Shown: piece by piece, positions 1 through 64,000 of the stretch
Numbering within the stretch: position 1 is the first letter of the stretch
How the letters are laid out: every line of letters begins with the position of its first letter
Origin: Meiothermus cerbereus DSM 11376
GTDB taxonomy: Bacteria > Deinococcota > Deinococci > Deinococcales > Thermaceae
Assembly (NCBI RefSeq): GCF_000620065.1
Contig: NZ_KK211063.1
Span: 1-64,000 of the forward strand
Length of the DNA: 64,000 bases
Direction: 5' to 3'
Position numbers and translations under genes: made by a program
Notes under the pieces: model-generated
Told to the model about the DNA's origin: nothing
The model's input: the letters and a program-made list of their open reading frames with translations, nothing else
The model's database searches: none

Positions 1-2
1 CT

Positions 3-1498
<1,496 letters not shown>

Positions 1499-1639
1499 GC
1501 TCGCCGCGAGAGGCGAGTCTTTGGGTTTGAGCTGTTATGCTCAAAAGTTTTAACGTAGCAAAGCCACGTTGTGGTCGTATTTATTTCCTAACCTGCGCTT
1601 TCAAGATTCTCGCTTCACCTTTCGGCGACAGCAAAGAAG

Positions 1640-1668
1640 AGATTATCAAATGCCCTGGGCTATGTCAA
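1640..1668 (-). promoter_or_regulatory. 16S rRNA promoter
   Basis: On the minus strand a perfect -35 TTGACA (1663-1668) is followed after exactly 17 bp by TAATCT (1640-1645), about 140 bp before the mature 16S 5' end. This is the strongest promoter match I see in the window, as expected for rRNA. The leader between it and 16S has a small hairpin (CTCGCC/GGCGAG near 1501-1518). Confidence 0.85.
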
Positions 1669-1683
1669 TAGGACCAATTCACC

Positions 1684-1715
1684 GCGCTATACCAGAAGTG
1701 CGATTAATTTCGCAC
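1684..1715 (-). promoter_or_regulatory. Hairpin and extended -10 between GH3 and rRNA promoter
   Basis: On the minus strand a 6-bp stem GTGCGA/TCGCAC (1698-1703 with 1710-1715) is followed by TGGTATAGC (1686-1694), which matches an extended -10. It may insulate the rRNA promoter from read-through out of the glycosidase operon on the same strand, or be a second upstream rRNA promoter. No T-run follows the hairpin, so a classical terminator is not supported. Confidence 0.3.
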
Positions 1716-1736
1716 CAGACAAGCAAAATACATACA

Positions 1737-3947
1737 TTAGCGCAGATCCACCGCCACCGTCTGCTCCCCCACCCGCAAGACGTAGCGTCCGGGCAAGAGG
1801 CGGGGTGCCTCGAGGCTGAACACATCACCTGGCACCAGGGCGAAGCGGTCCAGCGGGGCGGTGAGTTTAATGCTGCGGGCCTGGCCGGGCTCGAGGCTCA
1901 CCTTCGCGAAACCGACCAGGCGCTCGCGGGGGGCCAGGAAGCCAAGCGGAGGGAAGCGGGTATAAAGCTGCACCACGTCGCTACCGGCGCGTTTACCGGT
2001 GTTGCGCACCTCCACATCCACCTCCACGGCGTTAGGGGTAACTCTGGCGGCCTGCAGACGGTAGGCAAAGTCGGTGTAGCTCAGGCCGTAGCCGAAGGGG
2101 TAGAGCGGCTCGGCTTTAGGGTAGATGTCGGGGTAGCGGTCGTAGGTGAAGGGCACCTGGCTGAAGAGCTTGGGCCAGGTGAAGGGCAGGCGACCGCTGG
2201 GGTTGTAGCGACCGAAAAGCACATCGGCCAGGGCACTGCCCGCTTCAGAACCAGGCAGGTAAGCCATCAGGATGGCCTTGGGGGTGAGCCACAGGTCGGG
2301 GGGAAAAACCAGGGGGCGGCCCGCAAACAGCACCAGCACTATGGGCTTGCCCAGTGCCTTGAGGTCGCGCAGCAGTCTGTACTGCTCGGCAGGGAGTTCG
2401 CCGTTGAGGTTGTTGCCTTCGCTCTCGGCGTAGGGCTTTTCACCCAGGGCCACCACTACCATGTCGGCGGCCCTGGCCGCGGCCGCGAGGGCTCGAGCAT
2501 CCCTGGGGTCGGCATAAGTTACCTTCACCCCTTTGGGTGCGCCCTTTTGCAGACCCTCGAGCAGGGTTATCCCAGGGGCTTTGGCCCCCTCTTTGCCCTG
2601 CCAGTCAATGCTCCAGCCACCCATCTGCATGGTCTTGTCGGTAGCGGCGGGGCCAGTGACGAGCAGGGTTCTGACGTTGGTGAGCGGCAGGGTGAAGGCG
2701 GCGTTTTCCAGCAAGGTGATGGACTCGAGGGCCGCCTGCTTCGCCAGCAGACGCTGGGCCTCGAGCACCTTCTCGGCCTCGGCCACCTCCACGTAGGGGC
2801 GCTCGAACAAGCCAAGCTGAAACTTCAGCCACAGCACACGGCCTGCTGCCTCGTCTATGCGGGCGCGTGGAACCCGGCCTGCCTCGACAAGTTCCTTCAG
2901 GGTCTGGAGGTAGCGGTCGGCCTCCATCGGAACCATGTACACATCCACACCTGCGTTGATGCTCAGGGCTACAGCGTCGGCAAAGGTGGCGGCAACTTTG
3001 TGGTCGTTCACCAGCTTATCGATGTCGTTCCAGTCGGAAATCACCACACCCTTGAAGCCCATCTGGCCGCGCAGCACGTCGGTGAGCAGGTAACGCGAGG
3101 CGTGCACCGGCACCCCGTTGACCGAGCCGCTGTTGGCCATCACCGTAAGGGCACCGGCCTCGAGGCCCATACGAAAGGGCGGCAGCCATACCTCTTGCAG
3201 GGTGCGGGGGGCCAGAAAAGCCGGGCTACGATCGGTACCGCCCACAGGCTGGCCGTAGCCAACAAAGTGCTTGAGCGTCGCGGCAACCTGGCTAGCCTGC
3301 AAACCACGCACCGTGGCTGCAACCAGGCTACCGGCTAGAAGGGAATCTTCACCAAAAGTCTCATAGAAGCGACCCCAGCGCGGGTCACGGCCCAGGTCGG
3401 CCACGGGGGCAAAGTTCCACAGCGTGCCCGTAGCCCGCAGTTCCTGACCCACCCGCCGGGCCACCTGCTCCACCAGGGCCGGGTTCCAGGTAGCCGCCAG
3501 GCCCAGGTTATGGGGGTAGATAGTGGCCCCCACGAGGTTGTTGTGCCCGTGTACGGCGTCCACCCCGTAAAGGGAAGGAATGCCCAGACGGCCCTTCTCC
3601 ACCGCCACCCGCTGGATGGCGTTGGTCATCTCGGCCCAGGCGCGGGGCGTGTTGGGCACCGGCCCCATCCCCCCGCCCGAGAGCACCGAGCCGATGCCGC
3701 GTTGCACAAGGTAGCGCTCGAGCAGCTCAGCCTTCAGCGGCTCCAGCCCCCAGCCGTCTGACATCAGCTTGGATACCACTATTTGCGTCATCTGGCCCAG
3801 CTTCTCTTCCAGCGTCATGCGCGCGAGCAGGTCGGCCACACGCTTCTCCACAGGCTGGGCTGGGTCTTTGTAGATGGGCTGGGCTAGCACCAGGCTACCG
3901 CTAAAACACACAGCCCAGGCAAGAGCGAGTCTCCCTATTCTGGTCAT
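1737..3947 (-). CDS. Secreted glycoside hydrolase family 3 beta-glucosidase
   Basis: Hydrolyses terminal beta-linked glucose (or xylose) from oligosaccharides; 736 aa, a usual size for BglX-like GH3. Residues 1-22 are a signal peptide (LALAWAVCFSGSLVLAQ), so it acts outside the cytoplasm. The N-terminal (alpha/beta) barrel carries the KH motif at about 226 and the nucleophile Asp at about 305 in VVISDWNDI. The GH3 C-terminal domain and a fibronectin-like tail follow. The start at 3947 is chosen over an upstream in-frame ATG because AGAGGA precedes it and the signal peptide begins there. It is the last gene of the polysaccharide locus, 145 bp after GH16. GH3 enzymes can be beta-xylosidases, so exact specificity is open. 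Confidence 0.92.
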   Translation of the reverse strand: MTRIGRLALAWAVCFSGSLVLAQPIYKDPAQPVEKRVADLLARMTLEEKLGQMTQIVVSKLMSDGWGLEPLKAELLERYLVQRGIGSVLSGGGMGPVPNTPRAWAEMTNAIQRVAVEKGRLGIPSLYGVDAVHGHNNLVGATIYPHNLGLAATWNPALVEQVARRVGQELRATGTLWNFAPVADLGRDPRWGRFYETFGEDSLLAGSLVAATVRGLQASQVAATLKHFVGYGQPVGGTDRSPAFLAPRTLQEVWLPPFRMGLEAGALTVMANSGSVNGVPVHASRYLLTDVLRGQMGFKGVVISDWNDIDKLVNDHKVAATFADAVALSINAGVDVYMVPMEADRYLQTLKELVEAGRVPRARIDEAAGRVLWLKFQLGLFERPYVEVAEAEKVLEAQRLLAKQAALESITLLENAAFTLPLTNVRTLLVTGPAATDKTMQMGGWSIDWQGKEGAKAPGITLLEGLQKGAPKGVKVTYADPRDARALAAAARAADMVVVALGEKPYAESEGNNLNGELPAEQYRLLRDLKALGKPIVLVLFAGRPLVFPPDLWLTPKAILMAYLPGSEAGSALADVLFGRYNPSGRLPFTWPKLFSQVPFTYDRYPDIYPKAEPLYPFGYGLSYTDFAYRLQAARVTPNAVEVDVEVRNTGKRAGSDVVQLYTRFPPLGFLAPRERLVGFAKVSLEPGQARSIKLTAPLDRFALVPGDVFSLEAPRLLPGRYVLRVGEQTVAVDLR

Positions 3948-3969
3948 GCTTGGGTTTCCTCTGATGGCA

Positions 3970-4030
3970 TGAACCCACCCAAAGCGCCTTGAGCATATGA
4001 AGTGTTCACGGATGGCTTGGGTGGGGTTCA
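3970..4030. repeat. Inverted repeat before the GH3 gene
   Basis: TGAACC-CACCCAAAGC (3970-3985) and GCTTGGGTGGGGTTCA (4015-4030) are near-perfect complements with a 29-nt loop. They lie between the GH16 stop and the GH3 ribosome site. In the mRNA this would be a long hairpin with no T-run, more like a processing or stability element than a terminator. Confidence 0.5.
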
Positions 4031-4092
4031 AAAGGGTATCTGGCAGGTTGTTTTAGTACTGGCCAAGGTACGAAAGGGCTAGGACGCCGGGA

Positions 4093-4920
4093 CTAAGGGC
4101 CAGCAGCCCGCTCGTACACACGCACGTAATCCACCAACATGCGCTGGGGGAAGCGGGTGGTCTCGTCGGGTCGGCCAGGCCAGCCACCCCCCACAGCCAG
4201 GTTGAGAATGATAAAGAAGGGCTGATCGAAGACCCAGCGAGAGCCCTCGGGCAGGTCGGCGGGGGTCAGGGTCTGGTAGAGCACGCCGTCTACATACCAG
4301 CGCAGCATCCCCGGCTCCCACTCGAGCGCAAAAACATGGAAGGCATCGGCAAAGTCGGTAGAAATCCGGTAGGACCTGGTAATGCCCTCGCCGCCGGAGT
4401 AGCCGGGGCCGTGGATGGTGCCGTGGACGGTGCGCGGCTCACGCCCAATGTGTTCCATAATGTCAATCTCGCCGCAATTGGGCCATCGCACCGGGCCAAA
4501 GTTGCTGCCCAGCATCCAGAAGGCCGCCCAAAGGCCCTGTCCGCGGGGGAGCTTAATGCGGGCCTCGATGCGCCCGTAGCGCTGCTCAAACTTGCCCTTG
4601 GTATTGATGCGCCCCGAAGTATAGCGACACGGGCCATACCAGCAGCGCAAACCCGGCAAACGCTGCTCGAGCGCGGCAATTACCAGGTTGCGCCCGTCGT
4701 GCACCAGGTTCAGGGTCGATTCGGTGTAGTACTGTAGCTCGCTGTTGCCCCAGCCCCAGCCGCCCGTCTCGATGTTCCATTTGCTGCGGTCCACTGGGCT
4801 GCCCAGGGGCAGATTGAACTCATCGGCCCAGACCAGCCGCCAGCCCGGCAGCTCCTGGGCCAGGGCCCCTGGCAGGGCCAGCAACAAGATCGCCAACAGC
4901 CTAAAAAAGTTCTGCTTCAT
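4093..4920 (-). CDS. Secreted GH16 endo-beta-1,3(4)-glucanase
   Basis: Laminarinase/lichenase-type endoglucanase of 275 aa. Residues 1-22 form a signal peptide ending near ALAQ. The GH16 catalytic motif GEIDIMEHIG is at 150-159, with Glu151 as nucleophile, Asp153 as helper and Glu156 as acid/base. The following TVHGTIHGPGYSG block is typical of bacterial laminarinases. The chosen ATG at 4920 has GGGAGGA upstream; an earlier in-frame start would add 52 residues with no domain. It sits 76 bp after GH43 on the same strand. With GH3 downstream it would degrade beta-glucan to glucose. Confidence 0.93.
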   Translation of the reverse strand: MKQNFFRLLAILLLALPGALAQELPGWRLVWADEFNLPLGSPVDRSKWNIETGGWGWGNSELQYYTESTLNLVHDGRNLVIAALEQRLPGLRCWYGPCRYTSGRINTKGKFEQRYGRIEARIKLPRGQGLWAAFWMLGSNFGPVRWPNCGEIDIMEHIGREPRTVHGTIHGPGYSGGEGITRSYRISTDFADAFHVFALEWEPGMLRWYVDGVLYQTLTPADLPEGSRWVFDQPFFIILNLAVGGGWPGRPDETTRFPQRMLVDYVRVYERAAGP

Positions 4921-4996
4921 AAGGCTGATCCTCCCATACTTGAGATTTAAACCTCCCAATCCAATGCCGGCCTTATTCCGGCTACTTTGGGCAGTA

Positions 4997-6619
4997 CTAG
5001 CTATAGGCCTCTCCCTGCGCCGGCTCGAGCCCCCGGTAGGCAAAGTAGTCAAAATCTGCGTGGAGCCGCGCCCCACTCAAATCCTGCACGCACAGCCCGA
5101 TAAAAGTACCGGTGAAGCCCAGCCCCCGGCAGTGGTCGTCGGAAAGTTTGTAGGCCGGAAAGCGCAGAGGAATCTCGTTCCAGTCCGTTCCGTTGGCCGA
5201 GTAGGCAAAGCCAAAGGTATCGCGCTCGTAGCGCACCCTGAGGTAGACCCGGTGCCAGCCCTCGATGACTAGCTCCTGATCCAGGGGTTCGTTGTAGTGA
5301 CCGTTGTCACAGGCCAGCAGGTTCAGGGTCTTGCCCAGGTCTTGGTCGCGGCTCACCCGCAGGTACACCCAGTTGCCGGTGTCGTAGTAGCAGACCAGCC
5401 CCGCCATCTGCTGGAAGTGCCGGGGTTCAAACTCGAGCGCGGTCTCGGCCTCGGCAAAAAAGTGCTGCAAGCGCCGGGCCACCAGGCTCTGGCGGTGGCG
5501 CGAACTCAGCGACTCCCGCCCATACAGGCGCAGGTAGCCGGGACGCTCGGTCAGCGAGAGCCAGGAAGGGTCGGGGGGGTGGCGCAGGGTCTGAAAGTGC
5601 AGGCCAAGGCTGGGGGCCTCAAACTCGTCGCGTTCGGGTTCCTGGGGCCAGGGGTGGGGGGGGAGGGCCGGGGCTTCGACCTCCAGGGCCGGGGTGTTTT
5701 CCCCGTGCCAGAGCCGGGGCCAGCCGTCCGGGCTCCAGCGGATTTTCTGCAGGGCGGTTTCGCGGCCCAGAGGGCAGTGGCGCCGGAGGGCCTGGGGGGG
5801 CTCGAGGGGACGCCCGACCAGGTGGGCCATGTACCACTCCCCTTGCTGGGTTCGCACCAGCGAAGCATGGCCGGCTTTTTGCAGGGGCAGCTCGGGGCGA
5901 CCTCGAGCGGTCAGGGTTGGGTAGCAGGGGTCTACCTGGTAAGGCCCCTCAATCTGGCGCGAACGGGCCACCGTTACGGCATGTTCATAGGTGGTGCCCC
6001 CTTCGGCTACCACCAGGTAATACCAGCCATCCTTCCTGTATAGGTGCGGCCCCTCGGTCACCCCCAGGGGGGTTCCCCGGAAGATGTTGTGCACCGGCCC
6101 CACCAGCCGCTTTTGTGCTGGGTCGTATTCCTGCAAGAGAATTCCAGCAAAGGCGTTGCGGCCCTTGCGGTGATCCCAGAGCATGTTCAGAAGCCATTTG
6201 CGCCCATCCTCATCGTGGAAGAGCGAGGGGTCGAAACCCGAGGAATTGAGATACACCGGCTCCGACCAGGGGCCTTCGATGCGGGGGGCTGTCACCAGGT
6301 AGTTGTGTGCGTCCTTGAAGACCTCCCCGTTGCTCCAGGTCTTTACGTCGGTGTAGATCAGGTAGAACTGCTCCCCATCGTGGCTCAGGCAAGGAGCCCA
6401 GATACCCCCAGAGTCGGGATTGCCCAGCATCTGAAGCTGCGAGGTGCGAGTCAGGGCATAGCCGATGGGCCGCCAGTGCACCAGATCGCGCGAGTGGTGC
6501 AAACGCACCCCCGGCCACCACTCGAAGGTGGAGGTGGCAATAAAATAGTCATCCCCCACCCGCAGAATCGAGGGATCCGGGTGGAAGCCTGGCAGGATGG
6601 GGTTGACTATCCGGGTCAT
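4997..6619 (-). CDS. GH43 beta-xylosidase / arabinofuranosidase
   Basis: Cytoplasmic glycosidase of 540 aa without a signal peptide. The family 43 five-blade propeller begins with [13 protein letters not shown], Asp15 being the general base; a [17 protein letters not shown] block near residue 185 carries the general acid Glu. The last 200 residues form the beta-sandwich found in XynB-type xylosidases. The start ATG overlaps the GH1 stop by four bases (ATGA), so translation is probably coupled. It would act on imported xylo-oligosaccharides. Bifunctional xylosidase/arabinofuranosidase activity is common in the family and cannot be resolved here. Confidence 0.93.
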
Positions 6620-7950
6620 GAACTTTTTACAACCTCCCGCAAGAAGTCCCGGAACCACAGGCCGCTGTCTTTGATGGTGCGCTTCTGGGTGGAAAAATCC
6701 ACGTATACCAGCCCAAAGCGTTTGGAATAGCCCTCGGCCCACTCGAAGTTATCCAGCAGGCTCCAGGCAAAGTAGCCTTTCAGGGGGGCACCATGCCGTA
6801 CAGCCCGTGCGCAGAGGTCCAGGTGGCGCTCAAAGTAGCGGACGCGCTCGAGGTCGTGCACCTGTCCATCGGCCCCCATCACATCGGGGTAGGCTGCCCC
6901 GTTCTCGGTGATGTAGATAGCGTTCGGGCGGTACTCCCGGCCAACCCGCACCAGGGTTTCGTAGATTCCCTCTGGGTAAACCTCCCAGTCCATATCGGTG
7001 TGTTCCTCGCCGGCCCGCACATACTGAAAGCGGTAGGGCTCGAGGTCGCCGTTTTTGACCACCGCGCGGGAGTAGTAGTTGATGCCCAGGAAGTCGGTAG
7101 GTACTGCGATGGTCTTCAGGTCGTCGCCCTGCACCGGCGGGGCTTTGCTGTACAGGGCCAGCATGTCCGCGGGGTAGCCAAAGCCATAGAGTGGATCTAG
7201 GTACCAGCGGTTCTGGAAACCGTCAAAGCGGCGGGCTGCGGCCACATCGGCGGGGTCGGGCGAGGCCGGGTGGCCCGGCGAGAGGTTGAGGGTGATGCCC
7301 ACTTGAGCCCCAGGCACGTTTTGGCGAATAACTGGCACGGCCAGTCCGTGGGCCAGCAGCAGGTGATGCGAAGCCCGTACGGAAAGGTTCAGATCCTGTC
7401 GCCCCGGCGCATGAACGCCGATGTGGTAGCCCAGATAGGCCGAGCACCAGGGCTCGTTGAGGGTTATCCAGTGCTTGACCCGATCCCCCAGGTGCCGGGT
7501 TACCACATCGGTGTACTCCGCAAAAGCGTAGGCAGTCTCGCGCTCCGGCCAGCCGCCCTGGTCTTCCAGGGCCTGGGGCAGGTCCCAGTGATAAAGGGTA
7601 ACCCAGGGGGTAATACCCCGCGCCAAAAGGGTGTCTACCAGCCGACTGTAAAAGTCCAGGCCTTTGGGGTTCACCGTCCCCCGGCCCAGGGGCAGGATGC
7701 GCGGCCAGGCCAGCGAGAAGCGGTACGCGTTCACCCCGAGCTCTTTCATCAAGGCGATGTCCTCGGGGTAGCGGTGGTAATGGTCACAGGCCACGTCGCC
7801 GTTGTCGCCGCCCTTCACTTTTCCGGGGGTATGGCTGAAGGTATCCCAGATACTAAGCCCGCGTCCGTCTTCAGACACAGCCCCTTCAATCTGGTAGGAA
7901 GAAGTAGCCGTGCCCCAAATGAAGTCTTGGGGAAAATCGCTTCGTTTCAT
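6616..7950 (-). CDS. GH1 beta-glucosidase
   Basis: Cytoplasmic family 1 beta-glycosidase of 444 aa, the normal length. The N-terminal signature [19 protein letters not shown] is present; acid/base Glu166 lies in TLNEPW and nucleophile Glu349 in YITENG. The start at 7950 has GAGGAGA five bases upstream, and the region before it encodes no GH1 sequence. It is 8 bp after the GH10 gene and overlaps GH43. It probably cleaves imported cello- or laminari-oligosaccharides; GH1 enzymes of Thermus relatives often also act on galactosides and fucosides. Confidence 0.95.
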
Positions 7951-7958
7951 AGGTCTCC

Positions 7959-8960
7959 TCAAGGTTGTTGCAAGGTGTGCTGAAGGGCAAAGTAAGCCGG
8001 TTTGGGCTGGTAGTCGACATCGAAGATGAGGGGTTCGCTGGCCCCCCGCCAGGAGTGGGCATCGGTAAAGCCCCACAGGGTAAAGACTTTGCAGCGGGGC
8101 TGACGGAGGCAGATTTGCAGCACTTCGCGGTACACCTGGGCCTGCTTTTCCAGGCGTTCGGCCTTGGGGCCCGTGCTACCCAGCCGCACGTCCATCTCGG
8201 TGATGTGAATCTCCAGGCCGAGCTGGGCGAAGCGCTCGAGGTTCTCCTCCATCCGCACCTGCTTGGGCGAGAAGCTCGAGTCCACATGCACCTGGAAGCC
8301 CACCCCATCCACCGGCACCCCTTTTTCCTTGAAGGACTTCAAGAGTGCGTAGATGGCATCCGACTTGGCCCCCAGGCCCTCGGCCCCGTAGTCGTTGTAG
8401 AACAGCTTGGCGCTGGGGTCAGCCGCCCTGGCCAGGCGAAAGGCTTTTTCCAGGTAGCCTGGTAGAACGTCAAAAGGGGTTGAGCGCAGCTTGGCATCGT
8501 CGCCGATGGCCTCGTTCACCACGTCCCAGTAGGCAATTTTGCCGCGGTAGCGCCCCACCACCGTGCGGATATGGTCGCTCAGGATGGCCTCCATCTCGGC
8601 AGCGGTAAAGGTGCCGTACATCCAGCGGGGCAGTTGCTGGTGCCAGACCAGGGTATGCCCCCGCAGCGCCTGCCGGTTTTTCTGGGCGAAGTTCAAAAGC
8701 AGATCGGCAGCGGCAAAGTTGTACTGACCTCGAGTGGTCTGCAATGCCCCCCACTTCATCACGTTCTCGGCCACCACCAGGTTGAACTCCCGGGCCAGCA
8801 CCCGGGCGTACTCGGGCTCCTGCAGAAGAAGGCTTGGTTCTACAGCCGCTCCAATCTGGATTTTTCGCGCCTCGGCCAAGTTTCGCAGCGGCGAACCCGG
8901 CTGGGCCAGTACCAGCAGTCCGAAAAAGATTCCCACCAAGGCCCCTCTGGACATAAGCAT
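7959..8960 (-). CDS. Secreted GH10 endo-1,4-beta-xylanase
   Basis: Endo-xylanase of about 333 aa made of a signal peptide (1-20) plus one GH10 barrel, with no binding modules. Acid/base Glu150 lies in WDVVNEA and nucleophile Glu255 in IHITEMDV; both match family signatures. AGGAAG precedes ATG 8960; a second ATG at 8954 is equally placed. It follows the inner-membrane permease gene by 8 bp, so it is co-transcribed with the importer. It would release xylo-oligosaccharides for that importer and the GH43 enzyme. Confidence 0.94.
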
Positions 8961-8968
8961 CGGGCTTC

Positions 8969-9814
8969 CTAGTTCTTGACGGCTCCGCTGGTCAACCCCT
9001 CCATAAGTTGCCGGGCCGCTATAGCAAAAACCAGCAGCAGCGGAGCGACCATCAGGGCCGTACCGGCCATAATCGCGCCCCACTCCACATCGGTAGCCCC
9101 TTGCAGAGTGCGCAGCACCACCGGTATGGTCTTGGTCTCCTGGGTTCGCATAATCACGTTCACATCGGCAAAACGGTTCCAGGAGCCGATAAAGGTAATC
9201 AGGCCCAGGGTGCCCAGCGCTGGGCGGATGAGGGGTAGCACAATGCGCCAGTAAATCTGAAACTCGCTGCAGCCATCTATGCGGGCCGCATCGATCAGCT
9301 CTTTGGGAATGGCCGAAATAATATACTGCCGCATCATAAAGATGCCCAAAGCGCCGGCCATGGCTGGCACCCAGAGGGCTTTGGGGGTGTTGATCCAGCC
9401 AATTTGGAATATGAGCAGGTAAAAGGGAATCAGGTTGAGGATGGCCGGCACCAACAAAGTGGCCATGACCACCGCAAAGAGTTGTTCGCGCCAGCGAAAC
9501 TGGTACATGGCAAAGCCAAAACCGGCCAGGCTGCAAAAGAACAAACTGGTGATGGTGGTCATAAAAGCTAGGTAGAAGTTGTTCCAGTAAGCCCGCCAAA
9601 AAGGAATTTTATTGACCAAAATCTGGTAATTGGTCATGAAATGCTCGCCAAACCACAAGGGAGGCGGAAAACCAAAAATCTCCGAGCGCTGATGGGTGGC
9701 AAACACAAACATAAAGTAGAACGGCGCTATCGTAAGCACTCCCCCCAGCACCAGGATGGCGTAGCCTCCCAAGCGGAGTAGAAAGCTTCCCAACGACCCT
9801 CTTTTCCCTCCCAT
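8969..9814 (-). CDS. Sugar ABC transporter permease (MalG type)
   Basis: Inner-membrane permease of 281 aa with six predicted helices and the EAA loop (DAARIDGCSEFQIYWRIVLP) that docks the ATPase. Start 9814 is chosen because GGGGGG lies just upstream and it is 1 bp after the partner permease stop; an ATG at 9841 would overlap that gene by 26 bases. It pairs with the permease upstream and the binding protein at 10918-12150. No ATPase is encoded here, so it must borrow a multitask MsmK/MalK-like ATPase from elsewhere, as is common for CUT1 systems. Confidence 0.93.
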   Translation of the reverse strand: MGGKRGSLGSFLLRLGGYAILVLGGVLTIAPFYFMFVFATHQRSEIFGFPPPLWFGEHFMTNYQILVNKIPFWRAYWNNFYLAFMTTITSLFFCSLAGFGFAMYQFRWREQLFAVVMATLLVPAILNLIPFYLLIFQIGWINTPKALWVPAMAGALGIFMMRQYIISAIPKELIDAARIDGCSEFQIYWRIVLPLIRPALGTLGLITFIGSWNRFADVNVIMRTQETKTIPVVLRTLQGATDVEWGAIMAGTALMVAPLLLVFAIAARQLMEGLTSGAVKN

Positions 9815-9815
9815 C

Positions 9816-10796
9816 TCATTCCCCCCTTGCCGAACGGCCAAAAATCAGGTTGTTAAGATAGGTGAGTATGCCGATAAAAATAAAAAGAATCCAGGCAATG
9901 GAGGCTGCAGTGCCCATCTCGAGCCACTCAAAGGCAGTACGGTACATATACATGGTGGCGGTCTGTCCACCCGGCGTAGCCCCGCTGGCGCCCCCGTTGA
10001 GCAGAATGAAGGGCTGCTCAAAGAGCTGCATGTTGCCGATGATGGTCAGGCTGACCGCAAAAAACATCATGGGCCGCAGCAGGGGCAAGGTGATGTAGCG
10101 AAACTGTTGGATACGGCTGGCTCCATCTACCGAGGCAGCTTCGTACAGATCTTTGGGGATGGCCTGAATAGCAGAAAGGTAGAGAAGGGTGTTCCAGCCC
10201 GTAAACTGCCAGACCACCATCAGTGCAATGGCATATTTAATGTTGGCACTGGTAAACCAGTTGATTTTCTCGTCCGGCAACAACGCACCCAACAAAGGCC
10301 AGTTGTTGAGGTGGGCGATCACCAAATTGATGATGCCGTTCTGGGTAGCAAAAAGGGTGTTAAAGATAAGGGCCACGGCCACCGTAGAGGTGATATAGGG
10401 CAGGAAGTACACCGCCGTAACAAAGGTCTTGAAGCGGCTCAGCACCATGTGAATCACGAAGGCTAGTGGGATCGCAATCAGGTGCTGCGGCACCCCCGAG
10501 AATACCCCCAGCCAAATGGTGTTCCACATGGAGCGCAAAAACATAGGGTCGGTGAGGGTGAAGGTGTAGTTCTCGAGGCCCACATACTTCCATCGGCCCC
10601 ATCCATCACTGGGCGTCCAGGCCTGGAAGGACATATACAAAGAGAAAAGCGTTGGATATAAACCAAAAATCAAAAAAAGGATAAAAAAAGGACTGACAAA
10701 GATATAAGGTGCATATCGCCGCTGGAAACTGCTCCAGCGCATCGCTAAGGTAAGGCTGCCGTCGCCAGAGGATGTGGTGCTAGCAGGCTTTCGCAC
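9816..10796 (-). CDS. Sugar ABC transporter permease (MalF type)
   Basis: Partner permease of 326 aa with six helices and an EAA motif (EAASVDGASRIQQFRYITLP). The start codon is GTG at 10796, supported by AGGAG six bases upstream. It follows a strong intrinsic terminator downstream of the binding-protein gene, so it is probably expressed below the binding protein by partial read-through. It belongs to the CUT1 family for di- and oligosaccharides. Confidence 0.93.
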   Translation of the reverse strand: MRKPASTTSSGDGSLTLAMRWSSFQRRYAPYIFVSPFFILFLIFGLYPTLFSLYMSFQAWTPSDGWGRWKYVGLENYTFTLTDPMFLRSMWNTIWLGVFSGVPQHLIAIPLAFVIHMVLSRFKTFVTAVYFLPYITSTVAVALIFNTLFATQNGIINLVIAHLNNWPLLGALLPDEKINWFTSANIKYAIALMVVWQFTGWNTLLYLSAIQAIPKDLYEAASVDGASRIQQFRYITLPLLRPMMFFAVSLTIIGNMQLFEQPFILLNGGASGATPGGQTATMYMYRTAFEWLEMGTAASIAWILFIFIGILTYLNNLIFGRSARGE

Positions 10797-10873
10797 AGAT
10801 GCTCCTGTTGAGATATGTTGGAATGGCCTGAGGTTTTTGCGTACATGGGCAGTAAAAGTTTTTTCCTCACAGC

Positions 10874-10910
10874 TATAAAAAAGGGGAGAAGGGCTGGCCT
10901 TCTCCCCTTT
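10874..10910 (-). terminator. Intrinsic terminator after sugar-binding protein gene
   Basis: On the minus strand a 13-bp stem (AAAGGGGAGAAGG, 10880-10892, with 10898-10910) and a 5-nt loop are followed by TTTTTTAT. It lies 8 bases after the binding-protein stop codon and before the permeases. Such a leaky terminator gives excess binding protein over membrane subunits. Confidence 0.9.
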
Positions 10911-10917
10911 CCTTGGA

Positions 10918-12150
10918 TTAGCGCATGCGACGTTCGATCAGTTGCTTGGCCTCAGCCAGAGCGGTCGGGATGTCCTTACCCTCGTCCAGCACCTGGGCAA
11001 GGGCCTGGCTCACGATCTCGTTGGCGATACGGTCGTACTTGTTGGCCTTTAGTGGCTTCACTTTACGGGCAGCCTCACGCCACAACAGTCGGGCCTTCTG
11101 ACCACCCAGGAATTCTACGGGCTCATCGAAGGAGGGGTCTTCTTGGGCTGCCAGCAAGGCTGGGAAAGCACCAATGGTCTTGAAGGCCAACGTTTGCATA
11201 TCCTTGTTGGTGGTTACGAACTTGATGAACTCCCAGGCCAGTTCTTTGTTCTTGGAAGTGGAGGCAATTGCGTAGAAGCTACCACCCCAGGAGGCAAACA
11301 TACCCTCGGGAAGTTGCTGTACCCGCCACAGCCCCTTGGTTTCGGGGGCCATCCAGTTTTGCAGGTGGCCTTGCAGCCAGGCGCCGGAGAACTGCGTGGC
11401 TACGGTTCCTTTCTTGAAAGCATCGTACCACTCGTTGGACCAGGCCCCTATCCGGGCATCCAGGCCTGCGGTGCGAATGTTTTTGGCCAGCTCAAAGGCC
11501 CGCACGAAGCGAGGGCTATCCACGACCGGCTTACCCTGAGCATCGAAGTAGGGACTGTTGTTGGCCGGAGTGGTGGCAAAAATGTTAATCCAGGCCACGT
11601 CGGCGGCATCGGCAATCAGGAAAGCACCGGTGGTGGCCTTGATCTTGCGGCCAGCCGCGATGTAGCCCGGCCAGGTCATCATGTTTTTGGGGTCTACCCC
11701 CGCTTTTTGCAAAACATCCACCCGATAGAAGAAAGTACCAGGGCCGATATCCACCGGCATTGCAATAAACCGCCCATCGGCTGCGGTAGCCTGAGCAACG
11801 GTATAGGGGGTAAAGAGCCTCTTGTACTGCCCGGCATTGTAGGGGGCTTTGTTCAGGTCTTCAAAACCCTGCCCTTCGGCAAAGCGGCCCACAAACCCAA
11901 TCTCGATGGCCGCCACATCGGGCAGACCCTGTCCGGTGGCCAGCGCGGTGGTGAGGGCGTTATGGTGGTCGCCGTACTGCTGAACGACCAGCTTGATTTC
12001 AACGTTGGGGTACTTCTTATTGAAGAGGGGAATTTGAGCTTTGAGAGCATCGTCGAGGTTGGGGAAAACCCCCACCGTGAGGGTAGTCTTTTGGGCAAAG
12101 CCCAGGCCAAACAGCGCCAGCAGTACTAAAATTGATAGGATTCGCTTCAT
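10918..12150 (-). CDS. Sugar ABC transporter substrate-binding protein
   Basis: Periplasmic family 1 solute-binding protein of 410 aa. The signal peptide MKRILSILVLLALFGLGFA is followed by QK, with no lipobox cysteine, so it is probably soluble. The TTALATGQGLPDVAAIE block and the later FSGAWLQGHLQNW and WGGSFYAI blocks are typical of CUT1 binding proteins. AGGAGGT lies seven bases before ATG. It is the first gene of the operon, 98 bp after lacI, with an 18-bp palindromic operator in between. The ligand is probably a xylo- or gluco-oligosaccharide, judged from the neighbours only. Confidence 0.94.
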   Translation of the reverse strand: MKRILSILVLLALFGLGFAQKTTLTVGVFPNLDDALKAQIPLFNKKYPNVEIKLVVQQYGDHHNALTTALATGQGLPDVAAIEIGFVGRFAEGQGFEDLNKAPYNAGQYKRLFTPYTVAQATAADGRFIAMPVDIGPGTFFYRVDVLQKAGVDPKNMMTWPGYIAAGRKIKATTGAFLIADAADVAWINIFATTPANNSPYFDAQGKPVVDSPRFVRAFELAKNIRTAGLDARIGAWSNEWYDAFKKGTVATQFSGAWLQGHLQNWMAPETKGLWRVQQLPEGMFASWGGSFYAIASTSKNKELAWEFIKFVTTNKDMQTLAFKTIGAFPALLAAQEDPSFDEPVEFLGGQKARLLWREAARKVKPLKANKYDRIANEIVSQALAQVLDEGKDIPTALAEAKQLIERRMR

Positions 12151-12187
12151 GGTTACCTCCTAGTTAGACAAGGTTTCTTGAGCCGAT

Positions 12188-12205
12188 TTTGAAAGCGCTT
12201 TCAAA
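12188..12205. promoter_or_regulatory. LacI-family operator before the transporter operon
   Basis: TTTGAAAGCGCTTTCAAA is a perfect 18-bp palindrome with the central CG typical of LacI/CcpA-family sites. It lies 38 bp before the binding-protein start. A near-identical site is upstream of lacI at 13318-13335. Confidence 0.85.
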
Positions 12206-12247
12206 GTATTTTTTGCCGTCAAACTCACCTCCTTCTCTCGGTAAAAA

Positions 12248-13270
12248 TCATTGGCGCATAGCTAAAGCGCCCGACGAACGTAGCATGGCTGTAGATTCTC
12301 GCACCACCAAGCGGGTCGAGAGTGGCTCGGGGGTGTAGTTGTAGCCTTCAAGCAAGGCCAGCACCAGCCGCGCAGCCTCCCAACCCATTTCCGGGCCGGG
12401 CTGCCGCACTGTGGTGAGGGGTGGGGTAAAGTAGCTCGAGCTCGGCAGGTCGTCAAAACCCACCAGGGAAACATCGTGAGGAACACGAATCCCCCGTCGG
12501 TACAAAGCCACGCTGGCGCCATATGCCATCTGGTCGTTGGCGGCAAAGATCGCCGTAAACAACGCGCCTCGAGCCAGCAGCGACTCCACCGCCAGTACCC
12601 CGGACTGCTCCATATAGTCCCCCACCGTAATCAGGCTGGGGTCGAAGGGTATGTTTGCGTCCTCGAGGGCCGCCCGATAACCCTCGAGGCGGTCGATAGC
12701 GTCGGGGTGTGAGGTAGGGCCCGCGATGTGGGCAATCCGTCGGTGGCCCAGCTCGATAAGGTGTCTGATGCCCTCGTAGGCGCCTTTCCGGTTGTCTATG
12801 CCCAAACACTTCAGGCCCGGTATTTTGCGGCCCACCACCACTACTGGCATAGTCTTGGCCAGTTCCCGCAGCCGTTCCTGCGGTACGCTACCGTCCATAA
12901 CGATCAGGCCATCCACCTGGCGGCCCACCAGCACCTTCAAAGCCGATTCTTCCTGGTCGGCCCGCCAGTGTCCGCTGGCAAAAATGGGGTGGTAGGCGGT
13001 TCCCTCGAGGGCCTGCTCCACCCCTTTGAGCATCTCCCCGTAGTAAGGACTGCTTATTTCCTGGGTAACCACGCCAATAGTAAGCGAGCGCCCCTGCGCC
13101 AGGCCTTTGGCCATGATGTTGGGGCGGTAGTGCAGGCGTTCGATGGCCCGCAAAACGGCTTCCCGCTTGCTGGCCTTAACTCGAGCAGTACCGTTGATGA
13201 CCCGCGAAACGGTGCTGGGCGAAACACCAGCCTCGCGGGCTACATCACTGAGGGTTACGGCTTCGCGCAA
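12248..13270 (-). CDS. LacI-family transcriptional regulator
   Basis: Sugar-responsive repressor of 340 aa. An N-terminal helix-turn-helix (residues 6-25, LSDVAREAGVSPSTVSRVIN) and hinge precede a periplasmic-binding-like effector domain with the usual DGLIVMDG and GFDDLPSS blocks. The start codon is TTG at 13270: GGAGG lies four bases upstream and the HTH begins six residues in. It is transcribed in the same direction as the glycosidase operon. Operators before itself and before the binding protein suggest autoregulation plus local control. Confidence 0.93.
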   Translation of the reverse strand: MREAVTLSDVAREAGVSPSTVSRVINGTARVKASKREAVLRAIERLHYRPNIMAKGLAQGRSLTIGVVTQEISSPYYGEMLKGVEQALEGTAYHPIFASGHWRADQEESALKVLVGRQVDGLIVMDGSVPQERLRELAKTMPVVVVGRKIPGLKCLGIDNRKGAYEGIRHLIELGHRRIAHIAGPTSHPDAIDRLEGYRAALEDANIPFDPSLITVGDYMEQSGVLAVESLLARGALFTAIFAANDQMAYGASVALYRRGIRVPHDVSLVGFDDLPSSSYFTPPLTTVRQPGPEMGWEAARLVLALLEGYNYTPEPLSTRLVVRESTAMLRSSGALAMRQ

Positions 13271-13317
13271 AATGCCTCCGGACTGGAATAACTTCTTGAA
13301 TCAAGAGTAAATCAGAT

Positions 13318-13335
13318 TTTGAAAGCGCTGTCAAG
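13318..13335. promoter_or_regulatory. LacI-family operator before lacI
   Basis: TTTGAAAGCGCTGTCAAG, a slightly imperfect version of the palindrome at 12188, lies 48 bp upstream of the regulator start. It shares the same TTTGAAAGCGCT core. Confidence 0.75.
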
Positions 13336-13418
13336 AGGTTTACGCTATCTATGGCAACCCTTTAGCAGCCAGCCCCCAGGGTGCGGGCTTACAGTTGCGT
13401 GCCCCTCCTGGGTGAGCG

Positions 13419-14153
13419 ATGATAAGTCCCATGGACTTGCTGGTGGTGGTACCCCATCCCGACGATGAGGTGTTTGGAGCGGGCGGAACGCTCATTCAGT
13501 ATGCTGACTGGGGCCTGGAAACCGGACTGATTACCCTGACCAAAGGTGAGGCCGGGCGAACCCTGGGCCTTTGCAAACCGGAGGAGCTGGGCGAGCAGCG
13601 AGCAAAAGAGCTTCAGCAGGCAGTACAAATTCTTAAGCTGGGCCATTTCGAGCTATACGACTTCCCCAATGGACTGCCCAACGGTACAGCGGATGAGGAG
13701 GCCCGGGGCTCTGGCTTCACTACACCAGAAGGGGTAGCCGATCATCCCGAAATTGTAGATTTACTGCTATGGCGCTTTGAGGTGCTGCGCCCCAGGGCCA
13801 TCATTACCTTTGGCCCCAATGGCTCCAACCGCCACCCTGATCACGTCGCCACCCATCAGTTTGTGGTTAAGGCCGCCGAGAAGTCGGGGCAAAAGATAAA
13901 ACTGTTTTTCTATGCGCCTCCTCAGCCCTTGCCAGAATACCTGGAAGGCTGGCTACCCCCCAACCATGTGCGCCATTTACCCATGGAGGTTTTGCTGCAG
14001 AAATTGCGGGCCATGGCCCAGCACCGCACCCAGGCCCTGTCGGTGCTCAACTTTATGGATCGCTTTGGCTATCGACTGGCCACCGAGACCTTTCACCTGG
14101 CTGGCTACGAAGGGCCTATACAACACGAGCTGCTCTGGTATGCCAAACCCTAA
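13419..14153 (+). CDS. PIG-L/LmbE family deacetylase (BshB-like)
   Basis: Zinc-dependent N-acetylglucosaminyl deacetylase family, 244 aa. The metal motif PHPDDE is at residues 12-17, and the HPDH motif near residue 145 supplies the third ligand. The family includes BshB of bacillithiol synthesis, and the next gene is a bacilliredoxin-like protein, which supports BshB by context. Other PIG-L enzymes act on lipids or antibiotics, so BshB is an inference. Starts at 13419 and 13431 are both possible; GGGTGAG favours the first. Confidence 0.85.
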   Translation: MISPMDLLVVVPHPDDEVFGAGGTLIQYADWGLETGLITLTKGEAGRTLGLCKPEELGEQRAKELQQAVQILKLGHFELYDFPNGLPNGTADEEARGSGFTTPEGVADHPEIVDLLLWRFEVLRPRAIITFGPNGSNRHPDHVATHQFVVKAAEKSGQKIKLFFYAPPQPLPEYLEGWLPPNHVRHLPMEVLLQKLRAMAQHRTQALSVLNFMDRFGYRLATETFHLAGYEGPIQHELLWYAKP

Positions 14154-14250
14154 AAGCTGTGGCCGCAGATCACATCCCAGTAGGCGCGCAAGGATGGGGA
14201 AGTGTTCCGGCTAACGGTTGTGTGCCACCCCAAAGGTTAGACTCAACTCC

Positions 14251-14898
14251 ATGAGAGAGCGCATGTATGCCATCACCACCCCCGAAGAGGCCGATGCTTT
14301 TATTGACAGTCGGCCTGTTACGGCCATCTTTAAGGCCGGCACCTGCCACAAAACCATGCAAGGCTGGGGCAACGTGGAAAAAGTCTTGCGGGAACGGCCC
14401 GACATTCCGGTGGGCATCATCAAGGTAGTGGAACACCGCCCAGCCTCGAACCGGGTAGCCGAGCGCAGCGGCATTGTGCACCACTCGCCCCAGATTATTT
14501 TGTTTCGCAACGGACAGCCGCTTTTCGAGCTAAACAACTGGGACATTACCCTGGAGAACCTCGAGCAGCTCTTCAGCCAGCACCTTCCGGATGTCCGGGC
14601 CGAACACCCGCAGGAAGGGGCTAAAAGCAACCTCGAGCCCTACAAGCGCCTTTTGGATGCGTACCTGAGCGGGGCAGTAAGTGAACAGCAGTTTACCTGG
14701 ACCTACCTCAACATGTTCCGCGAGGACGCCTCGCTGCGCTCGCAGGAGGAGTTTGAGCTACTCAACTCGCTGTTTGGCAATCCTGATGAGCACCACATCC
14801 ACCCCTTGAGCATCATGCAGTTTGAGCAAGCCAACCCCCAGGCCACCCCCCTATACGAGCGGGCACAAAGCCTGCGGGCCCGGCTCGACACGCTCTGA
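14251..14898 (+). CDS. Bacilliredoxin (YtxJ/BrxC-like) with C-terminal helical extension
   Basis: About 215 aa. Residues 5-115 are a thioredoxin-like fold of the YtxJ family: FKAGTCHKT carries a single active Cys, VGIIKVVEHRPASNRVAE and HHSPQIILFRNGQ are the matching blocks, and the cis-Pro is in SPQ. YtxJ-type proteins remove bacillithiol from thiolated proteins. Ordinary YtxJ proteins are about 110 aa. Here about 100 extra residues follow (YKRLLDAYLSGAVSEQQF...), all helical and reminiscent of colicin-immunity-like helical domains. Start could also be 14263. It follows the BshB-like gene on the same strand. Confidence 0.75.
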   Translation: MRERMYAITTPEEADAFIDSRPVTAIFKAGTCHKTMQGWGNVEKVLRERPDIPVGIIKVVEHRPASNRVAERSGIVHHSPQIILFRNGQPLFELNNWDITLENLEQLFSQHLPDVRAEHPQEGAKSNLEPYKRLLDAYLSGAVSEQQFTWTYLNMFREDASLRSQEEFELLNSLFGNPDEHHIHPLSIMQFEQANPQATPLYERAQSLRARLDTL

Positions 14899-14976
14899 AC
14901 CCGGCCCGTCTGCGTTCAACAACGCGCCAAGGCAGCCACACGATAGACCCAGGAGCAGGCGCAGGAAGCATCTGGA

Positions 14977-15005
14977 GAAAAACCCACCCCATAAATGGGG
15001 TGGGT
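14977..15005 (-). terminator. Intrinsic terminator of the secreted nuclease gene
   Basis: The 10-bp stem ACCCACCCCA (14982-14991) pairs with TGGGGTGGGT (14996-15005) across a 4-nt loop. On the minus strand it is followed by TTTTT. It lies 21 bases after the nuclease stop. Confidence 0.85.
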
Positions 15006-15025
15006 CGGTTGCTTTCGGTCTGCCT

Positions 15026-18202
<3,177 letters not shown>

Positions 18203-18340
18203 AGAACCTCCTGGACGCACCATATTGACCTACCGTCAGGGTAGTGTTGCAAACAAACCCCATAAAAACGGTCAGGCCTAGACTAACGCAAAAGCACGTT
18301 TCTTTCGACATTACTTTGGCGTATCTTTATGGCCCAAAGC

Positions 18341-18365
18341 AAAACCCCGGCCCTGCAGGCCGGGG
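18341..18365 (-). terminator. Intrinsic terminator after DUF2892 gene
   Basis: An 8-bp GC stem CCCCGGCC (18345-18352) with GGCCGGGG (18358-18365) is followed on the minus strand by TTTTG. It is 16 bases past the stop of the DUF2892 gene at 18382. Confidence 0.8.
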
Positions 18366-18381
18366 CGAGGGAGGGGCGTAT

Positions 18382-18585
18382 TCAGGACGCTTTTCCTCGA
18401 GTATTAATTTTGAACACCGCCCAGATGGGGCAGAAGTTGAGGGTGGCGGTTACCAGCATAACCACCCCCAGAAGACCAAACACCCAGGCCCAGATGCCGC
18501 TGCTACCAAAGAAGGCAATGATTAGAAACACCACCGCCAGGATGTAGCGAACCAGCCGGTCTGTACTGCCTACATTGGGAACCAT
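18382..18585 (-). CDS. DUF2892 (YgaP-like) small membrane protein
   Basis: 67 aa with two transmembrane helices (about 13-30 and 34-52). It begins VPNVGSTDRLVRYILA and ends with LNFCPIWAVFKINT, the conserved DUF2892 pattern (Cys in NFCP). In YgaP this domain anchors a rhodanese; alone its role is unknown. AGGAGGAAG precedes ATG. It is a clear paralogue of the next gene upstream. Confidence 0.85.
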   Translation of the reverse strand: MVPNVGSTDRLVRYILAVVFLIIAFFGSSGIWAWVFGLLGVVMLVTATLNFCPIWAVFKINTRGKAS

Positions 18586-18730
18586 AACTTCCTCCTCGTT
18601 GGAAGCGGGCCCTATTCATCCCACCGAGGTATCGCTTTGGGGTTCAGATTGGCCCGATTCCGGTTATATTCTACGCATTCCGCTGTGGGAGAACTGTGCC
18701 CAGATGCAGCCCAGCCCTCAACCCATCGCG

Positions 18731-18943
18731 CTAGGCCTTGCGCTGGGGTGCGGGGCAGGTGTTGACGCCCAGCGCGGCGTACAGCGGGCAGAAGCCCACA
18801 GCGGCCGTGAGCAACATGACCGCGCCCAATCCCGCGGCCACGTAGACCCACACCCCACCGGCCACCGTAAAAGCCAGCAGGAACAACACCACAGCCAGTA
18901 CCAGGCGAATGATCCGGTCGGTTGTGCCTTCGTTAGGTTTCAT
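18731..18943 (-). CDS. DUF2892 (YgaP-like) small membrane protein, paralogue
   Basis: 70 aa, same architecture as its neighbour: KPNEGTTDRIIRLVLA, two helices, then VGFCPLYAALGVNTC, with a second Cys near the C-terminus. GGAGGAG lies upstream of ATG 18943. It is divergent from the SufR-like regulator, separated by 128 bp. The pair probably arose by tandem duplication. A link to sulfur or redox metabolism is suggested by the Fe-S regulator next door and by YgaP, but not proven. Confidence 0.85.
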   Translation of the reverse strand: MKPNEGTTDRIIRLVLAVVLFLLAFTVAGGVWVYVAAGLGAVMLLTAAVGFCPLYAALGVNTCPAPQRKA

Positions 18944-19019
18944 ATTCTCCTCCTCGAGCCGGTGCCTCTGGCATAAAGCCGCACCGCCGCTCCAATGGTT
19001 AGGCTATACTGCTTATTAT

Positions 19020-19042
19020 GCTATTTCAATAGAGAAAATAGC
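19020..19042. promoter_or_regulatory. Possible operator of the SufR-like regulator
   Basis: The inverted repeat GCTATTT (19020-19026) and AAATAGC (19036-19042) has a 9-bp spacer and sits in an AT-rich stretch 30 bp before the regulator start. A TATACT box (19005-19010) lies just before it. The position fits autoregulation and control of the divergent DUF2892 genes. Confidence 0.45.
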
Positions 19043-19071
19043 GAAAAATAAATAGAACCCCCGGAGCAACC

Positions 19072-19668
19072 ATGAGCACTCGCCCACTAATGGAATTCCT
19101 CAAACAGCACGGCCCCAGCACCATCAAGGAACTGATGGCCCACCTGGGCCTGAGCGAGACTGCCGTTCGACACCAGCTGAGCGGCCTCGAGAAAAGCGGC
19201 TGGCTGGCCAAAGAAGAGCGCCGCCTGGGCAAGGGCCGCCCGGCCACGGTCTACCGGCTGACCCAGGCTTCCGAAGGCCTCTTCCCCAAGCGCTACCCCG
19301 AGCTTCTGGACGCGGTGCTGGCAGAGGCCGAGCGGGAGGGCATTATCGAGCGGCTACTGGAAGGCGTAGCCGAAAGCATGGCCTCCGAGCTGCGGCGCAA
19401 GCTGGCGGGCCTCGAGGGACAGGCCAAGCTGGAGGCGCTGCTGGAGTATATGGACTACGGCGAGATGCTGGGCACCCTCGAGGAAACCCCCACCGGCTGG
19501 GAGCTCAAAGCCCACAACTGCCTCTACTATGCCACCGGACAGCGCTTCGAAGCCGTGTGCAACCTGCCGCCCAGGGTGATTACCAGGGCCACCGGCCTGC
19601 CTGCCGAGCGACCTTTCTGCCAGCGGGATGGGCAGCGGGCCTGCCACTTCTTAATCCAGAAGCGCTGA
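19072..19668 (+). CDS. SufR-like winged-helix regulator with Fe-S cysteines
   Basis: 198 aa. The N-terminal winged helix (residues 1-65; STIKELMAHLGLSETAVRHQLSGLEKSG) is of ArsR/DeoR type and is followed by RLGKGRPATVYRLT. The C-terminal half carries four cysteines, C-x12-C then C-x7-C (NCLYYATG, AVCNLPP, PFCQRD, RACHF). This resembles the [4Fe-4S] ligand set of SufR, which represses suf Fe-S assembly genes in cyanobacteria and actinobacteria. No suf genes are in the window. It may sense iron-sulfur or redox state and control the divergent membrane proteins. GGAG precedes the ATG. Confidence 0.8.
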   Translation: MSTRPLMEFLKQHGPSTIKELMAHLGLSETAVRHQLSGLEKSGWLAKEERRLGKGRPATVYRLTQASEGLFPKRYPELLDAVLAEAEREGIIERLLEGVAESMASELRRKLAGLEGQAKLEALLEYMDYGEMLGTLEETPTGWELKAHNCLYYATGQRFEAVCNLPPRVITRATGLPAERPFCQRDGQRACHFLIQKR

Positions 19669-19684
19669 GCTTGGTTCCCACGAA

Positions 19685-19717
19685 TACCCAGTACAGCGGC
19701 TCTTGCTCTACTGGGTA
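19685..19717 (+). other. Hairpin downstream of SufR-like gene
   Basis: TACCCAGTA (19685-19693) and TACTGGGTA (19709-19717) form a 9-bp stem, 17 bases after the stop codon. There is no T-run, so termination is possible but weakly supported. Confidence 0.4.
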
Positions 19718-19858
19718 AATTGCTGCGCACTGTGTGCAAGCCATGTAGGAACCGCATTGAGTACCCTGGTTGCCCTACCAAAGACCTGCCTTATAGCAAG
19801 ACTGAACCAAGAACCTGGCAGGGCATCTTTCTCGAGCGCTGCCGGGTTCTGCCCCTGA

Positions 19859-20413
19859 TCAATTGGTTTGCTTATGGTCAGGCTTGGTGTTCACTCGCCC
19901 GCGAATCTGCTCGAGGTGGTGCCGCTCGTGGTAGGCCAGGGTCTGTAACCAGCCCAGGGCGGTCAGGTCACCCGCAAAGGGGTGGGCATAGGTAGGTGGT
20001 TGCGACAGGCGTTCGCCGCTCTCGGCCACCTCGGCCAGCAGGCGCTGGCGCACAGACTGCAGCCGCTCCAGCAGCTCGGCGCGGGTCAAACCTCCCTTGG
20101 GCTCCATCGGGGGCGGTGCCAGCCAGCGGCCATCGGGTCGGGTCTGGCCCGGCGGCGAAGGCGGAAAGGGTTCGGCCTCGCCCAAGGCAACCTTGCGCAG
20201 CCTTCGGATAATCTTCCCTGCCGACTCCTCCACCAGGGCAATGTGCTCGAGCACCTCCGCTGGGCTCCAAACCTCTGGTTCGGGCCGCCGGAAAAGGGTC
20301 TCGTCGGGTAGGCTGGCAAGCAGCTGCAGCAGCTCCTGTCTCGAGCGCTCTAAATGCCTGAGGCAATTTTCCGCATCGCCAAAGCGGGCCAGCGTCTTTA
20401 GTGCAGAAGGCAT
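19859..20413 (-). CDS. DinB/YfiT-like putative metal enzyme
   Basis: 184 aa four-helix DinB-superfamily protein. The three expected metal-binding histidines are visible: VLEHIAL (about 58) and HERHH (about 165-169). The family includes bacillithiol S-transferases (BstA/YfiT). As this genome appears to use bacillithiol, that is a reasonable guess but not shown. No strong ribosome site precedes the ATG. It is converged on by the SufR-like gene. Confidence 0.8.
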   Translation of the reverse strand: MPSALKTLARFGDAENCLRHLERSRQELLQLLASLPDETLFRRPEPEVWSPAEVLEHIALVEESAGKIIRRLRKVALGEAEPFPPSPPGQTRPDGRWLAPPPMEPKGGLTRAELLERLQSVRQRLLAEVAESGERLSQPPTYAHPFAGDLTALGWLQTLAYHERHHLEQIRGRVNTKPDHKQTN

Positions 20414-20456
20414 AGGGCAATTCTACAAAATCCCGCCCAAGAACTACCCGGCTAGA

Positions 20457-20681
20457 TTACGCTTTATCGAAAGCCTCACGCAGCTTGCTGGTAAAGGGCA
20501 GGCAAATTAAGCCTTTCAGGTAAAGCTCATGCACTGCGTCCACCCCGGCAATTTGTTGCAGCTGCTCGAGCGAAACCTGTACGTCGTGATCGGGCAAATG
20601 CACCCTGACCTGGTTCATGGTTCCAGGAACCCATTCACACTGTATATTACCCATCGTCAGACTTTGTTGAAGCGCCTGCAT
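20457..20681 (-). CDS. Hypothetical 74-aa protein
   Basis: Not recognised. GGGGGTG precedes the ATG at 20681. The sequence is soluble and slightly acidic, with a VPGTMNQVRVHLPDHDVQVSL segment that looks like beta strands, then helices. It has normal codon use for this genome and is probably real. It lies between the DinB gene (same strand) and fabI (divergent). Confidence 0.55.
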   Translation of the reverse strand: MQALQQSLTMGNIQCEWVPGTMNQVRVHLPDHDVQVSLEQLQQIAGVDAVHELYLKGLICLPFTSKLREAFDKA

Positions 20682-20912
20682 ACTTACACCCCCCTCGCTG
20701 CTAAATGAAACCCTTTTCTTAAAGAGTGTTTACAGCCGAACGGGTCGGGCTGGAGTAGTAAACAATGTCCCGTTATTGGCAACCAATCAAATAATTCGTT
20801 CTGAAGATATATTATCGGGCATGTATGAGGATTGGTTCAGAAGTGCTGGGCACCTTCAGGACACCAAGGGGGCATCACCGGCATGGCCGCCTATTTACAT
20901 CCCCTGAATAAA

Positions 20913-20943
20913 TTGCCAACTCTCGAGGCTGTGCAGGTAAGAT
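20913..20943 (+). promoter_or_regulatory. Possible fabI promoter
   Basis: TTGCCA (20913-20918) and TAAGAT (20938-20943) precede the fabI start by 9 bases from the -10. The 19-bp spacer is longer than ideal. If used, the fabI transcript has almost no leader, which is common in this group. Confidence 0.35.
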
Positions 20944-20952
20944 ACGGGGGTT

Positions 20953-21747
20953 ATGATTGCGATTGATTTATCCGGCAAAAAAGCCCTGGTCATGGGCGTA
21001 ACCAACGAGCATAGCCTGGGCTGGGCTATTGCCGAAAAACTCTATGCAGCCGGGGCCGAAGTGGCATTTAGCTACCAGGGCGAGCGGCTGAAGGAAAAGC
21101 TCGAAAAGCTCACCGCTGGCCGCCCCAATCAACGCTTATACCAGGTCGATGTAACCGACGAAACCGCCCTCAAGACCATGTTCACCGATCTAGCGCAGAC
21201 CTGGGGTGGTCTCGACTACCTGGTACACTCCATTGCCTTTGCCCCCCGGGCCGCCATGGAAGGGCGCTTTATCGACACCACCGCTGCCGACTGGAACACC
21301 GCCCTGCAAATCTCGGCCTATTCGCTGGTGGCAGTGGCCCGCGAAGCCGAGCCCTTGCTGCGCGAAGGGGGCAGCCTGGTCACCCTGACCTACTACGCCT
21401 CGGAAAAGGTGGTGCCCAGGTACAACGTGATGGGGGTTGCCAAGGCCGCCCTCGAGGCCAGCGTGCGCTACCTGGCCTATGAGCTGGGCAAAAAGAACAT
21501 CCGGGTCAACGCCATCAGCGCTGGCGCTATCCGCACCGTAGCCGCCATGAGCATCCCCGGTTTTCGCAAAATGGTCGCCAAGTACAACGCCACCGCCCCC
21601 CTGGGGCGCATGATTACCCACGAGGAAGTGGGCAACCTGGGCCTATACCTGCTCTCTCCCCTATCCAGCGGAACCACCGGCCAGACGGTGTATGTGGATG
21701 CGGGCTACAGCATTATGGGTATGAGCTGGGATGAAGTTCAGGACTGA
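20953..21747 (+). CDS. fabI: Enoyl-[acyl-carrier-protein] reductase (NADH)
   Basis: Last reductive step of type II fatty acid elongation in the cytoplasm; 264 aa, the usual FabI length. The Rossmann nucleotide site is GVTNEHSLGWAIAE (15-28). The catalytic Tyr-x6-Lys is the TYYASEKVVPRYNVMGVAK block, and SAGAIRTVAA is a FabI signature. GGGGG lies a few bases before the ATG. It stands alone, followed by a cluster of repeats rather than another gene. Confidence 0.96.
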   Translation: MIAIDLSGKKALVMGVTNEHSLGWAIAEKLYAAGAEVAFSYQGERLKEKLEKLTAGRPNQRLYQVDVTDETALKTMFTDLAQTWGGLDYLVHSIAFAPRAAMEGRFIDTTAADWNTALQISAYSLVAVAREAEPLLREGGSLVTLTYYASEKVVPRYNVMGVAKAALEASVRYLAYELGKKNIRVNAISAGAIRTVAAMSIPGFRKMVAKYNATAPLGRMITHEEVGNLGLYLLSPLSSGTTGQTVYVDAGYSIMGMSWDEVQD

Positions 21748-21751
21748 TGCC

Positions 21752-21847
21752 GAGTTTAGCTCAGCGGTAGCTGCTCAGCAGCACCAACCGGACAATCCCC
21801 TTCGGGACTTCGGGACGGGGTGTGCTCTTGAAGCAACGCCAGGAGCT
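21752..21847 (+). other. Structured sequence downstream of fabI
   Basis: GGTAGCT (near 21767) and AGCTACC (near 21843) can close a large stem enclosing smaller hairpins (GCTGC/GCAGC; CCCC...GGGG with a CTTCGGGACTTCGGGAC loop). The first 22 bases resemble the 5' half of a tRNA (GCCGAG, TTAGCTCAGCGGTAG), but no anticodon or T arm follows. It could be fabI 3' processing, a decayed tRNA-like relic or a terminator without a T-run. Confidence 0.35.
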
Positions 21848-21870
21848 ACCCTTACATTCAGTCGGTTTTT

Positions 21871-22028
21871 ATACCAGATTCGGTTAGTTCGTCGCCGAAC
21901 GGTGACGAACTAACCCGACCGAAGGGATACGCTTTCTTCGCCGAGCGCAGCGAGGGGTGTGCTCTAGGATTCAAAAAGATAGCCTCTTAGCGCTTTTTGT
22001 TTGAAGATTATCTTTTTGAATCCGGTAT
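21871..22028 (+). mobile_element. MITE-like element, family A, copy 1
   Basis: About 158 bp, almost identical to 47341-47502. The ends are inverted (ATACCAGATTC at the left, GAATCCGGTAT at the right). Inside is a near-perfect hairpin GGTTAGTTCGTC/GACGAACTAACC and a second one, GATTCAAAAAGAT/ATCTTTTTGAATC, at the right end. It has no open reading frame. Short length, terminal inverted repeats and a dispersed copy fit a non-autonomous transposable element. Confidence 0.75.
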
Positions 22029-22041
22029 TATCTGCACTAGA

Positions 22042-22132
22042 GCGCTCTTAATAGTCCTCGATCAAGTCACCAACATTATTCCTGCACAGCACAGTGGCCT
22101 CCCGGATGGGAGGTCACACCTGTGAAGAGTGC
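22042..22132 (-). repeat. Short dispersed repeat, family B, copy 1
   Basis: 91 bp, related in inverted orientation to 39182-39278 and more distantly to 46116-46202. Ends are GCGCTCTT and GAAGAGTGC (inverted). The core CAGCACAGTGGC-TCCCGGATGGGAGG is nearly identical in copy 2. It lies 13 bp from the family A element, between fabI and the S1 gene. Confidence 0.65.
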
Positions 22133-22173
22133 GATAGGCAACACCTTAACAGCAAGCCAGATGGGGCAAGGCT

Positions 22174-22566
22174 TTATCGGCGCTTGCGCCCGCCTTTACC
22201 CCCACTTGCCTTTTTGCCACCACCCGCCCCACCACCAAAACCGCCGGAGCCACGCAAAAAGCTCTTGAGCTTATTCTCGAACTCGGGGGCCTGACGGGGC
22301 AGGCGCTTGGGCCGGGGGGGCTCCACGGGAGCTGGGGTCAGCTCTTTGATAGAGAGGTCTAGGCGGCCTTTTTCATCGCGGCCCAGCACCAAAACCGAGA
22401 CCACGTCCCCCTCGTTGAGGTGATCGCGGATGTTTTTGACAAACTCGTGGGCCACCTGCGAGATGTGCACCAGACCCGATTCACCTGTGGGAAACTCGAT
22501 AAAAGCCCCAAACTCCATAATTCGCGTAACGCGACCTTCTACGATTGCACCGGCTTTAAGCTCCAT
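22174..22566 (-). CDS. S1 RNA-binding domain protein
   Basis: 130 aa. Residues 4-75 are one S1/OB domain (AGAIVEGRVTRIMEFGAFIEF, GLVHISQVAHEFV, LNEGDVVSVLVLGRDEKGRLDLSIKE), similar to the YugI/general stress protein 13 group that associates with ribosomes. The C-terminus is a Gly/Lys/Arg-rich basic tail (GGFGGGAGGGKK...), probably a disordered RNA-binding tail. GGAGGA lies nine bases before the ATG. Monocistronic. Confidence 0.9.
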   Translation of the reverse strand: MELKAGAIVEGRVTRIMEFGAFIEFPTGESGLVHISQVAHEFVKNIRDHLNEGDVVSVLVLGRDEKGRLDLSIKELTPAPVEPPRPKRLPRQAPEFENKLKSFLRGSGGFGGGAGGGKKASGGKGGRKRR

Positions 22567-22772
22567 TCAAGCGTTCCTCCAAAACGACACGCAATCCCAT
22601 AGCCCATTCGTACTAAAGCTGTTGGGGATTCACGATACTTCACTATATCATCCCCAGCCCACTTCCCCGCAAACCGGCGAATTTATCTCGAGGCCATCTG
22701 AGCCCAAAACATGTAACGTATTTCCAGCACTAGTTATAAAAAGTGATATATTAGAGACACGGAGGAGCCAAG

Positions 22773-23957
22773 ATGATTGCAGACCGCCCCAGGGATTTGT
22801 GGTTTGAGCTCGACAGCGAGGAGCGCCAGATTATCGGCGCACTACGCGATTTTTTGCAGGCCGAGGTGGCCCCTAGCGCAGCCGAACGCGACGAGACGGG
22901 TGCCTTTCCGTTTGAAATCGTAAAGAAGCTGGGCGAGATGGGCGTGATGGGGGCCCAGGTACCCGAGCAGTATGGCGGAGCCGGGCTCTCGACGCGCATT
23001 TTTGCCCGAATCGTCGAAGAAATTGCAGCGGTGGATGGTTCGCTGGCCCTGACGGTAGCCTCGCACAATAGCCTTTGCACCGGCCATATCTTGATCGCCG
23101 GCAACGAACAGCAGAAGCAGCAGTACCTACCCCGGCTGGCCTCAGGCGAGGTGCTGGGGGCCTGGGGCCTGACCGAACCGGGCAGCGGTTCGGATGCTGC
23201 CGCCCTGGGCACCAGGGCTGAAGAGACCGACTCGGGCTTTGTGCTGAACGGTTCCAAGCAGTTCATTACCCAGGGCTCGGTGGCGGGGGTTTATGTGGTC
23301 AATGCCCGCACCGATGCCGCACCCAGCGAAGAAAAAAAGCACCTGGGCATCTCGGCGCTGGTGTTCGAGGCACCCATTCCGGGCTTGCGGATTGGGCGCA
23401 AGGAAAAGAAGTTGGGCCTCAACGCCTCCGATACCGCCCAGCTCATATTTGAAGACCTCCACCTGCCCAAAGAAGCCCTGCTGGGCCAGCGCGGCAAGGG
23501 CTTCTACGACGTGATGAAGGTGCTGGAAGGCGGGCGCATCGGCATAGCGGCCATGGCCGTGGGACTGGGGCGGGCAGCTTTGGAGTTTGCGGCTAAGTAT
23601 GCCCTACAGCGCGAGCAGTTTGGCCGGCCCATCGCCGAGTTCCAGGCCGTCTCGCACAAGCTGGCCGACATGGCCACCCAGCTGGAAGCTGCGCGCCTGC
23701 TCTACCTCAAAGCCGCCGACCTGCGCGACGCGGGCAGGCCCTTTGGCCAGGCGGCTGCTCAGGCCAAACTCTTTGCCTCGGAGGTGGGCGTACAGGCCTG
23801 CGACGAGGCCATCCAGATTCTGGGCGGCTACGGCTACATCAAGGAGTACCCGGTCGAACGCTATTGGCGCGATGCCCGCCTGACCCGCATCGGCGAGGGC
23901 GCCAGCGAGGTTTTGAAGGTGATTATAGCCAAGAACCTGCTGGCGCAGTACCGCTAA
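22773..23957 (+). CDS. Acyl-CoA dehydrogenase
   Basis: FAD-dependent dehydrogenase of 394 aa, normal length, acting in fatty-acid or branched-chain acyl-CoA oxidation. The [12 protein letters not shown] and [10 protein letters not shown] blocks match the FAD/substrate region; [23 protein letters not shown] and [16 protein letters not shown] are C-terminal signatures. GGAGGAG lies six bases before the ATG, with a TATATT box near 22747. The stop codon lies inside the first unit of a tandem repeat that runs on to the pyrD promoter. Chain-length preference cannot be told. Confidence 0.93.
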
Positions 23958-24057
23958 CCAGCGGCAGTATCGCTAACCAGCGGCAGTACCCGCTGCCTGG
24001 CGGCAGTACCCGCTGCCTGGCGGCAGTACCGCTGCCTAGCGGCAGTACCGCTGACGA
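23943..24057 (+). repeat. Tandem array of six 18-20-bp palindromic units
   Basis: Units at about 23943, 23961, 23980, 24000, 24020 and 24039 follow the pattern GCGGCAGTACCGCTgcctg. Each contains GCGG-CAGTA-CCGC, a small hairpin. Unit 1 supplies the last codons and stop of the acyl-CoA dehydrogenase; unit 6 supplies the -35 of pyrD. In RNA this gives a row of hairpins between the two genes. Confidence 0.85.
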
Positions 24058-24079
24058 ATGGGCGTTTCCCTGCTATTCT
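24051..24079 (+). promoter_or_regulatory. pyrD promoter
   Basis: CTGACG (24051-24056), 17 bp, then TATTCT (24074-24079). The GTG start is only 6 bases beyond the -10, so the transcript is expected to begin at or next to the start codon (leaderless). The -35 lies in the last repeat unit. Confidence 0.7.
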
Positions 24080-24085
24080 TGGCCC

Positions 24086-25153
24086 GTGTACGAGCTGATT
24101 AAACCCTGGCTCTTCCGCCAAGACCCCGAGGGCATTCACGAGCGGGTGATGCACTTGCTGGCCTGGCTGGGGCAGCGGGGGCCCAGCCTCGAGCTTATCC
24201 GGCAGCTCTTTAGCCTGCGCGACCCGCGCCTCGAGGTCTCGGCTTTTGGCCTGCGCTTCCCCAACCCCATCGGGCTGGCCGCAGGCTTCGACAAAAATGC
24301 GGTAGCGGTGCGAACCTGGGCCGCGCTGGGGTTCGGCCATGTGGAGATCGGCTCGGTTACCGCCCTGCCTCAGCCGGGAAACCCCAGACCGCGCCTGTTT
24401 CGGCTGCCCCAGGATCAGGCCCTCATAAACCGCATGGGCTTCAACAACGAAGGGGCCCAGGCCGTCGCGGCACGGCTTGCCCGCTTGCAAGAGACCTTTG
24501 GCAGGCCGCCGGTTCCGCTGGGCATCAACCTGGGCAAGTCCAGGGTCACACCCCTGGAGGAAGCCCCCCAGGACTACCTGCAAAGCCTGTCCAGGCTGTG
24601 GCCTTATGGCGACTACTTCGCCATCAACGTGAGCTCGCCCAACACCCCCGGCCTCAGGGCCTTGCAGGATAAGGATCGGCTAGAAGAGCTGCTCGCCGCC
24701 CTCGCGGGCTTCGTGCAGGGCCAGAAGCCGCTGCTGCTCAAAATTGCCCCCGATCTCACCTGGGAACAGATCGACGAAATTCTGGCCCTGGTCGAACAAT
24801 ACCGGCTCTCGGGCCTGATCGCTACCAACACCACCACCGCCCGCAGCGGGCTGCAAACGCCCATAGACGAAGTCGGCGGGCTTTCAGGCAAACCGCTTCG
24901 GGCCCGCTCGCTCGAGGTGCTCAAGTACCTGCACGCCCAGCTACAAGGCCGCCTGCCCATTGTTTCGGTAGGGGGCATTTTTAGTGCCGAAGACGTGTGG
25001 GAACGGCTATCGAACGGCGCCACGCTGGTGCAGGTCTACACCGGCCTGGTCTACGAGGGGCCCTTCCTCTTGAAAAAGCTGTGCAGGGGGCTGCTGGAAA
25101 GAATGGAGCGAGAAGGCATCGCCAGTCTGGCGCAGCTCAAGGCGACCCCATAG
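24086..25153 (+). CDS. pyrD: Dihydroorotate dehydrogenase (quinone), class 2
   Basis: Membrane-associated FMN enzyme that oxidises dihydroorotate to orotate with quinone, step 4 of pyrimidine synthesis; 355 aa. The N-terminal helix region YELIKPWLFRQDPEGIHE is the class 2 membrane/quinone segment. FPNPIGLAAGFDKN and INVSSPNTPGLR (catalytic Ser, not Cys) confirm class 2; VSVGGIFSAEDVWE is the phosphate site. The GTG start matches the beginning of class 2 proteins and the leaderless promoter. It overlaps the convergent patatin gene by 17 bases. Confidence 0.94.
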   Translation: MYELIKPWLFRQDPEGIHERVMHLLAWLGQRGPSLELIRQLFSLRDPRLEVSAFGLRFPNPIGLAAGFDKNAVAVRTWAALGFGHVEIGSVTALPQPGNPRPRLFRLPQDQALINRMGFNNEGAQAVAARLARLQETFGRPPVPLGINLGKSRVTPLEEAPQDYLQSLSRLWPYGDYFAINVSSPNTPGLRALQDKDRLEELLAALAGFVQGQKPLLLKIAPDLTWEQIDEILALVEQYRLSGLIATNTTTARSGLQTPIDEVGGLSGKPLRARSLEVLKYLHAQLQGRLPIVSVGGIFSAEDVWERLSNGATLVQVYTGLVYEGPFLLKKLCRGLLERMEREGIASLAQLKATP

Positions 25154-25967
25154 CCAGCAGTGCGCGAATTTCCTCGAGCTTGCCCTCGGCAGCCATCTCG
25201 CCGTCCTGTATGGCCTGCTCGAGCTGCTGGAAGCTAAAAAGCCCGATGCCCTCGAGCCTGGGTCGCAGTACCAGATCGGGGCGCGAAACCGCCAGCTTAA
25301 CCTCGGCCAGGCGAATCTGCATAATCTCAACCGAGCGATAAACATTCTGGATGGGGTTGACGTCTATGCCCCGGCGGAAAATCTGCTGCCACCAGGTTTT
25401 CTTCTGCGGCTGTTCATGCAGAATCTCCAGCGGGGTCACATCCACCGCTATCACCCGCTCTGCCCCCAAAAAGCGCACCAGGTCTACCGGAATCTGGTTC
25501 AAAATGCCGCCGTCGGCCAGCAGTTGCTCCCCTACCCAGATGGGGTTGATCACCCCTGGGTAGGCAATCGAGGCCCGGATGGCCTGAAACACATCCCCCT
25601 GGCGAAAATAGACCTCGGTTCCGGTGATCAGGTCGGTGGCGGTGATGCCAAGGGGAATGGGGAAGTCCTCCATCTGGCGGGGGATGTGGGGCTCCAAAAA
25701 ACGCACCAGCTCGCTGTAGTTGAGCATATCGTTCAAGGGGTTTAGATCCAGAAAGCGCCAGAAAGACATCTGGGACAGCACCTGCTGCACATTGTCGGCA
25801 GTGTGTCCTGCGGCGAAAATCGCCGCCATAATGCTGCCCATACTGGTTCCAGCTATTACGCTGGGTCGAAACCCCTCACGTTCCAACACGCGCATTACCC
25901 CAATATGGGCGTATCCCCTGGCCCCCCCGCCCCCCAGGGCCATACCAAAGCGCTTGTAATCGGCCAT
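25137..25967 (-). CDS. Patatin-like phospholipase (RssA/NTE type)
   Basis: Serine lipase-fold protein of 276 aa. The oxyanion motif GGGGARG is at 12-18, the nucleophile Ser lies in GTSMG (about 40-44), and the catalytic Asp is in ADGGILNQIP, giving the Ser-Asp dyad. It is soluble with no signal peptide. It resembles bacterial RssA/YchK-type patatins whose substrates are mostly unknown. AAAGGT precedes the ATG. Its 3' end overlaps the pyrD 3' end. Confidence 0.9.
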   Translation of the reverse strand: MADYKRFGMALGGGGARGYAHIGVMRVLEREGFRPSVIAGTSMGSIMAAIFAAGHTADNVQQVLSQMSFWRFLDLNPLNDMLNYSELVRFLEPHIPRQMEDFPIPLGITATDLITGTEVYFRQGDVFQAIRASIAYPGVINPIWVGEQLLADGGILNQIPVDLVRFLGAERVIAVDVTPLEILHEQPQKKTWWQQIFRRGIDVNPIQNVYRSVEIMQIRLAEVKLAVSRPDLVLRPRLEGIGLFSFQQLEQAIQDGEMAAEGKLEEIRALLAMGSP

Positions 25968-26046
25968 ACCTTTAGGCTAAAGCAGCCCTCGATTTTCTAC
26001 CACTTGTGGGCTGGGAAGATTTCCAGGCCGCTGTTTGATGCACAGG

Positions 26047-26454
26047 TCAGGCTGTATCCAGGAAGCGCTTTTGGAGTTCTGGGGTGGGCACCAGGCAGCT
26101 TTCGCGCCTGCCAAAAATGCGGTAGCGGTTTTGCGCCACCCAGCGGTAGACCCAGTCCCGCAGACCCTTGGGCACCCACCGCAGCAGCGCAGGGATGCGC
26201 CACACACCCCCCAGGCGGTAGAGGATGTGCAAGGCGGCATCCGACTCCAGCCAAACCCGCCCCTCCTCAATGACCACCACGCTGTCGGCCAGGGCTGCCT
26301 CGGTAGGGATACCATGCTGCTGCAAAATTCTTTGCCCGGCCTCGGATTGCTGCGAGGCAAACTGGAAACATCCGGCTTTGTCGTGGCGGATAATGAATTG
26401 AACGGTGCCGTTGCAAAGGTTGCACACACCATCGAACAGCACCAGAGTCTTCAT
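26047..26454 (-). CDS. DCC-family thiol-disulfide oxidoreductase (DUF393)
   Basis: 135 aa. The family signature D-G-V-C-N-L-C is at residues 7-13 (two Cys as CxxC), followed by FIIRHDKAGCFQFASQQSE and the YRLGGVWR block. These thioredoxin-like proteins have undefined substrates. The ATG at 26454 is chosen because the domain starts immediately; a start at 26478 is possible. Divergent from moaA. Confidence 0.85.
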   Translation of the reverse strand: MKTLVLFDGVCNLCNGTVQFIIRHDKAGCFQFASQQSEAGQRILQQHGIPTEAALADSVVVIEEGRVWLESDAALHILYRLGGVWRIPALLRWVPKGLRDWVYRWVAQNRYRIFGRRESCLVPTPELQKRFLDTA

Positions 26455-26614
26455 GGCTTTAGCATAGACCAAGCTCATTCTTGCTTTTGTGGGTTCGGTT
26501 GCGCGGCGGTCAACCCAGCTCGAGGACCCGGCGCTCGAGTTCCGGGATATTTGTAACCCGCCTTGCGTCTTAGGCTAACCGTGTTGTTAGAATGTGCAAC
26601 ACGGGGTCGCGACA

Positions 26615-27589
26615 GTGAAACTAATCGACAACTATGGGCGCATCATCAAAGACCTGCGGCTTTCCGTCACGCCGAGGTGCAACCTGCACTGCCTGTACTG
26701 CCACCCGCTGGACTGGGAGCAGTCGGAGCCACCGGGCACCATCTCGGTAGAGGACACCCGCCATTTCCTGCGGGCCATGCAGCTATTGGGCCTGGAGTCG
26801 GTGCGTTTTACCGGCGGCGAGCCGCTGGTGCGCAAAGAACTGCCCCAGATGATTGCCGCAGCCAGCGAGCTGGGAATTCACGACATCGCCATCACCACCA
26901 ACGGCCTTTTGTTCAAGCGTAAGGCCAAAGAGCTGATGAGCGCCGGACTCAAGCGGCTCAACCTCTCGATGGACGCTGTTACCCCCGAGGTATTCAAACG
27001 CATGACCCGGGGTGGACAGGTCGAAAAGGTCTGGGACGCCATCGAAACGGCCTGGGAGCTGGGGCTAGGGCCGGTAAAAATCAATGCGGTGATGATCCGG
27101 GGCATGAACGAGGAAGAGGTCATTCCGCTGGCCTCGCTCTCGCTGAATAAGCCGCTGGAGGTGCGTTTCTTGGAGTACATGCACCTCGATAACTCCAACC
27201 CCGAACTCTACCATGCCCGCTTTATCAGCGGGGCCGAGACCCGGGCCAGAATTGAGGCCCACTTTGGCCCGCTCGAGAAAGTAGATAACGACCCCACCGC
27301 CCCCGCCCGGGTTTATAAAATTCCGGGCGCAGTGGGCAGCATTGGTTTCATCAACCCCATCACGGAGCCTTTTTGCTCCAAATGCTCCCGCTTGCGCCTG
27401 ACTTCCGACAAAAAAATCCGCCCCTGCCTGCTGACCGATTTGGAGATGGACATCGCCTGGGCCTTCGAGGCCCCCAACCCGGTTGAGGCCCTGGTGGATG
27501 CCATTCTGCTGGCCACCGACCGCAAGCCAGCCTTTGGCAACACCCTACCTACCCTGCGCGAACGGGTGATGGTAGGGATTGGCGGCTAG
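26615..27589 (+). CDS. moaA: GTP 3',8-cyclase
   Basis: Radical-SAM enzyme that starts molybdenum cofactor synthesis from GTP; 324 aa. The N-terminal [4Fe-4S] motif is CNLHCLYC (about 17-24), and the C-terminal second cluster motif is [19 protein letters not shown]. The protein ends in Gly-Gly, as active MoaA proteins do. The GTG start at 26615 gives the usual short lead before DLRLSVT; an ATG at 26594 adds seven residues. TAGAAT at 26588 may be its -10. No other moa genes are adjacent. Confidence 0.93.
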
Positions 27590-28017
27590 AGCACCCCGTA
27601 GTTGTAGGTTTCGTTGCGCCCATTTTTGTCCACCACAGCCCACCAGCGGTGCTCGGACAGGGAGGGCATTTCCAGCAGGAATATCCAGAACTTTTGCGGG
27701 TTTTCGCCGCCGTCGGGCTGGATGGGGCTTTCGGGGGTGATGAGGGTGAGCTGGGAGTCACCCGCGTTCATGAAGTCCCGCACGGCGTTTTGTAGTTCGT
27801 CGGTATCGGGCTCCTCGCTGAGGTCGTAGGCTGCAGGGTCGGCCTTGATCAGGCCGAGGGGGCTTTGGTCATCCTCGCCATCTTCAATGAAGCTGGTGAT
27901 GGCAGCCTCGAGGGCCTCGAGAAAACCATCTTCGTCGGTAACCGGGGGCACCTCGACCGCAAGGTCGGGCACTTCCAACGCTTTTAGCAGAGAGTCAATT
28001 CGCTGTTGCAAGGCCAT
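27586..28017 (-). CDS. Hypothetical acidic protein
   Basis: 143 aa, not recognised. The N-terminal half is helical and very acidic ([33 protein letters not shown]); the C-terminal half looks like a beta fold with several Trp ([24 protein letters not shown]). No signal peptide or helix in the membrane. Its stop overlaps the moaA stop by four bases on the opposite strand. An earlier in-frame start at 28047 is less likely. Confidence 0.6.
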
Positions 28018-28210
28018 AAGGCAACCCGTCTGATTACATAACCACAAATGCTTAGGCCGGTCAAGCTAAGCCTGCAAAGGAACTTCAAAGCCAATCGAGC
28101 CCTCCCCCCGCCAATGCCTCGGGCGGGGACCCCAGATCAGAAAGATCTCTTGCGTCCGGTCGGTCGGGGTGAACCGGCAGCGTTCAGGAGGCTCAGCCAA
28201 CCCCGGTTTG

Positions 28211-28750
28211 CTAGTGGTTCTTGGCCTCTTTAAATCGCTCGATGCAGGCCTGCACCTCGGCCAGCGCGCCGGCCTTGTCCTTCCAGCCCGATACCTTGAC
28301 CCACTTGCCCTTGTGGGCCTCGAGGGCCTTGTAGGTCTCGAAGAAGTTCTGGATTTCCTGCTTGTAGGCGGTGGGGACGTCGTTCAGGTCCTGGATGTGA
28401 TCCCAGCGGGGGTCTTCGGCCACCACCCCGATAATTTTGGCGTCGCCGCCTTTTTCGTCCTGCATGTCCACCATGCCCACAATCCGCACATCCACCACCA
28501 CCCCCGGCAGGAGGGGATGGGTGGAGAGAATAATGCCATCCAGGGGGTCGCCGTCTTCGGCCAGGGTGGAGGGAATAAAGCCGTAGTCGCCGGGGTAGAA
28601 CTGGGCGGTAGGCAGCACCCGGTCGAGCTTGATGGCCTCGAGGTCGGGGTCGTATTCGTACTTGTTGGACGAGCCACGCGGCACTTCGATGACCATATGG
28701 ACAATTTCGGGGGCTTTTTTGCCAACGGGTAGGTTCTTTAGGTTCGCCAT
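28211..28750 (-). CDS. ppa: Inorganic pyrophosphatase
   Basis: Cytoplasmic Mg-dependent family I pyrophosphatase of 179 aa, the normal bacterial length. The active-site acidic motif EDGDPLDG is present, with EVPRGSSNKYEYD near the start, YPGDYGFIPST, and DLNDVPTAYKQEIQNFFETYKALE. Monocistronic; 69 bp separate it from the divergent TetR transcription start. Confidence 0.97.
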   Translation of the reverse strand: MANLKNLPVGKKAPEIVHMVIEVPRGSSNKYEYDPDLEAIKLDRVLPTAQFYPGDYGFIPSTLAEDGDPLDGIILSTHPLLPGVVVDVRIVGMVDMQDEKGGDAKIIGVVAEDPRWDHIQDLNDVPTAYKQEIQNFFETYKALEAHKGKWVKVSGWKDKAGALAEVQACIERFKEAKNH

Positions 28751-28819
28751 AGCGCACCTATTCTGACATCCCCCCGCAAAAGCAGCAAAGGTTTCCTACC
28801 CAAGTGCGGTGGACACGGG

Positions 28820-28868
28820 TTGTGCAGGGTGGGCCCCAGGGGTAGTATGAGTGTAAGTATGTACTTAC
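28820..28868 (+). promoter_or_regulatory. TetR operon promoter with overlapping operator
   Basis: TTGTGC (28820-28825), 17 bp, TAGTAT (28843-28848). A 16-bp palindrome GTAAGTA-TG-TACTTAC (28853-28868) covers the expected start site and the ATG at 28859. The geometry predicts a leaderless transcript repressed by the first gene product. Confidence 0.7.
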
Positions 28869-29521
28869 TTTCAAATTTCGATGAAGCCGATTCCACCCGC
28901 GCGGCCCTTATGCGCTCAGGGTTGGAGCTTCTGGCCGAAAGGGGCTACAAAGGCACCACCACCCGCGAAATCGCGGCCAGGGCCGGGGTCTCCGAAGTTA
29001 CACTATTCAGGCAGTTTGGCAGCAAAAAAGCCCTGCTCCAAGCAGCCGTGCAAAAGCTGCGTCCGCCGGTGGAGCAGGTCTTACCCCATCCCCCCAGAAA
29101 CCTCGAGGCCCGCAGGACGCAAGCCCAGGGTGAGCTGGCAGAGAACTCCTCACACGGTGAGATGACCTCGTCTTCGCTGGAAGACAACCTGCTGCACCTG
29201 ACCGAGCGCTATGTGCAGATGCTCGAGGCCAACCAGGGGCTGCTGGTTCGGCTTTTGCCCGAACTGGCCCGCCACCCCGAGTTGCGCGGTGCGTCGGGGC
29301 CAGCCGGCTTTAGCAGCGCCATCTCCGCCGTGCTCGAGTACATCACAGGGCTGCAAAAGGTAGGTTTGCTGCGCTCCGACGAGTCCCCTTTTCAGGCCGC
29401 CATCGCACTGCTGGGGCCGCTTTTTGCCAGGGGACTGCTTCTGGGGGCAATGGGGATTCAACCCCCATTCGATTTGAAGGCCCATGTGCGGGGTTTTTTG
29501 GAAGGGAGGCGCTATGGTTAG
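28859..29521 (+). CDS. TetR-family transcriptional regulator
   Basis: 220 aa. The HTH is at about 30-52 (TTREIAARAGVSEVTLFRQFGSKKALL), followed by a helical ligand domain. Start 28859 is preferred over 28847 because the promoter geometry makes it the first codon of the message and TetR homology begins soon after. Its stop lies inside the next gene (ATPase start overlap of 8 bases). It most likely represses its own operon, which encodes an ABC exporter and envelope proteins. Confidence 0.9.
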   Translation: MYLLSNFDEADSTRAALMRSGLELLAERGYKGTTTREIAARAGVSEVTLFRQFGSKKALLQAAVQKLRPPVEQVLPHPPRNLEARRTQAQGELAENSSHGEMTSSSLEDNLLHLTERYVQMLEANQGLLVRLLPELARHPELRGASGPAGFSSAISAVLEYITGLQKVGLLRSDESPFQAAIALLGPLFARGLLLGAMGIQPPFDLKAHVRGFLEGRRYG

Positions 29522-30392
29522 CGTGGAGGGGGTCTCGAGGCGGTTTGGCAACCTCATTGCGCTGGATAAGGTCAGCCTGCGGATCAATCCCGGGGAGGTG
29601 TTTGGCCTGTTGGGGCCCAATGGTTCGGGTAAAACTACCCTAATCCGCATCCTGACCGGGGTTCTGCTCCCCCACGCAGGGGGTGCCCAGGTGGCCGGAC
29701 TGGACGTGGGCCGCTACCCCGAGCAAGTCAAGGCCGCCATCGGCTACGCCACCCAGGAAGCCAGCGTCTACCGCGACCTCACCGTGCGCGAGAACCTGGA
29801 ATTCCGCGCCCGGCTCTACCTGGAGGCCCGAGCGGTGCCCCCCGCCGTCGAGGAAACCCTGCGGCGCTTTGGTCTGCAAGGCCTTGCCCATCAGCTTGCC
29901 GGGGCGCTTTCGGGGGGCTGGCGGCAACGGCTGGCCATCGCCCAGGCAGTGGTGCACAAGCCCAAAGTAGTGTTTTTGGATGAACCCACCACCGGCCTCG
30001 ACCCGGTTTCGCGCCGCACCATCTGGGACTTGGTTCACCAGGAAGCGGCCCGCGGCGCGGTGGTGCTCGTAACCACCCACTACATGGACGAGGCCGAGCG
30101 CTGCCACCGGCTGGCCTTGCTCTTTGACGGCCAGGTGGTGGCCCAGGGAACCCCCCACGAACTCGAGCAGCTTGCCCTACAACAGGCCCGGGTGGCCTAC
30201 TGCGAGACCGACCTGCCTCTGGAGCACATCCGGGCCATGCCTGGGGTGCTGGATGCCTGGCCCAGCGGGCGCGGGGTACGGCTGATTCTGGAGCAAAAGG
30301 CCAGCCTCAACCTGCCCCTCCAGACCGTATACCCCAACCTCGAGGACGTCTTCATCATCCTGACCCGTCACCGCCAGGGGGGTGCCGCATGA
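29514..30392 (+). CDS. ABC exporter ATP-binding protein
   Basis: 292-aa ATPase of the DrrA/CcmA-like drug or lipid export group. Walker A is GPNGSGKT (about 35-42), the signature is LSGGWRQRLA, Walker B is VVFLDEPTTGLD, and the H-loop is TTHYMDE. GGGAGG precedes ATG 29514. It overlaps tetR upstream and the permease downstream (ATGA), showing tight coupling. Confidence 0.94.
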   Translation: MVSVEGVSRRFGNLIALDKVSLRINPGEVFGLLGPNGSGKTTLIRILTGVLLPHAGGAQVAGLDVGRYPEQVKAAIGYATQEASVYRDLTVRENLEFRARLYLEARAVPPAVEETLRRFGLQGLAHQLAGALSGGWRQRLAIAQAVVHKPKVVFLDEPTTGLDPVSRRTIWDLVHQEAARGAVVLVTTHYMDEAERCHRLALLFDGQVVAQGTPHELEQLALQQARVAYCETDLPLEHIRAMPGVLDAWPSGRGVRLILEQKASLNLPLQTVYPNLEDVFIILTRHRQGGAA

Positions 30393-31510
30393 ACCGCATC
30401 GCCGCCCTAGCGCAAAAAGAATTCACCCAAATCCGCCGTGATCATGTGCTGTCTCGGCTCATCGTGGGGCTGCCCATCGTCATGACCCTGTTGTTTGGCT
30501 ATGCCATCAACTTCACCCTCTCGGGCATCCGCTTGGCCGTCTACGATGGCTCACAAGATCGCATCAGCCAGTACCTCCTGCAAGAACTACAAAAGGAAAA
30601 CCGCTTTACCCTCACCCATATCGCACAAAACCCAGAGGGGGTTTCACAAGCCATCCAAAAAAACCAGGCCCGCGTAGGGTTGGTCATTCCGGCGGGTGCC
30701 CTACAGACCGTACGGCAGGACAAAGCGGTGCAGCTCGAGGTCTATGTGGATGGCTCCGACCCCAACTTTGCCTTCCAGGCCCAGGCCGCCTTACGCAAGG
30801 TGCTGGGCGATGTCAATAGCCGCCTGCTGGCGGGCAAGGTGCTGGCCGGAACCGCCACCACCCCGCCCCTCACCCCCACCCTCCACACCCTCTACAACCC
30901 CGACAACAAGACCGCCTGGTTCATGATCCCTGGCATCATCGGCCTGATCATGACCATTTTTACGGTGCTCCTAACCGCGCTTTCGATTGTGCGCGAAAAC
31001 GAGAGCCGCACCATGGAAGCCCTGATCGCCAGCCCCATCAAACCCTACGAGGTGGTGCTGGGCAAGGTCTTGCCTTATTTTGTGATTGCCACGCTGGTCA
31101 GTCTGGTGGTGCTCTCGATTGGGCACTGGGTGTTTGGCGTACCGGTACGTGGCAATCTCCTGTTTTTGTTTGGTCTGATCGTACTATTTGTGCTGGGTTC
31201 ACTGGGGGTGGGGGTTTTGATTTCTACCCTGGCCCGCACCCAAATTCAGGCGGTGTTTGGCACCTTCGCCTATATCCTACCCACCATTTTTCTTTCGGGG
31301 TTTGTATTTCCGGTGGACGGGATGCCCCTCTTTTTCAAGTGGTTGTCTGCGGTGATCCCGGCCCGCTATCTGATTGATGGGACGCGGGGGGTGACGCTCA
31401 GGGGCGCGGGCCTCGAGACCCTTTGGATTGACCTGGTGGCGCTAATCATTTTCAGCGTGGCCGTGCTAGGCTTGGCAAGCCTGCGCTTTGGTAAGCGGTT
31501 GGCTGGGTAG
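30389..31510 (+). CDS. ABC-2 type exporter permease
   Basis: 373 aa. An N-terminal helix (about 25-48) is followed by an extracytoplasmic domain (50-175) and five or six C-terminal helices, as in YhiH/YbhR-type permeases. The ENESRTMEALIASPIKPYEVVLGKVLPY block is the conserved cytoplasmic loop of ABC-2 permeases. The pair with the ATPase would export an unknown compound across the inner membrane. Confidence 0.92.
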   Translation: MNRIAALAQKEFTQIRRDHVLSRLIVGLPIVMTLLFGYAINFTLSGIRLAVYDGSQDRISQYLLQELQKENRFTLTHIAQNPEGVSQAIQKNQARVGLVIPAGALQTVRQDKAVQLEVYVDGSDPNFAFQAQAALRKVLGDVNSRLLAGKVLAGTATTPPLTPTLHTLYNPDNKTAWFMIPGIIGLIMTIFTVLLTALSIVRENESRTMEALIASPIKPYEVVLGKVLPYFVIATLVSLVVLSIGHWVFGVPVRGNLLFLFGLIVLFVLGSLGVGVLISTLARTQIQAVFGTFAYILPTIFLSGFVFPVDGMPLFFKWLSAVIPARYLIDGTRGVTLRGAGLETLWIDLVALIIFSVAVLGLASLRFGKRLAG

Positions 31511-31518
31511 GGGGAGTT

Positions 31519-32397
31519 GTGTTGAAGGCTAAGAACCCCGCATTCGTACAAGCAATGGCTGCCATCGGCCCGAAAATCTATCGCCTGCTGCCGATTGCTT
31601 GCTGTGCGCTCTTCCTTTCGCACGCCACAGCGCAGTCCCTCACCTTCGGCCTGTATGGGCGCCTGGGGCCCGATAACCTGACCCCCACCGTAGAGGCCAC
31701 CCTCCCGCTGGGCGATTTAGATCTAAGTGCGCGGTTGCAGCGCGACGCGCTGGGCCTGGGGCTCGGGGGCGCGCTGGAGTTTAGCGCCCTGGGCCGGCTG
31801 AGCTACAGCGCACGGGTCAGCCTGGGCTTGGCTGGCTGGGGCTTACAGGCCGCTGCTGGTGGGGCCTTGGGCCCGCTGGCGGCGAACCTCGAGGCCGCCT
31901 ACAGCAACACCCTGCGCTCCCGTTTGTGGGTAGGCGACGAGGCCGAAGGCGGGCTAAAGCTGGGATTGGGGGGGCGCTACCGCCTCGACCCCCGGCAAAC
32001 CCTGGGCCTGCAACTGGGTTTCAAAAACGATCTGGCCGGCATCGCCAGGGGCGCGGCTGAACTCAGCTATGCGCTGCGGCAGGAACAAACCTATACCTTT
32101 GGGCTGGGGGTGGACGATTCACGCCTGTACGGCCTCTTGGGCTGGCGGGGCGAGCTCGACGAGGCCGGGACCCTGCTCGAAGCCACCCTGCGGGCCGGGC
32201 AGCTAGGCCGGCTGGAGGCGGCCCTCACCACGCCTTTAGACGAGGAGCTGAACAATCTTAAGCTGCACCTAACCCTGAGCTATCCCTGGGCTGCTACCTT
32301 GGGGGTGGAGGTCTATAGCCTCCTGGCAGAAGCCCGCTACGACAATGGGTTCTCGCTATGGATACGCTACAAGCTCATTTTTGGAGGCAACCCATGA
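31519..32397 (+). CDS. Secreted/outer-membrane beta-rich protein of unknown function
   Basis: 292 aa. Residues 20-38 are a signal-peptide core ending in HATAQS. The rest is alternating hydrophobic strands rich in Gly and Leu (LSARLQRDALGLGLGGALEF, SARVSLGLAGWGLQAAAGG) and ends WIRYKLIFGGNP, consistent with an outer-membrane beta-barrel. The start codon is uncertain (GTG 31519 or TTG 31522, after GGGGAG). It lies 8 bp after the permease and overlaps the LolA-like gene by four bases, so it is part of the TetR operon. Confidence 0.65.
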   Translation: MLKAKNPAFVQAMAAIGPKIYRLLPIACCALFLSHATAQSLTFGLYGRLGPDNLTPTVEATLPLGDLDLSARLQRDALGLGLGGALEFSALGRLSYSARVSLGLAGWGLQAAAGGALGPLAANLEAAYSNTLRSRLWVGDEAEGGLKLGLGGRYRLDPRQTLGLQLGFKNDLAGIARGAAELSYALRQEQTYTFGLGVDDSRLYGLLGWRGELDEAGTLLEATLRAGQLGRLEAALTTPLDEELNNLKLHLTLSYPWAATLGVEVYSLLAEARYDNGFSLWIRYKLIFGGNP

Positions 32398-33047
32398 AGA
32401 AACTGCTGGCAATCGCTGTCTTATGCCTGGGGCTGGCTATGGCCCAGAGCGTCGCCGAAATTGCCCGCCAGGTGCAAACCAACATGGATCGCTCGCCCTG
32501 GGAGGCTACCATCACCGGCAAAATTCAACTGCCCGATGGCAGCAGTCAGGAGGCCGAGTTCAAGCTCCAGGTGATCCCCGGCAAAGAGCAGCTCGCCCGC
32601 GTCGAGTTCAAAAAGCCCGCCGCACTGGAAGGTAACTTTGTGGTGATATCGGACAAGGAGGTCTGGAACTACCTGTTCCTGACCAACCAGCTTATCATTC
32701 AACCAAGGGCCAAAGCCCGCATCGAGGGCCTGGGCTTCAACCTGACCGACCTGGGCGACTTCCAGGAGCTCACCGAGCGGCTCACGCTGCGGCTTTTGGG
32801 CGAGCAAAACACCCCCGCCGGGGCCGCCTGGCGCATCCAGGGCACCCCCAAGGACGCCTCGCTGGGCTTTGCCAGCATGGAAATCCTGGTGCTCAAGTCC
32901 GACCCCCGCCCCCTCGCCATCACCCTGCGCGACAGCAGCAACAAGCTGCTGGCCGATCTCAGTTTCAACAACTTCCGCCGGGCCAACCTAACCGCACAAG
33001 CGCTGCGCAAACGCCCCGCCGACGCCGAGGTGCTGCGGCGCAACTAG
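32394..33047 (+). CDS. LolA-like outer-membrane lipoprotein-sorting protein
   Basis: 217 aa. A signal peptide of about 17 residues (KKLLAIAVLCLGLAMAQ) is followed by a LolA/LppX-like fold: VAEIARQVQTNMDRSPWEATITG, ARVEFKKPAALEGNFVVISDKEVWNYL and a C-terminal VLKSDPRPLAITLRDSSNKLLADLSF. Such proteins bind lipids or lipoproteins in the periplasm. GGAGG precedes the ATG, which overlaps the previous stop. With the ABC-2 pair it suggests lipid or lipoprotein traffic to the outer envelope. Confidence 0.75.
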   Translation: MKKLLAIAVLCLGLAMAQSVAEIARQVQTNMDRSPWEATITGKIQLPDGSSQEAEFKLQVIPGKEQLARVEFKKPAALEGNFVVISDKEVWNYLFLTNQLIIQPRAKARIEGLGFNLTDLGDFQELTERLTLRLLGEQNTPAGAAWRIQGTPKDASLGFASMEILVLKSDPRPLAITLRDSSNKLLADLSFNNFRRANLTAQALRKRPADAEVLRRN

Positions 33048-33108
33048 CGCCAAATGCGGCCCTTGGCAGGGGTTTAAGGCCCTATGTGGACTGCGGCATA
33101 TCCGCCCC

Positions 33109-33780
33109 TTAGCCACCCTCCGGCAGCAGGTCGGCAAAAACGAAGCCGTCGCGCTCTACCGTCTCGCCAGCCACAGCGCGCAGTGGCTCGCGGAACATCG
33201 GCCCGGCCAGGACGCAGGTGTGAAACTCTCCGTTCTCGCCGCAGGGGTCCACATCATGCGGCAATTCATCGAGCAGTGCGCGGTCAAACCGGCGACCAGC
33301 AAACGAGCGCGGGAGCTTCTTGGGATCGATACAGGTGATGACCGCCTGTAGGCCAGCATCTATCATCTGCCGCGCGAGCGGCCCGGTGGGCTCGTGCCAG
33401 ATGGGAAAGAGCGGCTCGAGGCCGCACCCTTCAAGCTGCTTGACCCGGTAAGCACGGACGTCCTCCAAAAAGAGGTCTCCAAAAGCGATGTGGGTGGCCC
33501 CGCGCCTGACCCCTTCTTCAATGGCCTTACGCATGGCCGCCTCGTAGACCTCGTTGGAACAAGGCCACGGCAGCGGGACAATGTGGAGCGGAAGCCCCAC
33601 CGCCTGGGCCTGTGCCCTGAGAAGCTCGAGCCGGGTCGAGTGCATGGCCACCCGCCCATGGGTCGTGTTGACGGTGGTGAGCAGGCCAACCACCTCCACC
33701 TGCGGATCTTTGCGCAGCACATGCAAGGCCCACGCGCTGTCCTTGCCCGAGCTCCAGGAAAGCAGTACACGACGCAACAT
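33109..33780 (-). CDS. PP-loop ATPase, Dph6-related (adenine nucleotide alpha hydrolase fold)
   Basis: 223 aa. The N-terminal PP-loop SWSSGKDSAWAL and the GDLFLEDVRAYR and PLFPIWHEPT blocks match the diphthine-ammonia ligase family; bacterial members have no known substrate since diphthamide is absent. HDVDPCGENGEFHTCVLAGPMF is the C-terminal family signature. Start taken as ATG 33780 (a TTG lies just before). Monocistronic. Confidence 0.85.
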   Translation of the reverse strand: MLRRVLLSWSSGKDSAWALHVLRKDPQVEVVGLLTTVNTTHGRVAMHSTRLELLRAQAQAVGLPLHIVPLPWPCSNEVYEAAMRKAIEEGVRRGATHIAFGDLFLEDVRAYRVKQLEGCGLEPLFPIWHEPTGPLARQMIDAGLQAVITCIDPKKLPRSFAGRRFDRALLDELPHDVDPCGENGEFHTCVLAGPMFREPLRAVAGETVERDGFVFADLLPEGG

Positions 33781-33963
33781 CAAGCAAAGGCCCCCAAAAA
33801 GCTCTGAGATCGGTTCATAACAGCTTCCGCTGCCCCCTTTTCTGACTTTGTCGTCAACGACAAGCCCTTGGCGTGTTTCAACCAGGCATGGAACCAGATG
33901 GTAGCGCTGATTCTACCTCATTCGAATCCTCATCATGCTCCACCAGCGCGGTATCCTGTACCC

Positions 33964-34419
33964 ATGCGCTTTGGCGAGCGGGGCGAGTGGTATGTGGTGG
34001 GGCAGTTTGCTTTGCTGGGCTTGCTGGTGTTGGCCTTGTGGCTCACGCCTTCCTCTAGCCCATCCTGGCTCACCTGGCTGGGGCGGGGGCTGTCCTGGCT
34101 GGGGCTGGGGGTGCTGCTGCTGGCGGCCTGGCAACTGGGACGCAACCTGACCGCCCTGCCCAAGCCAAAGCCGGGGGGTTATCTGGTGCGGCAGGGGATG
34201 TACCGGGTGGTGCGGCATCCCATCTACTGCGGGGTGCTGCTGTGGGCGCTGGGCAGCAGCCTGGCCCACCTGAACCCCTGGACGGTTTTGCTGTGTGGGC
34301 TGTTGTTTGCTTTGCTCGACCGCAAGGCCAGCCTCGAGGAGCACTGGTTACAAGAGCACTTCCCCGAGTACGAAAGTTACCGCCGCCGGGTCAAGAAACT
34401 GATTCCCTGGATCTACTAG
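33964..34419 (+). CDS. Isoprenylcysteine methyltransferase-family membrane protein
   Basis: 151 aa with four hydrophobic helices. The C-terminal signature MYRVVRHPIYCGVLLWALG and the EEHWLQEHFPEYESYRRRVKKLIP tail are typical of the ICMT/PEMT family, which uses S-adenosylmethionine at the membrane face. Substrate unknown. ATG 33964 is 6 bases after TATCCT (33952), suggesting a leaderless message. It overlaps the convergent HAD gene by four bases. Confidence 0.85.
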   Translation: MRFGERGEWYVVGQFALLGLLVLALWLTPSSSPSWLTWLGRGLSWLGLGVLLLAAWQLGRNLTALPKPKPGGYLVRQGMYRVVRHPIYCGVLLWALGSSLAHLNPWTVLLCGLLFALLDRKASLEEHWLQEHFPEYESYRRRVKKLIPWIY

Positions 34420-35066
34420 CCCATTTTGTGCAGATACGCCCACAGGCGCGGGTCGGCAAAGTTGGGGATGCAAAGGAACGCCCCGGCTTGTTCCAGCGCA
34501 TGGGCGGGATGGCCGGTGGTCAGGGCCACGGTGCGGATACCGGCCCCCACCGCCGAGCGCACCCCGGAGGGGGAGTCTTCGAAGGCCAGGGCCTCGCTGG
34601 GGCCGATGTTGAGTGCTTGCAGGGCGGTGCGGTAGGGCAGCGGGTCGGGCTTGCCCGCGGGCAGCTCTTCGGATAGCACGATGTGGTCGAACACCAACCC
34701 CAGCCGCTTTAGCAGGTACTGTGCGTTCTCCCTGGGGGCGTTGCTCACCAGGGCCCGGCGCAGGTTTTGCTCCTGGGCCCAGTCCCACAACGTCCCCAAG
34801 CCCGGTAGGGGCTGCACCTCGGAGGCCAGTTCGCGGAAGCGGGCCTCTTTTTGCTCGAGAAAAGCCTCAGCCTCAGCCTGGGAAAGTTGGGGCAGCAGGC
34901 GCTGCACAATCTCGGGGTTCAGGCCCCCGCTAATCTGGGTCTGGTAAAAGGTGTGGTCGCCCTGCAGGCCGTAGCGGGAGAGGCCCTCGAGCCAGGCTTG
35001 CTCGTGCAGGCGGTCGGTGTCGGCCAGGGTGCCATCGAGGTCGAAGAGCAGGGCTTTAAGCTTCAC
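34416..35066 (-). CDS. HAD-family phosphatase (beta-phosphoglucomutase-like)
   Basis: 216 aa. HAD motif I is LLFDLDGTLADT (6-17, nucleophile Asp), motif II VSNAPRENAQ, motif III KPDPLPY, motif IV AFEDSPSGVRSA. A helical cap lies between I and II. The start is GTG at 35066, with GGAGA upstream. It overlaps the MFS gene by 11 bases, so the two are co-transcribed. Likely substrates are sugar phosphates, but phosphatase or mutase cannot be separated here. Confidence 0.9.
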   Translation of the reverse strand: MKLKALLFDLDGTLADTDRLHEQAWLEGLSRYGLQGDHTFYQTQISGGLNPEIVQRLLPQLSQAEAEAFLEQKEARFRELASEVQPLPGLGTLWDWAQEQNLRRALVSNAPRENAQYLLKRLGLVFDHIVLSEELPAGKPDPLPYRTALQALNIGPSEALAFEDSPSGVRSAVGAGIRTVALTTGHPAHALEQAGAFLCIPNFADPRLWAYLHKMG

Positions 35067-36135
35067 TTTTTCTCCACAGCAGGTAGGTCATGCCGACCAT
35101 CCACGCCACCACCAGAAGCATGCCGGGGGCCAGCGCCGCTTTGGGCAGTAGGGCAAAGGCCGCCGGAATCAGGTTGCTGCCCACCGCCGCGGCGTAGAAC
35201 AACAGGGCCAGCCCGCCGTAGCCCACGTACCGCTCAGTAAAGGCGTAGAGGGTGGGAAAGGTGGGGGCCACCCAGAAGCCCAGCAGGGGAAAGAGCCAGG
35301 CCAGGGAGGGCACAAAGTAGCACAGCGCCACCAAGAGCGCCCCCAGGTGCAGCCCCGTGAGGCGGGCCAGGGGGCGGGCGGCCACGAACTCGGCCAGGAG
35401 CCAGCGCCCCAGCGTAAGGCCCACCCAGTAGAGCGAGAGCAGGACGCCCACCCAGCGGGGGTCGTAGCCCAGGTGGCGCAAGTACAAGCCGGAGAAGCTC
35501 GAGACCACCAACTCCACCGCCACATACGAGACCACCGCCAAGAGCACCAAGGGCAGCAGCGCCGACGGGCGTTTGGGGCTCCCGGCCTCGGGGCGCGGCT
35601 GGGCCGCCGGGGCCCGCCACAGCAGGGCTGCCGCTGCCAGGGCCACCAGGGCCAGCACGCCATAGCCCACCCGCCAGGGCAGCCCCACCATCAGCAGCGG
35701 CGAAAGCACCGCCCCCACGCCAAAGGCGGTGTTGACGCGGTAGAGCACGGCCAGTTGGCCCCGGTACAGCTCGAGCGGCAGGGCATTGCAGTGAAAGTTG
35801 GCCACCGCCACCCCCAGGCCCAGCAGCAAGGCCGCCCCAAACACCCCGCCCATCCAGGGGGTCAGGGCAATCAGCAATAGCCCCAGCCCCTCGGCCAGCA
35901 GGGCTAAGGGGAGCCAGGGGTGGCGTCGGCGCATCCGGCTGGCCAAAAAGATGCCCAGCAAAGCCCCCACAAAAAACAGGTTGAAGTACCAGGCCAGCTC
36001 AGGGCCCACACCAAACTCGGCCTGCCACTGCGGAATCACCGCCCCCACCGCAGCACTGATGGCCCCGGTCATAAACAACCCCAGGGCACTGCCCCAGGTG
36101 AGGCGCAGACGTAGAGAATTTTCGAGCGGGTTCAT
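35056..36135 (-). CDS. Major facilitator superfamily transporter
   Basis: 359 aa with about 11-12 hydrophobic helices. The first half has RMRRRHPWLP between helices 2 and 3, as expected for MFS, and a short central loop (RPEAGSPKRPSA). It is slightly short for the family. Substrate unknown; coupling to a HAD sugar-phosphate enzyme suggests a sugar, weakly. No clear ribosome site. Confidence 0.85.
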   Translation of the reverse strand: MNPLENSLRLRLTWGSALGLFMTGAISAAVGAVIPQWQAEFGVGPELAWYFNLFFVGALLGIFLASRMRRRHPWLPLALLAEGLGLLLIALTPWMGGVFGAALLLGLGVAVANFHCNALPLELYRGQLAVLYRVNTAFGVGAVLSPLLMVGLPWRVGYGVLALVALAAAALLWRAPAAQPRPEAGSPKRPSALLPLVLLAVVSYVAVELVVSSFSGLYLRHLGYDPRWVGVLLSLYWVGLTLGRWLLAEFVAARPLARLTGLHLGALLVALCYFVPSLAWLFPLLGFWVAPTFPTLYAFTERYVGYGGLALLFYAAAVGSNLIPAAFALLPKAALAPGMLLVVAWMVGMTYLLWRKSEA

Positions 36136-36302
36136 GGGCGTGCTTTGGGCGCGGCTGAGCTCGTATGAAGTCTTGCTGGATTGCTCCGATGTAGAGCGCC
36201 CAAGCGATAGAAAGAACCAAAGTGAGCGTATTTGCAGGATTTCATATCAGTCACAATAGCCCTGGTTGACACGGGGCAGTTGGCACTTGTTCTGACAAAA
36301 CT

Positions 36303-36330
36303 AAAACCCCCGGCGCAAACCGAGGGTTTT
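36303..36330 (-). terminator. Terminator after tRNA-Glu
   Basis: AAAACCCC-CGG pairs with CCG-GGGTTTT (one mismatch) across a CGCAAA loop, ending two bases from the tRNA CCA end. The minus-strand run is TTTTAG. Confidence 0.75.
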
Positions 36331-36331
36331 T

Positions 36332-36406
36332 TGGTGACCCCAAGGGGATTCGAACCCCTGCCGCCGCCTTGAAAGGGCGGTGACCTAACCGCTAGTCGAT
36401 GGGGCC
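36332..36406 (-). tRNA. tRNA-Glu (UUC)
   Basis: 75 nt with an encoded CCA. The acceptor begins GGCCCC. The anticodon stem GCCGCC with loop CTTTCAA gives anticodon TTC, and the T-arm is AGGGGTTCGAATCCCCT. All four arms fold. Confidence 0.97.
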
Positions 36407-36414
36407 AGGTTGGG

Positions 36415-36474
36415 TTTATCTCGGGGGTGCTGCCTTGCGCTTAGGTCGGGGCGCAACAAGCCCCTCGAGATAAA
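36415..36474. repeat. Inverted repeat between the two tRNA genes
   Basis: TTTATCTCGGGG (36415-36426) and CCCCTCGAGATAAA (36461-36474) pair with one bulged base, bringing the tRNA-Gln 3' end and the tRNA-Glu 5' end together. It would be a long hairpin in the precursor, possibly an RNase III processing signal. Confidence 0.55.
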
Positions 36475-36476
36475 TC

Positions 36477-36550
36477 TGGCTGGGGCACGTGGATTCGAAC
36501 CACGATTGACGGAGCCAGAATCCGTAGTCCTGCCGTTAGACGATGCCCCA
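36477..36550 (-). tRNA. tRNA-Gln (CUG)
   Basis: 74 nt with an encoded CCA. The acceptor is TGGGGCA/TGCCCCA, anticodon loop TTCTGGC gives anticodon CTG, and the T-arm is CGTGGTTCGAATCCACG. It is the first gene of a tRNA-Gln to tRNA-Glu unit. Confidence 0.97.
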
Positions 36551-36580
36551 ACAAGGAGCCTGTTCGAGCAGGCAACGGGT

Positions 36581-36609
36581 ATAGTACAAGATGACCCAAG
36601 TTTTGACAA
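36581..36609 (-). promoter_or_regulatory. tRNA-Gln/Glu promoter
   Basis: Minus-strand TTGTCA (36604-36609), 17 bp, TACTAT (36581-36586), about 30 bp before the tRNA-Gln 5' end. The opposite strand carries TATAAT (36619-36624), probably the -10 of the divergent operon starting at 36673. Confidence 0.75.
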
Positions 36610-36672
36610 GGGCTTCACTATAATCTCCCCAAGCCGGGCCTTTCCGGCCTTTACACAACCTCTGGAGGACGA

Positions 36673-37305
36673 TTGGACAACATCGAGCAAAAAGTCGTCG
36701 AGGCCCTGTCGCAGGTGATCTCACCCCTGGCCGCCAGCAGCTTGCTAAAGCGGGCTCTGGGCGGGCGGTCGCCGGAGTTGCTGGGGCCGCAGGGCTGGGC
36801 CGAACTGATCGAGGGGCCTTTGCAGCAAGAGCTCAAAGGGATTCTACCCATGAGCGGGTTTTTGCCCGAACTAGAAAAGCTGGCACGCCAGCTCAAGGCC
36901 CAGCGCCCCCAACAGGCCCAGGCCCCCGCCCAACCCACCCTCGAGACCACCGACCCCACCGAGCAGATCTACCTGCAAAGTGCGCAAGAGCGAGAGAAGT
37001 TGGTGCTGGAGCTGGCCAGGGGGGAAGGGGTGCTGGCGGTGGTGCTGGAGTCCAGTTACGGGCGGGAATACCGTCTGGGAGCCCACAACGAAAGCCTGAT
37101 GGAGCTGCTTACGACCATACATCGGTTACTTGAGCGCAAAGGGAGCTACCGGGTGTTTTACACTGTGCTCAGGGAAGCTCAGCTGGTTCTTCGCCCGTTA
37201 GGCCGAGGCTACCTGGCTGTGCTCACACGCAACGAGGCCAATCTGGGGCAATTGCTATATCGAATGGGCAAGATTGAAGCCCTCCAGGTAGGCGCCGAGC
37301 AATAG
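36673..37305 (+). CDS. Unknown protein with roadblock-like C-terminal domain
   Basis: 210 aa, family not recognised with confidence. The start is TTG, supported by GGAGG four bases upstream. The N-terminal 75 residues are helical, then a Gln/Pro/Ala linker, and the last 100 residues (LVLELARGEGVLAVVLESSYGR... to ...LLYRMGKI) read like a small alpha/beta roadblock/longin-type domain. It is cytoplasmic. It is 12 bp upstream of the next gene, so the two probably work together. Confidence 0.7.
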   Translation: MDNIEQKVVEALSQVISPLAASSLLKRALGGRSPELLGPQGWAELIEGPLQQELKGILPMSGFLPELEKLARQLKAQRPQQAQAPAQPTLETTDPTEQIYLQSAQEREKLVLELARGEGVLAVVLESSYGREYRLGAHNESLMELLTTIHRLLERKGSYRVFYTVLREAQLVLRPLGRGYLAVLTRNEANLGQLLYRMGKIEALQVGAEQ

Positions 37306-37317
37306 GAGGTTATGACC

Positions 37318-39168
37318 ATGAAGCGTTGGTTCGCAATAATCACGCTGTTCAGCCTGGCCTGGGCCACACCGGCCCTCACCCTGTACGACCAGCTCGCACC
37401 CACCCTGGACCAGGTGCGCGCGCTGCAAAACAGCAACCCCGCACGGGCCCTGGAACTCCTTTCCAAAGCCGAGGACGACTTCCGCAAGGGGGCAGGCGAA
37501 CTAGCCCCAGTGCTGCGCGAGGGGGTGCAACAGTCGTTGGCCGATGCCCGCCAGGCCCTGGCCCGCCGCAGCAAGGCCGACCTCGAGGCCCGCATCCAGA
37601 TCATCAAGGCCATTATGGGCAAGGCCCTCTACGACAGCTACTTTAGCGCCCTCGCAGCCGGCAACAGCGCCGAGGCCAGCCGCCTGCTGCCCAAGGTGCT
37701 CTCGGCCAGCGGCCTTCCAAATAGCCTGCAAGCCCAGGCTCAGGCCCTGGCTGCCGCCAACGACCTCGATGGGCTGCGTCGCCTGTTCGAGCGCACCTAC
37801 GCCCAGGGCATTGCCAACGCGCTGCAGCGGGCCCAGGCCCAGACCAGCGCCGTGCAGGCCTACCTCGAGGCCACCCGGGCCTATGCCCTCTATCTGATTG
37901 TGCAGGACTCGCCCCGCGCCAGGGGCCTTAGCGCTAAGGCCTTTGTGGATGCCCTGGGCAAGCTCTCCAGCGGCAACCTGAGCAGCTTTAAGGCCGATGT
38001 GCAGGCGCTGGCAGTCCAGGCCCAGAACTTCCTAAAAGCGGTCTCGAGCCCACAAAGCCAGCAGCGAAGTAGCCCCGCCACCACCGCCCAAACCCCCCCC
38101 GCCACAGGGGGGGTTCGCCTAGAAGCCCCCCGCACTCCCCCTGCACCCAAGGAGGTGGCCCCCGCCAGGGCCGAGACAGCCCAACCTGCCGCGTACCCAG
38201 CCACCCCCCCAACCCCCAAACCAGTCCCTGTTCAGCCTGCTCCCATCCAGGACGCCTACCAACAGTTGCTGGGCGACCTGCGCTTTCTGATCAAAGACAA
38301 CCGCCAGCTCGAAAGGGTGGCCGACAGCCTCAGTGGTGCGGGCATCTATAGCATCGACGACTGGAAACGGGCCCTGCTCGAGGTACGCGGTCGCCTAATG
38401 GAAGCCCAGGCCCAGGCCGAAACCGGCCAGACCGACGCCGCCCGACGTACCCTGGCCCAGGTCAATGCCCGCTACAGGACAGCTATTGCACCCCTGGTCG
38501 AGGCCTTGCAACCCCAACTGGCCCTGCGCACCAGCCGGATCCTGGGCCTGGCCGAGAACGCCGTAGGGCTGCGCACCAGCGACTTCACCGTGCTCTCGGG
38601 GGAGCTGCTGGAGAACGGCCTGGCCTTGGAGGGCAAAAGCCTGGGGGCCTTCCACAACCTGCAGGTTTGGCTGCTGCAAACCATTCTGGGCATCCCTCGG
38701 GCTTTTGTGTTCATCCTGGCCGGGCTGCTGGCCTTTTTCCCGCTCTACCTGCTGACCCTTACCTTTGGGGGGCGCAACATCTACTGGCGCTTCCTGGGGC
38801 TGGCCTTCTTCTTCCTGCTGTTACCGGCCATGATGGAGGGGCTTTCCTACATCGGTTCCATTCTGTCCGACTCGCGCTATGGCCGGCTCTCCTTCTTCGG
38901 CGCCCTCACCCACCTCTCCATTCAGCAAAACCTTTTGGCCCAGTTGTTCTGGGGCCTGACGGTGTTCCTGGTGATAATTTTCGCCACCATTGGCCTGCGC
39001 GGCATCGCGGCTCAGTTTGGCTTGTTGCAAAACCAGCGTACCCCTGTGCGGCGGGGCCGTAACACCACCATCCCCCAGGCCAGTGCAGCTACTGCAGTAG
39101 GGGCCAGCGCCAAACCCAACCCCGGCCTCACCAGCGAGACCATCGTGGAGTGGGACGAGGAGTTCTAA
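37318..39168 (+). CDS. Large membrane protein of unknown function
   Basis: 616 aa. A signal peptide (about 1-18) is followed by about 220 residues of Ala/Gln-rich helices, a Pro/Ala/Thr-rich linker (about 240-310), a second helical domain, a membrane domain of three helices (about 450-560: FVFILAGLLAFFPLYLLTLTF, FLGLAFFFLLLPAMMEGL, LTVFLVIIFATIGL) and a charged cytoplasmic tail ending EWDEEF. AGGAGG is upstream; of two ATGs the second (37318) is better spaced. Topology suggests a periplasmic helical sensor or tether. No family recognised. Confidence 0.75.
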   Translation: MKRWFAIITLFSLAWATPALTLYDQLAPTLDQVRALQNSNPARALELLSKAEDDFRKGAGELAPVLREGVQQSLADARQALARRSKADLEARIQIIKAIMGKALYDSYFSALAAGNSAEASRLLPKVLSASGLPNSLQAQAQALAAANDLDGLRRLFERTYAQGIANALQRAQAQTSAVQAYLEATRAYALYLIVQDSPRARGLSAKAFVDALGKLSSGNLSSFKADVQALAVQAQNFLKAVSSPQSQQRSSPATTAQTPPATGGVRLEAPRTPPAPKEVAPARAETAQPAAYPATPPTPKPVPVQPAPIQDAYQQLLGDLRFLIKDNRQLERVADSLSGAGIYSIDDWKRALLEVRGRLMEAQAQAETGQTDAARRTLAQVNARYRTAIAPLVEALQPQLALRTSRILGLAENAVGLRTSDFTVLSGELLENGLALEGKSLGAFHNLQVWLLQTILGIPRAFVFILAGLLAFFPLYLLTLTFGGRNIYWRFLGLAFFFLLLPAMMEGLSYIGSILSDSRYGRLSFFGALTHLSIQQNLLAQLFWGLTVFLVIIFATIGLRGIAAQFGLLQNQRTPVRRGRNTTIPQASAATAVGASAKPNPGLTSETIVEWDEEF

Positions 39169-39181
39169 GCACCGATTTATC

Positions 39182-39278
39182 GCGCTCTTCACAGAGGTTG
39201 CCTCCCATCCGGGAAGCCACTGTGCTGCTCAGAACACAGCCATCAGGTTGTGAGCAGCCCCATGATTATGAAGAGTGC
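39182..39278 (+). repeat. Short dispersed repeat, family B, copy 2
   Basis: 97 bp with inverted ends GCGCTCTTCA and TGAAGAGTGC (9 of 10). It is related in reverse orientation to 22042-22132 and directly to 46116-46202. It lies between the unknown membrane protein gene and the TIM-barrel gene, 60 bp before the TATAAT box of the latter. Confidence 0.65.
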
Positions 39279-39358
39279 TCTACGGTGCACACAGGATACC
39301 CCTGCCACGTAACGCTATACGCTCAAACCTCCCAGGGTATAATCCACCCGGTTTTCTT

Positions 39359-40120
39359 ATGAAACTGGGTTTCAGCCCCCTCACCGCTGGCCTGAACTAC
39401 CGCCAGTCCTTCGACCTAGCCGCAGAGCTTGGGCTTTTTTTGGAGATTGCCTACGACCAACACGAGATAGACCCTCGGCTGCCGAGGGCCCGCGAACTGG
39501 CCGAGATGGGCCGGGTGGCTGGGGTGGGGTTCACCATACACCTGCCTTTTGTCGACTGGAACATAGCCTCGCTGGTGCCCCAAATGCAGCGGCTCTCCCT
39601 CGAGCGCACCCAGCGGGCCATCGCCTTTGGGGCCGAGATTGGCGCAGCCTGTGGGGTGCTGCACAGCGGGCTGGTTCCGCTGCGGCTGCCCGAGCCGGTG
39701 GCGCACGCGCGCCAGCTGGTACATCGGGCGCTCGAGCAGCTGGAGCTGGCCATACCGGTCGTGCTGGAAAACCTGGGCCTGAGCGATAGCGACCTGCTGG
39801 AAGCGCCCGCCGAGCTGGTGGAGTTGCTGGAGGCCCACCCACAGTACGGCTTCTGCCTGGATGTGGGGCACGCCCTGATTCAGCGCGGCCCTGGCGGCCC
39901 CCAGGAGTACCACTGCCTGCTGGGCCACCGCCTGCTTCATTTGCACCTGCACGACAACCACGGCAAGCGGGACGAGCACCTGCCCTGTGGCGATGGCGCA
40001 GTGGACTGGTCCTGGGTGCGGGGGGTGCTCGAGAGATTTGAGGGCACCGCAGCCCTCGAGGTCACCGGCGGCCCGGAGGGCGTGCGCCGGAGTGTGGCGC
40101 TCCTGCGCGGCAACCTCTGA
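39359..40120 (+). CDS. Xylose isomerase-like TIM barrel (sugar phosphate isomerase/epimerase)
   Basis: 253 aa AP-endonuclease-2/IolE-type barrel. FTIHLPFVDWNIAS, VVLENL, FCLDVGHA and LHLHDNHGKRDEHLPCGDG supply the metal-binding Glu, Asp and His expected of the family. TATAAT at 39338-39343 is a good -10, 16 bases before the start. Substrate cannot be assigned. Confidence 0.88.
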   Translation: MKLGFSPLTAGLNYRQSFDLAAELGLFLEIAYDQHEIDPRLPRARELAEMGRVAGVGFTIHLPFVDWNIASLVPQMQRLSLERTQRAIAFGAEIGAACGVLHSGLVPLRLPEPVAHARQLVHRALEQLELAIPVVLENLGLSDSDLLEAPAELVELLEAHPQYGFCLDVGHALIQRGPGGPQEYHCLLGHRLLHLHLHDNHGKRDEHLPCGDGAVDWSWVRGVLERFEGTAALEVTGGPEGVRRSVALLRGNL

Positions 40121-40342
40121 AACCGTGCTGCTACCTCCGGGTTACCCCCGCCTGGCGCAACAAGTCTTCAGGAGGCCCCCAAGCACCGACGCCGACCTCG
40201 AGCGAACCTGGCGCATGGGCCCAGCCCAAACCCAGCCGTTGGTCAGGGCTACTCAGGCCGCTATCAATTGCAAGTAAAACTTCATTTTTACAATCGTCAT
40301 CAGGGACATTTGACCCCCCTTAAGTTTTTATGATTGGCCTAC
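40121..40342. other. Intergenic stretch before fbc operon
   Basis: About 220 bp without a convincing gene. The right part is AT-rich (40270-40340) and should hold the fbc promoter, for example TTGACC at 40310, but I cannot pair it with a -10 at a normal distance. Confidence 0.4.
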
Positions 40343-40366
40343 AGGGGCGCAGGCCCCTAATTTTCT
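40343..40366 (+). terminator. Possible terminator or attenuator before fbcC
   Basis: AGGGGC (40343-40348) pairs with GCCCCT (40353-40358), followed by AATTTTCT. It is 220 bp after the TIM-barrel gene and 60 bp before fbcC, so it may end the former or lie within the fbc leader. Confidence 0.4.
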
Positions 40367-40427
40367 GGTAGTCTTGAAAGCAGTGCCCAGACCCCCTAAA
40401 GCGGGCCTGGCCAGGAGGAACCAAGCG

Positions 40428-41183
40428 ATGCCGATTGAGCGAATCGAAGTCTATCTGGACGGCGGCACCGAACCCGTGCAGGTGCTCACCCAACCCCCCT
40501 TCAAAGTTACCTACGATACCCGCTCCCTGAGCGACGGGGAGCACCTGCTCCGGGTAGTCACCCACTACACCAACGGGGCCAAAGACGTAAAGGAAGTGCC
40601 CTTCAAGGTAGCCAACACCCCTGGGGTGCTGTTGCAGGGCCTCGAGGAAGGCAAGGAGGTCTCGGGCATCCTGGACGTCACCTTGCGGGTGGCCGACCCC
40701 GATATTAAGCCCACCCGCGAGCGCTTTCCCGGGCTGGCTGCGGCCATTGCCACCGCCGCCATTCTAGGGGGGGTCTGGCTCTTCTTTGCTGCTACCGGGG
40801 TAACCAACAAGACCCTCGAGGAAGTCGCCAAACCCCCCGCGGTCGCCGAGGCGGGCGCCCACGGCGGCGACCACGGCGGCCCTGTCGCGGCAGTGGACGA
40901 GGCCCTCAAAGCCAAGGGCGAGCAGGTCTACAGCGCCAACTGCGCCGGCTGCCACCAGGCCACCGGAAAGGGCCTTCCGGGGGTCTTCCCGGCACTCGAT
41001 GGCAGCAAGAACGTAGCCGACAAGGCCTACACCATCAACATCCTGCTCAAAGGCAAGGGCGGTATGCCCGGCTTCGCCCAGCTCTCCGACGAGGAGCTGG
41101 CGGCTGTGGCCACCTACATCAAAAATAGCTGGAGCAACAAGTTTGGCGGCGTAACCCCGGACGAGTTCAAGGCCGCCCGCTGA
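40428..41183 (+). CDS. fbcC: Cytochrome bc complex, cytochrome c subunit
   Basis: 251 aa. An N-terminal Ig-like soluble domain (1-95), one transmembrane helix (about 103-122), a Gly/His-rich linker, then a class I cytochrome c with heme motif CAGCH (172-176) and the axial Met in GGMPGF. This is the layout of Thermus FbcC, which carries electrons from the Rieske centre to terminal oxidase donors. AGGAGG precedes ATG 40428. First gene of the four-gene operon. Confidence 0.92.
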   Translation: MPIERIEVYLDGGTEPVQVLTQPPFKVTYDTRSLSDGEHLLRVVTHYTNGAKDVKEVPFKVANTPGVLLQGLEEGKEVSGILDVTLRVADPDIKPTRERFPGLAAAIATAAILGGVWLFFAATGVTNKTLEEVAKPPAVAEAGAHGGDHGGPVAAVDEALKAKGEQVYSANCAGCHQATGKGLPGVFPALDGSKNVADKAYTINILLKGKGGMPGFAQLSDEELAAVATYIKNSWSNKFGGVTPDEFKAAR

Positions 41184-41192
41184 GGAGGGAGC

Positions 41193-41684
41193 ATGTATCG
41201 CAACGACACGGTAGTTCCCTACTTTGCCCTGGTCTTCTCGGTGGCCCTGTTTCTGATGGCCTACCTCAACGACCGGATGCGGGTAGTACACGAGGCCGGG
41301 GTGGTGCCCCACCTCACGGTGGGTAACATCGGGCTGATGGCTTTTGCCATGGTGCTGTTCGTGTACGGCTTTATCGGGCTCATGAGCAACTGGCTCGAGG
41401 GCTCCGAACTGCGCCCCGGCCTGCACCAACCCGAACCCAGCAGCCTGCCCATGGTGGCGGGAGTGGTGCTCTCGATTCTGCTGGTAATGCTCTCGGGCTT
41501 CTTCGTGCGCACCCTGGTCTTTGCCAACAACCCCGAGCTCGGCTACTACAACGCCACCACCCTGCAAGCCGGGGTGTTCGCGGCAATGATGCTTATTCTG
41601 GCCTTGCTTATTGCCATCTACAAGAAGTTCTTCATGCCAGAAGAAGTCCTGGTTGAAGACGAGAAAAGCGACTTCCCCTGGTAG
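41193..41684 (+). CDS. fbcD: Cytochrome bc complex small membrane subunit
   Basis: 163 aa with four hydrophobic helices, two on each side of a polar loop (LEGSELRPGLHQPEPSS), and no cofactor motif. Its place between cytochrome c and Rieske genes matches fbcD of Thermus thermophilus. GAGGAGGGAG precedes the ATG. Assignment relies mainly on operon order. Confidence 0.85.
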   Translation: MYRNDTVVPYFALVFSVALFLMAYLNDRMRVVHEAGVVPHLTVGNIGLMAFAMVLFVYGFIGLMSNWLEGSELRPGLHQPEPSSLPMVAGVVLSILLVMLSGFFVRTLVFANNPELGYYNATTLQAGVFAAMMLILALLIAIYKKFFMPEEVLVEDEKSDFPW

Positions 41685-41708
41685 CACAGAAGTTTGGAGG
41701 ATTTGAAC

Positions 41709-42353
41709 ATGGCTGATCATGAAGCCACTGCCCACCACCACGAGCACCACCCCGAAGACCCCCAGGCCCACGCCACCCGCCGGGCCATCCTGCAGGCAGC
41801 CATCGGCGTGAGCGCGGGCGCTGCGGTGCTCTCGACGCTGTGGGTAGGCGCGGGCCTAATACCGCGTGAGGAAAAGATTCCCAGCAAAGAGCCTGTGGCC
41901 GTGGGCGATACCCTGGTCTTTGCCACCGGCCCCAAGGCCGACCAAGAGATTACCCTGGATGATCTGCGGGCTGCCCAACAGGAAAAAATCCCTTTCATCA
42001 TCGCTTTCCCCAAAAGCCCCGAGAACGTGGTCAAAAAAGACCTCATCACCAACACCCTTATGGTCATCCTGGCCGACCCGGCCAAGATGAGCCCGGAAAC
42101 CCGCCAGTATGCCTCGCCCGAGGGGGTGCTGGCCTATTCGGCGGTCTGCAAACACCTGGGCTGCACGGTAAGCCAGTGGCAAAACGACACCTGGCTCTGC
42201 CCCTGCCACGGCGGCCGGTACGATATTTACAACCAGGCCAAGGTGGTGGGGGGCCCCGTGCCCGCACCGGTGCCCCAGCTACCGGTTAAGGTGGAGGGGG
42301 GCAAGGTGGTGGTGGCGGGTGAGTTCCTGGGCAAGCCCGGTGCAGACGTATAG
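41709..42353 (+). CDS. fbcE: Rieske iron-sulfur protein of cytochrome bc complex
   Basis: 214 aa. A His-rich N-terminus with a twin Arg (HATRRAILQ) precedes the single anchor helix, as in Tat-exported Rieske proteins. The [2Fe-2S] ligands are in CKHLGC (Cys147, His149) and CPCHGG (Cys164, His167), with Cys152 and Cys166 forming the disulfide. GGAGG lies eight bases before ATG 41709. Accepts electrons from menaquinol and passes them to FbcC. Confidence 0.95.
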   Translation: MADHEATAHHHEHHPEDPQAHATRRAILQAAIGVSAGAAVLSTLWVGAGLIPREEKIPSKEPVAVGDTLVFATGPKADQEITLDDLRAAQQEKIPFIIAFPKSPENVVKKDLITNTLMVILADPAKMSPETRQYASPEGVLAYSAVCKHLGCTVSQWQNDTWLCPCHGGRYDIYNQAKVVGGPVPAPVPQLPVKVEGGKVVVAGEFLGKPGADV

Positions 42354-42362
42354 GGAGGAAAT

Positions 42363-43652
42363 ATGTATCAGTGGCTAGACGACCGTTTGAGCATCGGAAA
42401 GCTATACGCCAAGGCCTTTCGCAAGGCCTTCCCGGTGCACCACTCGTTCTTCCTGGGCGAGATCACCCTGTTTTCCTTTGTCACCCTGGTGCTCACCGGC
42501 ATTTTCCTGACCCTCAACTACGAGCCCTCCATCCGCCCGGTCTCGGGTTCACTCTCGGGTGGGCAGGAAGTACCCGCAGCCTACTACTCGATTCTCTACA
42601 TTGACTCGCTGCCCTTTGGCGCGGTGATCCGCTCGCTGCACCACTGGGCCGCCCACATCATGATTGCTGCGGCCTTTCTGCACATGCTGCGCATTCACCT
42701 GACCGGGGCCTACAAGAACCCCCGCGAGCTGAACTGGATTGTGGGGGTGTTCCTGCTGGTGCTCGCCATCATCACGGCGTTTACCGGCTATGCCCTGCCC
42801 TTTGACAACTACGCCCTCACCGCCACCAAGATCGGCTACGAGATTGGCGCAGCAGCCCCCTGGGTAGGCAAGCTGCTCTCGGATATCCTCTTTGCCGGTG
42901 AGCTCTCTCCCACCAACGCCCAGACCATCCCCCGCCTCTACCCCATCCACGTCCTGTGGCTGCCGCTGGCCCTGATTGGGCTGATTGGTGCGCACCTGGC
43001 CATCATGATTAAGCAAAAGCACACCCAGCCCAAGTACGCCGAGAAGGTCGCACCGGGCAAGATTGTGGGGGTGCCGCTCTTCCCGCAGCAGGCCGCCATG
43101 ATGGGGATTCTCTTCCTGGTCTACATCGCTGTGACCACCTTCATCGCCGGGGCTTTCCTGGCCCACCCGGTGCAAGCCTTTGGCCCCCCCACCGCCAACA
43201 CCCCGCCGGTCAAGCCCGACTGGTATTTCATGTGGATTTACGGGATTCTGCAAATTATCCCGGCCAACTGGCGCTTTGAGTTCCTGGGGGCCACCTTTGG
43301 CCCGCAGTTCTGGGGCGGTATCCTGGTGCCCACCGTCATCATCCTGGGGGCCCTGGCCATTCCCTTCCTGGACTACTCCAAGGAGAAAAGGCGTTACCTC
43401 GAGCTCCCCAGCCAGCACCCCTTCCGCACCAGTTTTGTGGTCGGGATGCTGATGTTTTACATCATGAGCACCCTGGCTGGCTACAAGGTGGATCTGGGTC
43501 TTTCCAACGGCCTGCTGTGGGTACTAGTCTTTATCGTGCCCATCATTACCGGGGTGGTCTGCTACATCATCCTGAAGGCCGTCTACGGTAAGGACTGGAA
43601 TCAGGAGCCTGAGGTCAGGCTGATTGGCAAAGGCTCCGCCGCCGACGATTAA
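42363..43652 (+). CDS. fbcF: Cytochrome b of cytochrome bc complex
   Basis: 429 aa, a full-length fused cytochrome b (b6 plus subunit IV). Heme-ligating His residues lie in LHHWAAHIMIAAAFLHMLRIH and YPIHVLWLPLALIGLIGAHLA; the quinol-oxidation motif region is VKPDWYFMW, the PEWY equivalent with Pro-Asp-Trp-Tyr. GGGAGG precedes the ATG. Last gene of the operon, followed by a terminator. PDWY in place of PEWY is known from Gram-positive and Thermus-type complexes. Confidence 0.95.
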   Translation: MYQWLDDRLSIGKLYAKAFRKAFPVHHSFFLGEITLFSFVTLVLTGIFLTLNYEPSIRPVSGSLSGGQEVPAAYYSILYIDSLPFGAVIRSLHHWAAHIMIAAAFLHMLRIHLTGAYKNPRELNWIVGVFLLVLAIITAFTGYALPFDNYALTATKIGYEIGAAAPWVGKLLSDILFAGELSPTNAQTIPRLYPIHVLWLPLALIGLIGAHLAIMIKQKHTQPKYAEKVAPGKIVGVPLFPQQAAMMGILFLVYIAVTTFIAGAFLAHPVQAFGPPTANTPPVKPDWYFMWIYGILQIIPANWRFEFLGATFGPQFWGGILVPTVIILGALAIPFLDYSKEKRRYLELPSQHPFRTSFVVGMLMFYIMSTLAGYKVDLGLSNGLLWVLVFIVPIITGVVCYIILKAVYGKDWNQEPEVRLIGKGSAADD

Positions 43653-43667
43653 AGCCCGTTCTATCCC

Positions 43668-43694
43668 AAAGCGCTCCCCCACGGAGCGCTTTTT
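43668..43694 (+). terminator. Terminator of fbc operon
   Basis: The 10-bp stem AAAGCGCTCC (43668-43677) with GGAGCGCTTT (43683-43692) and a 5-nt loop is followed by TTG and TTTTG. It is 16 bases after the fbcF stop. Confidence 0.92.
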
Positions 43695-43792
43695 GTTTTG
43701 ATTCCGCTGCACAGAGCGCTTTGAGCCACCCGGAAACTCCATGGCTGAGTCCAGTACAGCACCAACGGCTGGGAAGAGCGTAATAATAAAGC

Positions 43793-44305
43793 ATGCTCGA
43801 GCCGTACATCCTCCTGTGGGATGTGCCTGCTGCGGCCCATCGGGAATTGAAAAACCTGGGGGCTACGCCCCACGGTCACTATTGGTGGCTGCATTCCCCG
43901 CTAAAGCCCGACCCGGAATACCTTTACCAGCAGCAGGCGCGTTTTGCGGAGCGTGCAGCCCAGCTCTCGGCAACGCTCCACTGCACCGCCCTGGGGGTGG
44001 TGAACCTCGAGGACACCGCCCTGCTGCTCTGGGTCTACCACCAGGGTCGGCTGGTTTTTCAGTACGACTCCAACCCCATGTACCTGGGCTGTCCGGTGTG
44101 CTCGTACAGCAGCGAGACTGTTGGAGCCGAGGTACACGGGCTGGAGGAACTCTGTCGCTTGCGGGGCGTACCCCACCGCGCCCAGGCCCTGCGCGCGTGG
44201 CTGGTACGCCGCAGGGGGTTGGGATTTTTGAGCGAGCATGAGCGGCTGGAGAGGACGCTGGCCCTGCTCGAGCTACCCACCTCGGGTGCATACACCTCGC
44301 AGTAG
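43793..44305 (+). CDS. Hypothetical 170-aa protein
   Basis: Not recognised. Soluble alpha/beta protein; a CPVCSYSSE segment (about 100) carries a CxxC that might bind metal. TAATAA at 43781-43786 is 6 bases before the ATG, so the message may be leaderless. No ribosome site. Single gene between the fbc terminator and the structured leader region. Confidence 0.65.
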   Translation: MLEPYILLWDVPAAAHRELKNLGATPHGHYWWLHSPLKPDPEYLYQQQARFAERAAQLSATLHCTALGVVNLEDTALLLWVYHQGRLVFQYDSNPMYLGCPVCSYSSETVGAEVHGLEELCRLRGVPHRAQALRAWLVRRRGLGFLSEHERLERTLALLELPTSGAYTSQ

Positions 44306-44524
44306 AAACCCCCCTTCCTGCATGGCTAAACAACAAGGGGGCTCCCTGCGCGAGACTTCCGTCCCAGCGGCCAAACCCTCAACCCCTGGCTTCGTCGGGC
44401 CACAGAGCTTTACGAATAAATATACGCTTGTGAAATAAGGCGCTACACGCTAGAGGTGGGATTTTCGGGTATTTCGCTACCAGAAAAAATACGGTTTTTA
44501 CCCTAATTGTGTGTAATCCTTCAT
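44306..44524. other. AT-rich intergenic stretch
   Basis: No gene. CCCCCTT and AAGGGGG near 44310-44341 could end the upstream transcript. From 44405 the sequence is AT-rich and probably holds the promoter of the structured leader (TTGTGA at 44428 with TAGAGG at 44451, 17 bp apart, is one weak candidate). Confidence 0.35.
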
Positions 44525-44739
44525 CGGGCCCTAGGGGGCTCGAGCTAAACTAAACGTACCCCCGTTTTGGGGAAACCAAGCCCGAAAGGAGGTTGACAGA
44601 GCACCGCAACGATTTTCCGATTGCAGGTCTGACCCTGAGTTCAAGCAATTCGACGAACTGCCACCACACGGTATGCCACCGTGCGATGGAGCGACTAAGT
44701 CGGCAGGGTGATGCCCGAGCATCCAGAACAATTCTCGGG
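44525..44739 (+). ncRNA. Candidate structured leader RNA upstream of amine oxidase gene
   Basis: A row of complementary pairs: CGGGC 44525-44529 with 44580-44584 closing an inner CCCC/GGGG hairpin (44560-44572); GCAA-CG 44606-44611 with 44618-44624; AGTTC 44638-44642 with GAACT 44655-44659; CACGGT 44667-44672 with ACCGTG 44678-44683; CGAC 44692-44695 with GTCG 44699-44702; GATGC 44710-44714 with GCATC 44719-44723. The last is incompatible with CCCGAG 44714-44719 pairing to CTCGGG 44734-44739, so two folds compete 35 bases before the start codon. It matches no riboswitch class I can recall. No ORF. Confidence 0.5.
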
Positions 44740-44775
44740 AGAAAGGTCACAAGAAGTGTAAAAAGGTAGATTTGC

Positions 44776-46080
44776 ATGAAAACGCTTGTCATAGGTGCCG
44801 GAGCCGCTGGCCTAGCCGCGGCCCAAGACCTTCAGAAAGCGAGACATCAGGTTACCGTGCTTGAAGCCCAACACCGCGTCGGAGGACGCATCCGCACCGA
44901 TAGAAGTTTTGCTGAAGTACCCATCGAGCTGGGCGCGGAGTTCATCCACAGCAGCCAGGTTCCCACCTACCCCCTCCCCCAACAATTCGGCCTGCGAACC
45001 ATCTACTTCAACCAGCAGGAAGACACCCTGGTGCGCCTGCCGGATGGAAACTTGCGTACCATTGCCGAGGTGGGCTCTAAGGTGCTGGGCTACAACAACA
45101 TCCGGATGGTGGACTGGCCCCAAGCTTTGGGCGAGGAATCGCTGGCCGAGTATCTACAGCGCAACCAGCTAGCCGGCCAGAAAATACCCTACAAACTGCA
45201 AGAATACATCTCCGACTTCGATGCTCCAGAAACCCTCAGCGCCAAAGCCGCACTGGAGTTTCTGTACGACAAGTCCGCCGAGGAGGGCGACTACCGCATC
45301 CTCGAGGGCTACGATTAACTAGCGATAAAACTGGCTTCCTCACTGGACATCCGGCTGGGGGCCGCGGTGGAGACGCTCGAGTGGGGCCCTTTTGGTGTCA
45401 AGGCCCTCACCACCGACGGGCGCATCTTCCTGGCCGACCAGGCTGTAATTACCGTTCCCTTGGGCGTGTTGAAAGCCGGGAAAATCCGCTTTGTGCCCGA
45501 GCTGCCCGAGGAGAAGCAGCAGGCCATCCATCAACTCGGCCTGGCCGATGCGGTCAAGCTCTTCTTCCAGTTCGAACAGCCCATCTTCCCGCCTGGCATT
45601 GTGGAGCTGTACCTGCCCGGCCACAGCCCCGACGAGTGGTGGAGCAGCGCCGCCGGCCACGGGGTGGGCTTCGAGATCCTGACCGCCCTGGCCACCGGCC
45701 CCAAAGCCCGCGAGCTCTTGGCCTTGCCCGAGGAAGAGGCCCTGCAAAATGCTCTGCAAACCCTGCGCCGGGCCCTGGGCCAACCCGACCTCACCCCCCG
45801 CAAAGCCCGGCTGGCCCACTGGCAGGACGACCCCTACACCCTGGGGGCCTACTCCAAGGCCAGCGTGGGGGCCTCCCAGGCCCGCAGCATCCTGGCCCGA
45901 CCGGTGGGCAACCGGCTATTTTTCGCGGGTGAACACACCGCCTCCAACGCCTGGGCCGCTACCGTCCACGGGGCCTACGCCAGCGGACGGCGGGCCGCCC
46001 AGGAAATCCTGCAAGCCCGGCCCCTGGTCTACCCTGTACGCCCCAAGCCCCTGCGGCCCGCTTTGCCCGTGGGGGCCTGA
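44776..46080 (+). pseudogene. FAD-dependent amine oxidase interrupted by an in-frame stop
   Basis: Flavin monoamine oxidase-like protein of 434 codons. The Rossmann FAD motif VIGAGAAGLAAAQDL is at 4-18, GGRIRTD at about 38, and the C-terminal FAD block LFFAGEHTASNAWAATVHGAYASGRRAAQEI near 380-410. A TAA at 45316-45318 (codon 181) splits it; the reading frame continues without shift as LAIKLASSLDIRLGAAVE, the expected next block. CAA to TAA is the simplest explanation. AAAGGTAG precedes the ATG. It could be a recent pseudogene, a sequencing error or readthrough. Confidence 0.85.
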
Positions 46081-46115
46081 GGGCCACCCCCATTCCGCAT
46101 GAGATGGGGGTTTTG

Positions 46116-46202
46116 TCTCAACAGACGTGGTCTCCCTCCGGGGGGCAACTGTGCAGGACAAAGCAATCGAGCTGTGAGCGGCTCAATGATTTTGACGAGC
46201 GC
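46116..46202 (+). repeat. Short dispersed repeat, family B, copy 3 (diverged)
   Basis: About 87 bp alignable with 39182-39278 (shared blocks: ctccc-tccggg, actgtgc, agctgtgagc, atgatttgacgagcgctc). Left end poorly kept. It lies between the amine oxidase 3' end and the toxin-antitoxin promoter. Confidence 0.5.
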
Positions 46203-46231
46203 TCTGCGCCAATCTGGTATAGCATGGCCTT

Positions 46232-46450
46232 ATGAGGTTGTCCGAGCGCATTACCTTCAACCCGCTGGTTATGGGCGGGCGGCCCTGCATTCGGGGAACG
46301 CGCATCACCGTGGGCACCATCCTCAATCAGCTTCGTTTCCAGACCCCGGCGGAAATCCTGCGCGACTATCCCGAGCTAAAACCAGAAGACATCGACGCCG
46401 CGCTGGAGTACGCGGTCTTTCTGGCCGAGGAGCGCGAGGTTGCGCCTTGA
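46232..46450 (+). CDS. DUF433 antitoxin
   Basis: 72 aa. ERITFNPLVMGGRPCIRGTRITVGTILNQL and the TPAEILRDYPELKPEDIDAALEYA helix-turn-helix-like block are typical of DUF433 (VapB45-like) antitoxins. An extended -10 TGGTATAGC (46215-46223) is 8 bases before the ATG, so a leaderless message is likely. Overlaps the toxin start by four bases. Confidence 0.9.
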   Translation: MRLSERITFNPLVMGGRPCIRGTRITVGTILNQLRFQTPAEILRDYPELKPEDIDAALEYAVFLAEEREVAP

Positions 46451-46812
46451 AAATCCTGCTGGACATGAACCTCACCCCTCGCTGGGTGGGGTTCTTGCGT
46501 GAACGGGGCCACCAGGCCGTGCGCTGCTCGGAAGTAGGGCTGGCCAGTACGAGCGACCTCGAGGTGTTGCGCTTCGCCGCCGCCCACGGATACCTGCTTC
46601 TAACCCACGACCTCGACTTTGGCGACCTGCTCGCATACAGCCGCGAGGCAGGCCCCAGCGTGGTGATTCTGCGGGGAGTAGATTTGCGTCCCGAGGCCAG
46701 CGGAGAGCGCCTGCTGCAAGTGCTGGCGGCTATAGCAAAGGAGCTCGAGGCCGGGGCCATCGTGGTGATGGACGTGCGCCGGATTCGCGTGCGCCCGTTG
46801 CCTTTGGGGTAG
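46447..46812 (+). CDS. DUF5615 PIN-like toxin
   Basis: 121 aa. The start is TTG overlapping the antitoxin stop (TTGA). LLDMNLTPRW, LLTHDLDFGD and VVILRG are the conserved acidic PIN-like blocks; DUF5615 proteins are the usual partners of DUF433. Predicted RNase toxin (VapC45-like). Confidence 0.88.
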   Translation: MKILLDMNLTPRWVGFLRERGHQAVRCSEVGLASTSDLEVLRFAAAHGYLLLTHDLDFGDLLAYSREAGPSVVILRGVDLRPEASGERLLQVLAAIAKELEAGAIVVMDVRRIRVRPLPLG

Positions 46813-46986
46813 CAGGGCGAGGCACAGCAGATTTGGGAACCGCTGCAGGTTCGTGCCAGTAGACCCACCAAGAACCAGACCCAGGCTACCCAACTGCGAA
46901 TTTTACGCCTCGAGTAAGGATTCTACCCCCATGTATTCACATCTTCGCTCTGCCAGCGCCCCGTAGGCAGTGCCAGTAGGCCTTGT

Positions 46987-47340
46987 TCAATCCGTGAAGT
47001 ATTGGAAAGCCGGCAGGCCCGGTATATTGCCCAACGTTGCACCCTGCAAACCTACCCCGCTCCTACCGCCCCAGCATGTCGCACCCGAGTCGAACCGAAT
47101 CAGGGTATCGCCTGCGAAGATAGGCGTTTGCCTGAAGCACCCTACAGTGGCGGTTGTAAAGGCTCCGCTGCCCCCTTGTTGGGAAGGAAGCAGGCTGGTG
47201 GTTCCTGCAAAACCAAACTGTGGCGCAGACAGGACAGAGCAGCCACTCACGCCCTGGCCATACACACTCAGAGATGTGGATGCGAACTGGTCGAAGCCAC
47301 GCCTACACGCGGTGCCCCCGCAGCTTTGCGCCGTGAGAAG
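46987..47340 (-). pseudogene. C-terminal fragment of a cysteine-rich protein cut by a MITE
   Basis: On the minus strand an open frame runs from the edge of the family A element (47340) to a stop at 46987, about 117 codons: starts LLTAQSCGGTACRRGFDQ, contains SGCSVLSAPQFGF, VGCFRQTP, GDTLIRFDSGATCWGG, and ends LPAFQYFTD. Five or six Cys and Gly/Ser richness suggest a secreted or pilin-like C-terminal domain. No start codon or ribosome site precedes it other than a GTG at 47265; the N-terminal part is not found beyond the element. Confidence 0.5.
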
Positions 47341-47502
47341 TAATACCAGATTCGGTTAGTTCGTCACCGTTCGGTGACGAACTAACCCGACCGAAGGGAT
47401 ACGCTTTCTTCGCCGAGCGCAGCGAGGGGTGTGCTCTAGGATTCAAAAAGATAGCCTCTTAGCGCTTTTTGTTTGAAGATTATCTTTTTGAATCCGGTAT
47501 TA
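47341..47502 (+). mobile_element. MITE-like element, family A, copy 2
   Basis: 162 bp with inverted ends TAATACCAGATTC and GAATCCGGTATTA (12 of 13 pair). Near identical to 21871-22028. The inner hairpin is perfect here: GGTTAGTTCGTCACC/GGTGACGAACTAACC with loop GTTC. No coding capacity. It interrupts the cysteine-rich reading frame on its left. Ends could duplicate a TA target. Confidence 0.8.
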
Positions 47503-47671
47503 CCCCACTTCCACCTTTCTATGCATGCCGATCAGGTTTGAATCTCAAGACAATGAACCACTACCCAAGTGCTCGCAGGGCCGCGTAGTTAAAACCTATA
47601 GCGGCAAGAAGGGCAATCAATGCAGAGATAAGCACTACCCGTGCCCTAAAGGAGGCCGTTTCATAATCCGT
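47503..47671. other. Intergenic remnant
   Basis: No intact gene. The minus strand (47561-47670) encodes a short hydrophobic helix (RARVVLISALIALLAAIGFNY) without a good start, perhaps a remnant of a small membrane or pilin-like protein truncated by the neighbouring duplication. Confidence 0.3.
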
Positions 47672-47816
47672 ACGGGGCCTACGCCAGCGGACGGCGGGCC
47701 GCCCAGGAAATCCTGCAAGCCCGGCCCCTGGTCTACCCCGCACGCCCCAAGCCCCTGCGGCCCGCTTTGCCCGTGGGGGCCTGAGGGCCACCCCCCATTC
47801 CGCATGAGATGGGGGT
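47672..47816 (+). pseudogene. Duplicated 3' end of the amine oxidase gene
   Basis: 145 bp matching 45968-46111 with two substitutions and one inserted C. It covers the last 37 codons, the stop and about 30 bp of downstream sequence. It lacks the rest of the gene, so it is a dead fragment from a recent partial duplication about 1.7 kb away. Confidence 0.9.
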
Positions 47817-48052
47817 CTACTTCACCTATCCTGGCTTCGACCGAATGGGAGCTCCGGTACGCAACAAATCGCACTTCGTGCCCCTGGACACGCGGAGGAC
47901 ACAGCAATGTATTGCCTTTAGCACGGTATATCGAGGTCTGTCGTAGCGGATCCTGAAGGTATGCCCCCTTCTGTACGGCAAAGCCAATACTCACGTAGGA
48001 TTGCAAGGCTCTTGATCTGGACAGTGAATCGTACTACCGGTGTTGCAGCGGC
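47817..48052. other. Intergenic stretch
   Basis: About 235 bp with no gene, hairpin or repeat that I can support. Confidence 0.4.
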
Positions 48053-48385
48053 TCATGGCAAAATTTGGTACGACGGTTTCACGAAAAAAGCGTAGTAAAG
48101 GGAAAGCAGAAAAAACAACAGGCCCAGTATGAGGTAATTCCAGTAAACGAAGCCTGTAAGTTCGGGGCGGTGTGCAATTAACTTACGGTTGACTCCAAAA
48201 ATCGCCTGGAGACCCATAGCTAGCGCAAACAAAAACCAAAGAAACTCCGGGCTTGAGACCCATGCGCCCAGAGACAGTGCCCCCGAGGTCACACCCACGC
48301 TGGCTTTTACTGCCATCATGGTGGCCCCAGCGAAAAAAGCCACCCTACCAAAAAACTCGAAGGCGTATTGTTTAACTGCGTCCAT
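48053..48385 (-). CDS. Hypothetical membrane protein
   Basis: 110 aa with about three hydrophobic segments (roughly 15-35, 48-64, 80-103). Not recognised. GGTGG lies before ATG 48385; a GTG three codons earlier is possible. It lies 24 bp after the lipoprotein gene and is probably co-transcribed. Confidence 0.65.
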   Translation of the reverse strand: MDAVKQYAFEFFGRVAFFAGATMMAVKASVGVTSGALSLGAWVSSPEFLWFLFALAMGLQAIFGVNRKLIAHRPELTGFVYWNYLILGLLFFLLSLYYAFFVKPSYQILP

Positions 48386-48409
48386 ACAACCCACCTACCT
48401 TAGATAGCC

Positions 48410-49147
48410 TCAGTATACGCATCCATACCTGTTTAGCTGATTGAGCCAATAATAGTAAGTGCTTACTGCAAGTGAATAACCTACCAGTGCAGCTAAGCAC
48501 ACTGGGGTCCAGAAGGTAAAAGGATTACAAGATGCGTATAGCGAGTAGGTGGCCGCCACAAGAGCCGCTGTAGCCGCAATAAAGTTCGCAATGATCTCCG
48601 CACAGTTGGCTTGCTGATGTTGCAAACTATCCTTTTCGAACGCCTGAACCTCAAATAGCCCGTCTAGGGAATGGGTTCCTTTGCGTACACCCCATGCAAT
48701 CTTGTGAAAAACAGGCCGCCCCTGTGACGGCTTGACAAGACCTGTCACAACGAGATTTGTCGAAAGATCCGAAAATGCTAACCGTGTGGATTGCTCCGTT
48801 TTCTCGAATGTAACTCGGGACAACAGTATACTCAAGACTTGCTCCTGCTCAATGGTTGCGATCAAGAGCTCGAGGTTATTTTCATCCCACCAAATGGGAA
48901 CTTGAATTACAAGTCTGCCGTTAGAATCGGCGGTCTGGGTAGCCTTAGACCAGTCTGGGTGCTTGCTCTCTTGGGCAGCCAGACGAGCCACCAGCTGGAA
49001 ATGGGGGTCGGCTTCAATGAGCGCACGAGTAGCCGCCGACACCGCGTTGGGATTGGGCTGGGTCTCCACCACCCTGGGTGTACTCGAGCACCCTGCCAAT
49101 ACCAGCAAACCCACCATCAGCCAAGCCAGCGCCTTGCGGTTATGCAT
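48410..49147 (-). CDS. Hypothetical lipoprotein
   Basis: 245 aa. The lipobox LAGC (Cys at about 20) gives a membrane-anchored, exported protein. The middle resembles a beta-rich domain (NGRLVIQVPIWWDENNLELLIATIEQEQ, STRLAFSDLSTNLVVTGLV); the C-terminus has two hydrophobic segments with Cys (ATAALVAATYSLYASC, TPVCLAALVGYSLAVSTYYYW), unusual for a lipoprotein. GGAGG precedes ATG 49147. Family unknown. Confidence 0.7.
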   Translation of the reverse strand: MHNRKALAWLMVGLLVLAGCSSTPRVVETQPNPNAVSAATRALIEADPHFQLVARLAAQESKHPDWSKATQTADSNGRLVIQVPIWWDENNLELLIATIEQEQVLSILLSRVTFEKTEQSTRLAFSDLSTNLVVTGLVKPSQGRPVFHKIAWGVRKGTHSLDGLFEVQAFEKDSLQHQQANCAEIIANFIAATAALVAATYSLYASCNPFTFWTPVCLAALVGYSLAVSTYYYWLNQLNRYGCVY

Positions 49148-49211
49148 AATGCACCTCCTAAAATGGCCTTTTTTTAATGTAAGTCTACCCCCCCCCAATG
49201 TGTATCTCAAA

Positions 49212-49919
49212 CTACATTCCTGCCTTCATCATTACCCCGACCAAAAGCCCCGCCACCTCCCCCAGCTCTACCAGGGCCCCATACACATCGCCACTAAGCC
49301 CACCTCCCAGCCTTCTTGCGGCCCAGAAGGCCAGCAGCATCATCATCGCTAGAGCCGCCAGCGCCACCCAGGGGAAGAAGAAGATGGCCGGCAGGGCAAA
49401 CAGCAAGGCCGGAAGGATTCTCCCCTCGCGGCTGCGGGCCCCCAGGCCCTCCGGGCGGGCGGCGGGGAACAGGTTCATGGGAATAAGCAGGGCAAAGCGC
49501 ACCAGCGCGGGCAAGCACAAAAGCAACCAGGGCGAGGGATTCAAAGCCAGCAACTGCCACTTCAAAAGCAGCACCACAAAGCCCACCCCAAAGGCAAAGC
49601 TGCCCACTTGTACATCGGCCAGAATACGCAGGCGCTCGGCGGGGGGCTTCATGGCCAGCAGCGCATCGGCGGAATCCAGCAGGCCGTCGAGGTGGAGCAT
49701 GCCCGTGCAGGCCAGCCAGACCGCCAGCAAAATGGCCCCCTGCAAGCCCTGGGGCAGCCCCGCGGTGAGCCAGGCCACCAGGGCCAGCACCGCTCCAATC
49801 AGGTAGCCCGCCACCGGGTAGTAGGCCGAGGCCGCCTTCATCTCGCCCTCGCGCACCTGGCCCAGGTGCGGTACGGGGAATGTGGTCAGGAAACCAACCG
49901 CCAGCCAGAAAGGACGCAC
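49212..49919 (-). CDS. cobS: Adenosylcobinamide-GDP ribazoletransferase
   Basis: Integral membrane enzyme that joins alpha-ribazole to GDP-cobinamide, the last step of cobalamin assembly; 235 aa. FLTTFPVP near the start and HLDGLLDSADAL (about 75-87, Mg-binding Asp) are CobS signatures; six or so helices. The start is GTG at 49919, one base after the DUF5522 stop, so translation is likely coupled. Last gene of the operon. Confidence 0.93.
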   Translation of the reverse strand: MRPFWLAVGFLTTFPVPHLGQVREGEMKAASAYYPVAGYLIGAVLALVAWLTAGLPQGLQGAILLAVWLACTGMLHLDGLLDSADALLAMKPPAERLRILADVQVGSFAFGVGFVVLLLKWQLLALNPSPWLLLCLPALVRFALLIPMNLFPAARPEGLGARSREGRILPALLFALPAIFFFPWVALAALAMMMLLAFWAARRLGGGLSGDVYGALVELGEVAGLLVGVMMKAGM

Positions 49920-49920
49920 C

Positions 49921-50154
49921 TTAAGGTTTTACCAGAACCTCGCCAAAACGCGCCTCGAACTCTTCTTTAGTGCGGATGGGACGGCCCTCGAGCCGCAGTT
50001 TTATGGTTTGGGCTTGAATCTCCGCAGGGTAGGGGCAGTGGCGGCAGCGCGAGGCGCAGCAGTAGCCACGCCGCAGATGGTAGGCCGCGGTGAAGACGTA
50101 GAGGCCGTTTTCGATGTAGTAATCCAGGTTTTCCTGAAGTTCTGTCTTGGCCAT
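49921..50154 (-). CDS. DUF5522 cysteine-rich small protein
   Basis: 77 aa. The conserved core GLYVFTAAYHLRRGYCCASRCRHCPYP has four Cys (CC-x3-C-x2-C), a probable metal or Fe-S site. Family function unknown. AAGGAAG precedes the ATG. It lies inside the cobalamin operon, 54 bp after cobT and one base before cobS. Confidence 0.85.
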   Translation of the reverse strand: MAKTELQENLDYYIENGLYVFTAAYHLRRGYCCASRCRHCPYPAEIQAQTIKLRLEGRPIRTKEEFEARFGEVLVKP

Positions 50155-50208
50155 CTTGCTTCCTTGGAATCAATCTACCGTATTTTTTGGATCGAATATC
50201 CATCTGGC

Positions 50209-51261
50209 TTATGTTTCCTGAGCCAGGCGCTGCGACACCCCGGCCTGGGCAAAGGTGGCCATACCCGCCATAACCGCGGCGGCGGCCCGCAGCACCGGAA
50301 AGCTCAAGACCGCCCCCGTCCCCTCGCCTAAGCGCATATCCAGCTCGAGGATGGGCCTGAGCCCCAGGGCCTCGAGCTGCCGGGTATGCCCTGGCTCCAG
50401 CGAGCGGTGCCCGGCAAAAAGATAGTCGCGCACCCCTGGCTCCATGCGGCAGGCCAGCAAGGCCCCGGCGGTAACCGGGAAGCCGTCGCTCACCAGGGGC
50501 AGGCCGGCCTCGGCCCCAGCCAGGAAGACCCCGGCGATGGCGGCGATCTCAAGCCCCCCCAGCTCGGCCAGCACCTCCAGCGGCTCGGCTTGGGCGAGAT
50601 CCCCCAGCCTGGCCTGGGCCCTGTGCAGGGCAGCCCGGACGACCTCGAGCTTGCGCCCATAGCGCACATCATCCACCCCCGTACCGCGCCCCGTAACGGC
50701 CTGGGCCTCCAGGCCCAGCAACGCCGCCGTGAGTGCCGCAGCTGCGGTGGTGTTGCCGATGCCCATATCGCCCGCGGCCAGGATGGTCGCACCCTGGGCT
50801 ATGGCCTGGCGGGCCATCTGGGCCCCCGCTTGCAGGGCCTGCTCCGCTTCGGTTAGGGTCATGGCGGCCCCCCGGGCGATGTTACCTGTGCCCGACCGCA
50901 CCCTCTCGGGCGACGGAACAGGGGAATTGATACCTACGTCGAGCACGTAAACCTGGGCGTCGGAGGCTCGAGCAATTTGATTGATGGCTGCGCCCCCCGC
51001 CTGGAAGTTCAGCAGCATCTGTGCCGTGACCTCGGATGGGTAGGCCGAGACCCCTTCGGCCACCACGCCGTGGTCGGCGGCGCAGACCACCACCGCCCCC
51101 CGGCCCAGACGGGGCTTTAGGGTCTTTTGGATAGCGGCCAGGCGCACCCCCAGTTCCTCCAGATACCCCAGCGAGCCCGGTGGCTTGGTGAGCTGGTGCT
51201 GGTGGGCGCGGGCTTGGATCAGCCATTCTTGTGAGACGGGTTGGACGTCAAAGCGTATCAT
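50209..51261 (-). CDS. cobT: Nicotinate-nucleotide--dimethylbenzimidazole phosphoribosyltransferase
   Basis: Makes alpha-ribazole phosphate for the lower ligand; 350 aa, the usual length. Signatures KPPGSLGYLEELG, CAADHGVVAEGVSAYP, GDMGIGNTTAAAAL and DGFPVTAGALLA are all present, and the catalytic Glu is in the LDMRLGEGTGA region. Start 51261 is chosen because homology starts there; ribosome site weak. 13 bp after cobU. Confidence 0.95.
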   Translation of the reverse strand: MIRFDVQPVSQEWLIQARAHQHQLTKPPGSLGYLEELGVRLAAIQKTLKPRLGRGAVVVCAADHGVVAEGVSAYPSEVTAQMLLNFQAGGAAINQIARASDAQVYVLDVGINSPVPSPERVRSGTGNIARGAAMTLTEAEQALQAGAQMARQAIAQGATILAAGDMGIGNTTAAAALTAALLGLEAQAVTGRGTGVDDVRYGRKLEVVRAALHRAQARLGDLAQAEPLEVLAELGGLEIAAIAGVFLAGAEAGLPLVSDGFPVTAGALLACRMEPGVRDYLFAGHRSLEPGHTRQLEALGLRPILELDMRLGEGTGAVLSFPVLRAAAAVMAGMATFAQAGVSQRLAQET

Positions 51262-51274
51262 AGCGTGCAAGGAC

Positions 51275-51796
51275 TCAGGGCGATTTGATCTTGACGGGAA
51301 TACCCGCAACCAGGAGATACACCGCGTCGGCGGCCTCGGCCAGGCGGCGGTTGGCCGCCCCCAGTAGGTCGCGGTAGCGCCGGGCCAGGGCGTTGTCGGG
51401 GACGATGCCCATACCCACCTCGTTGGTCACCACCAGCAGGGTTTTGTCGGTCTCGGCAAACGCCGCCAGCAGGTTTTCTAGCTCGAGCAAGACCTCGCGT
51501 CCGGCCAGCATCAGGTTCGAGACCCACAGGGTCAGGCAGTCCAGCAGCAGCACCCGGCCCTGGGCGCGCAAAAGGGCCTGGGGCACCTCGAGGGGCTCCT
51601 CCAGGGTCTCCCAGCCGGGGGGCCGCTCGGCTTGGTGCCGCTCGATGCGCTGGCGCATCTCCTCGTCGAGGGGCTGGGCGGTGGCGATGAAACTCACCGG
51701 ATGGCCCAGGGCCTGGGCCCACTCCTGGGCAAAAGCGCTCTTGCCGGCACGCGCCCCGCCGGTTACCAGAATCAAGCGGGCACCCCTATAAGACAT
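51275..51796 (-). CDS. cobU: Adenosylcobinamide kinase / guanylyltransferase
   Basis: 173 aa. Phosphorylates cobinamide and transfers GMP. P-loop VTGGARAGKSAFAQ at about 8-20, the guanylylated His region RIERHQAERP, DCLTLWVSNLM and TNEVGMGIVPDNALAR are the family blocks. GAGGG fits ATG 51796 better than the ATG two codons earlier. Overlaps cobC by 11 bases. Confidence 0.95.
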   Translation of the reverse strand: MSYRGARLILVTGGARAGKSAFAQEWAQALGHPVSFIATAQPLDEEMRQRIERHQAERPPGWETLEEPLEVPQALLRAQGRVLLLDCLTLWVSNLMLAGREVLLELENLLAAFAETDKTLLVVTNEVGMGIVPDNALARRYRDLLGAANRRLAEAADAVYLLVAGIPVKIKSP

Positions 51797-52328
51797 GCTC
51801 ATCCCTCACAAACAACACCCGCTTCTGCTGCCAGTCCAGCCCCACCACCGCGCAGGGCGGCAGAAAGCGATCCCGCCCAAAATCACGCAGCACAAGCCGC
51901 AACACCCCCCCGTGGGTAAAGACCAGGTGGCGGCCCGGGGGCAGGCCCTCGAAGACCCCATACACCCGCTGCCGCAGCGCCCTAGTGGACTCCCCGCCGG
52001 GGGCCTGGAAACCCTCGAAGGCCAGCAGGGCGCTTTTATGCGGCTCGGGCAGTTCGTCCCACTTCAGGCCCTCGAGCGCACCGAACTCGAGCTCCCTCAG
52101 CTCGGCCAAGGCTTCCTGGGGTTCGCCGTAGGCCAGGCGGGCGGTGTGGAGGGCCCGCCTTAGGTCGGAGGCCAGTACCTTGTCGAAGCGCTCCTGGGCC
52201 AGCCAGCCAGCCAGGGCCCTGGCCTGCTGCTCCCCCAGCGGCGTGAGCGGCACATCCGTCCAGCCGGTAAGCCGGCCTTCCAGGTTCCAGGTGGTCTGTC
52301 CGTGGCGCACCAGCCAGAGCTCGCTCAT
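51786..52328 (-). CDS. cobC: Alpha-ribazole phosphatase (histidine phosphatase)
   Basis: 180 aa. The phosphoglycerate mutase-like motif LVRHGQTTWN (6-15, catalytic His) and the second His in VFTHGGVLRL are present; ELREL-EFG-ALEG is also typical. The family is broad, but its place between cobU and btu genes supports alpha-ribazole phosphatase. ATG overlaps the previous stop by four bases. Confidence 0.88.
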   Translation of the reverse strand: MSELWLVRHGQTTWNLEGRLTGWTDVPLTPLGEQQARALAGWLAQERFDKVLASDLRRALHTARLAYGEPQEALAELRELEFGALEGLKWDELPEPHKSALLAFEGFQAPGGESTRALRQRVYGVFEGLPPGRHLVFTHGGVLRLVLRDFGRDRFLPPCAVVGLDWQQKRVLFVRDEHVL

Positions 52329-52660
52329 GGTTCCACCCAGGCATAAAAGGGCGTCTCGACGAACTCCGGCGGCCCCGCCAGGTAAAGCCTTAGCCCCGGC
52401 AGGCGCAGCACCGAGCCTTCCTGTTCGAAGTCCAGGGGGTCGGCGGGCAAGGCATACAGGAGGGTCTCGCCCGGCGGTAGCCCCGCGCGCATCAGATGGG
52501 CGTGCCCGGCCCCGCGCCCCATACGCACACACGAGGTCTGCGCCGAGCGCATCACCGCCACGTAGCGCACCAGCCGGGGCCCATCCTGGGTTACCAGGCG
52601 GCGCACCTCTCCTAGGTCGAGCACCAACAGCTTGGGGGTTACCTTGAGGCTGGCCTGCAT
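52325..52660 (-). CDS. Unknown protein in cobalamin operon
   Basis: 111 aa, no family recognised. Soluble, beta-rich, with no cofactor motif. It begins directly after the btuD stop (GGAGGG-TAG-ATG, the ribosome site lying in the btuD end) and overlaps cobC by four bases, so it is translated as part of the operon. Confidence 0.75.
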   Translation of the reverse strand: MQASLKVTPKLLVLDLGEVRRLVTQDGPRLVRYVAVMRSAQTSCVRMGRGAGHAHLMRAGLPPGETLLYALPADPLDFEQEGSVLRLPGLRLYLAGPPEFVETPFYAWVEP

Positions 52661-53473
52661 CTACCCTCCCAACAGCACCACCGGCTGGCCCTCGAGCAGC
52701 CGCACCCGCACCTGACGGCCATACACCCCCTGCAACAGCTCTTCGGTCAGCACCTCGCCCGGTTGGCCCAGCGCTAAAAGCCGCCCCTCCGCCAGAAAAG
52801 CCACCCGGTCGGCCAGGCGGGCCAGGTTGGGGTCGTGCAGCACCGTCAGGATGCCCAGCCCCTGGGCCCGCAAGCCCGCCAAAAGGGCCAGAAACTCGGC
52901 CTGGTGGTGCAGGTCGAGGTGGTTGGTGGGTTCGTCCAGCAGCAAAAGCTTGGGACGCGCGGCCAAGGCGCGGGCCAGCATCACCCGCTGCCGCTCCCCG
53001 CCCGACAAGGTGGGCAGGAGCCGGTGGCGGAAGGCGCTCACCTGGGTCTGTTGCATAGCCCACTCCACCGCTTCCCGGTCGGCCTGGCTGGCCCGCCCCA
53101 GCAAGCCCAGGTGGGGGGTGCGGCCCAGCTCCACCACCTCCTCTACCGTAAGGTCTTCGGGGTAGCTGCCGTTTTGCGGCAGAAAGGCAATCTGCTGGCC
53201 CCGCCTCCAGCTCGAGATGCGCTCGAGCCGCTCGTCTCCCAGTCGCACCTCGCCCACAGCAGGCCGCACCAGCCCTGCCATCAAGCGCAGCAGGGTGCTC
53301 TTCCCCACACCATTGGGGCCCAGCAGGGCCAGCCACTCGCCCGGGTAGAGCTCGAGGTTCACCCCCTCTAGCACCGTTCGGTTGCGGTAGGCAAAAGACA
53401 CCCCATCCGCAACGAGCGCACAAGCCCCCAGCCGCTGCGGCCCTGCGCCTTGTTCTGCTCTTTGCGCTACCAT
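52661..53473 (-). CDS. btuD: Cobalamin/corrinoid ABC transporter ATP-binding protein
   Basis: 270 aa of the FecE/BtuD group. Walker A GPNGVGKS, signature LSGGERQRVMLARAL, Walker B LLLLDEPTNHLD, and H-loop VLHDPN. Start 53473 gives a seven-base overlap with btuC. Corrinoid rather than siderophore specificity is inferred from the riboswitch and cob genes. Confidence 0.9.
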   Translation of the reverse strand: MVAQRAEQGAGPQRLGACALVADGVSFAYRNRTVLEGVNLELYPGEWLALLGPNGVGKSTLLRLMAGLVRPAVGEVRLGDERLERISSWRRGQQIAFLPQNGSYPEDLTVEEVVELGRTPHLGLLGRASQADREAVEWAMQQTQVSAFRHRLLPTLSGGERQRVMLARALAARPKLLLLDEPTNHLDLHHQAEFLALLAGLRAQGLGILTVLHDPNLARLADRVAFLAEGRLLALGQPGEVLTEELLQGVYGRQVRVRLLEGQPVVLLGG

Positions 53474-54540
53474 GCCACCCGCCTCCCCCGCCACAGCAGA
53501 TACAAGAAGAACGGCCCACCCAAGAGCGTGGTCAGGATGCCCACCGGCAGCTCCGCCGGGGCCACCAGGGTGCGGGCCAGCAGGTCAGCCAGCACGAGCA
53601 GCACCGCCCCGCCCAGGGCCGAGGCGGGCAGCAGGTAGTGGTAGTCCCCCCCCAGCAACCGCCGCAGGATGTGCGGGGCCACCAGCCCCACAAAACCAAT
53701 GATGCCCGCCTGGGCCACCGCCGCGGCAATCAGCAGGGTAACCAGCCCAATTATCAGCAGCTTCAGCTTGTCCAGCGGCAGGCCCAGGCTGCGGGCGGTC
53801 TCTTCGCCTAAGTGCAGGGCATTGAGGGTACGCCCCAGCAAGAGCAGCAGCGGAAAGGTAAACAGCAGGAAGAGCGCCAGCGAGCCCACCCCGTTCCAGC
53901 CCATAAAGGCCAGGTTGCCCAAGGTATAGGCAAACACCGCCCGTACCCGGTCGGCATCCTGCAGCATCAGGTAGCTGGTCAGGCTGACCAGCACGCTGCC
54001 CACCACCACCCCCGCCAGAATCAGATCGCCCGTGCGGCTGGCCCCGCCCGAGAGCAGCAGGGTGAGGAGCACCGCCCCCACCGCCCCCAGAAAGCCAAAC
54101 AGTATGGCGGAAGCTGGGAGATGGGTGAACACCGCGTGCTGGGCAAAGGCGCTCGAGAGCCCCCCCGCCAGGGTCACCGCCAGGGTCACCCCAAAGGCCG
54201 CCCCTGCCGCCGAGCCCATCAGGTAGGGGTCGGCCAGGGGGTTGCGGAACAGGCCCTGGAAGGCCGCCCCCGAGATACCCAGCACCGCCCCTACCAGCAT
54301 GGCGGCCAGCACCCGGGGCAGGCGCAGCTCGGTAATGATGGGGTTTTCGCTAAGGCCCAGCAAGGCCCGCACCACCTCGCCCGGCGCGATGGGCACGGCC
54401 CCCTGCGCCACCCCCAGCACCAGACCCAGCGCCAGCAGCACCAGCAGGCCCAGAAAAACCAGCAGTCGGCGGCCCGCCATACTTTTCCCATACCCCCTGA
54501 CGGTGGGGGGCACAAGGCCTGGGTGGGTGGTCTTTTGCAT
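53467..54540 (-). CDS. btuC: Cobalamin/corrinoid ABC transporter permease
   Basis: 357 aa FecCD-family permease with about ten helices. RLPRVLAAMLVGAVLGISGAAFQGLFRNPLADPYLMG and VGFVGLVAPHILR are family signatures. The ATG at 54540 follows the btuF stop by four bases with AGGA overlapping that stop. An N-terminal extension of about 20 residues precedes the first helix. Confidence 0.92.
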   Translation of the reverse strand: MQKTTHPGLVPPTVRGYGKSMAGRRLLVFLGLLVLLALGLVLGVAQGAVPIAPGEVVRALLGLSENPIITELRLPRVLAAMLVGAVLGISGAAFQGLFRNPLADPYLMGSAAGAAFGVTLAVTLAGGLSSAFAQHAVFTHLPASAILFGFLGAVGAVLLTLLLSGGASRTGDLILAGVVVGSVLVSLTSYLMLQDADRVRAVFAYTLGNLAFMGWNGVGSLALFLLFTFPLLLLLGRTLNALHLGEETARSLGLPLDKLKLLIIGLVTLLIAAAVAQAGIIGFVGLVAPHILRRLLGGDYHYLLPASALGGAVLLVLADLLARTLVAPAELPVGILTTLLGGPFFLYLLWRGRRVAW

Positions 54541-54544
54541 GATC

Positions 54545-55420
54545 CTAACGCAGGCTGGGGTGGAAGCAGCCCACCAGCAGTTGCAGCCCCTGGGCTACCC
54601 GCGGGCCGGGGCGCGAGAGCAGGTTGTTCTGCTCGCCGCTAAAGGCGCAGACGCGCTTATTGCGGATGGCCGCCAGGTTGCCCCAGCCCGCCCGCCTGGG
54701 CAGGTCGGCAGCGCCCGGATGGGTCAGCACGATGACCTCGGGGTTCTTTTGCACCACCAGCTCGGGACTAATCTGGGGGAACAACCCCAGCTCCCTGGGG
54801 ACGATGTTCTGCCCGCGGGCCTTGGTAATCAGAACCCCAATGAAGGAGTCGGGGCCCACCGTGTAGGGGGTGGGGTCAATCTCGTAGTAGACCGTAGGGC
54901 GTGCGGTGGCCTTGGCGGCTTTGCTCTCGACGGCGTAGACCTCTTGCTGGATGCGGGCCACCACCCGCTCGGCCTGGGCCTCCTGGCCCAGCACCCGGCC
55001 CAGAAGCCGCGTGGTGCGGAAGATGTCGTCGTAGGTTTCAGCCTTAATAGCAAAGGTAGCCACCCCGGCCTTCTCCAGCGCCTCGTGCAGCTTGCCATAG
55101 ACCGAGACGATCACCAGGTCGGGCTTGAGCGCGACCATAGCCTCGAGGTTCGGATTAAAGTACCCCCCCACCTTGGGCAGCCGCTTGACCTGCTCGGGAA
55201 AGTCGGAAAAGTCGTCCACACCCACCAGCCGCCCGCAGGCGTTCATGGCGCAGAGGGTCTCGGTGACCGAGGGCAACAGGGTTACGATGCGCTGGGGTGC
55301 GGCTTTAAGGGTGATGCTACGGCCCAGGTCGTCGGTCAGGGTGCGGGGGAACTGCGCCCATCCCAGCGCCGAAAGCTGAAGGCTTAGAAGCAGAAACAAC
55401 CACAAAACGATTCTTTTCAT
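54545..55420 (-). CDS. btuF: Cobalamin/corrinoid-binding periplasmic protein
   Basis: 291 aa class III binding protein. The signal peptide (about 1-22) ends GWAQ with no lipobox. RIVTLLPSVTETLCAMNACGRLVGVDDFSDFP and VGGYFNPNLEAMVALKPDLVI are typical of BtuF/FhuD-like proteins. First gene of the operon, preceded by a cobalamin riboswitch and terminator. Confidence 0.92.
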   Translation of the reverse strand: MKRIVLWLFLLLSLQLSALGWAQFPRTLTDDLGRSITLKAAPQRIVTLLPSVTETLCAMNACGRLVGVDDFSDFPEQVKRLPKVGGYFNPNLEAMVALKPDLVIVSVYGKLHEALEKAGVATFAIKAETYDDIFRTTRLLGRVLGQEAQAERVVARIQQEVYAVESKAAKATARPTVYYEIDPTPYTVGPDSFIGVLITKARGQNIVPRELGLFPQISPELVVQKNPEVIVLTHPGAADLPRRAGWGNLAAIRNKRVCAFSGEQNNLLSRPGPRVAQGLQLLVGCFHPSLR

Positions 55421-55490
55421 GTTGCGTCCTTTCCCAACCCGGCTTCGCGTGGGGGGCGATTGTCCTGGGGACAGGCTGGGGCCTGCGCCC

Positions 55491-55520
55491 AAAAAAAATC
55501 GCCCTCGGGAGCGAGGACGC
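55491..55520 (-). terminator. Riboswitch expression-platform terminator
   Basis: CCTCG (55512-55516 on the minus strand) pairs with CGAGG (55503-55507) across a short loop, extended by GC pairs, followed by TTTTTTTT. It lies between the riboswitch and btuF, 71 bp before the start codon, so cobalamin binding probably ends transcription here. Confidence 0.8.
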
Positions 55521-55597
55521 TACAAATAACGTAGAAATTCCCCGAAACTCCCCCTTCTTGCGAGAGGTGCCTTCCGTATCGGAGTGAGAAGGCGTTT

Positions 55598-55765
55598 TGG
55601 CAGGTATTCGGACTTCGGGCGGTGGCTGGCGACCGCTCTCTGGCTCGCCAAAGCCCCAATGCACCGTTACCGCTGCGCGACAGTGCCGGACTTGCACCGG
55701 ACTTCCCCACTTTAAGCCTGGGCTACGCGCCCAAGCACCAAAACTTAGCCGGGTTGTACGGCCCT
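55598..55765 (-). ncRNA. Cobalamin riboswitch
   Basis: On the minus strand: GGGGAAGTCCGGTGCAAG, TCCGGCACTGTCGCGCAGC, GGTAACGGTGC and GAGCCAGAGAGCGG match the conserved cobalamin aptamer blocks (usual forms: GGGAA...GGTGCGAATCC, GCACTG...CCGCAACGGT, GAGCCAGGAGACC). It precedes btuF. Exact ends are approximate. Confidence 0.93.
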
Positions 55766-55814
55766 AACGGGCCTTGACTAAAGGCTACACCCACCAGCCC
55801 CCCCCGACAAGCAC

Positions 55815-57020
55815 CTACCAGTGGGGCCAGGCCGGGGCAGGCTCGAGGCCCCTCTCGCGCAGATAATCCTGCAAACCCCGCAGGGCCTCGAGTTTCACCG
55901 GCTTTACCCCGTGGGCCAGAATGCTGTTGTGCCGCTGCTGCAGCAAGCCCTGAAGTTTGCTCGAGTAGTCGCCGTATAGCTGCTGGGCCAGGGTTCCGCT
56001 GTGGCCCAGGCGGGTATCGATTTCGAAAGCCAGCCCCAGGGCTTCCTTGAGGCCAGGGGTCTTGCGGCCCGCCAGGTCTTGTAGCGGCGGGGGGTAGGTA
56101 GAGGCCACCCGCAGCTCGATGCCGGTACGCTCGTACAGGTCTGCTTCGGCGGCCAGCTCCACCGCGCGGTAGAGCCGGGCCAAGGCATCGTCGTAGCGGC
56201 CCCGGGCAGCCCTGCGCTCGGCGTTAGCCAGCAGGTCGGCCAGCAGGGCAAAGGTGGGCTTCCCTTCCCGATCCAAAATTTCACGCAGGCGTGCTTTAGC
56301 TGTCTGTAGCCCCTGCAACACCCGCACCTTAGCACCGTGCCCCCAGGCCTCGGCCACCGTAAGGGCAGGCTCGAGGTGGGTTTCCAGCTTCTGCCAGGCG
56401 GCCTTGTGATGGAATAAGTCCCAATCGAGCATGGCCTCGGCCACACCCTGCAAGTGCTGATAAAACCGCTTTTCCGAAGGGCTGAGGGGCCGGGCCAGCA
56501 GCTCGGACAAGAAGTCCTGCGCGGCGCGGTAGTCGCACTGGTTCCAGGCCCGCCGAAACCCCTCCCACTCGCGCAGGCCATAGCGAAAGGTAGGGTCTTC
56601 CAGCACGCGCAGCCGCTCACTGCCGCTCTTAACCCGCCCCATCTGGTCGCGCTGCTCCCCGCCCACATAGCTAAAGGTTACCCCCTGTCCGGTGAGGGCC
56701 AGTACCATCCCCGCCGACATGGTTTTGGTTCCCCCGGTTATATCAGCCACAATCGTGCGGGCCTCCCACTCCAGCGCCTTTTGCAGGGCCTCGCGCCCTT
56801 TGCGAAACACCTCGCCCAGGTCTTCGGGGTCGTCGAGCAGCAAGGTATGAAAACGCAGCGAGTTCCCATAGCGCCGCACCAGCTCCCCCGCCACCGCCTG
56901 CGTTCCCTGGCTGGCCACAAACACCACCCCCTGCGGGGTATGTTCGGCCAAGGCAAACTCGAGGGGCTCGATGGTCTGCCCCACGCTCAGTATCAAAACA
57001 GTGTTGGCTCCCTCTTGCAC
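55815..57020 (-). CDS. CARF-HEPN CRISPR ancillary nuclease (Cas02710/Csm6-like), copy 1
   Basis: 401 aa. The N-terminal Rossmann CARF domain (8-150) starts VLILSVGQTIEPL and has the loop DITGGTKTMSAGM (93-105) that binds cyclic oligoadenylate. The C-terminal HEPN domain carries R-x6-H in RHNSILAHG (Arg363, His370), the RNase site. Such proteins are activated by second messengers made by Cas10. It lies past the leader-distal end of the CRISPR array, 18 bp from the last repeat. The start is GTG 57020; TTG 56996 is an alternative. Confidence 0.88.
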   Translation of the reverse strand: MQEGANTVLILSVGQTIEPLEFALAEHTPQGVVFVASQGTQAVAGELVRRYGNSLRFHTLLLDDPEDLGEVFRKGREALQKALEWEARTIVADITGGTKTMSAGMVLALTGQGVTFSYVGGEQRDQMGRVKSGSERLRVLEDPTFRYGLREWEGFRRAWNQCDYRAAQDFLSELLARPLSPSEKRFYQHLQGVAEAMLDWDLFHHKAAWQKLETHLEPALTVAEAWGHGAKVRVLQGLQTAKARLREILDREGKPTFALLADLLANAERRAARGRYDDALARLYRAVELAAEADLYERTGIELRVASTYPPPLQDLAGRKTPGLKEALGLAFEIDTRLGHSGTLAQQLYGDYSSKLQGLLQQRHNSILAHGVKPVKLEALRGLQDYLRERGLEPAPAWPHW

Positions 57021-57037
57021 ACCACCAATCTACCAAA

Positions 57038-57519
57038 CCCGCAATCCCCTCGCGGGGCTATGCGTTTGAGTAACGTCTTCTCCACTGTGGTGAGCCCAAA
57101 AAACTTTGAGTTGCAATCCCCTTACGGGGCTTTTTGTTTGCGACCCATGAGTTCTGATCACTGTGCGATCAAGCCAAATCCCATTGTTGCAATCCCCTTA
57201 CGGGGCTTTTTGTTTGCGACTTACTTGGCCTGGCGGGCCCTCAACCGCCGCTAGGAGTCACAGTTGCAATCCCCTTACGGGGCTTTTTGTTTGCGACTCA
57301 GGAATGAGCAGGATGTCTACATATTCACCCGAACAGAGTTGCAATCCCCTTACGGGGCTTTTTGTTTGCGACGAGACGCTGATGAAAGCGCTACTGAATA
57401 GAGAGCAGCTAGTTGCAATCCCCTTACGGGGCTTTTTGTTTGCGACCGTATATATATCTACTTGCAGTATAGTTCCTGTTACTTGTTGCAATCCCCTTAC
57501 GGGGCTTTTTGTTTGCGAC
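57038..57519 (-). CRISPR. CRISPR array, 7 repeats and 6 spacers
   Basis: Six identical 35-bp repeats start at 57110, 57186, 57263, 57338, 57412 and 57485; a degenerate seventh is at 57038-57072. Spacers are 37, 41, 42, 40, 39 and 38 bp. The repeat has a CCCC-TTA-CGGGG type hairpin. The degenerate repeat marks the far end, so the leader is on the right and transcription is on the minus strand; crRNA tags would be ATTGCAAC, a typical 8-nt handle. Confidence 0.97.
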
Positions 57520-57898
57520 AGCATACCCCGTTAATCGCCGTCCTGTAAAGGGCTCTTAGCGGGGGTATTTATGAGAAAACCGAGTTATCCACAGGCAGCC
57601 TGTGGATAAGTGGGTAAAAAGTGGCGTTTTTTGCGATGGATGCTTACAAACCCACACTTTTAGATTTTTTGTGCGGTGGGTTTGCGATTTACATCGCACA
57701 TCTAGGCTTTCAAGAACCGCTGTCGAAATGGCCGACATAGGCATTATAGCATTTTGCGCAAAACATAATGGGTTATTTTTGGAAATTGCTTCCATGCTGT
57801 TCTGGTGGGTGCTGGTGTGGTGTTTTTTGGGCAAGGGGGTACGGTTGCGATAGCATTTTTGGGGGGTTTTGGGCATGTAACGGCAGCATTAACGCGGG
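57520..57898 (-). promoter_or_regulatory. CRISPR leader with DnaA-box palindrome
   Basis: AT-rich 380 bp between cas2 and the first repeat, with no credible gene. At 57585-57609 TTATCCACAGGC and its exact complement flank a single central A; each arm contains the consensus DnaA box TTATCCACA. The site is about 65 bp upstream of the first repeat. Confidence 0.75.
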
Positions 57899-58174
57899 CT
57901 AGAGAATAAGGTAGCCGGGGTCTTCGGTGATTCGGCCTACGCCCAACACCTCTACCGTACCCCCAATGGGGTAGATACGAACGCTGTCCTGAGAAAGCTC
58001 CAGCTTTTTTTGCAGCAGCTTTTTTAGCTGGGCAAGCTGGGCAGGGTTAAGCCAGCACTCAAACACCGAAAGCTGCACCCGCTCGCCAAAACTCTTGAGG
58101 GTGTTGGCTACCTTTACCCGGCGGCCATCGTCGGGGATGTCGTAGGCAACGGTGAAAAAGCGTGTGTCGGGCAT
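57899..58174 (-). CDS. cas2: CRISPR-associated endonuclease Cas2
   Basis: 91 aa, the normal size. The ferredoxin-like fold starts RFFTVAYDIPDDGRRVKV with the conserved Asp12; VQLSVFECWL and VRIYPIGG follow. Forms the spacer integration complex with Cas1. GGAGA precedes the ATG, one base after the cas1 stop. Confidence 0.95.
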   Translation of the reverse strand: MPDTRFFTVAYDIPDDGRRVKVANTLKSFGERVQLSVFECWLNPAQLAQLKKLLQKKLELSQDSVRIYPIGGTVEVLGVGRITEDPGYLIL

Positions 58175-58175
58175 C

Positions 58176-59147
58176 TTATCTCCACAGATAGAAGGGCGTG
58201 TAGGTATCGCGGCCCAGGATGGCCGCCTTGAGCCGTGCGGCCTGGGTTTCGATGAGCTCCTGGTAGGTCTTGCGAAAGCCCCTGGGGTGCTGGGCCTCCT
58301 GGGCAAAGCGGGTTTCCAGCAGACGCAGCAGGGTTTTGCGGCCCGCCTCGTTGAGGTAGACCCCCCCATTGCGGGCCTCGCTGTGCTTGTCCGGTACAAG
58401 CTCTGAGCGCAAAAAAGCTCCCAGAACCACGGTGTCCACCACCGGAACCCTGAACTCCTCCATCAGGTCGAAGGCCAGGGCAGCGGCGCGGCGTCCCTCG
58501 GCGTGCAAAAGGCCCAGCTCGGGGTGCAAACCCGCCAGGTGCAAGGCCAGCAGGGCGCGACCCAAAAGCACCATGTAGCCATACGAGAGGGCAGCGTTTA
58601 CGGCATCGGTGGGTGGGCGGCGGTTGCGCCCCAAAAAGCCGTAGGGCGCAAGAACCGTTTGCAGCGCAGCGAAATAGGCCCTTGCGGCGTTACCCTCGAG
58701 GCCACGCAGAGCCTCGAGGTGGGGGGCATGGGGCAGGGCTTCTAGCGCTGTCTGCAACTCCTGGACGTGTGGCTGAATCGGTGCCTGCCGGGCCAGGCGC
58801 TCGAGCAGCGCAAGCCCCGAGCGCAGCTTGCCCTCCACAAACCCCAGGGCCAGGGCAAGGGCGTTGTGCTGGGCGTGCATCTGTGCCCGCAGCACCTCCG
58901 GGGCCAGGCCCTGCAGCGCCGTGGCCTGTCCGTAGAGCTGGCCTTCCAGGCTGACGTACAGCACCGGCACCCCCTGGCGCAGCAAAAAAGCCAGGGCCGG
59001 GGTGGTGAGGCGCACGTTGCCCCAGACCACCACCCCCCGCACCTTGCGGGCCGGAAGCTGGGCCAGGGTTTGCTCGTCCAGCTCAACCAACAGCCGGCCC
59101 TGGCGCAGGCGCAGGGTGGAGGACTGCTCGGTGAGGTGGAGGGTCAT
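58176..59147 (-). CDS. cas1: CRISPR-associated endonuclease Cas1
   Basis: 323 aa. Metal ligands are visible at Glu151 (RGLEGNAARAYF), His215 (LGLLHAEG) and Asp227 (AFDLMEEFR). Integrates new spacers. Its ATG overlaps the upstream CARF gene stop by four bases. Confidence 0.96.
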   Translation of the reverse strand: MTLHLTEQSSTLRLRQGRLLVELDEQTLAQLPARKVRGVVVWGNVRLTTPALAFLLRQGVPVLYVSLEGQLYGQATALQGLAPEVLRAQMHAQHNALALALGFVEGKLRSGLALLERLARQAPIQPHVQELQTALEALPHAPHLEALRGLEGNAARAYFAALQTVLAPYGFLGRNRRPPTDAVNAALSYGYMVLLGRALLALHLAGLHPELGLLHAEGRRAAALAFDLMEEFRVPVVDTVVLGAFLRSELVPDKHSEARNGGVYLNEAGRKTLLRLLETRFAQEAQHPRGFRKTYQELIETQAARLKAAILGRDTYTPFYLWR

Positions 59148-60610
59148 GCCAGGGGGATGGGTTCAAACTTGACCTCTGGCAAGTCTCCACCTTGAACAAG
59201 AGCCATCAAAACTTCAGACAGGTTTTTGGCATTGGCCTCTGTAGGAAGCACAAAGCCATGCGCAAAAACCGAGATGTCACGGGCGCTGGCTAACCCAAGA
59301 ACCTTATTCGCGCTGACAGCTAAAGCCGGTTCATCATCTAGGGCACGGAGCAAAAAGAAAGCAGTGGTAAAGTCTATGGCGCTTTTTTGTTCTAGCTCAT
59401 CATCTGGTTTTGCCCTTGCAGCCCTACGCTCACCTTGGTACTTTTCGATAAGATCCTCGATAGTGATATGGGCCGCAGCGCACAATCCCCGAAAGTTTGG
59501 ATTTGCCGTATCGAAGCCCCTAAGTGCAAGGCGGTGTTGTAAGAACAGCTCGAGGGCGCGGTAGCGCAGCAACACAGCTTCGGCAATTCGGCCCATTTTT
59601 AGTCGCCTTTCGGCCATAAAGCCGAGAGCCGCCAACACACAAGCTACTTTTTGAGGCTCTTCCAAAGGAGCTATGCTCTCGCCTTTGGAAGAAAGCGCAT
59701 CGGTAAGCTGAACAACGGCCTCGAGGGCTTCTTTTTGGCGCTCGATAGCAGCTATGTATTTGGTAAGGAAACTCTGTCTATGTATCGGTTTTTGTAGCAG
59801 CTCAAGCAGCTCTTTGAGCCTGTCCTTGGCCTGCCCGAACTTTGCAGCATCCAAAGATTCATAAGCCTCGGATAACACCGCCTCGAGGCTATGTGCCCGT
59901 CCTTCACGATCCTTTGCTTGTTCAAAAAGCTGTTTCGCAAGTGAAAAATCACCCCGTGCATAGGCGTCTTTGGCGCGGTGGTAAATCCAATCTGGTATTA
60001 TCTCGCGGGGGTTCTCGAGACGCTTCAAAAATTCTGTTCCCGCCACGGGGCGGCGCAGCTCATCATCGTATTCTTCATTATCTACATAGTAGACATGCGC
60101 CGTGCGCCCCTCCTCAGCAAGCGAAAAAGCAAACATCGCCAGCCCAGCCACCATCGCCTTGGTGCCTCCTGTTGGGTCGAAGGCAATGGCTGCATCTGGA
60201 GGAAGTTCATCTACCTTTTGCCGCACCTGCTTATAGATGTCCTCTGGGTCACTGCGGCCAACTAGGAGGGTCTTGATTCGCTCAACTCCCCACCCCAATT
60301 CTTTCTCAATCTGCCCACAAAGCCTTTCGGTGTCTTTGGTATGCAGCAGATACACCTTTTCTGCATCTAGTGCCCGAGTAGAGAGAACAACTGGCTCTAT
60401 CGTTGTCCCAACTGTGTGAAAGGAGGCCACATACTGTCGCTGTCCCCGATCGGTAAAACCTTCTTTTGTAAGGGGCCAAATTTGTGTATCGTACAAATCT
60501 TTTGCTGTTGGGGTCTTAGGGGAAGACTCCCCTCGATTTGCCCTCTCTTGCCTTATGAGGGTTTTATACTGCACCCACAATTCCCGTAAGCGCTCCTTAT
60601 TCTGGTTCAT
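59144..60610 (-). CDS. CARF-HEPN CRISPR ancillary nuclease (Cas02710/Csm6-like), copy 2
   Basis: 488 aa. A 55-residue charged N-terminal extension, then a CARF domain (YVASFHTVGTTIEPVVL; loop AFDPTGGTKAMVAG at about 143-156), a helical middle and a HEPN domain with R-x6-H in ARDISVFAHGF (Arg444, His451). AAAGGAGG precedes ATG 60610; the longer frame upstream is antisense-like and not used. Overlaps cas6 by 14 bases. Only distantly similar to copy 1. Confidence 0.9.
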   Translation of the reverse strand: MNQNKERLRELWVQYKTLIRQERANRGESSPKTPTAKDLYDTQIWPLTKEGFTDRGQRQYVASFHTVGTTIEPVVLSTRALDAEKVYLLHTKDTERLCGQIEKELGWGVERIKTLLVGRSDPEDIYKQVRQKVDELPPDAAIAFDPTGGTKAMVAGLAMFAFSLAEEGRTAHVYYVDNEEYDDELRRPVAGTEFLKRLENPREIIPDWIYHRAKDAYARGDFSLAKQLFEQAKDREGRAHSLEAVLSEAYESLDAAKFGQAKDRLKELLELLQKPIHRQSFLTKYIAAIERQKEALEAVVQLTDALSSKGESIAPLEEPQKVACVLAALGFMAERRLKMGRIAEAVLLRYRALELFLQHRLALRGFDTANPNFRGLCAAAHITIEDLIEKYQGERRAARAKPDDELEQKSAIDFTTAFFLLRALDDEPALAVSANKVLGLASARDISVFAHGFVLPTEANAKNLSEVLMALVQGGDLPEVKFEPIPLA

Positions 60611-61352
60611 CAAGCCTCCTTTCTTGCTGCAAAGGGTCAAACATCCGCACCCGCCCAAACCCCAAGGACGTCTTGGCCCCCACCCCGGCAAAAAAAGCAA
60701 ACCGCCCCAGGGCCTGGAGCCACTGGGCCTCGGTGGGGCTGGCCTTGGGCAGGTAGTAGACCACCCGGCCCACAAAGCCCACCCCCCGCTCGTCGTCGTT
60801 GGGGGCGATGTGGTGGGTGCGGCCCTGGAACTGGCCCACCAAGAGGCGCTCCCAGGCTTCCTGCACCTCGGGGGGCACCTTGACCGGGGCAAAGGCGTTC
60901 CAGCGCTGGGTGAGCGAGTCGAAGACCAGCCGCGGCTCGGGCAGGGGGTAGCTGTGCCCTTTGCGGCGGAAGAAGGTGGGGCTGGCAAACTGGAGGCCCA
61001 GGCTGGGGCTGGCCTGTCCCTGGAAAAGCCGGGGGTAGGTGCTGAGCCCGGCCCAGGGGTGCTCCTCCTGCAAGACCGTCTTTACCCGGAAGGGCTGCTT
61101 GAGCTTTACCTGCTGGCCCATCAGCCCGAACAGGTGGGGCGAGAGCCGGGCATAGAGGCTTTCCTCCAAAAAGCCAATCCGCACCCACCACTGCCCCTCG
61201 GCCCCCCCCAGCCCCAGGCTGAAGGGGTTGGACTGAGCAGCGTGCAGCTCGGGGTCTATCTCCTTGAGCAGGCCATATACCAGGCCGCGCCAGCCGTCGG
61301 GGTCGGGGCGGGCGGGGCCTTCCAGAGTGAGAACCAGGGCTGCCAGAATCAT
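60597..61352 (-). CDS. cas6: CRISPR RNA endoribonuclease Cas6
   Basis: 251 aa. The C-terminal Gly-rich loop FFAGVGAKTSLGFGRVRMF is the Cas6 signature; a FVGRVVYYLPK strand precedes it. Cuts the array transcript within repeats. The ATG at 61352 has no ribosome site and overlaps a TGGTATGAT extended -10, so the real start or promoter use is uncertain. 91 bp follow csm5. Confidence 0.88.
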   Translation of the reverse strand: MILAALVLTLEGPARPDPDGWRGLVYGLLKEIDPELHAAQSNPFSLGLGGAEGQWWVRIGFLEESLYARLSPHLFGLMGQQVKLKQPFRVKTVLQEEHPWAGLSTYPRLFQGQASPSLGLQFASPTFFRRKGHSYPLPEPRLVFDSLTQRWNAFAPVKVPPEVQEAWERLLVGQFQGRTHHIAPNDDERGVGFVGRVVYYLPKASPTEAQWLQALGRFAFFAGVGAKTSLGFGRVRMFDPLQQERRLDEPE

Positions 61353-61443
61353 ACCAGATCGGTTTGGGCGAAGTCGTCGCCTACTCGAGGTTTTTTTACG
61401 GTAAGGGCCATGGGTTCAGTATGGCTTGCAAAAAAGCAGGGTT

Positions 61444-62574
61444 TCAGTACGGCTCGAGCCGTGCGATGGCCCAGCCCATCGGGTATCCATCCTTGGGCTC
61501 TTTGGCTCCTGCGGTTTTGCGTGTTCTAGGCTCATGCCCTTCTTCGCTGTCCAGAAGCAGGGCCAGGCGAATTGACATACGCCCAGAACCAAAACCCACC
61601 CGCAGGGGGAAGGCTTTAGGGTCGGCGTTCAAGCGCTGGTCTAGCTCTTTGTAGAGGCTCAAAGCTTGCTTAAGGTCGTGATTTTTAGCAAACTCTTCTT
61701 CCCTCGCGGCCACTTCCTGGTAATACTCCCTGCAAGCTGCCGCCAAATCCTGAGCCGCGATAGCGTGGGCAACGGTATCCGCATGGCGCTGCTGGGCCAG
61801 CCCGGTGTGAAAGCGTATCGCCGCTACCAGTTTTGTACTTCTACGGAAGGTTTCGGCCAGCAAGACCGTATTGTCCATGGTGCCCCTGGGGTGAAAAACC
61901 CCAATGCGGTTGAGCAAAAGGTTGTCGCTGGGTTCGCTGTCACTAACGCGCACCTGACGGAAAGGGTCGCGGTGGAAGTTGGGGCTGCGGTCAGTGGCGT
62001 AGTCGAGCGCCAGAGCCTCAAAACCCTGTGCCTTAGGCGCTCTGATTTCCTTGGGCGGCCTAATAAAGGGCCACTCGTCTTGAGGAACTTTTTCCCCCCA
62101 CTGCCAGCGGCCTTTGTACTCGACATCCCGCCCTTCCCGCAAAATCCGCTTGAACAACCAGGCCGTGCGCAAAGCCCCTTTTATCGAAGACCCCGGCAGG
62201 TAGGCCCCCAGCGGGCTGCGGGGCAACGGGCGGAACTCGAGGCCCGCCGCATCGGTGGCTTCCTGGATGGTCTGGATAAAGGGTGCACTGACCGCTACCC
62301 GCCGCATCACCGCAGGAGCCGGGTCTATCAATCCGCTGCTCCAAAGCGACTGCAGGCTTTCCTGGGCCCGCTTGGGGCCCTGAGCAACGGCCTCGAGGTA
62401 GTCCCTTTGCTGGATTTCGCTCAGAAGCTCCAAGAGCCGTCCTGCATCCAGTATCAGGGCTTCCTTTTTGGCCCTATCCACCAGGTAACTGTAGGCCGGA
62501 AAGGCCTCGCCCGTACCCACGTGAACGGGGCCTATGGTTTCTATCTCCAGGCGGTAACTTTGCAAAAAGCTCAT
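61444..62574 (-). CDS. csm5: Type III-A CRISPR RAMP protein Csm5
   Basis: 376 aa. The RAMP fold starts SYRLEIETIGPVHVGTGEAF; the Gly-rich segment YLPGSSIKGALRTAWLF and the C-terminal GFGSGRMS loop are Csm5 features. It caps the 3' end of the crRNA complex. ATG overlaps csm4 by four bases. Confidence 0.93.
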   Translation of the reverse strand: MSFLQSYRLEIETIGPVHVGTGEAFPAYSYLVDRAKKEALILDAGRLLELLSEIQQRDYLEAVAQGPKRAQESLQSLWSSGLIDPAPAVMRRVAVSAPFIQTIQEATDAAGLEFRPLPRSPLGAYLPGSSIKGALRTAWLFKRILREGRDVEYKGRWQWGEKVPQDEWPFIRPPKEIRAPKAQGFEALALDYATDRSPNFHRDPFRQVRVSDSEPSDNLLLNRIGVFHPRGTMDNTVLLAETFRRSTKLVAAIRFHTGLAQQRHADTVAHAIAAQDLAAACREYYQEVAAREEEFAKNHDLKQALSLYKELDQRLNADPKAFPLRVGFGSGRMSIRLALLLDSEEGHEPRTRKTAGAKEPKDGYPMGWAIARLEPY

Positions 62575-63482
62575 ACCCCCACCCCCTGCAAAGTTTGCAC
62601 CCGCACCCCAAGGGGAAAGGCGTACAGGTACTCCCAAATCTTCACGCCGTCCTCTGGGGCAGGCTCGGGCGTTACGTCCAGCAGGCCCGCGGTTGGTTTT
62701 TCCCGGAAGACGCTGCCTTCCTTGGCCCGCAGATACGGGCGCTTGAAGGGGGTTTCGGCCTGGGCGTAATGCCCCCCCAAACGGCCCCAGTAGGTCTCCA
62801 GGGCCCAGAAGCCCTCGCCGCTGGGCAGGGTTGGGGCCAGGGTAAGGTAGTGGGTGGGGTTCTCGGCTTCGGGGAGCTCGAGCTCCTCTGTACCCACCAG
62901 CTCGAAGCGCCCCAGCCCTACGCTGGCCTTGCCACCATACCCAAACCTGCCAATGTCGCGCAGGGCCTGCTCGAGGTAGTCCACTTGGTGGCGAAGCTGC
63001 ACATACACCGTCCAGGTCTGGCTATTTTCCTTGTTGTTGAGCCAGTAAACCCGGTCGGTAAAGAGGATGCTCTCCTGGGCAGTGCCGGTCAGGCGGTTGA
63101 TGCCCACGCGGGTCTGGCTTGCCAGGGAGGCTTTGGGGGCCTTTTGGTCTTTGAGTTCTGGTGCGTCCAGCAAGGCTTGCTCGCCCTCCCGGATCACCCG
63201 CGCAAAGGTCTTTAGGCTCAGGTAGCGAAGGCCCTTGAGGGCTTTGCGCCGGGCGGTATCCTCTACCAGCACCTGGGGAAGCAGCGGGCGCGGCAGGTAG
63301 CCAGTGGGAAAGGCCGAGGAAAGCAGAAAGGGGGGGTCTTGCTGAAAGGCCTCGAGCCACCCTCGCAAAGCGTCCTCTCCCTGGCCGTAGCGCACCCACC
63401 AGGCCAGGTGGCCCCAGAGGGTAGGGGCGCTCGGCGGGGCGCTAATGCTACCCAGCGCCAGATGAAAAGCCTTGGCTTTCAT
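62571..63482 (-). CDS. csm4: Type III-A CRISPR RAMP protein Csm4
   Basis: 303 aa. RAMP with APTLWGHLAWWVR near the start, RVGINRLTGTAQE and the Gly-rich loop GRFGYGGKASVGLGRFEL. Binds the crRNA 5' handle beside Cas10. Overlaps csm3 by four bases (ATGA). Confidence 0.93.
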   Translation of the reverse strand: MKAKAFHLALGSISAPPSAPTLWGHLAWWVRYGQGEDALRGWLEAFQQDPPFLLSSAFPTGYLPRPLLPQVLVEDTARRKALKGLRYLSLKTFARVIREGEQALLDAPELKDQKAPKASLASQTRVGINRLTGTAQESILFTDRVYWLNNKENSQTWTVYVQLRHQVDYLEQALRDIGRFGYGGKASVGLGRFELVGTEELELPEAENPTHYLTLAPTLPSGEGFWALETYWGRLGGHYAQAETPFKRPYLRAKEGSVFREKPTAGLLDVTPEPAPEDGVKIWEYLYAFPLGVRVQTLQGVGV

Positions 63483-64000
63483 TTGTCCTCAACCCGATAG
63501 TCTAGCTCCACCTGCCCATAACCCCGGCTGATATAGCCTCCCAAGCCATCGAGCTCTAGCAGCTCCAGGGCCTTCTCCACATGCTTGAAGTTCTCGCGGT
63601 CGGTCTGGCCGCCGTCGCCTGTGTCCATCACCCGGTAGACCATCTCGAAGGCGAACTCAGCCCCAGCAGGCACGCGCTCGGCGGTACGGGGGATGGCGTT
63701 GCCGCCGATGCGGGGGATGAAGACCTCCTGCTTAACCTCGGTCAGGTAGCCACCCCGCGCGGTCATGGCCTCGAGCCTTTTTTTAGACTCTTCGGTCAGA
63801 TAAGCATCGCGCACCAAAAGCCGGGTGGGGCCGCGCTGCTGGGCCAACTCCTTGCTGCGGCTGTCGTTACCTGGAGCTACCCCAAAAATGCGCCCAATGG
63901 GGCCTTCCTCGTCCTCGTAAACATGTTGGGACTTAGACTCGGAGATGTACTTCCCCCCAAAATGCCACTCGAGCAAATACCGCATCTTGCCCTTGAGGGA
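63479..64000 (-). CDS. csm3: Type III-A CRISPR RAMP protein Csm3 (5' end outside window)
   Basis: The last 174 codons are visible; the frame is open to the edge. SLKGKMRYLLEWHF at the edge is the Csm3 SSLKGKMR motif, and GPIGRIFG, RLLVRDAYL and YISRGYGQVEL follow. Csm3 forms the backbone and cuts target RNA with an N-terminal Asp that lies outside. csm2 and cas10 are expected beyond the edge. Confidence 0.92.
   Translation of the reverse strand, partial: SLKGKMRYLLEWHFGGKYISESKSQHVYEDEEGPIGRIFGVAPGNDSRSKELAQQRGPTRLLVRDAYLTEESKKRLEAMTARGGYLTEVKQEVFIPRIGGNAIPRTAERVPAGAEFAFEMVYRVMDTGDGGQTDRENFKHVEKALELLELDGLGGYISRGYGQVELDYRVEDK

Follow-up and report, generated by a model that had tools for sequence, protein, structure and literature searches.

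A candidate cis-regulatory leader RNA with a pseudoknot and a conserved in-frame stop codon at a flavin amine oxidase gene of Meiothermus and related Thermaceae

The sequence studied here comes from Meiothermus cerbereus DSM 11376, a member of the Thermaceae with a genome of 3.03 Mb; the window referred to below is the whole stretch of 64,000 nucleotides that was analysed. On its plus strand, a gene at 44776..46080 encodes a flavin amine oxidase (PF01593, PAO/LSD-like), and positions 44525-44775, directly 5' of the oxidase start at 44776, form a stretch without translation. The preliminary description of this DNA had rightly named the gene behind the leader a flavin amine oxidase, but the gene is not a simple intact ORF, since it holds one in-frame stop, a TAA at 45316-45318 (codon 181). 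Structure prediction gives a confident full-length model (mean pLDDT 87.5) in which residue 181 begins a helix and whose nearest folds are LSD2 and polyamine oxidases. The encoded enzyme has its fold and its invariant flavin-side lysine in common with LSD2/KDM1B and the polyamine oxidases (4gu0, 5lae, 1b37), although it is only 22–28% identical to them. This lysine, at codon 261 (45556-45558), is invariant and is located behind the stop. A 145-bp, 98% identical copy of the oxidase 3' end (45968-46111) is found about 1.6 kb downstream, at 47672-47816.

The leader is about 215–220 nt long. Folding confirmed the succession of local hairpins that had been described for it, and the absence of a reading frame also held, because length differences of 1–2 nt among species break every frame. 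An 80-aa ORF on the minus strand (44550-44792) was rejected, as 1–2 nt indels in relatives disrupt any frame. The segment folds at –89 kcal/mol and its shuffled versions on average at –83.7 (z = –0.96), with 32 of 200 shuffles folding equally well; since this energy is not unusual, the case that the leader is more than chance rests on its relatives. The leader had been said to match none of the cobalamin, TPP, FMN, SAM, glycine, lysine, fluoride and c-di-GMP patterns, and covariance-model searches at curated thresholds agreed with this, none of the 4227 Rfam 15 families (including SAM-I/II, preQ1, cobalamin, TPP and FMN) matching it in the window or in seven relatives. A permissive scan gave as its best local score 15.7 bits for RAGATH-36, whose threshold is 70; this match lies on the opposite strand and is at chance level. 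The Rfam matches in the 64-kb window at curated thresholds were 16S rRNA, two tRNAs and one cobalamin riboswitch, the latter at 55582-55757 on the minus strand (61.1 bits). A tRNA or tmRNA identity for the leader was rejected, the only two tRNAs of the window lying elsewhere. The open-licence literature yielded no report of this leader RNA or of the oxidase's in-frame stop.

BLASTN found the leader segment once per genome in 20 of 50 family genomes and not in the other 30. The carriers of its conserved core are Thermaceae of Meiothermus, of a second genus (g2) and of Calidithermus (two genomes), and the oxidase is present in exactly these 20 genomes, the 30 core-less family genomes also being without it. 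A covariance model of the core (R1), run over 111 genomes of the phylum, recovered the same 20 together with two weak extras; these distant matches (L068 and L069) were rejected because they are weak, overlap coding frames and have no oxidase adjoining. An exact-pattern scan over contigs of 84,980 species returned only Meiothermus and Calidithermus records, and neither a scan of viral contigs for the same motif nor a plasmid search gave a match. In all 20 genomes the core lies directly before the oxidase and its position is constant, while the upstream neighbours vary by species group and include bc-complex genes, a quinone oxidoreductase and an enolase-superfamily gene (named from translations). 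Because these neighbours change between species while the RNA and the oxidase stay together, the two constitute a stable unit. M. cerbereus and Calidithermus share 92% identity over the core, and 96–98% over its last 49 columns, as against 63% over the oxidase coding sequence.

Strong sequence conservation of this kind is typical of small RNA genes, and a core that ends 12–20 nt before the AUG might belong to an independent small RNA gene lying beside the oxidase by chance or by hitch-hiking. We consider such a gene very improbable, given the linkage to the oxidase in 20/20 genomes despite varying neighbourhoods, the result of a search of the leader for an intrinsic terminator, which found none, and the lack of any copy without the oxidase. 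Conservation, covarying pairs and a constant position before one gene are instead all observed, as in structured cis-regulatory leader RNAs, and on these comparisons we regard the leader as a candidate for a new orphan cis-regulatory motif with a pseudoknot. The structured leader RNA put forward in the preliminary description would have fallen had the Thermaceae offered neither conservation nor covariation; the search turned up 20 genomes and covarying pairs.

The conserved core (44652..44760, 109 nt) consists of helices P1 and P2, a P3 hairpin, an H-type pseudoknot and an AGUGUA end. P1 (CGAC/GUCG) is invariant, whereas P2 joins CCACC to GAUGG or GGUGG; of the 17 distinct sequences, 10 have an A-C mismatch or some other non-standard pair in P2. 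The best covariation is that of the P3 hairpin (CACGGU-AUGCC-ACCGUG, 44667..44683), in which three pairs are changed on both sides. Stem 1 of the pseudoknot (44706..44724) pairs GGGUG (44706-44710) with CAUCC (44720-44724) in all species and is nearly invariant, its variation amounting to one G-C to G-U change. Stem 2 (44714..44739) pairs CCCGAG (44714-44719) with CUCGGG (44734-44739) and covaries, with compensated changes at three pairs, all of them in one divergent species (M. granaticius, L021). The resulting layout is a 5-bp stem, a 3-nt loop AUG, a 6-bp stem and a 9-nt A-rich loop ANAACAAUU, and across sequences both stems pair in 100% of cells. For the structure as a whole, 96–97% of cells are paired, compared with 33–51% when partners are slid, and double-changed cells number 24 against 7 in shuffles that ignore relatedness. 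Covariation is confined to P3 and to the CCCGAG/CUCGGG helix; stem 1 and P1 are beyond its reach because both hardly vary. In one MAG (L020, 1505-1650, minus strand), a 37-nt insertion between P3 and the 3' strand of P2 forms an additional hairpin and leaves the remaining core intact.

Two mutually exclusive helices had been described close to the start codon, GAUGC/GCAUC at 44710-44723 and CCCGAG/CUCGGG at 44714-44739. Both exist, and covariation supports the CCCGAG/CUCGGG helix, but the GAUGC/GCAUC hairpin is not specifically supported: these bases pair equally consistently as GGGUG/CAUCC. The riboswitch-like switch between competing helices that had been read from them finds no support here, since pseudoknot stems explain the pairings better, the SD of the oxidase lies outside all conserved helices and no intrinsic terminator was found. 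The comparison among relatives suggests that the two "competing" helices are better read as the two stems of a single H-type pseudoknot. This reading is the more economical one, as it lets both helices form at the same time and accounts for the conserved A-rich loop.

An H-type pseudoknot directly before an SD, with one metabolic enzyme behind, and a near-invariant core within variable flanks would also be in keeping with a metabolite riboswitch. P1–P3 and the pseudoknot would then form an aptamer whose ligand, perhaps a polyamine or some other amine on which the oxidase acts, would lock the pseudoknot and block or open the SD; a spermidine riboswitch class does exist elsewhere (PMC10853860). 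However, the motif is tied to a single gene, no second gene or operon carrying it, and the known spermidine class is a variant of SAM-I, whereas neither SAM-I nor any other Rfam family matches here. A riboswitch seems to us rather doubtful.

The 5' part of the leader contains further elements. A –10-like hexamer, TAAACT (44546..44551), aligns at the same place in most relatives, where TAnnnT variants of it occur (TAGACT, TACACT and TACAAT), and it is probably a promoter; a sigma-70 consensus scan found no full promoter. Upstream of it, at 44484-44525, a block CAATTGTGnGTAATCCTTCATC is conserved in a subset of Meiothermus species and is possibly a regulator site. A GC hairpin (CCCC/GGGG, 44557..44573), which is present in relatives with a length of 4–7 bp, probably sits at the start of the transcript. 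It is followed at 44585..44593 by AAAGGAGGT, a perfect 9-nt complement to the 3' end of the organism's own 16S rRNA, which is weaker or imperfect in a few relatives, for example L016 and L018. In sequence, AAAGGAGGT has what characterises a STAB-SD, namely a 5' SD complementary to the 3' end of 16S rRNA from which no ORF begins, and we refer to it as STAB-SD-like. A leader peptide behind AAAGGAGGT was rejected, its start codon being inconsistent across species. In the folds of the leaders, a variable middle hairpin (44605..44625) is replaced in other species by hairpins of unlike sequence such as GCCUUG/CAAGGC, GCGUCG/CGACGC and GCGCCG/CGGCGC, an observation made on folds and not a statistical count.

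These 5' elements bear on another possible explanation, namely that the core governs mRNA stability or translation by binding a protein, or the 30S subunit by way of the 5' AAAGGAGGU, with no small ligand involved. A perfect SD complement near the 5' end without a start codon and the 5' GC hairpin would suit such a role, for which the STAB-SD offers a precedent (PMC4113751) and which would resemble that of ribosomal-protein operator pseudoknots. However, in a few species this SD complement is imperfect, it leaves the far better conserved core unexplained, and there is no candidate protein, so that we hold this explanation to be decidedly unlikely.

The end of the leader has the layout of a very short ORF. 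Immediately 3' of the pseudoknot lies an SD-like sequence, AGAAAGGT (44740..44747), and 7–9 nt behind it GTG TAA, a start codon with an immediate stop (44756..44761); a second SD-like sequence, AAAAAGGT (44760..44767), would serve the oxidase start codon at 44776. This arrangement recurs throughout: 20/20 leaders have an SD-like AAGG or AAAGG (AGAAAGG in most), then 7–9 nt, then AGTGTA and A or G. All 20 species have GTG-TAA or GTG-TAG, and the bases between SD and GTG vary; at the RNA level, AGUGUA and the purine that follows are invariant in all 20. The GUG-stop lies 18–23 nt upstream of the oxidase AUG and is not an N-terminal extension of the enzyme, because its frame relative to that AUG is 0, 1 or 2 depending on the species. 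An SD at working distance, a start followed by a stop, and conservation of the whole are the sequence marks of a minimal start-stop ORF, from which we infer that GUG-UAR is a one-codon start-stop ORF and that ribosomes use it. Read on the opposite strand, the reverse complement TACACT makes a good –10 hexamer, and AGUGUAR might instead be the –10 box of an antisense promoter, or a protein-binding motif, with no start-stop ORF at all. We find this somewhat unlikely, as six bases and a purine are invariant, which is more than can be said of the leader's own –10 box, and as an SD on the sense strand is also kept at the right spacing. The start-stop ORF remains our reading of this element, which the preliminary description had missed along with the conserved stop inside the gene.

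The stop and its context (TAACTAGCGATAAAA, 45316..45330, plus strand) are maintained in Meiothermus and g2. Of their 18 species, 11 have TAA and 7 have TGA at codon 181, and on the gene tree a hand count gives an estimated 3–4 switches between TAA and TGA and zero to sense. The 3' context is the same in 18/18 (CTRGCGATAAAR, CTR GCG ATA AAR; CTAGCGATAAA at the native site), and the 15-mer of stop and context, TRACTRGCGATAAAR, occurs once per genome in the 18 genomes and nowhere else in them. ATA is invariant at codon 184, yet it accounts for 12% of Ile codons elsewhere in these oxidase genes. The two Calidithermus genomes have CGC at codon 181, and outgroup oxidases (about 40% identity) have a sense residue at the site, mostly Ala in the alignment. 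Stops in the G109 and G054 homologues were rejected as equivalents, since sense residues align at site 181.

dN/dS is about 0.1–0.2 before the stop and 0.15–0.32 behind it, with dN well below dS on both sides; judged from these codon substitutions, purifying selection is acting on both gene halves. An in-frame stop in an assembly may indicate a pseudogene or a sequencing error, but the same codon recurs in 18 genomes, near-complete ones included, which together with the low dN on both sides and the invariance of Lys261 behind the stop makes either extremely improbable. Likewise, constraint on both sides, the invariant Lys261 and the confident full-length model render a loss of oxidase function very unlikely. 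A stop that is conserved while the frame continuing past it stays under coding constraint is the pattern of programmed readthrough, and we infer that the full-length oxidase is made through readthrough of the stop codon. Against this, bacterial ribosomes normally read through UAA poorly. The oxidase does not classify as a selenoprotein, because the codon is TAA and not TGA in 11 of the 18 species. Frameshifts of +1 and –1 at the stop were rejected, as neither restores the frame, and so was ribosome bypassing from GAT to GAT within GCGATA, which lands out of the oxidase frame.

Alternatively, the stop could end a first chain and a second chain could start just behind it, for instance at the invariant ATA AAR, the two forming one flavoenzyme. 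The retention of the stop itself through TAA/TGA switching and the invariant ATA-AAR directly behind it are what such a split enzyme would lead one to expect. However, no conserved SD precedes a second start, there is no common start codon, ATA being a very poor one, and the junction itself shows no length change in 18 species. Since neither an SD nor a usable start codon follows the stop and the junction keeps its length, readthrough is favoured and a split enzyme appears unlikely.

A conserved pairing between the leader and the stop site was sought, and no common duplex was found. At the stop, ACUAGCGAU (45318-45326) is complementary over 9 nt to AUCGCUAGU of 16S rRNA. We set this pairing aside as a functional one and consider it probably due to chance: the 16S segment is part of the subunit's folded head, and a rough estimate puts the chance of a 9-mer match somewhere in 16S at a few per cent.

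A model to which we give an even chance is that of a cis-acting translational-control leader on a polyamine-oxidase-like gene whose full-length product needs stop-codon readthrough. Transcription would start from the –10-like box, and the leader would act in cis on translation. The strong 5' SD without a start codon would probably serve ribosome (30S) docking or mRNA protection, and the rigid core, ending in the H-type pseudoknot, would set access to the SD and the GUG-stop, which in turn would gate the oxidase AUG by occlusion or by termination-reinitiation. Since a ribosome on the GUG-stop would cover the oxidase start, the number of ribosomes arriving at the AUG would depend on pseudoknot folding and on termination at the GUG-stop. 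In Meiothermus and g2, the UAA or UGA maintained at codon 181 in its fixed context would be a second gate, and with this stop maintained the full-length enzyme would arise only by readthrough. The signal could perhaps be polyamines or the efficiency of release factors; judging from the enzyme fold, a polyamine signal is attractive. The leader's job appears independent of the stop, because Calidithermus has the leader and a sense codon (CGC) at 181, and leader and stop may serve the same gene independently, as two unrelated gates. An improbable but more integrated possibility is a termination-sensing circuit, in which the pseudoknot-placed GUG-stop and the codon-181 UAA/UGA within CUR-GCG-AUA-AAR would pass only ribosomes that do not terminate. 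If this were true, enzyme output would track release-factor efficiency or polyamine level.

A conserved structured leader that belongs to no Rfam family is a rare find, and the conservation of this one exceeds that of its gene. The stop is held at one position across two genera and in a fixed context, in contrast to bacterial in-frame stops in general, which are reported to be mostly short-lived; should readthrough be confirmed, it would be a long-maintained, chromosomal bacterial case that does not involve selenocysteine. Calidithermus, with the same leader and a sense codon, is a ready-made comparative control for readthrough, and the GUG-UAR end of the leader offers a testable bacterial start-stop element. 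Leader and stop together suggest that the starting and stopping of ribosomes on one message is deliberately controlled here, in a manner not described before.

Several known systems resemble parts of this locus. The SAM-II and preQ1 classes are H-type pseudoknot translational riboswitches. Like them, the leader places a compact H-type pseudoknot, whose loop is rich in A, directly before a ribosome-binding site; it differs from them in having no sequence or Rfam match, larger extra helices and a single associated gene. The spermidine riboswitch, a SAM-I variant that controls biosynthesis genes by transcription termination (PMC10853860), is likewise a leader before a polyamine-related gene, a likeness that holds here only through the similarity of the enzyme to polyamine oxidases; in our leader the Rfam search found no SAM-I fold, and no termination control was seen. 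The STAB-SD of Bacillus thuringiensis cry3A, which protects the mRNA (PMC4113751), shares with it a strong 16S-matching SD that lies near the 5' end of a long leader and starts no ORF, but here the SD-like AAAGGAGGT is one part among several in a larger structured leader, and stabilisation is putative. A start followed by an immediate stop just 5' of the main ORF is also found in the minimal uORF AUGUAA of plant NIP5;1 (PMC11915504) and in the start-stop termination-reinitiation sites of E. coli (PMC9841429); compared with these, the putative element described here is GUG-UAA or GUG-UAG, has its own SD, lies in a bacterium and is conserved in 20 species. In its logic, though not in its descent, a termination-sensing circuit would be a bacterial counterpart of antizyme control. 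Finally, the bacterial in-frame stops analysed by Belinky et al., 2021 (PMC7918605), described there as mostly short-lived and with an example dN/dS of 0.73, have in common with ours an orthologous position and purifying selection on the reading frame; in contrast to them, the stop at codon 181 spans two genera, switches between TAA and TGA without reversion, lies in a gene with dN/dS of about 0.1–0.3 and is followed by a fixed 12-nt 3' context.
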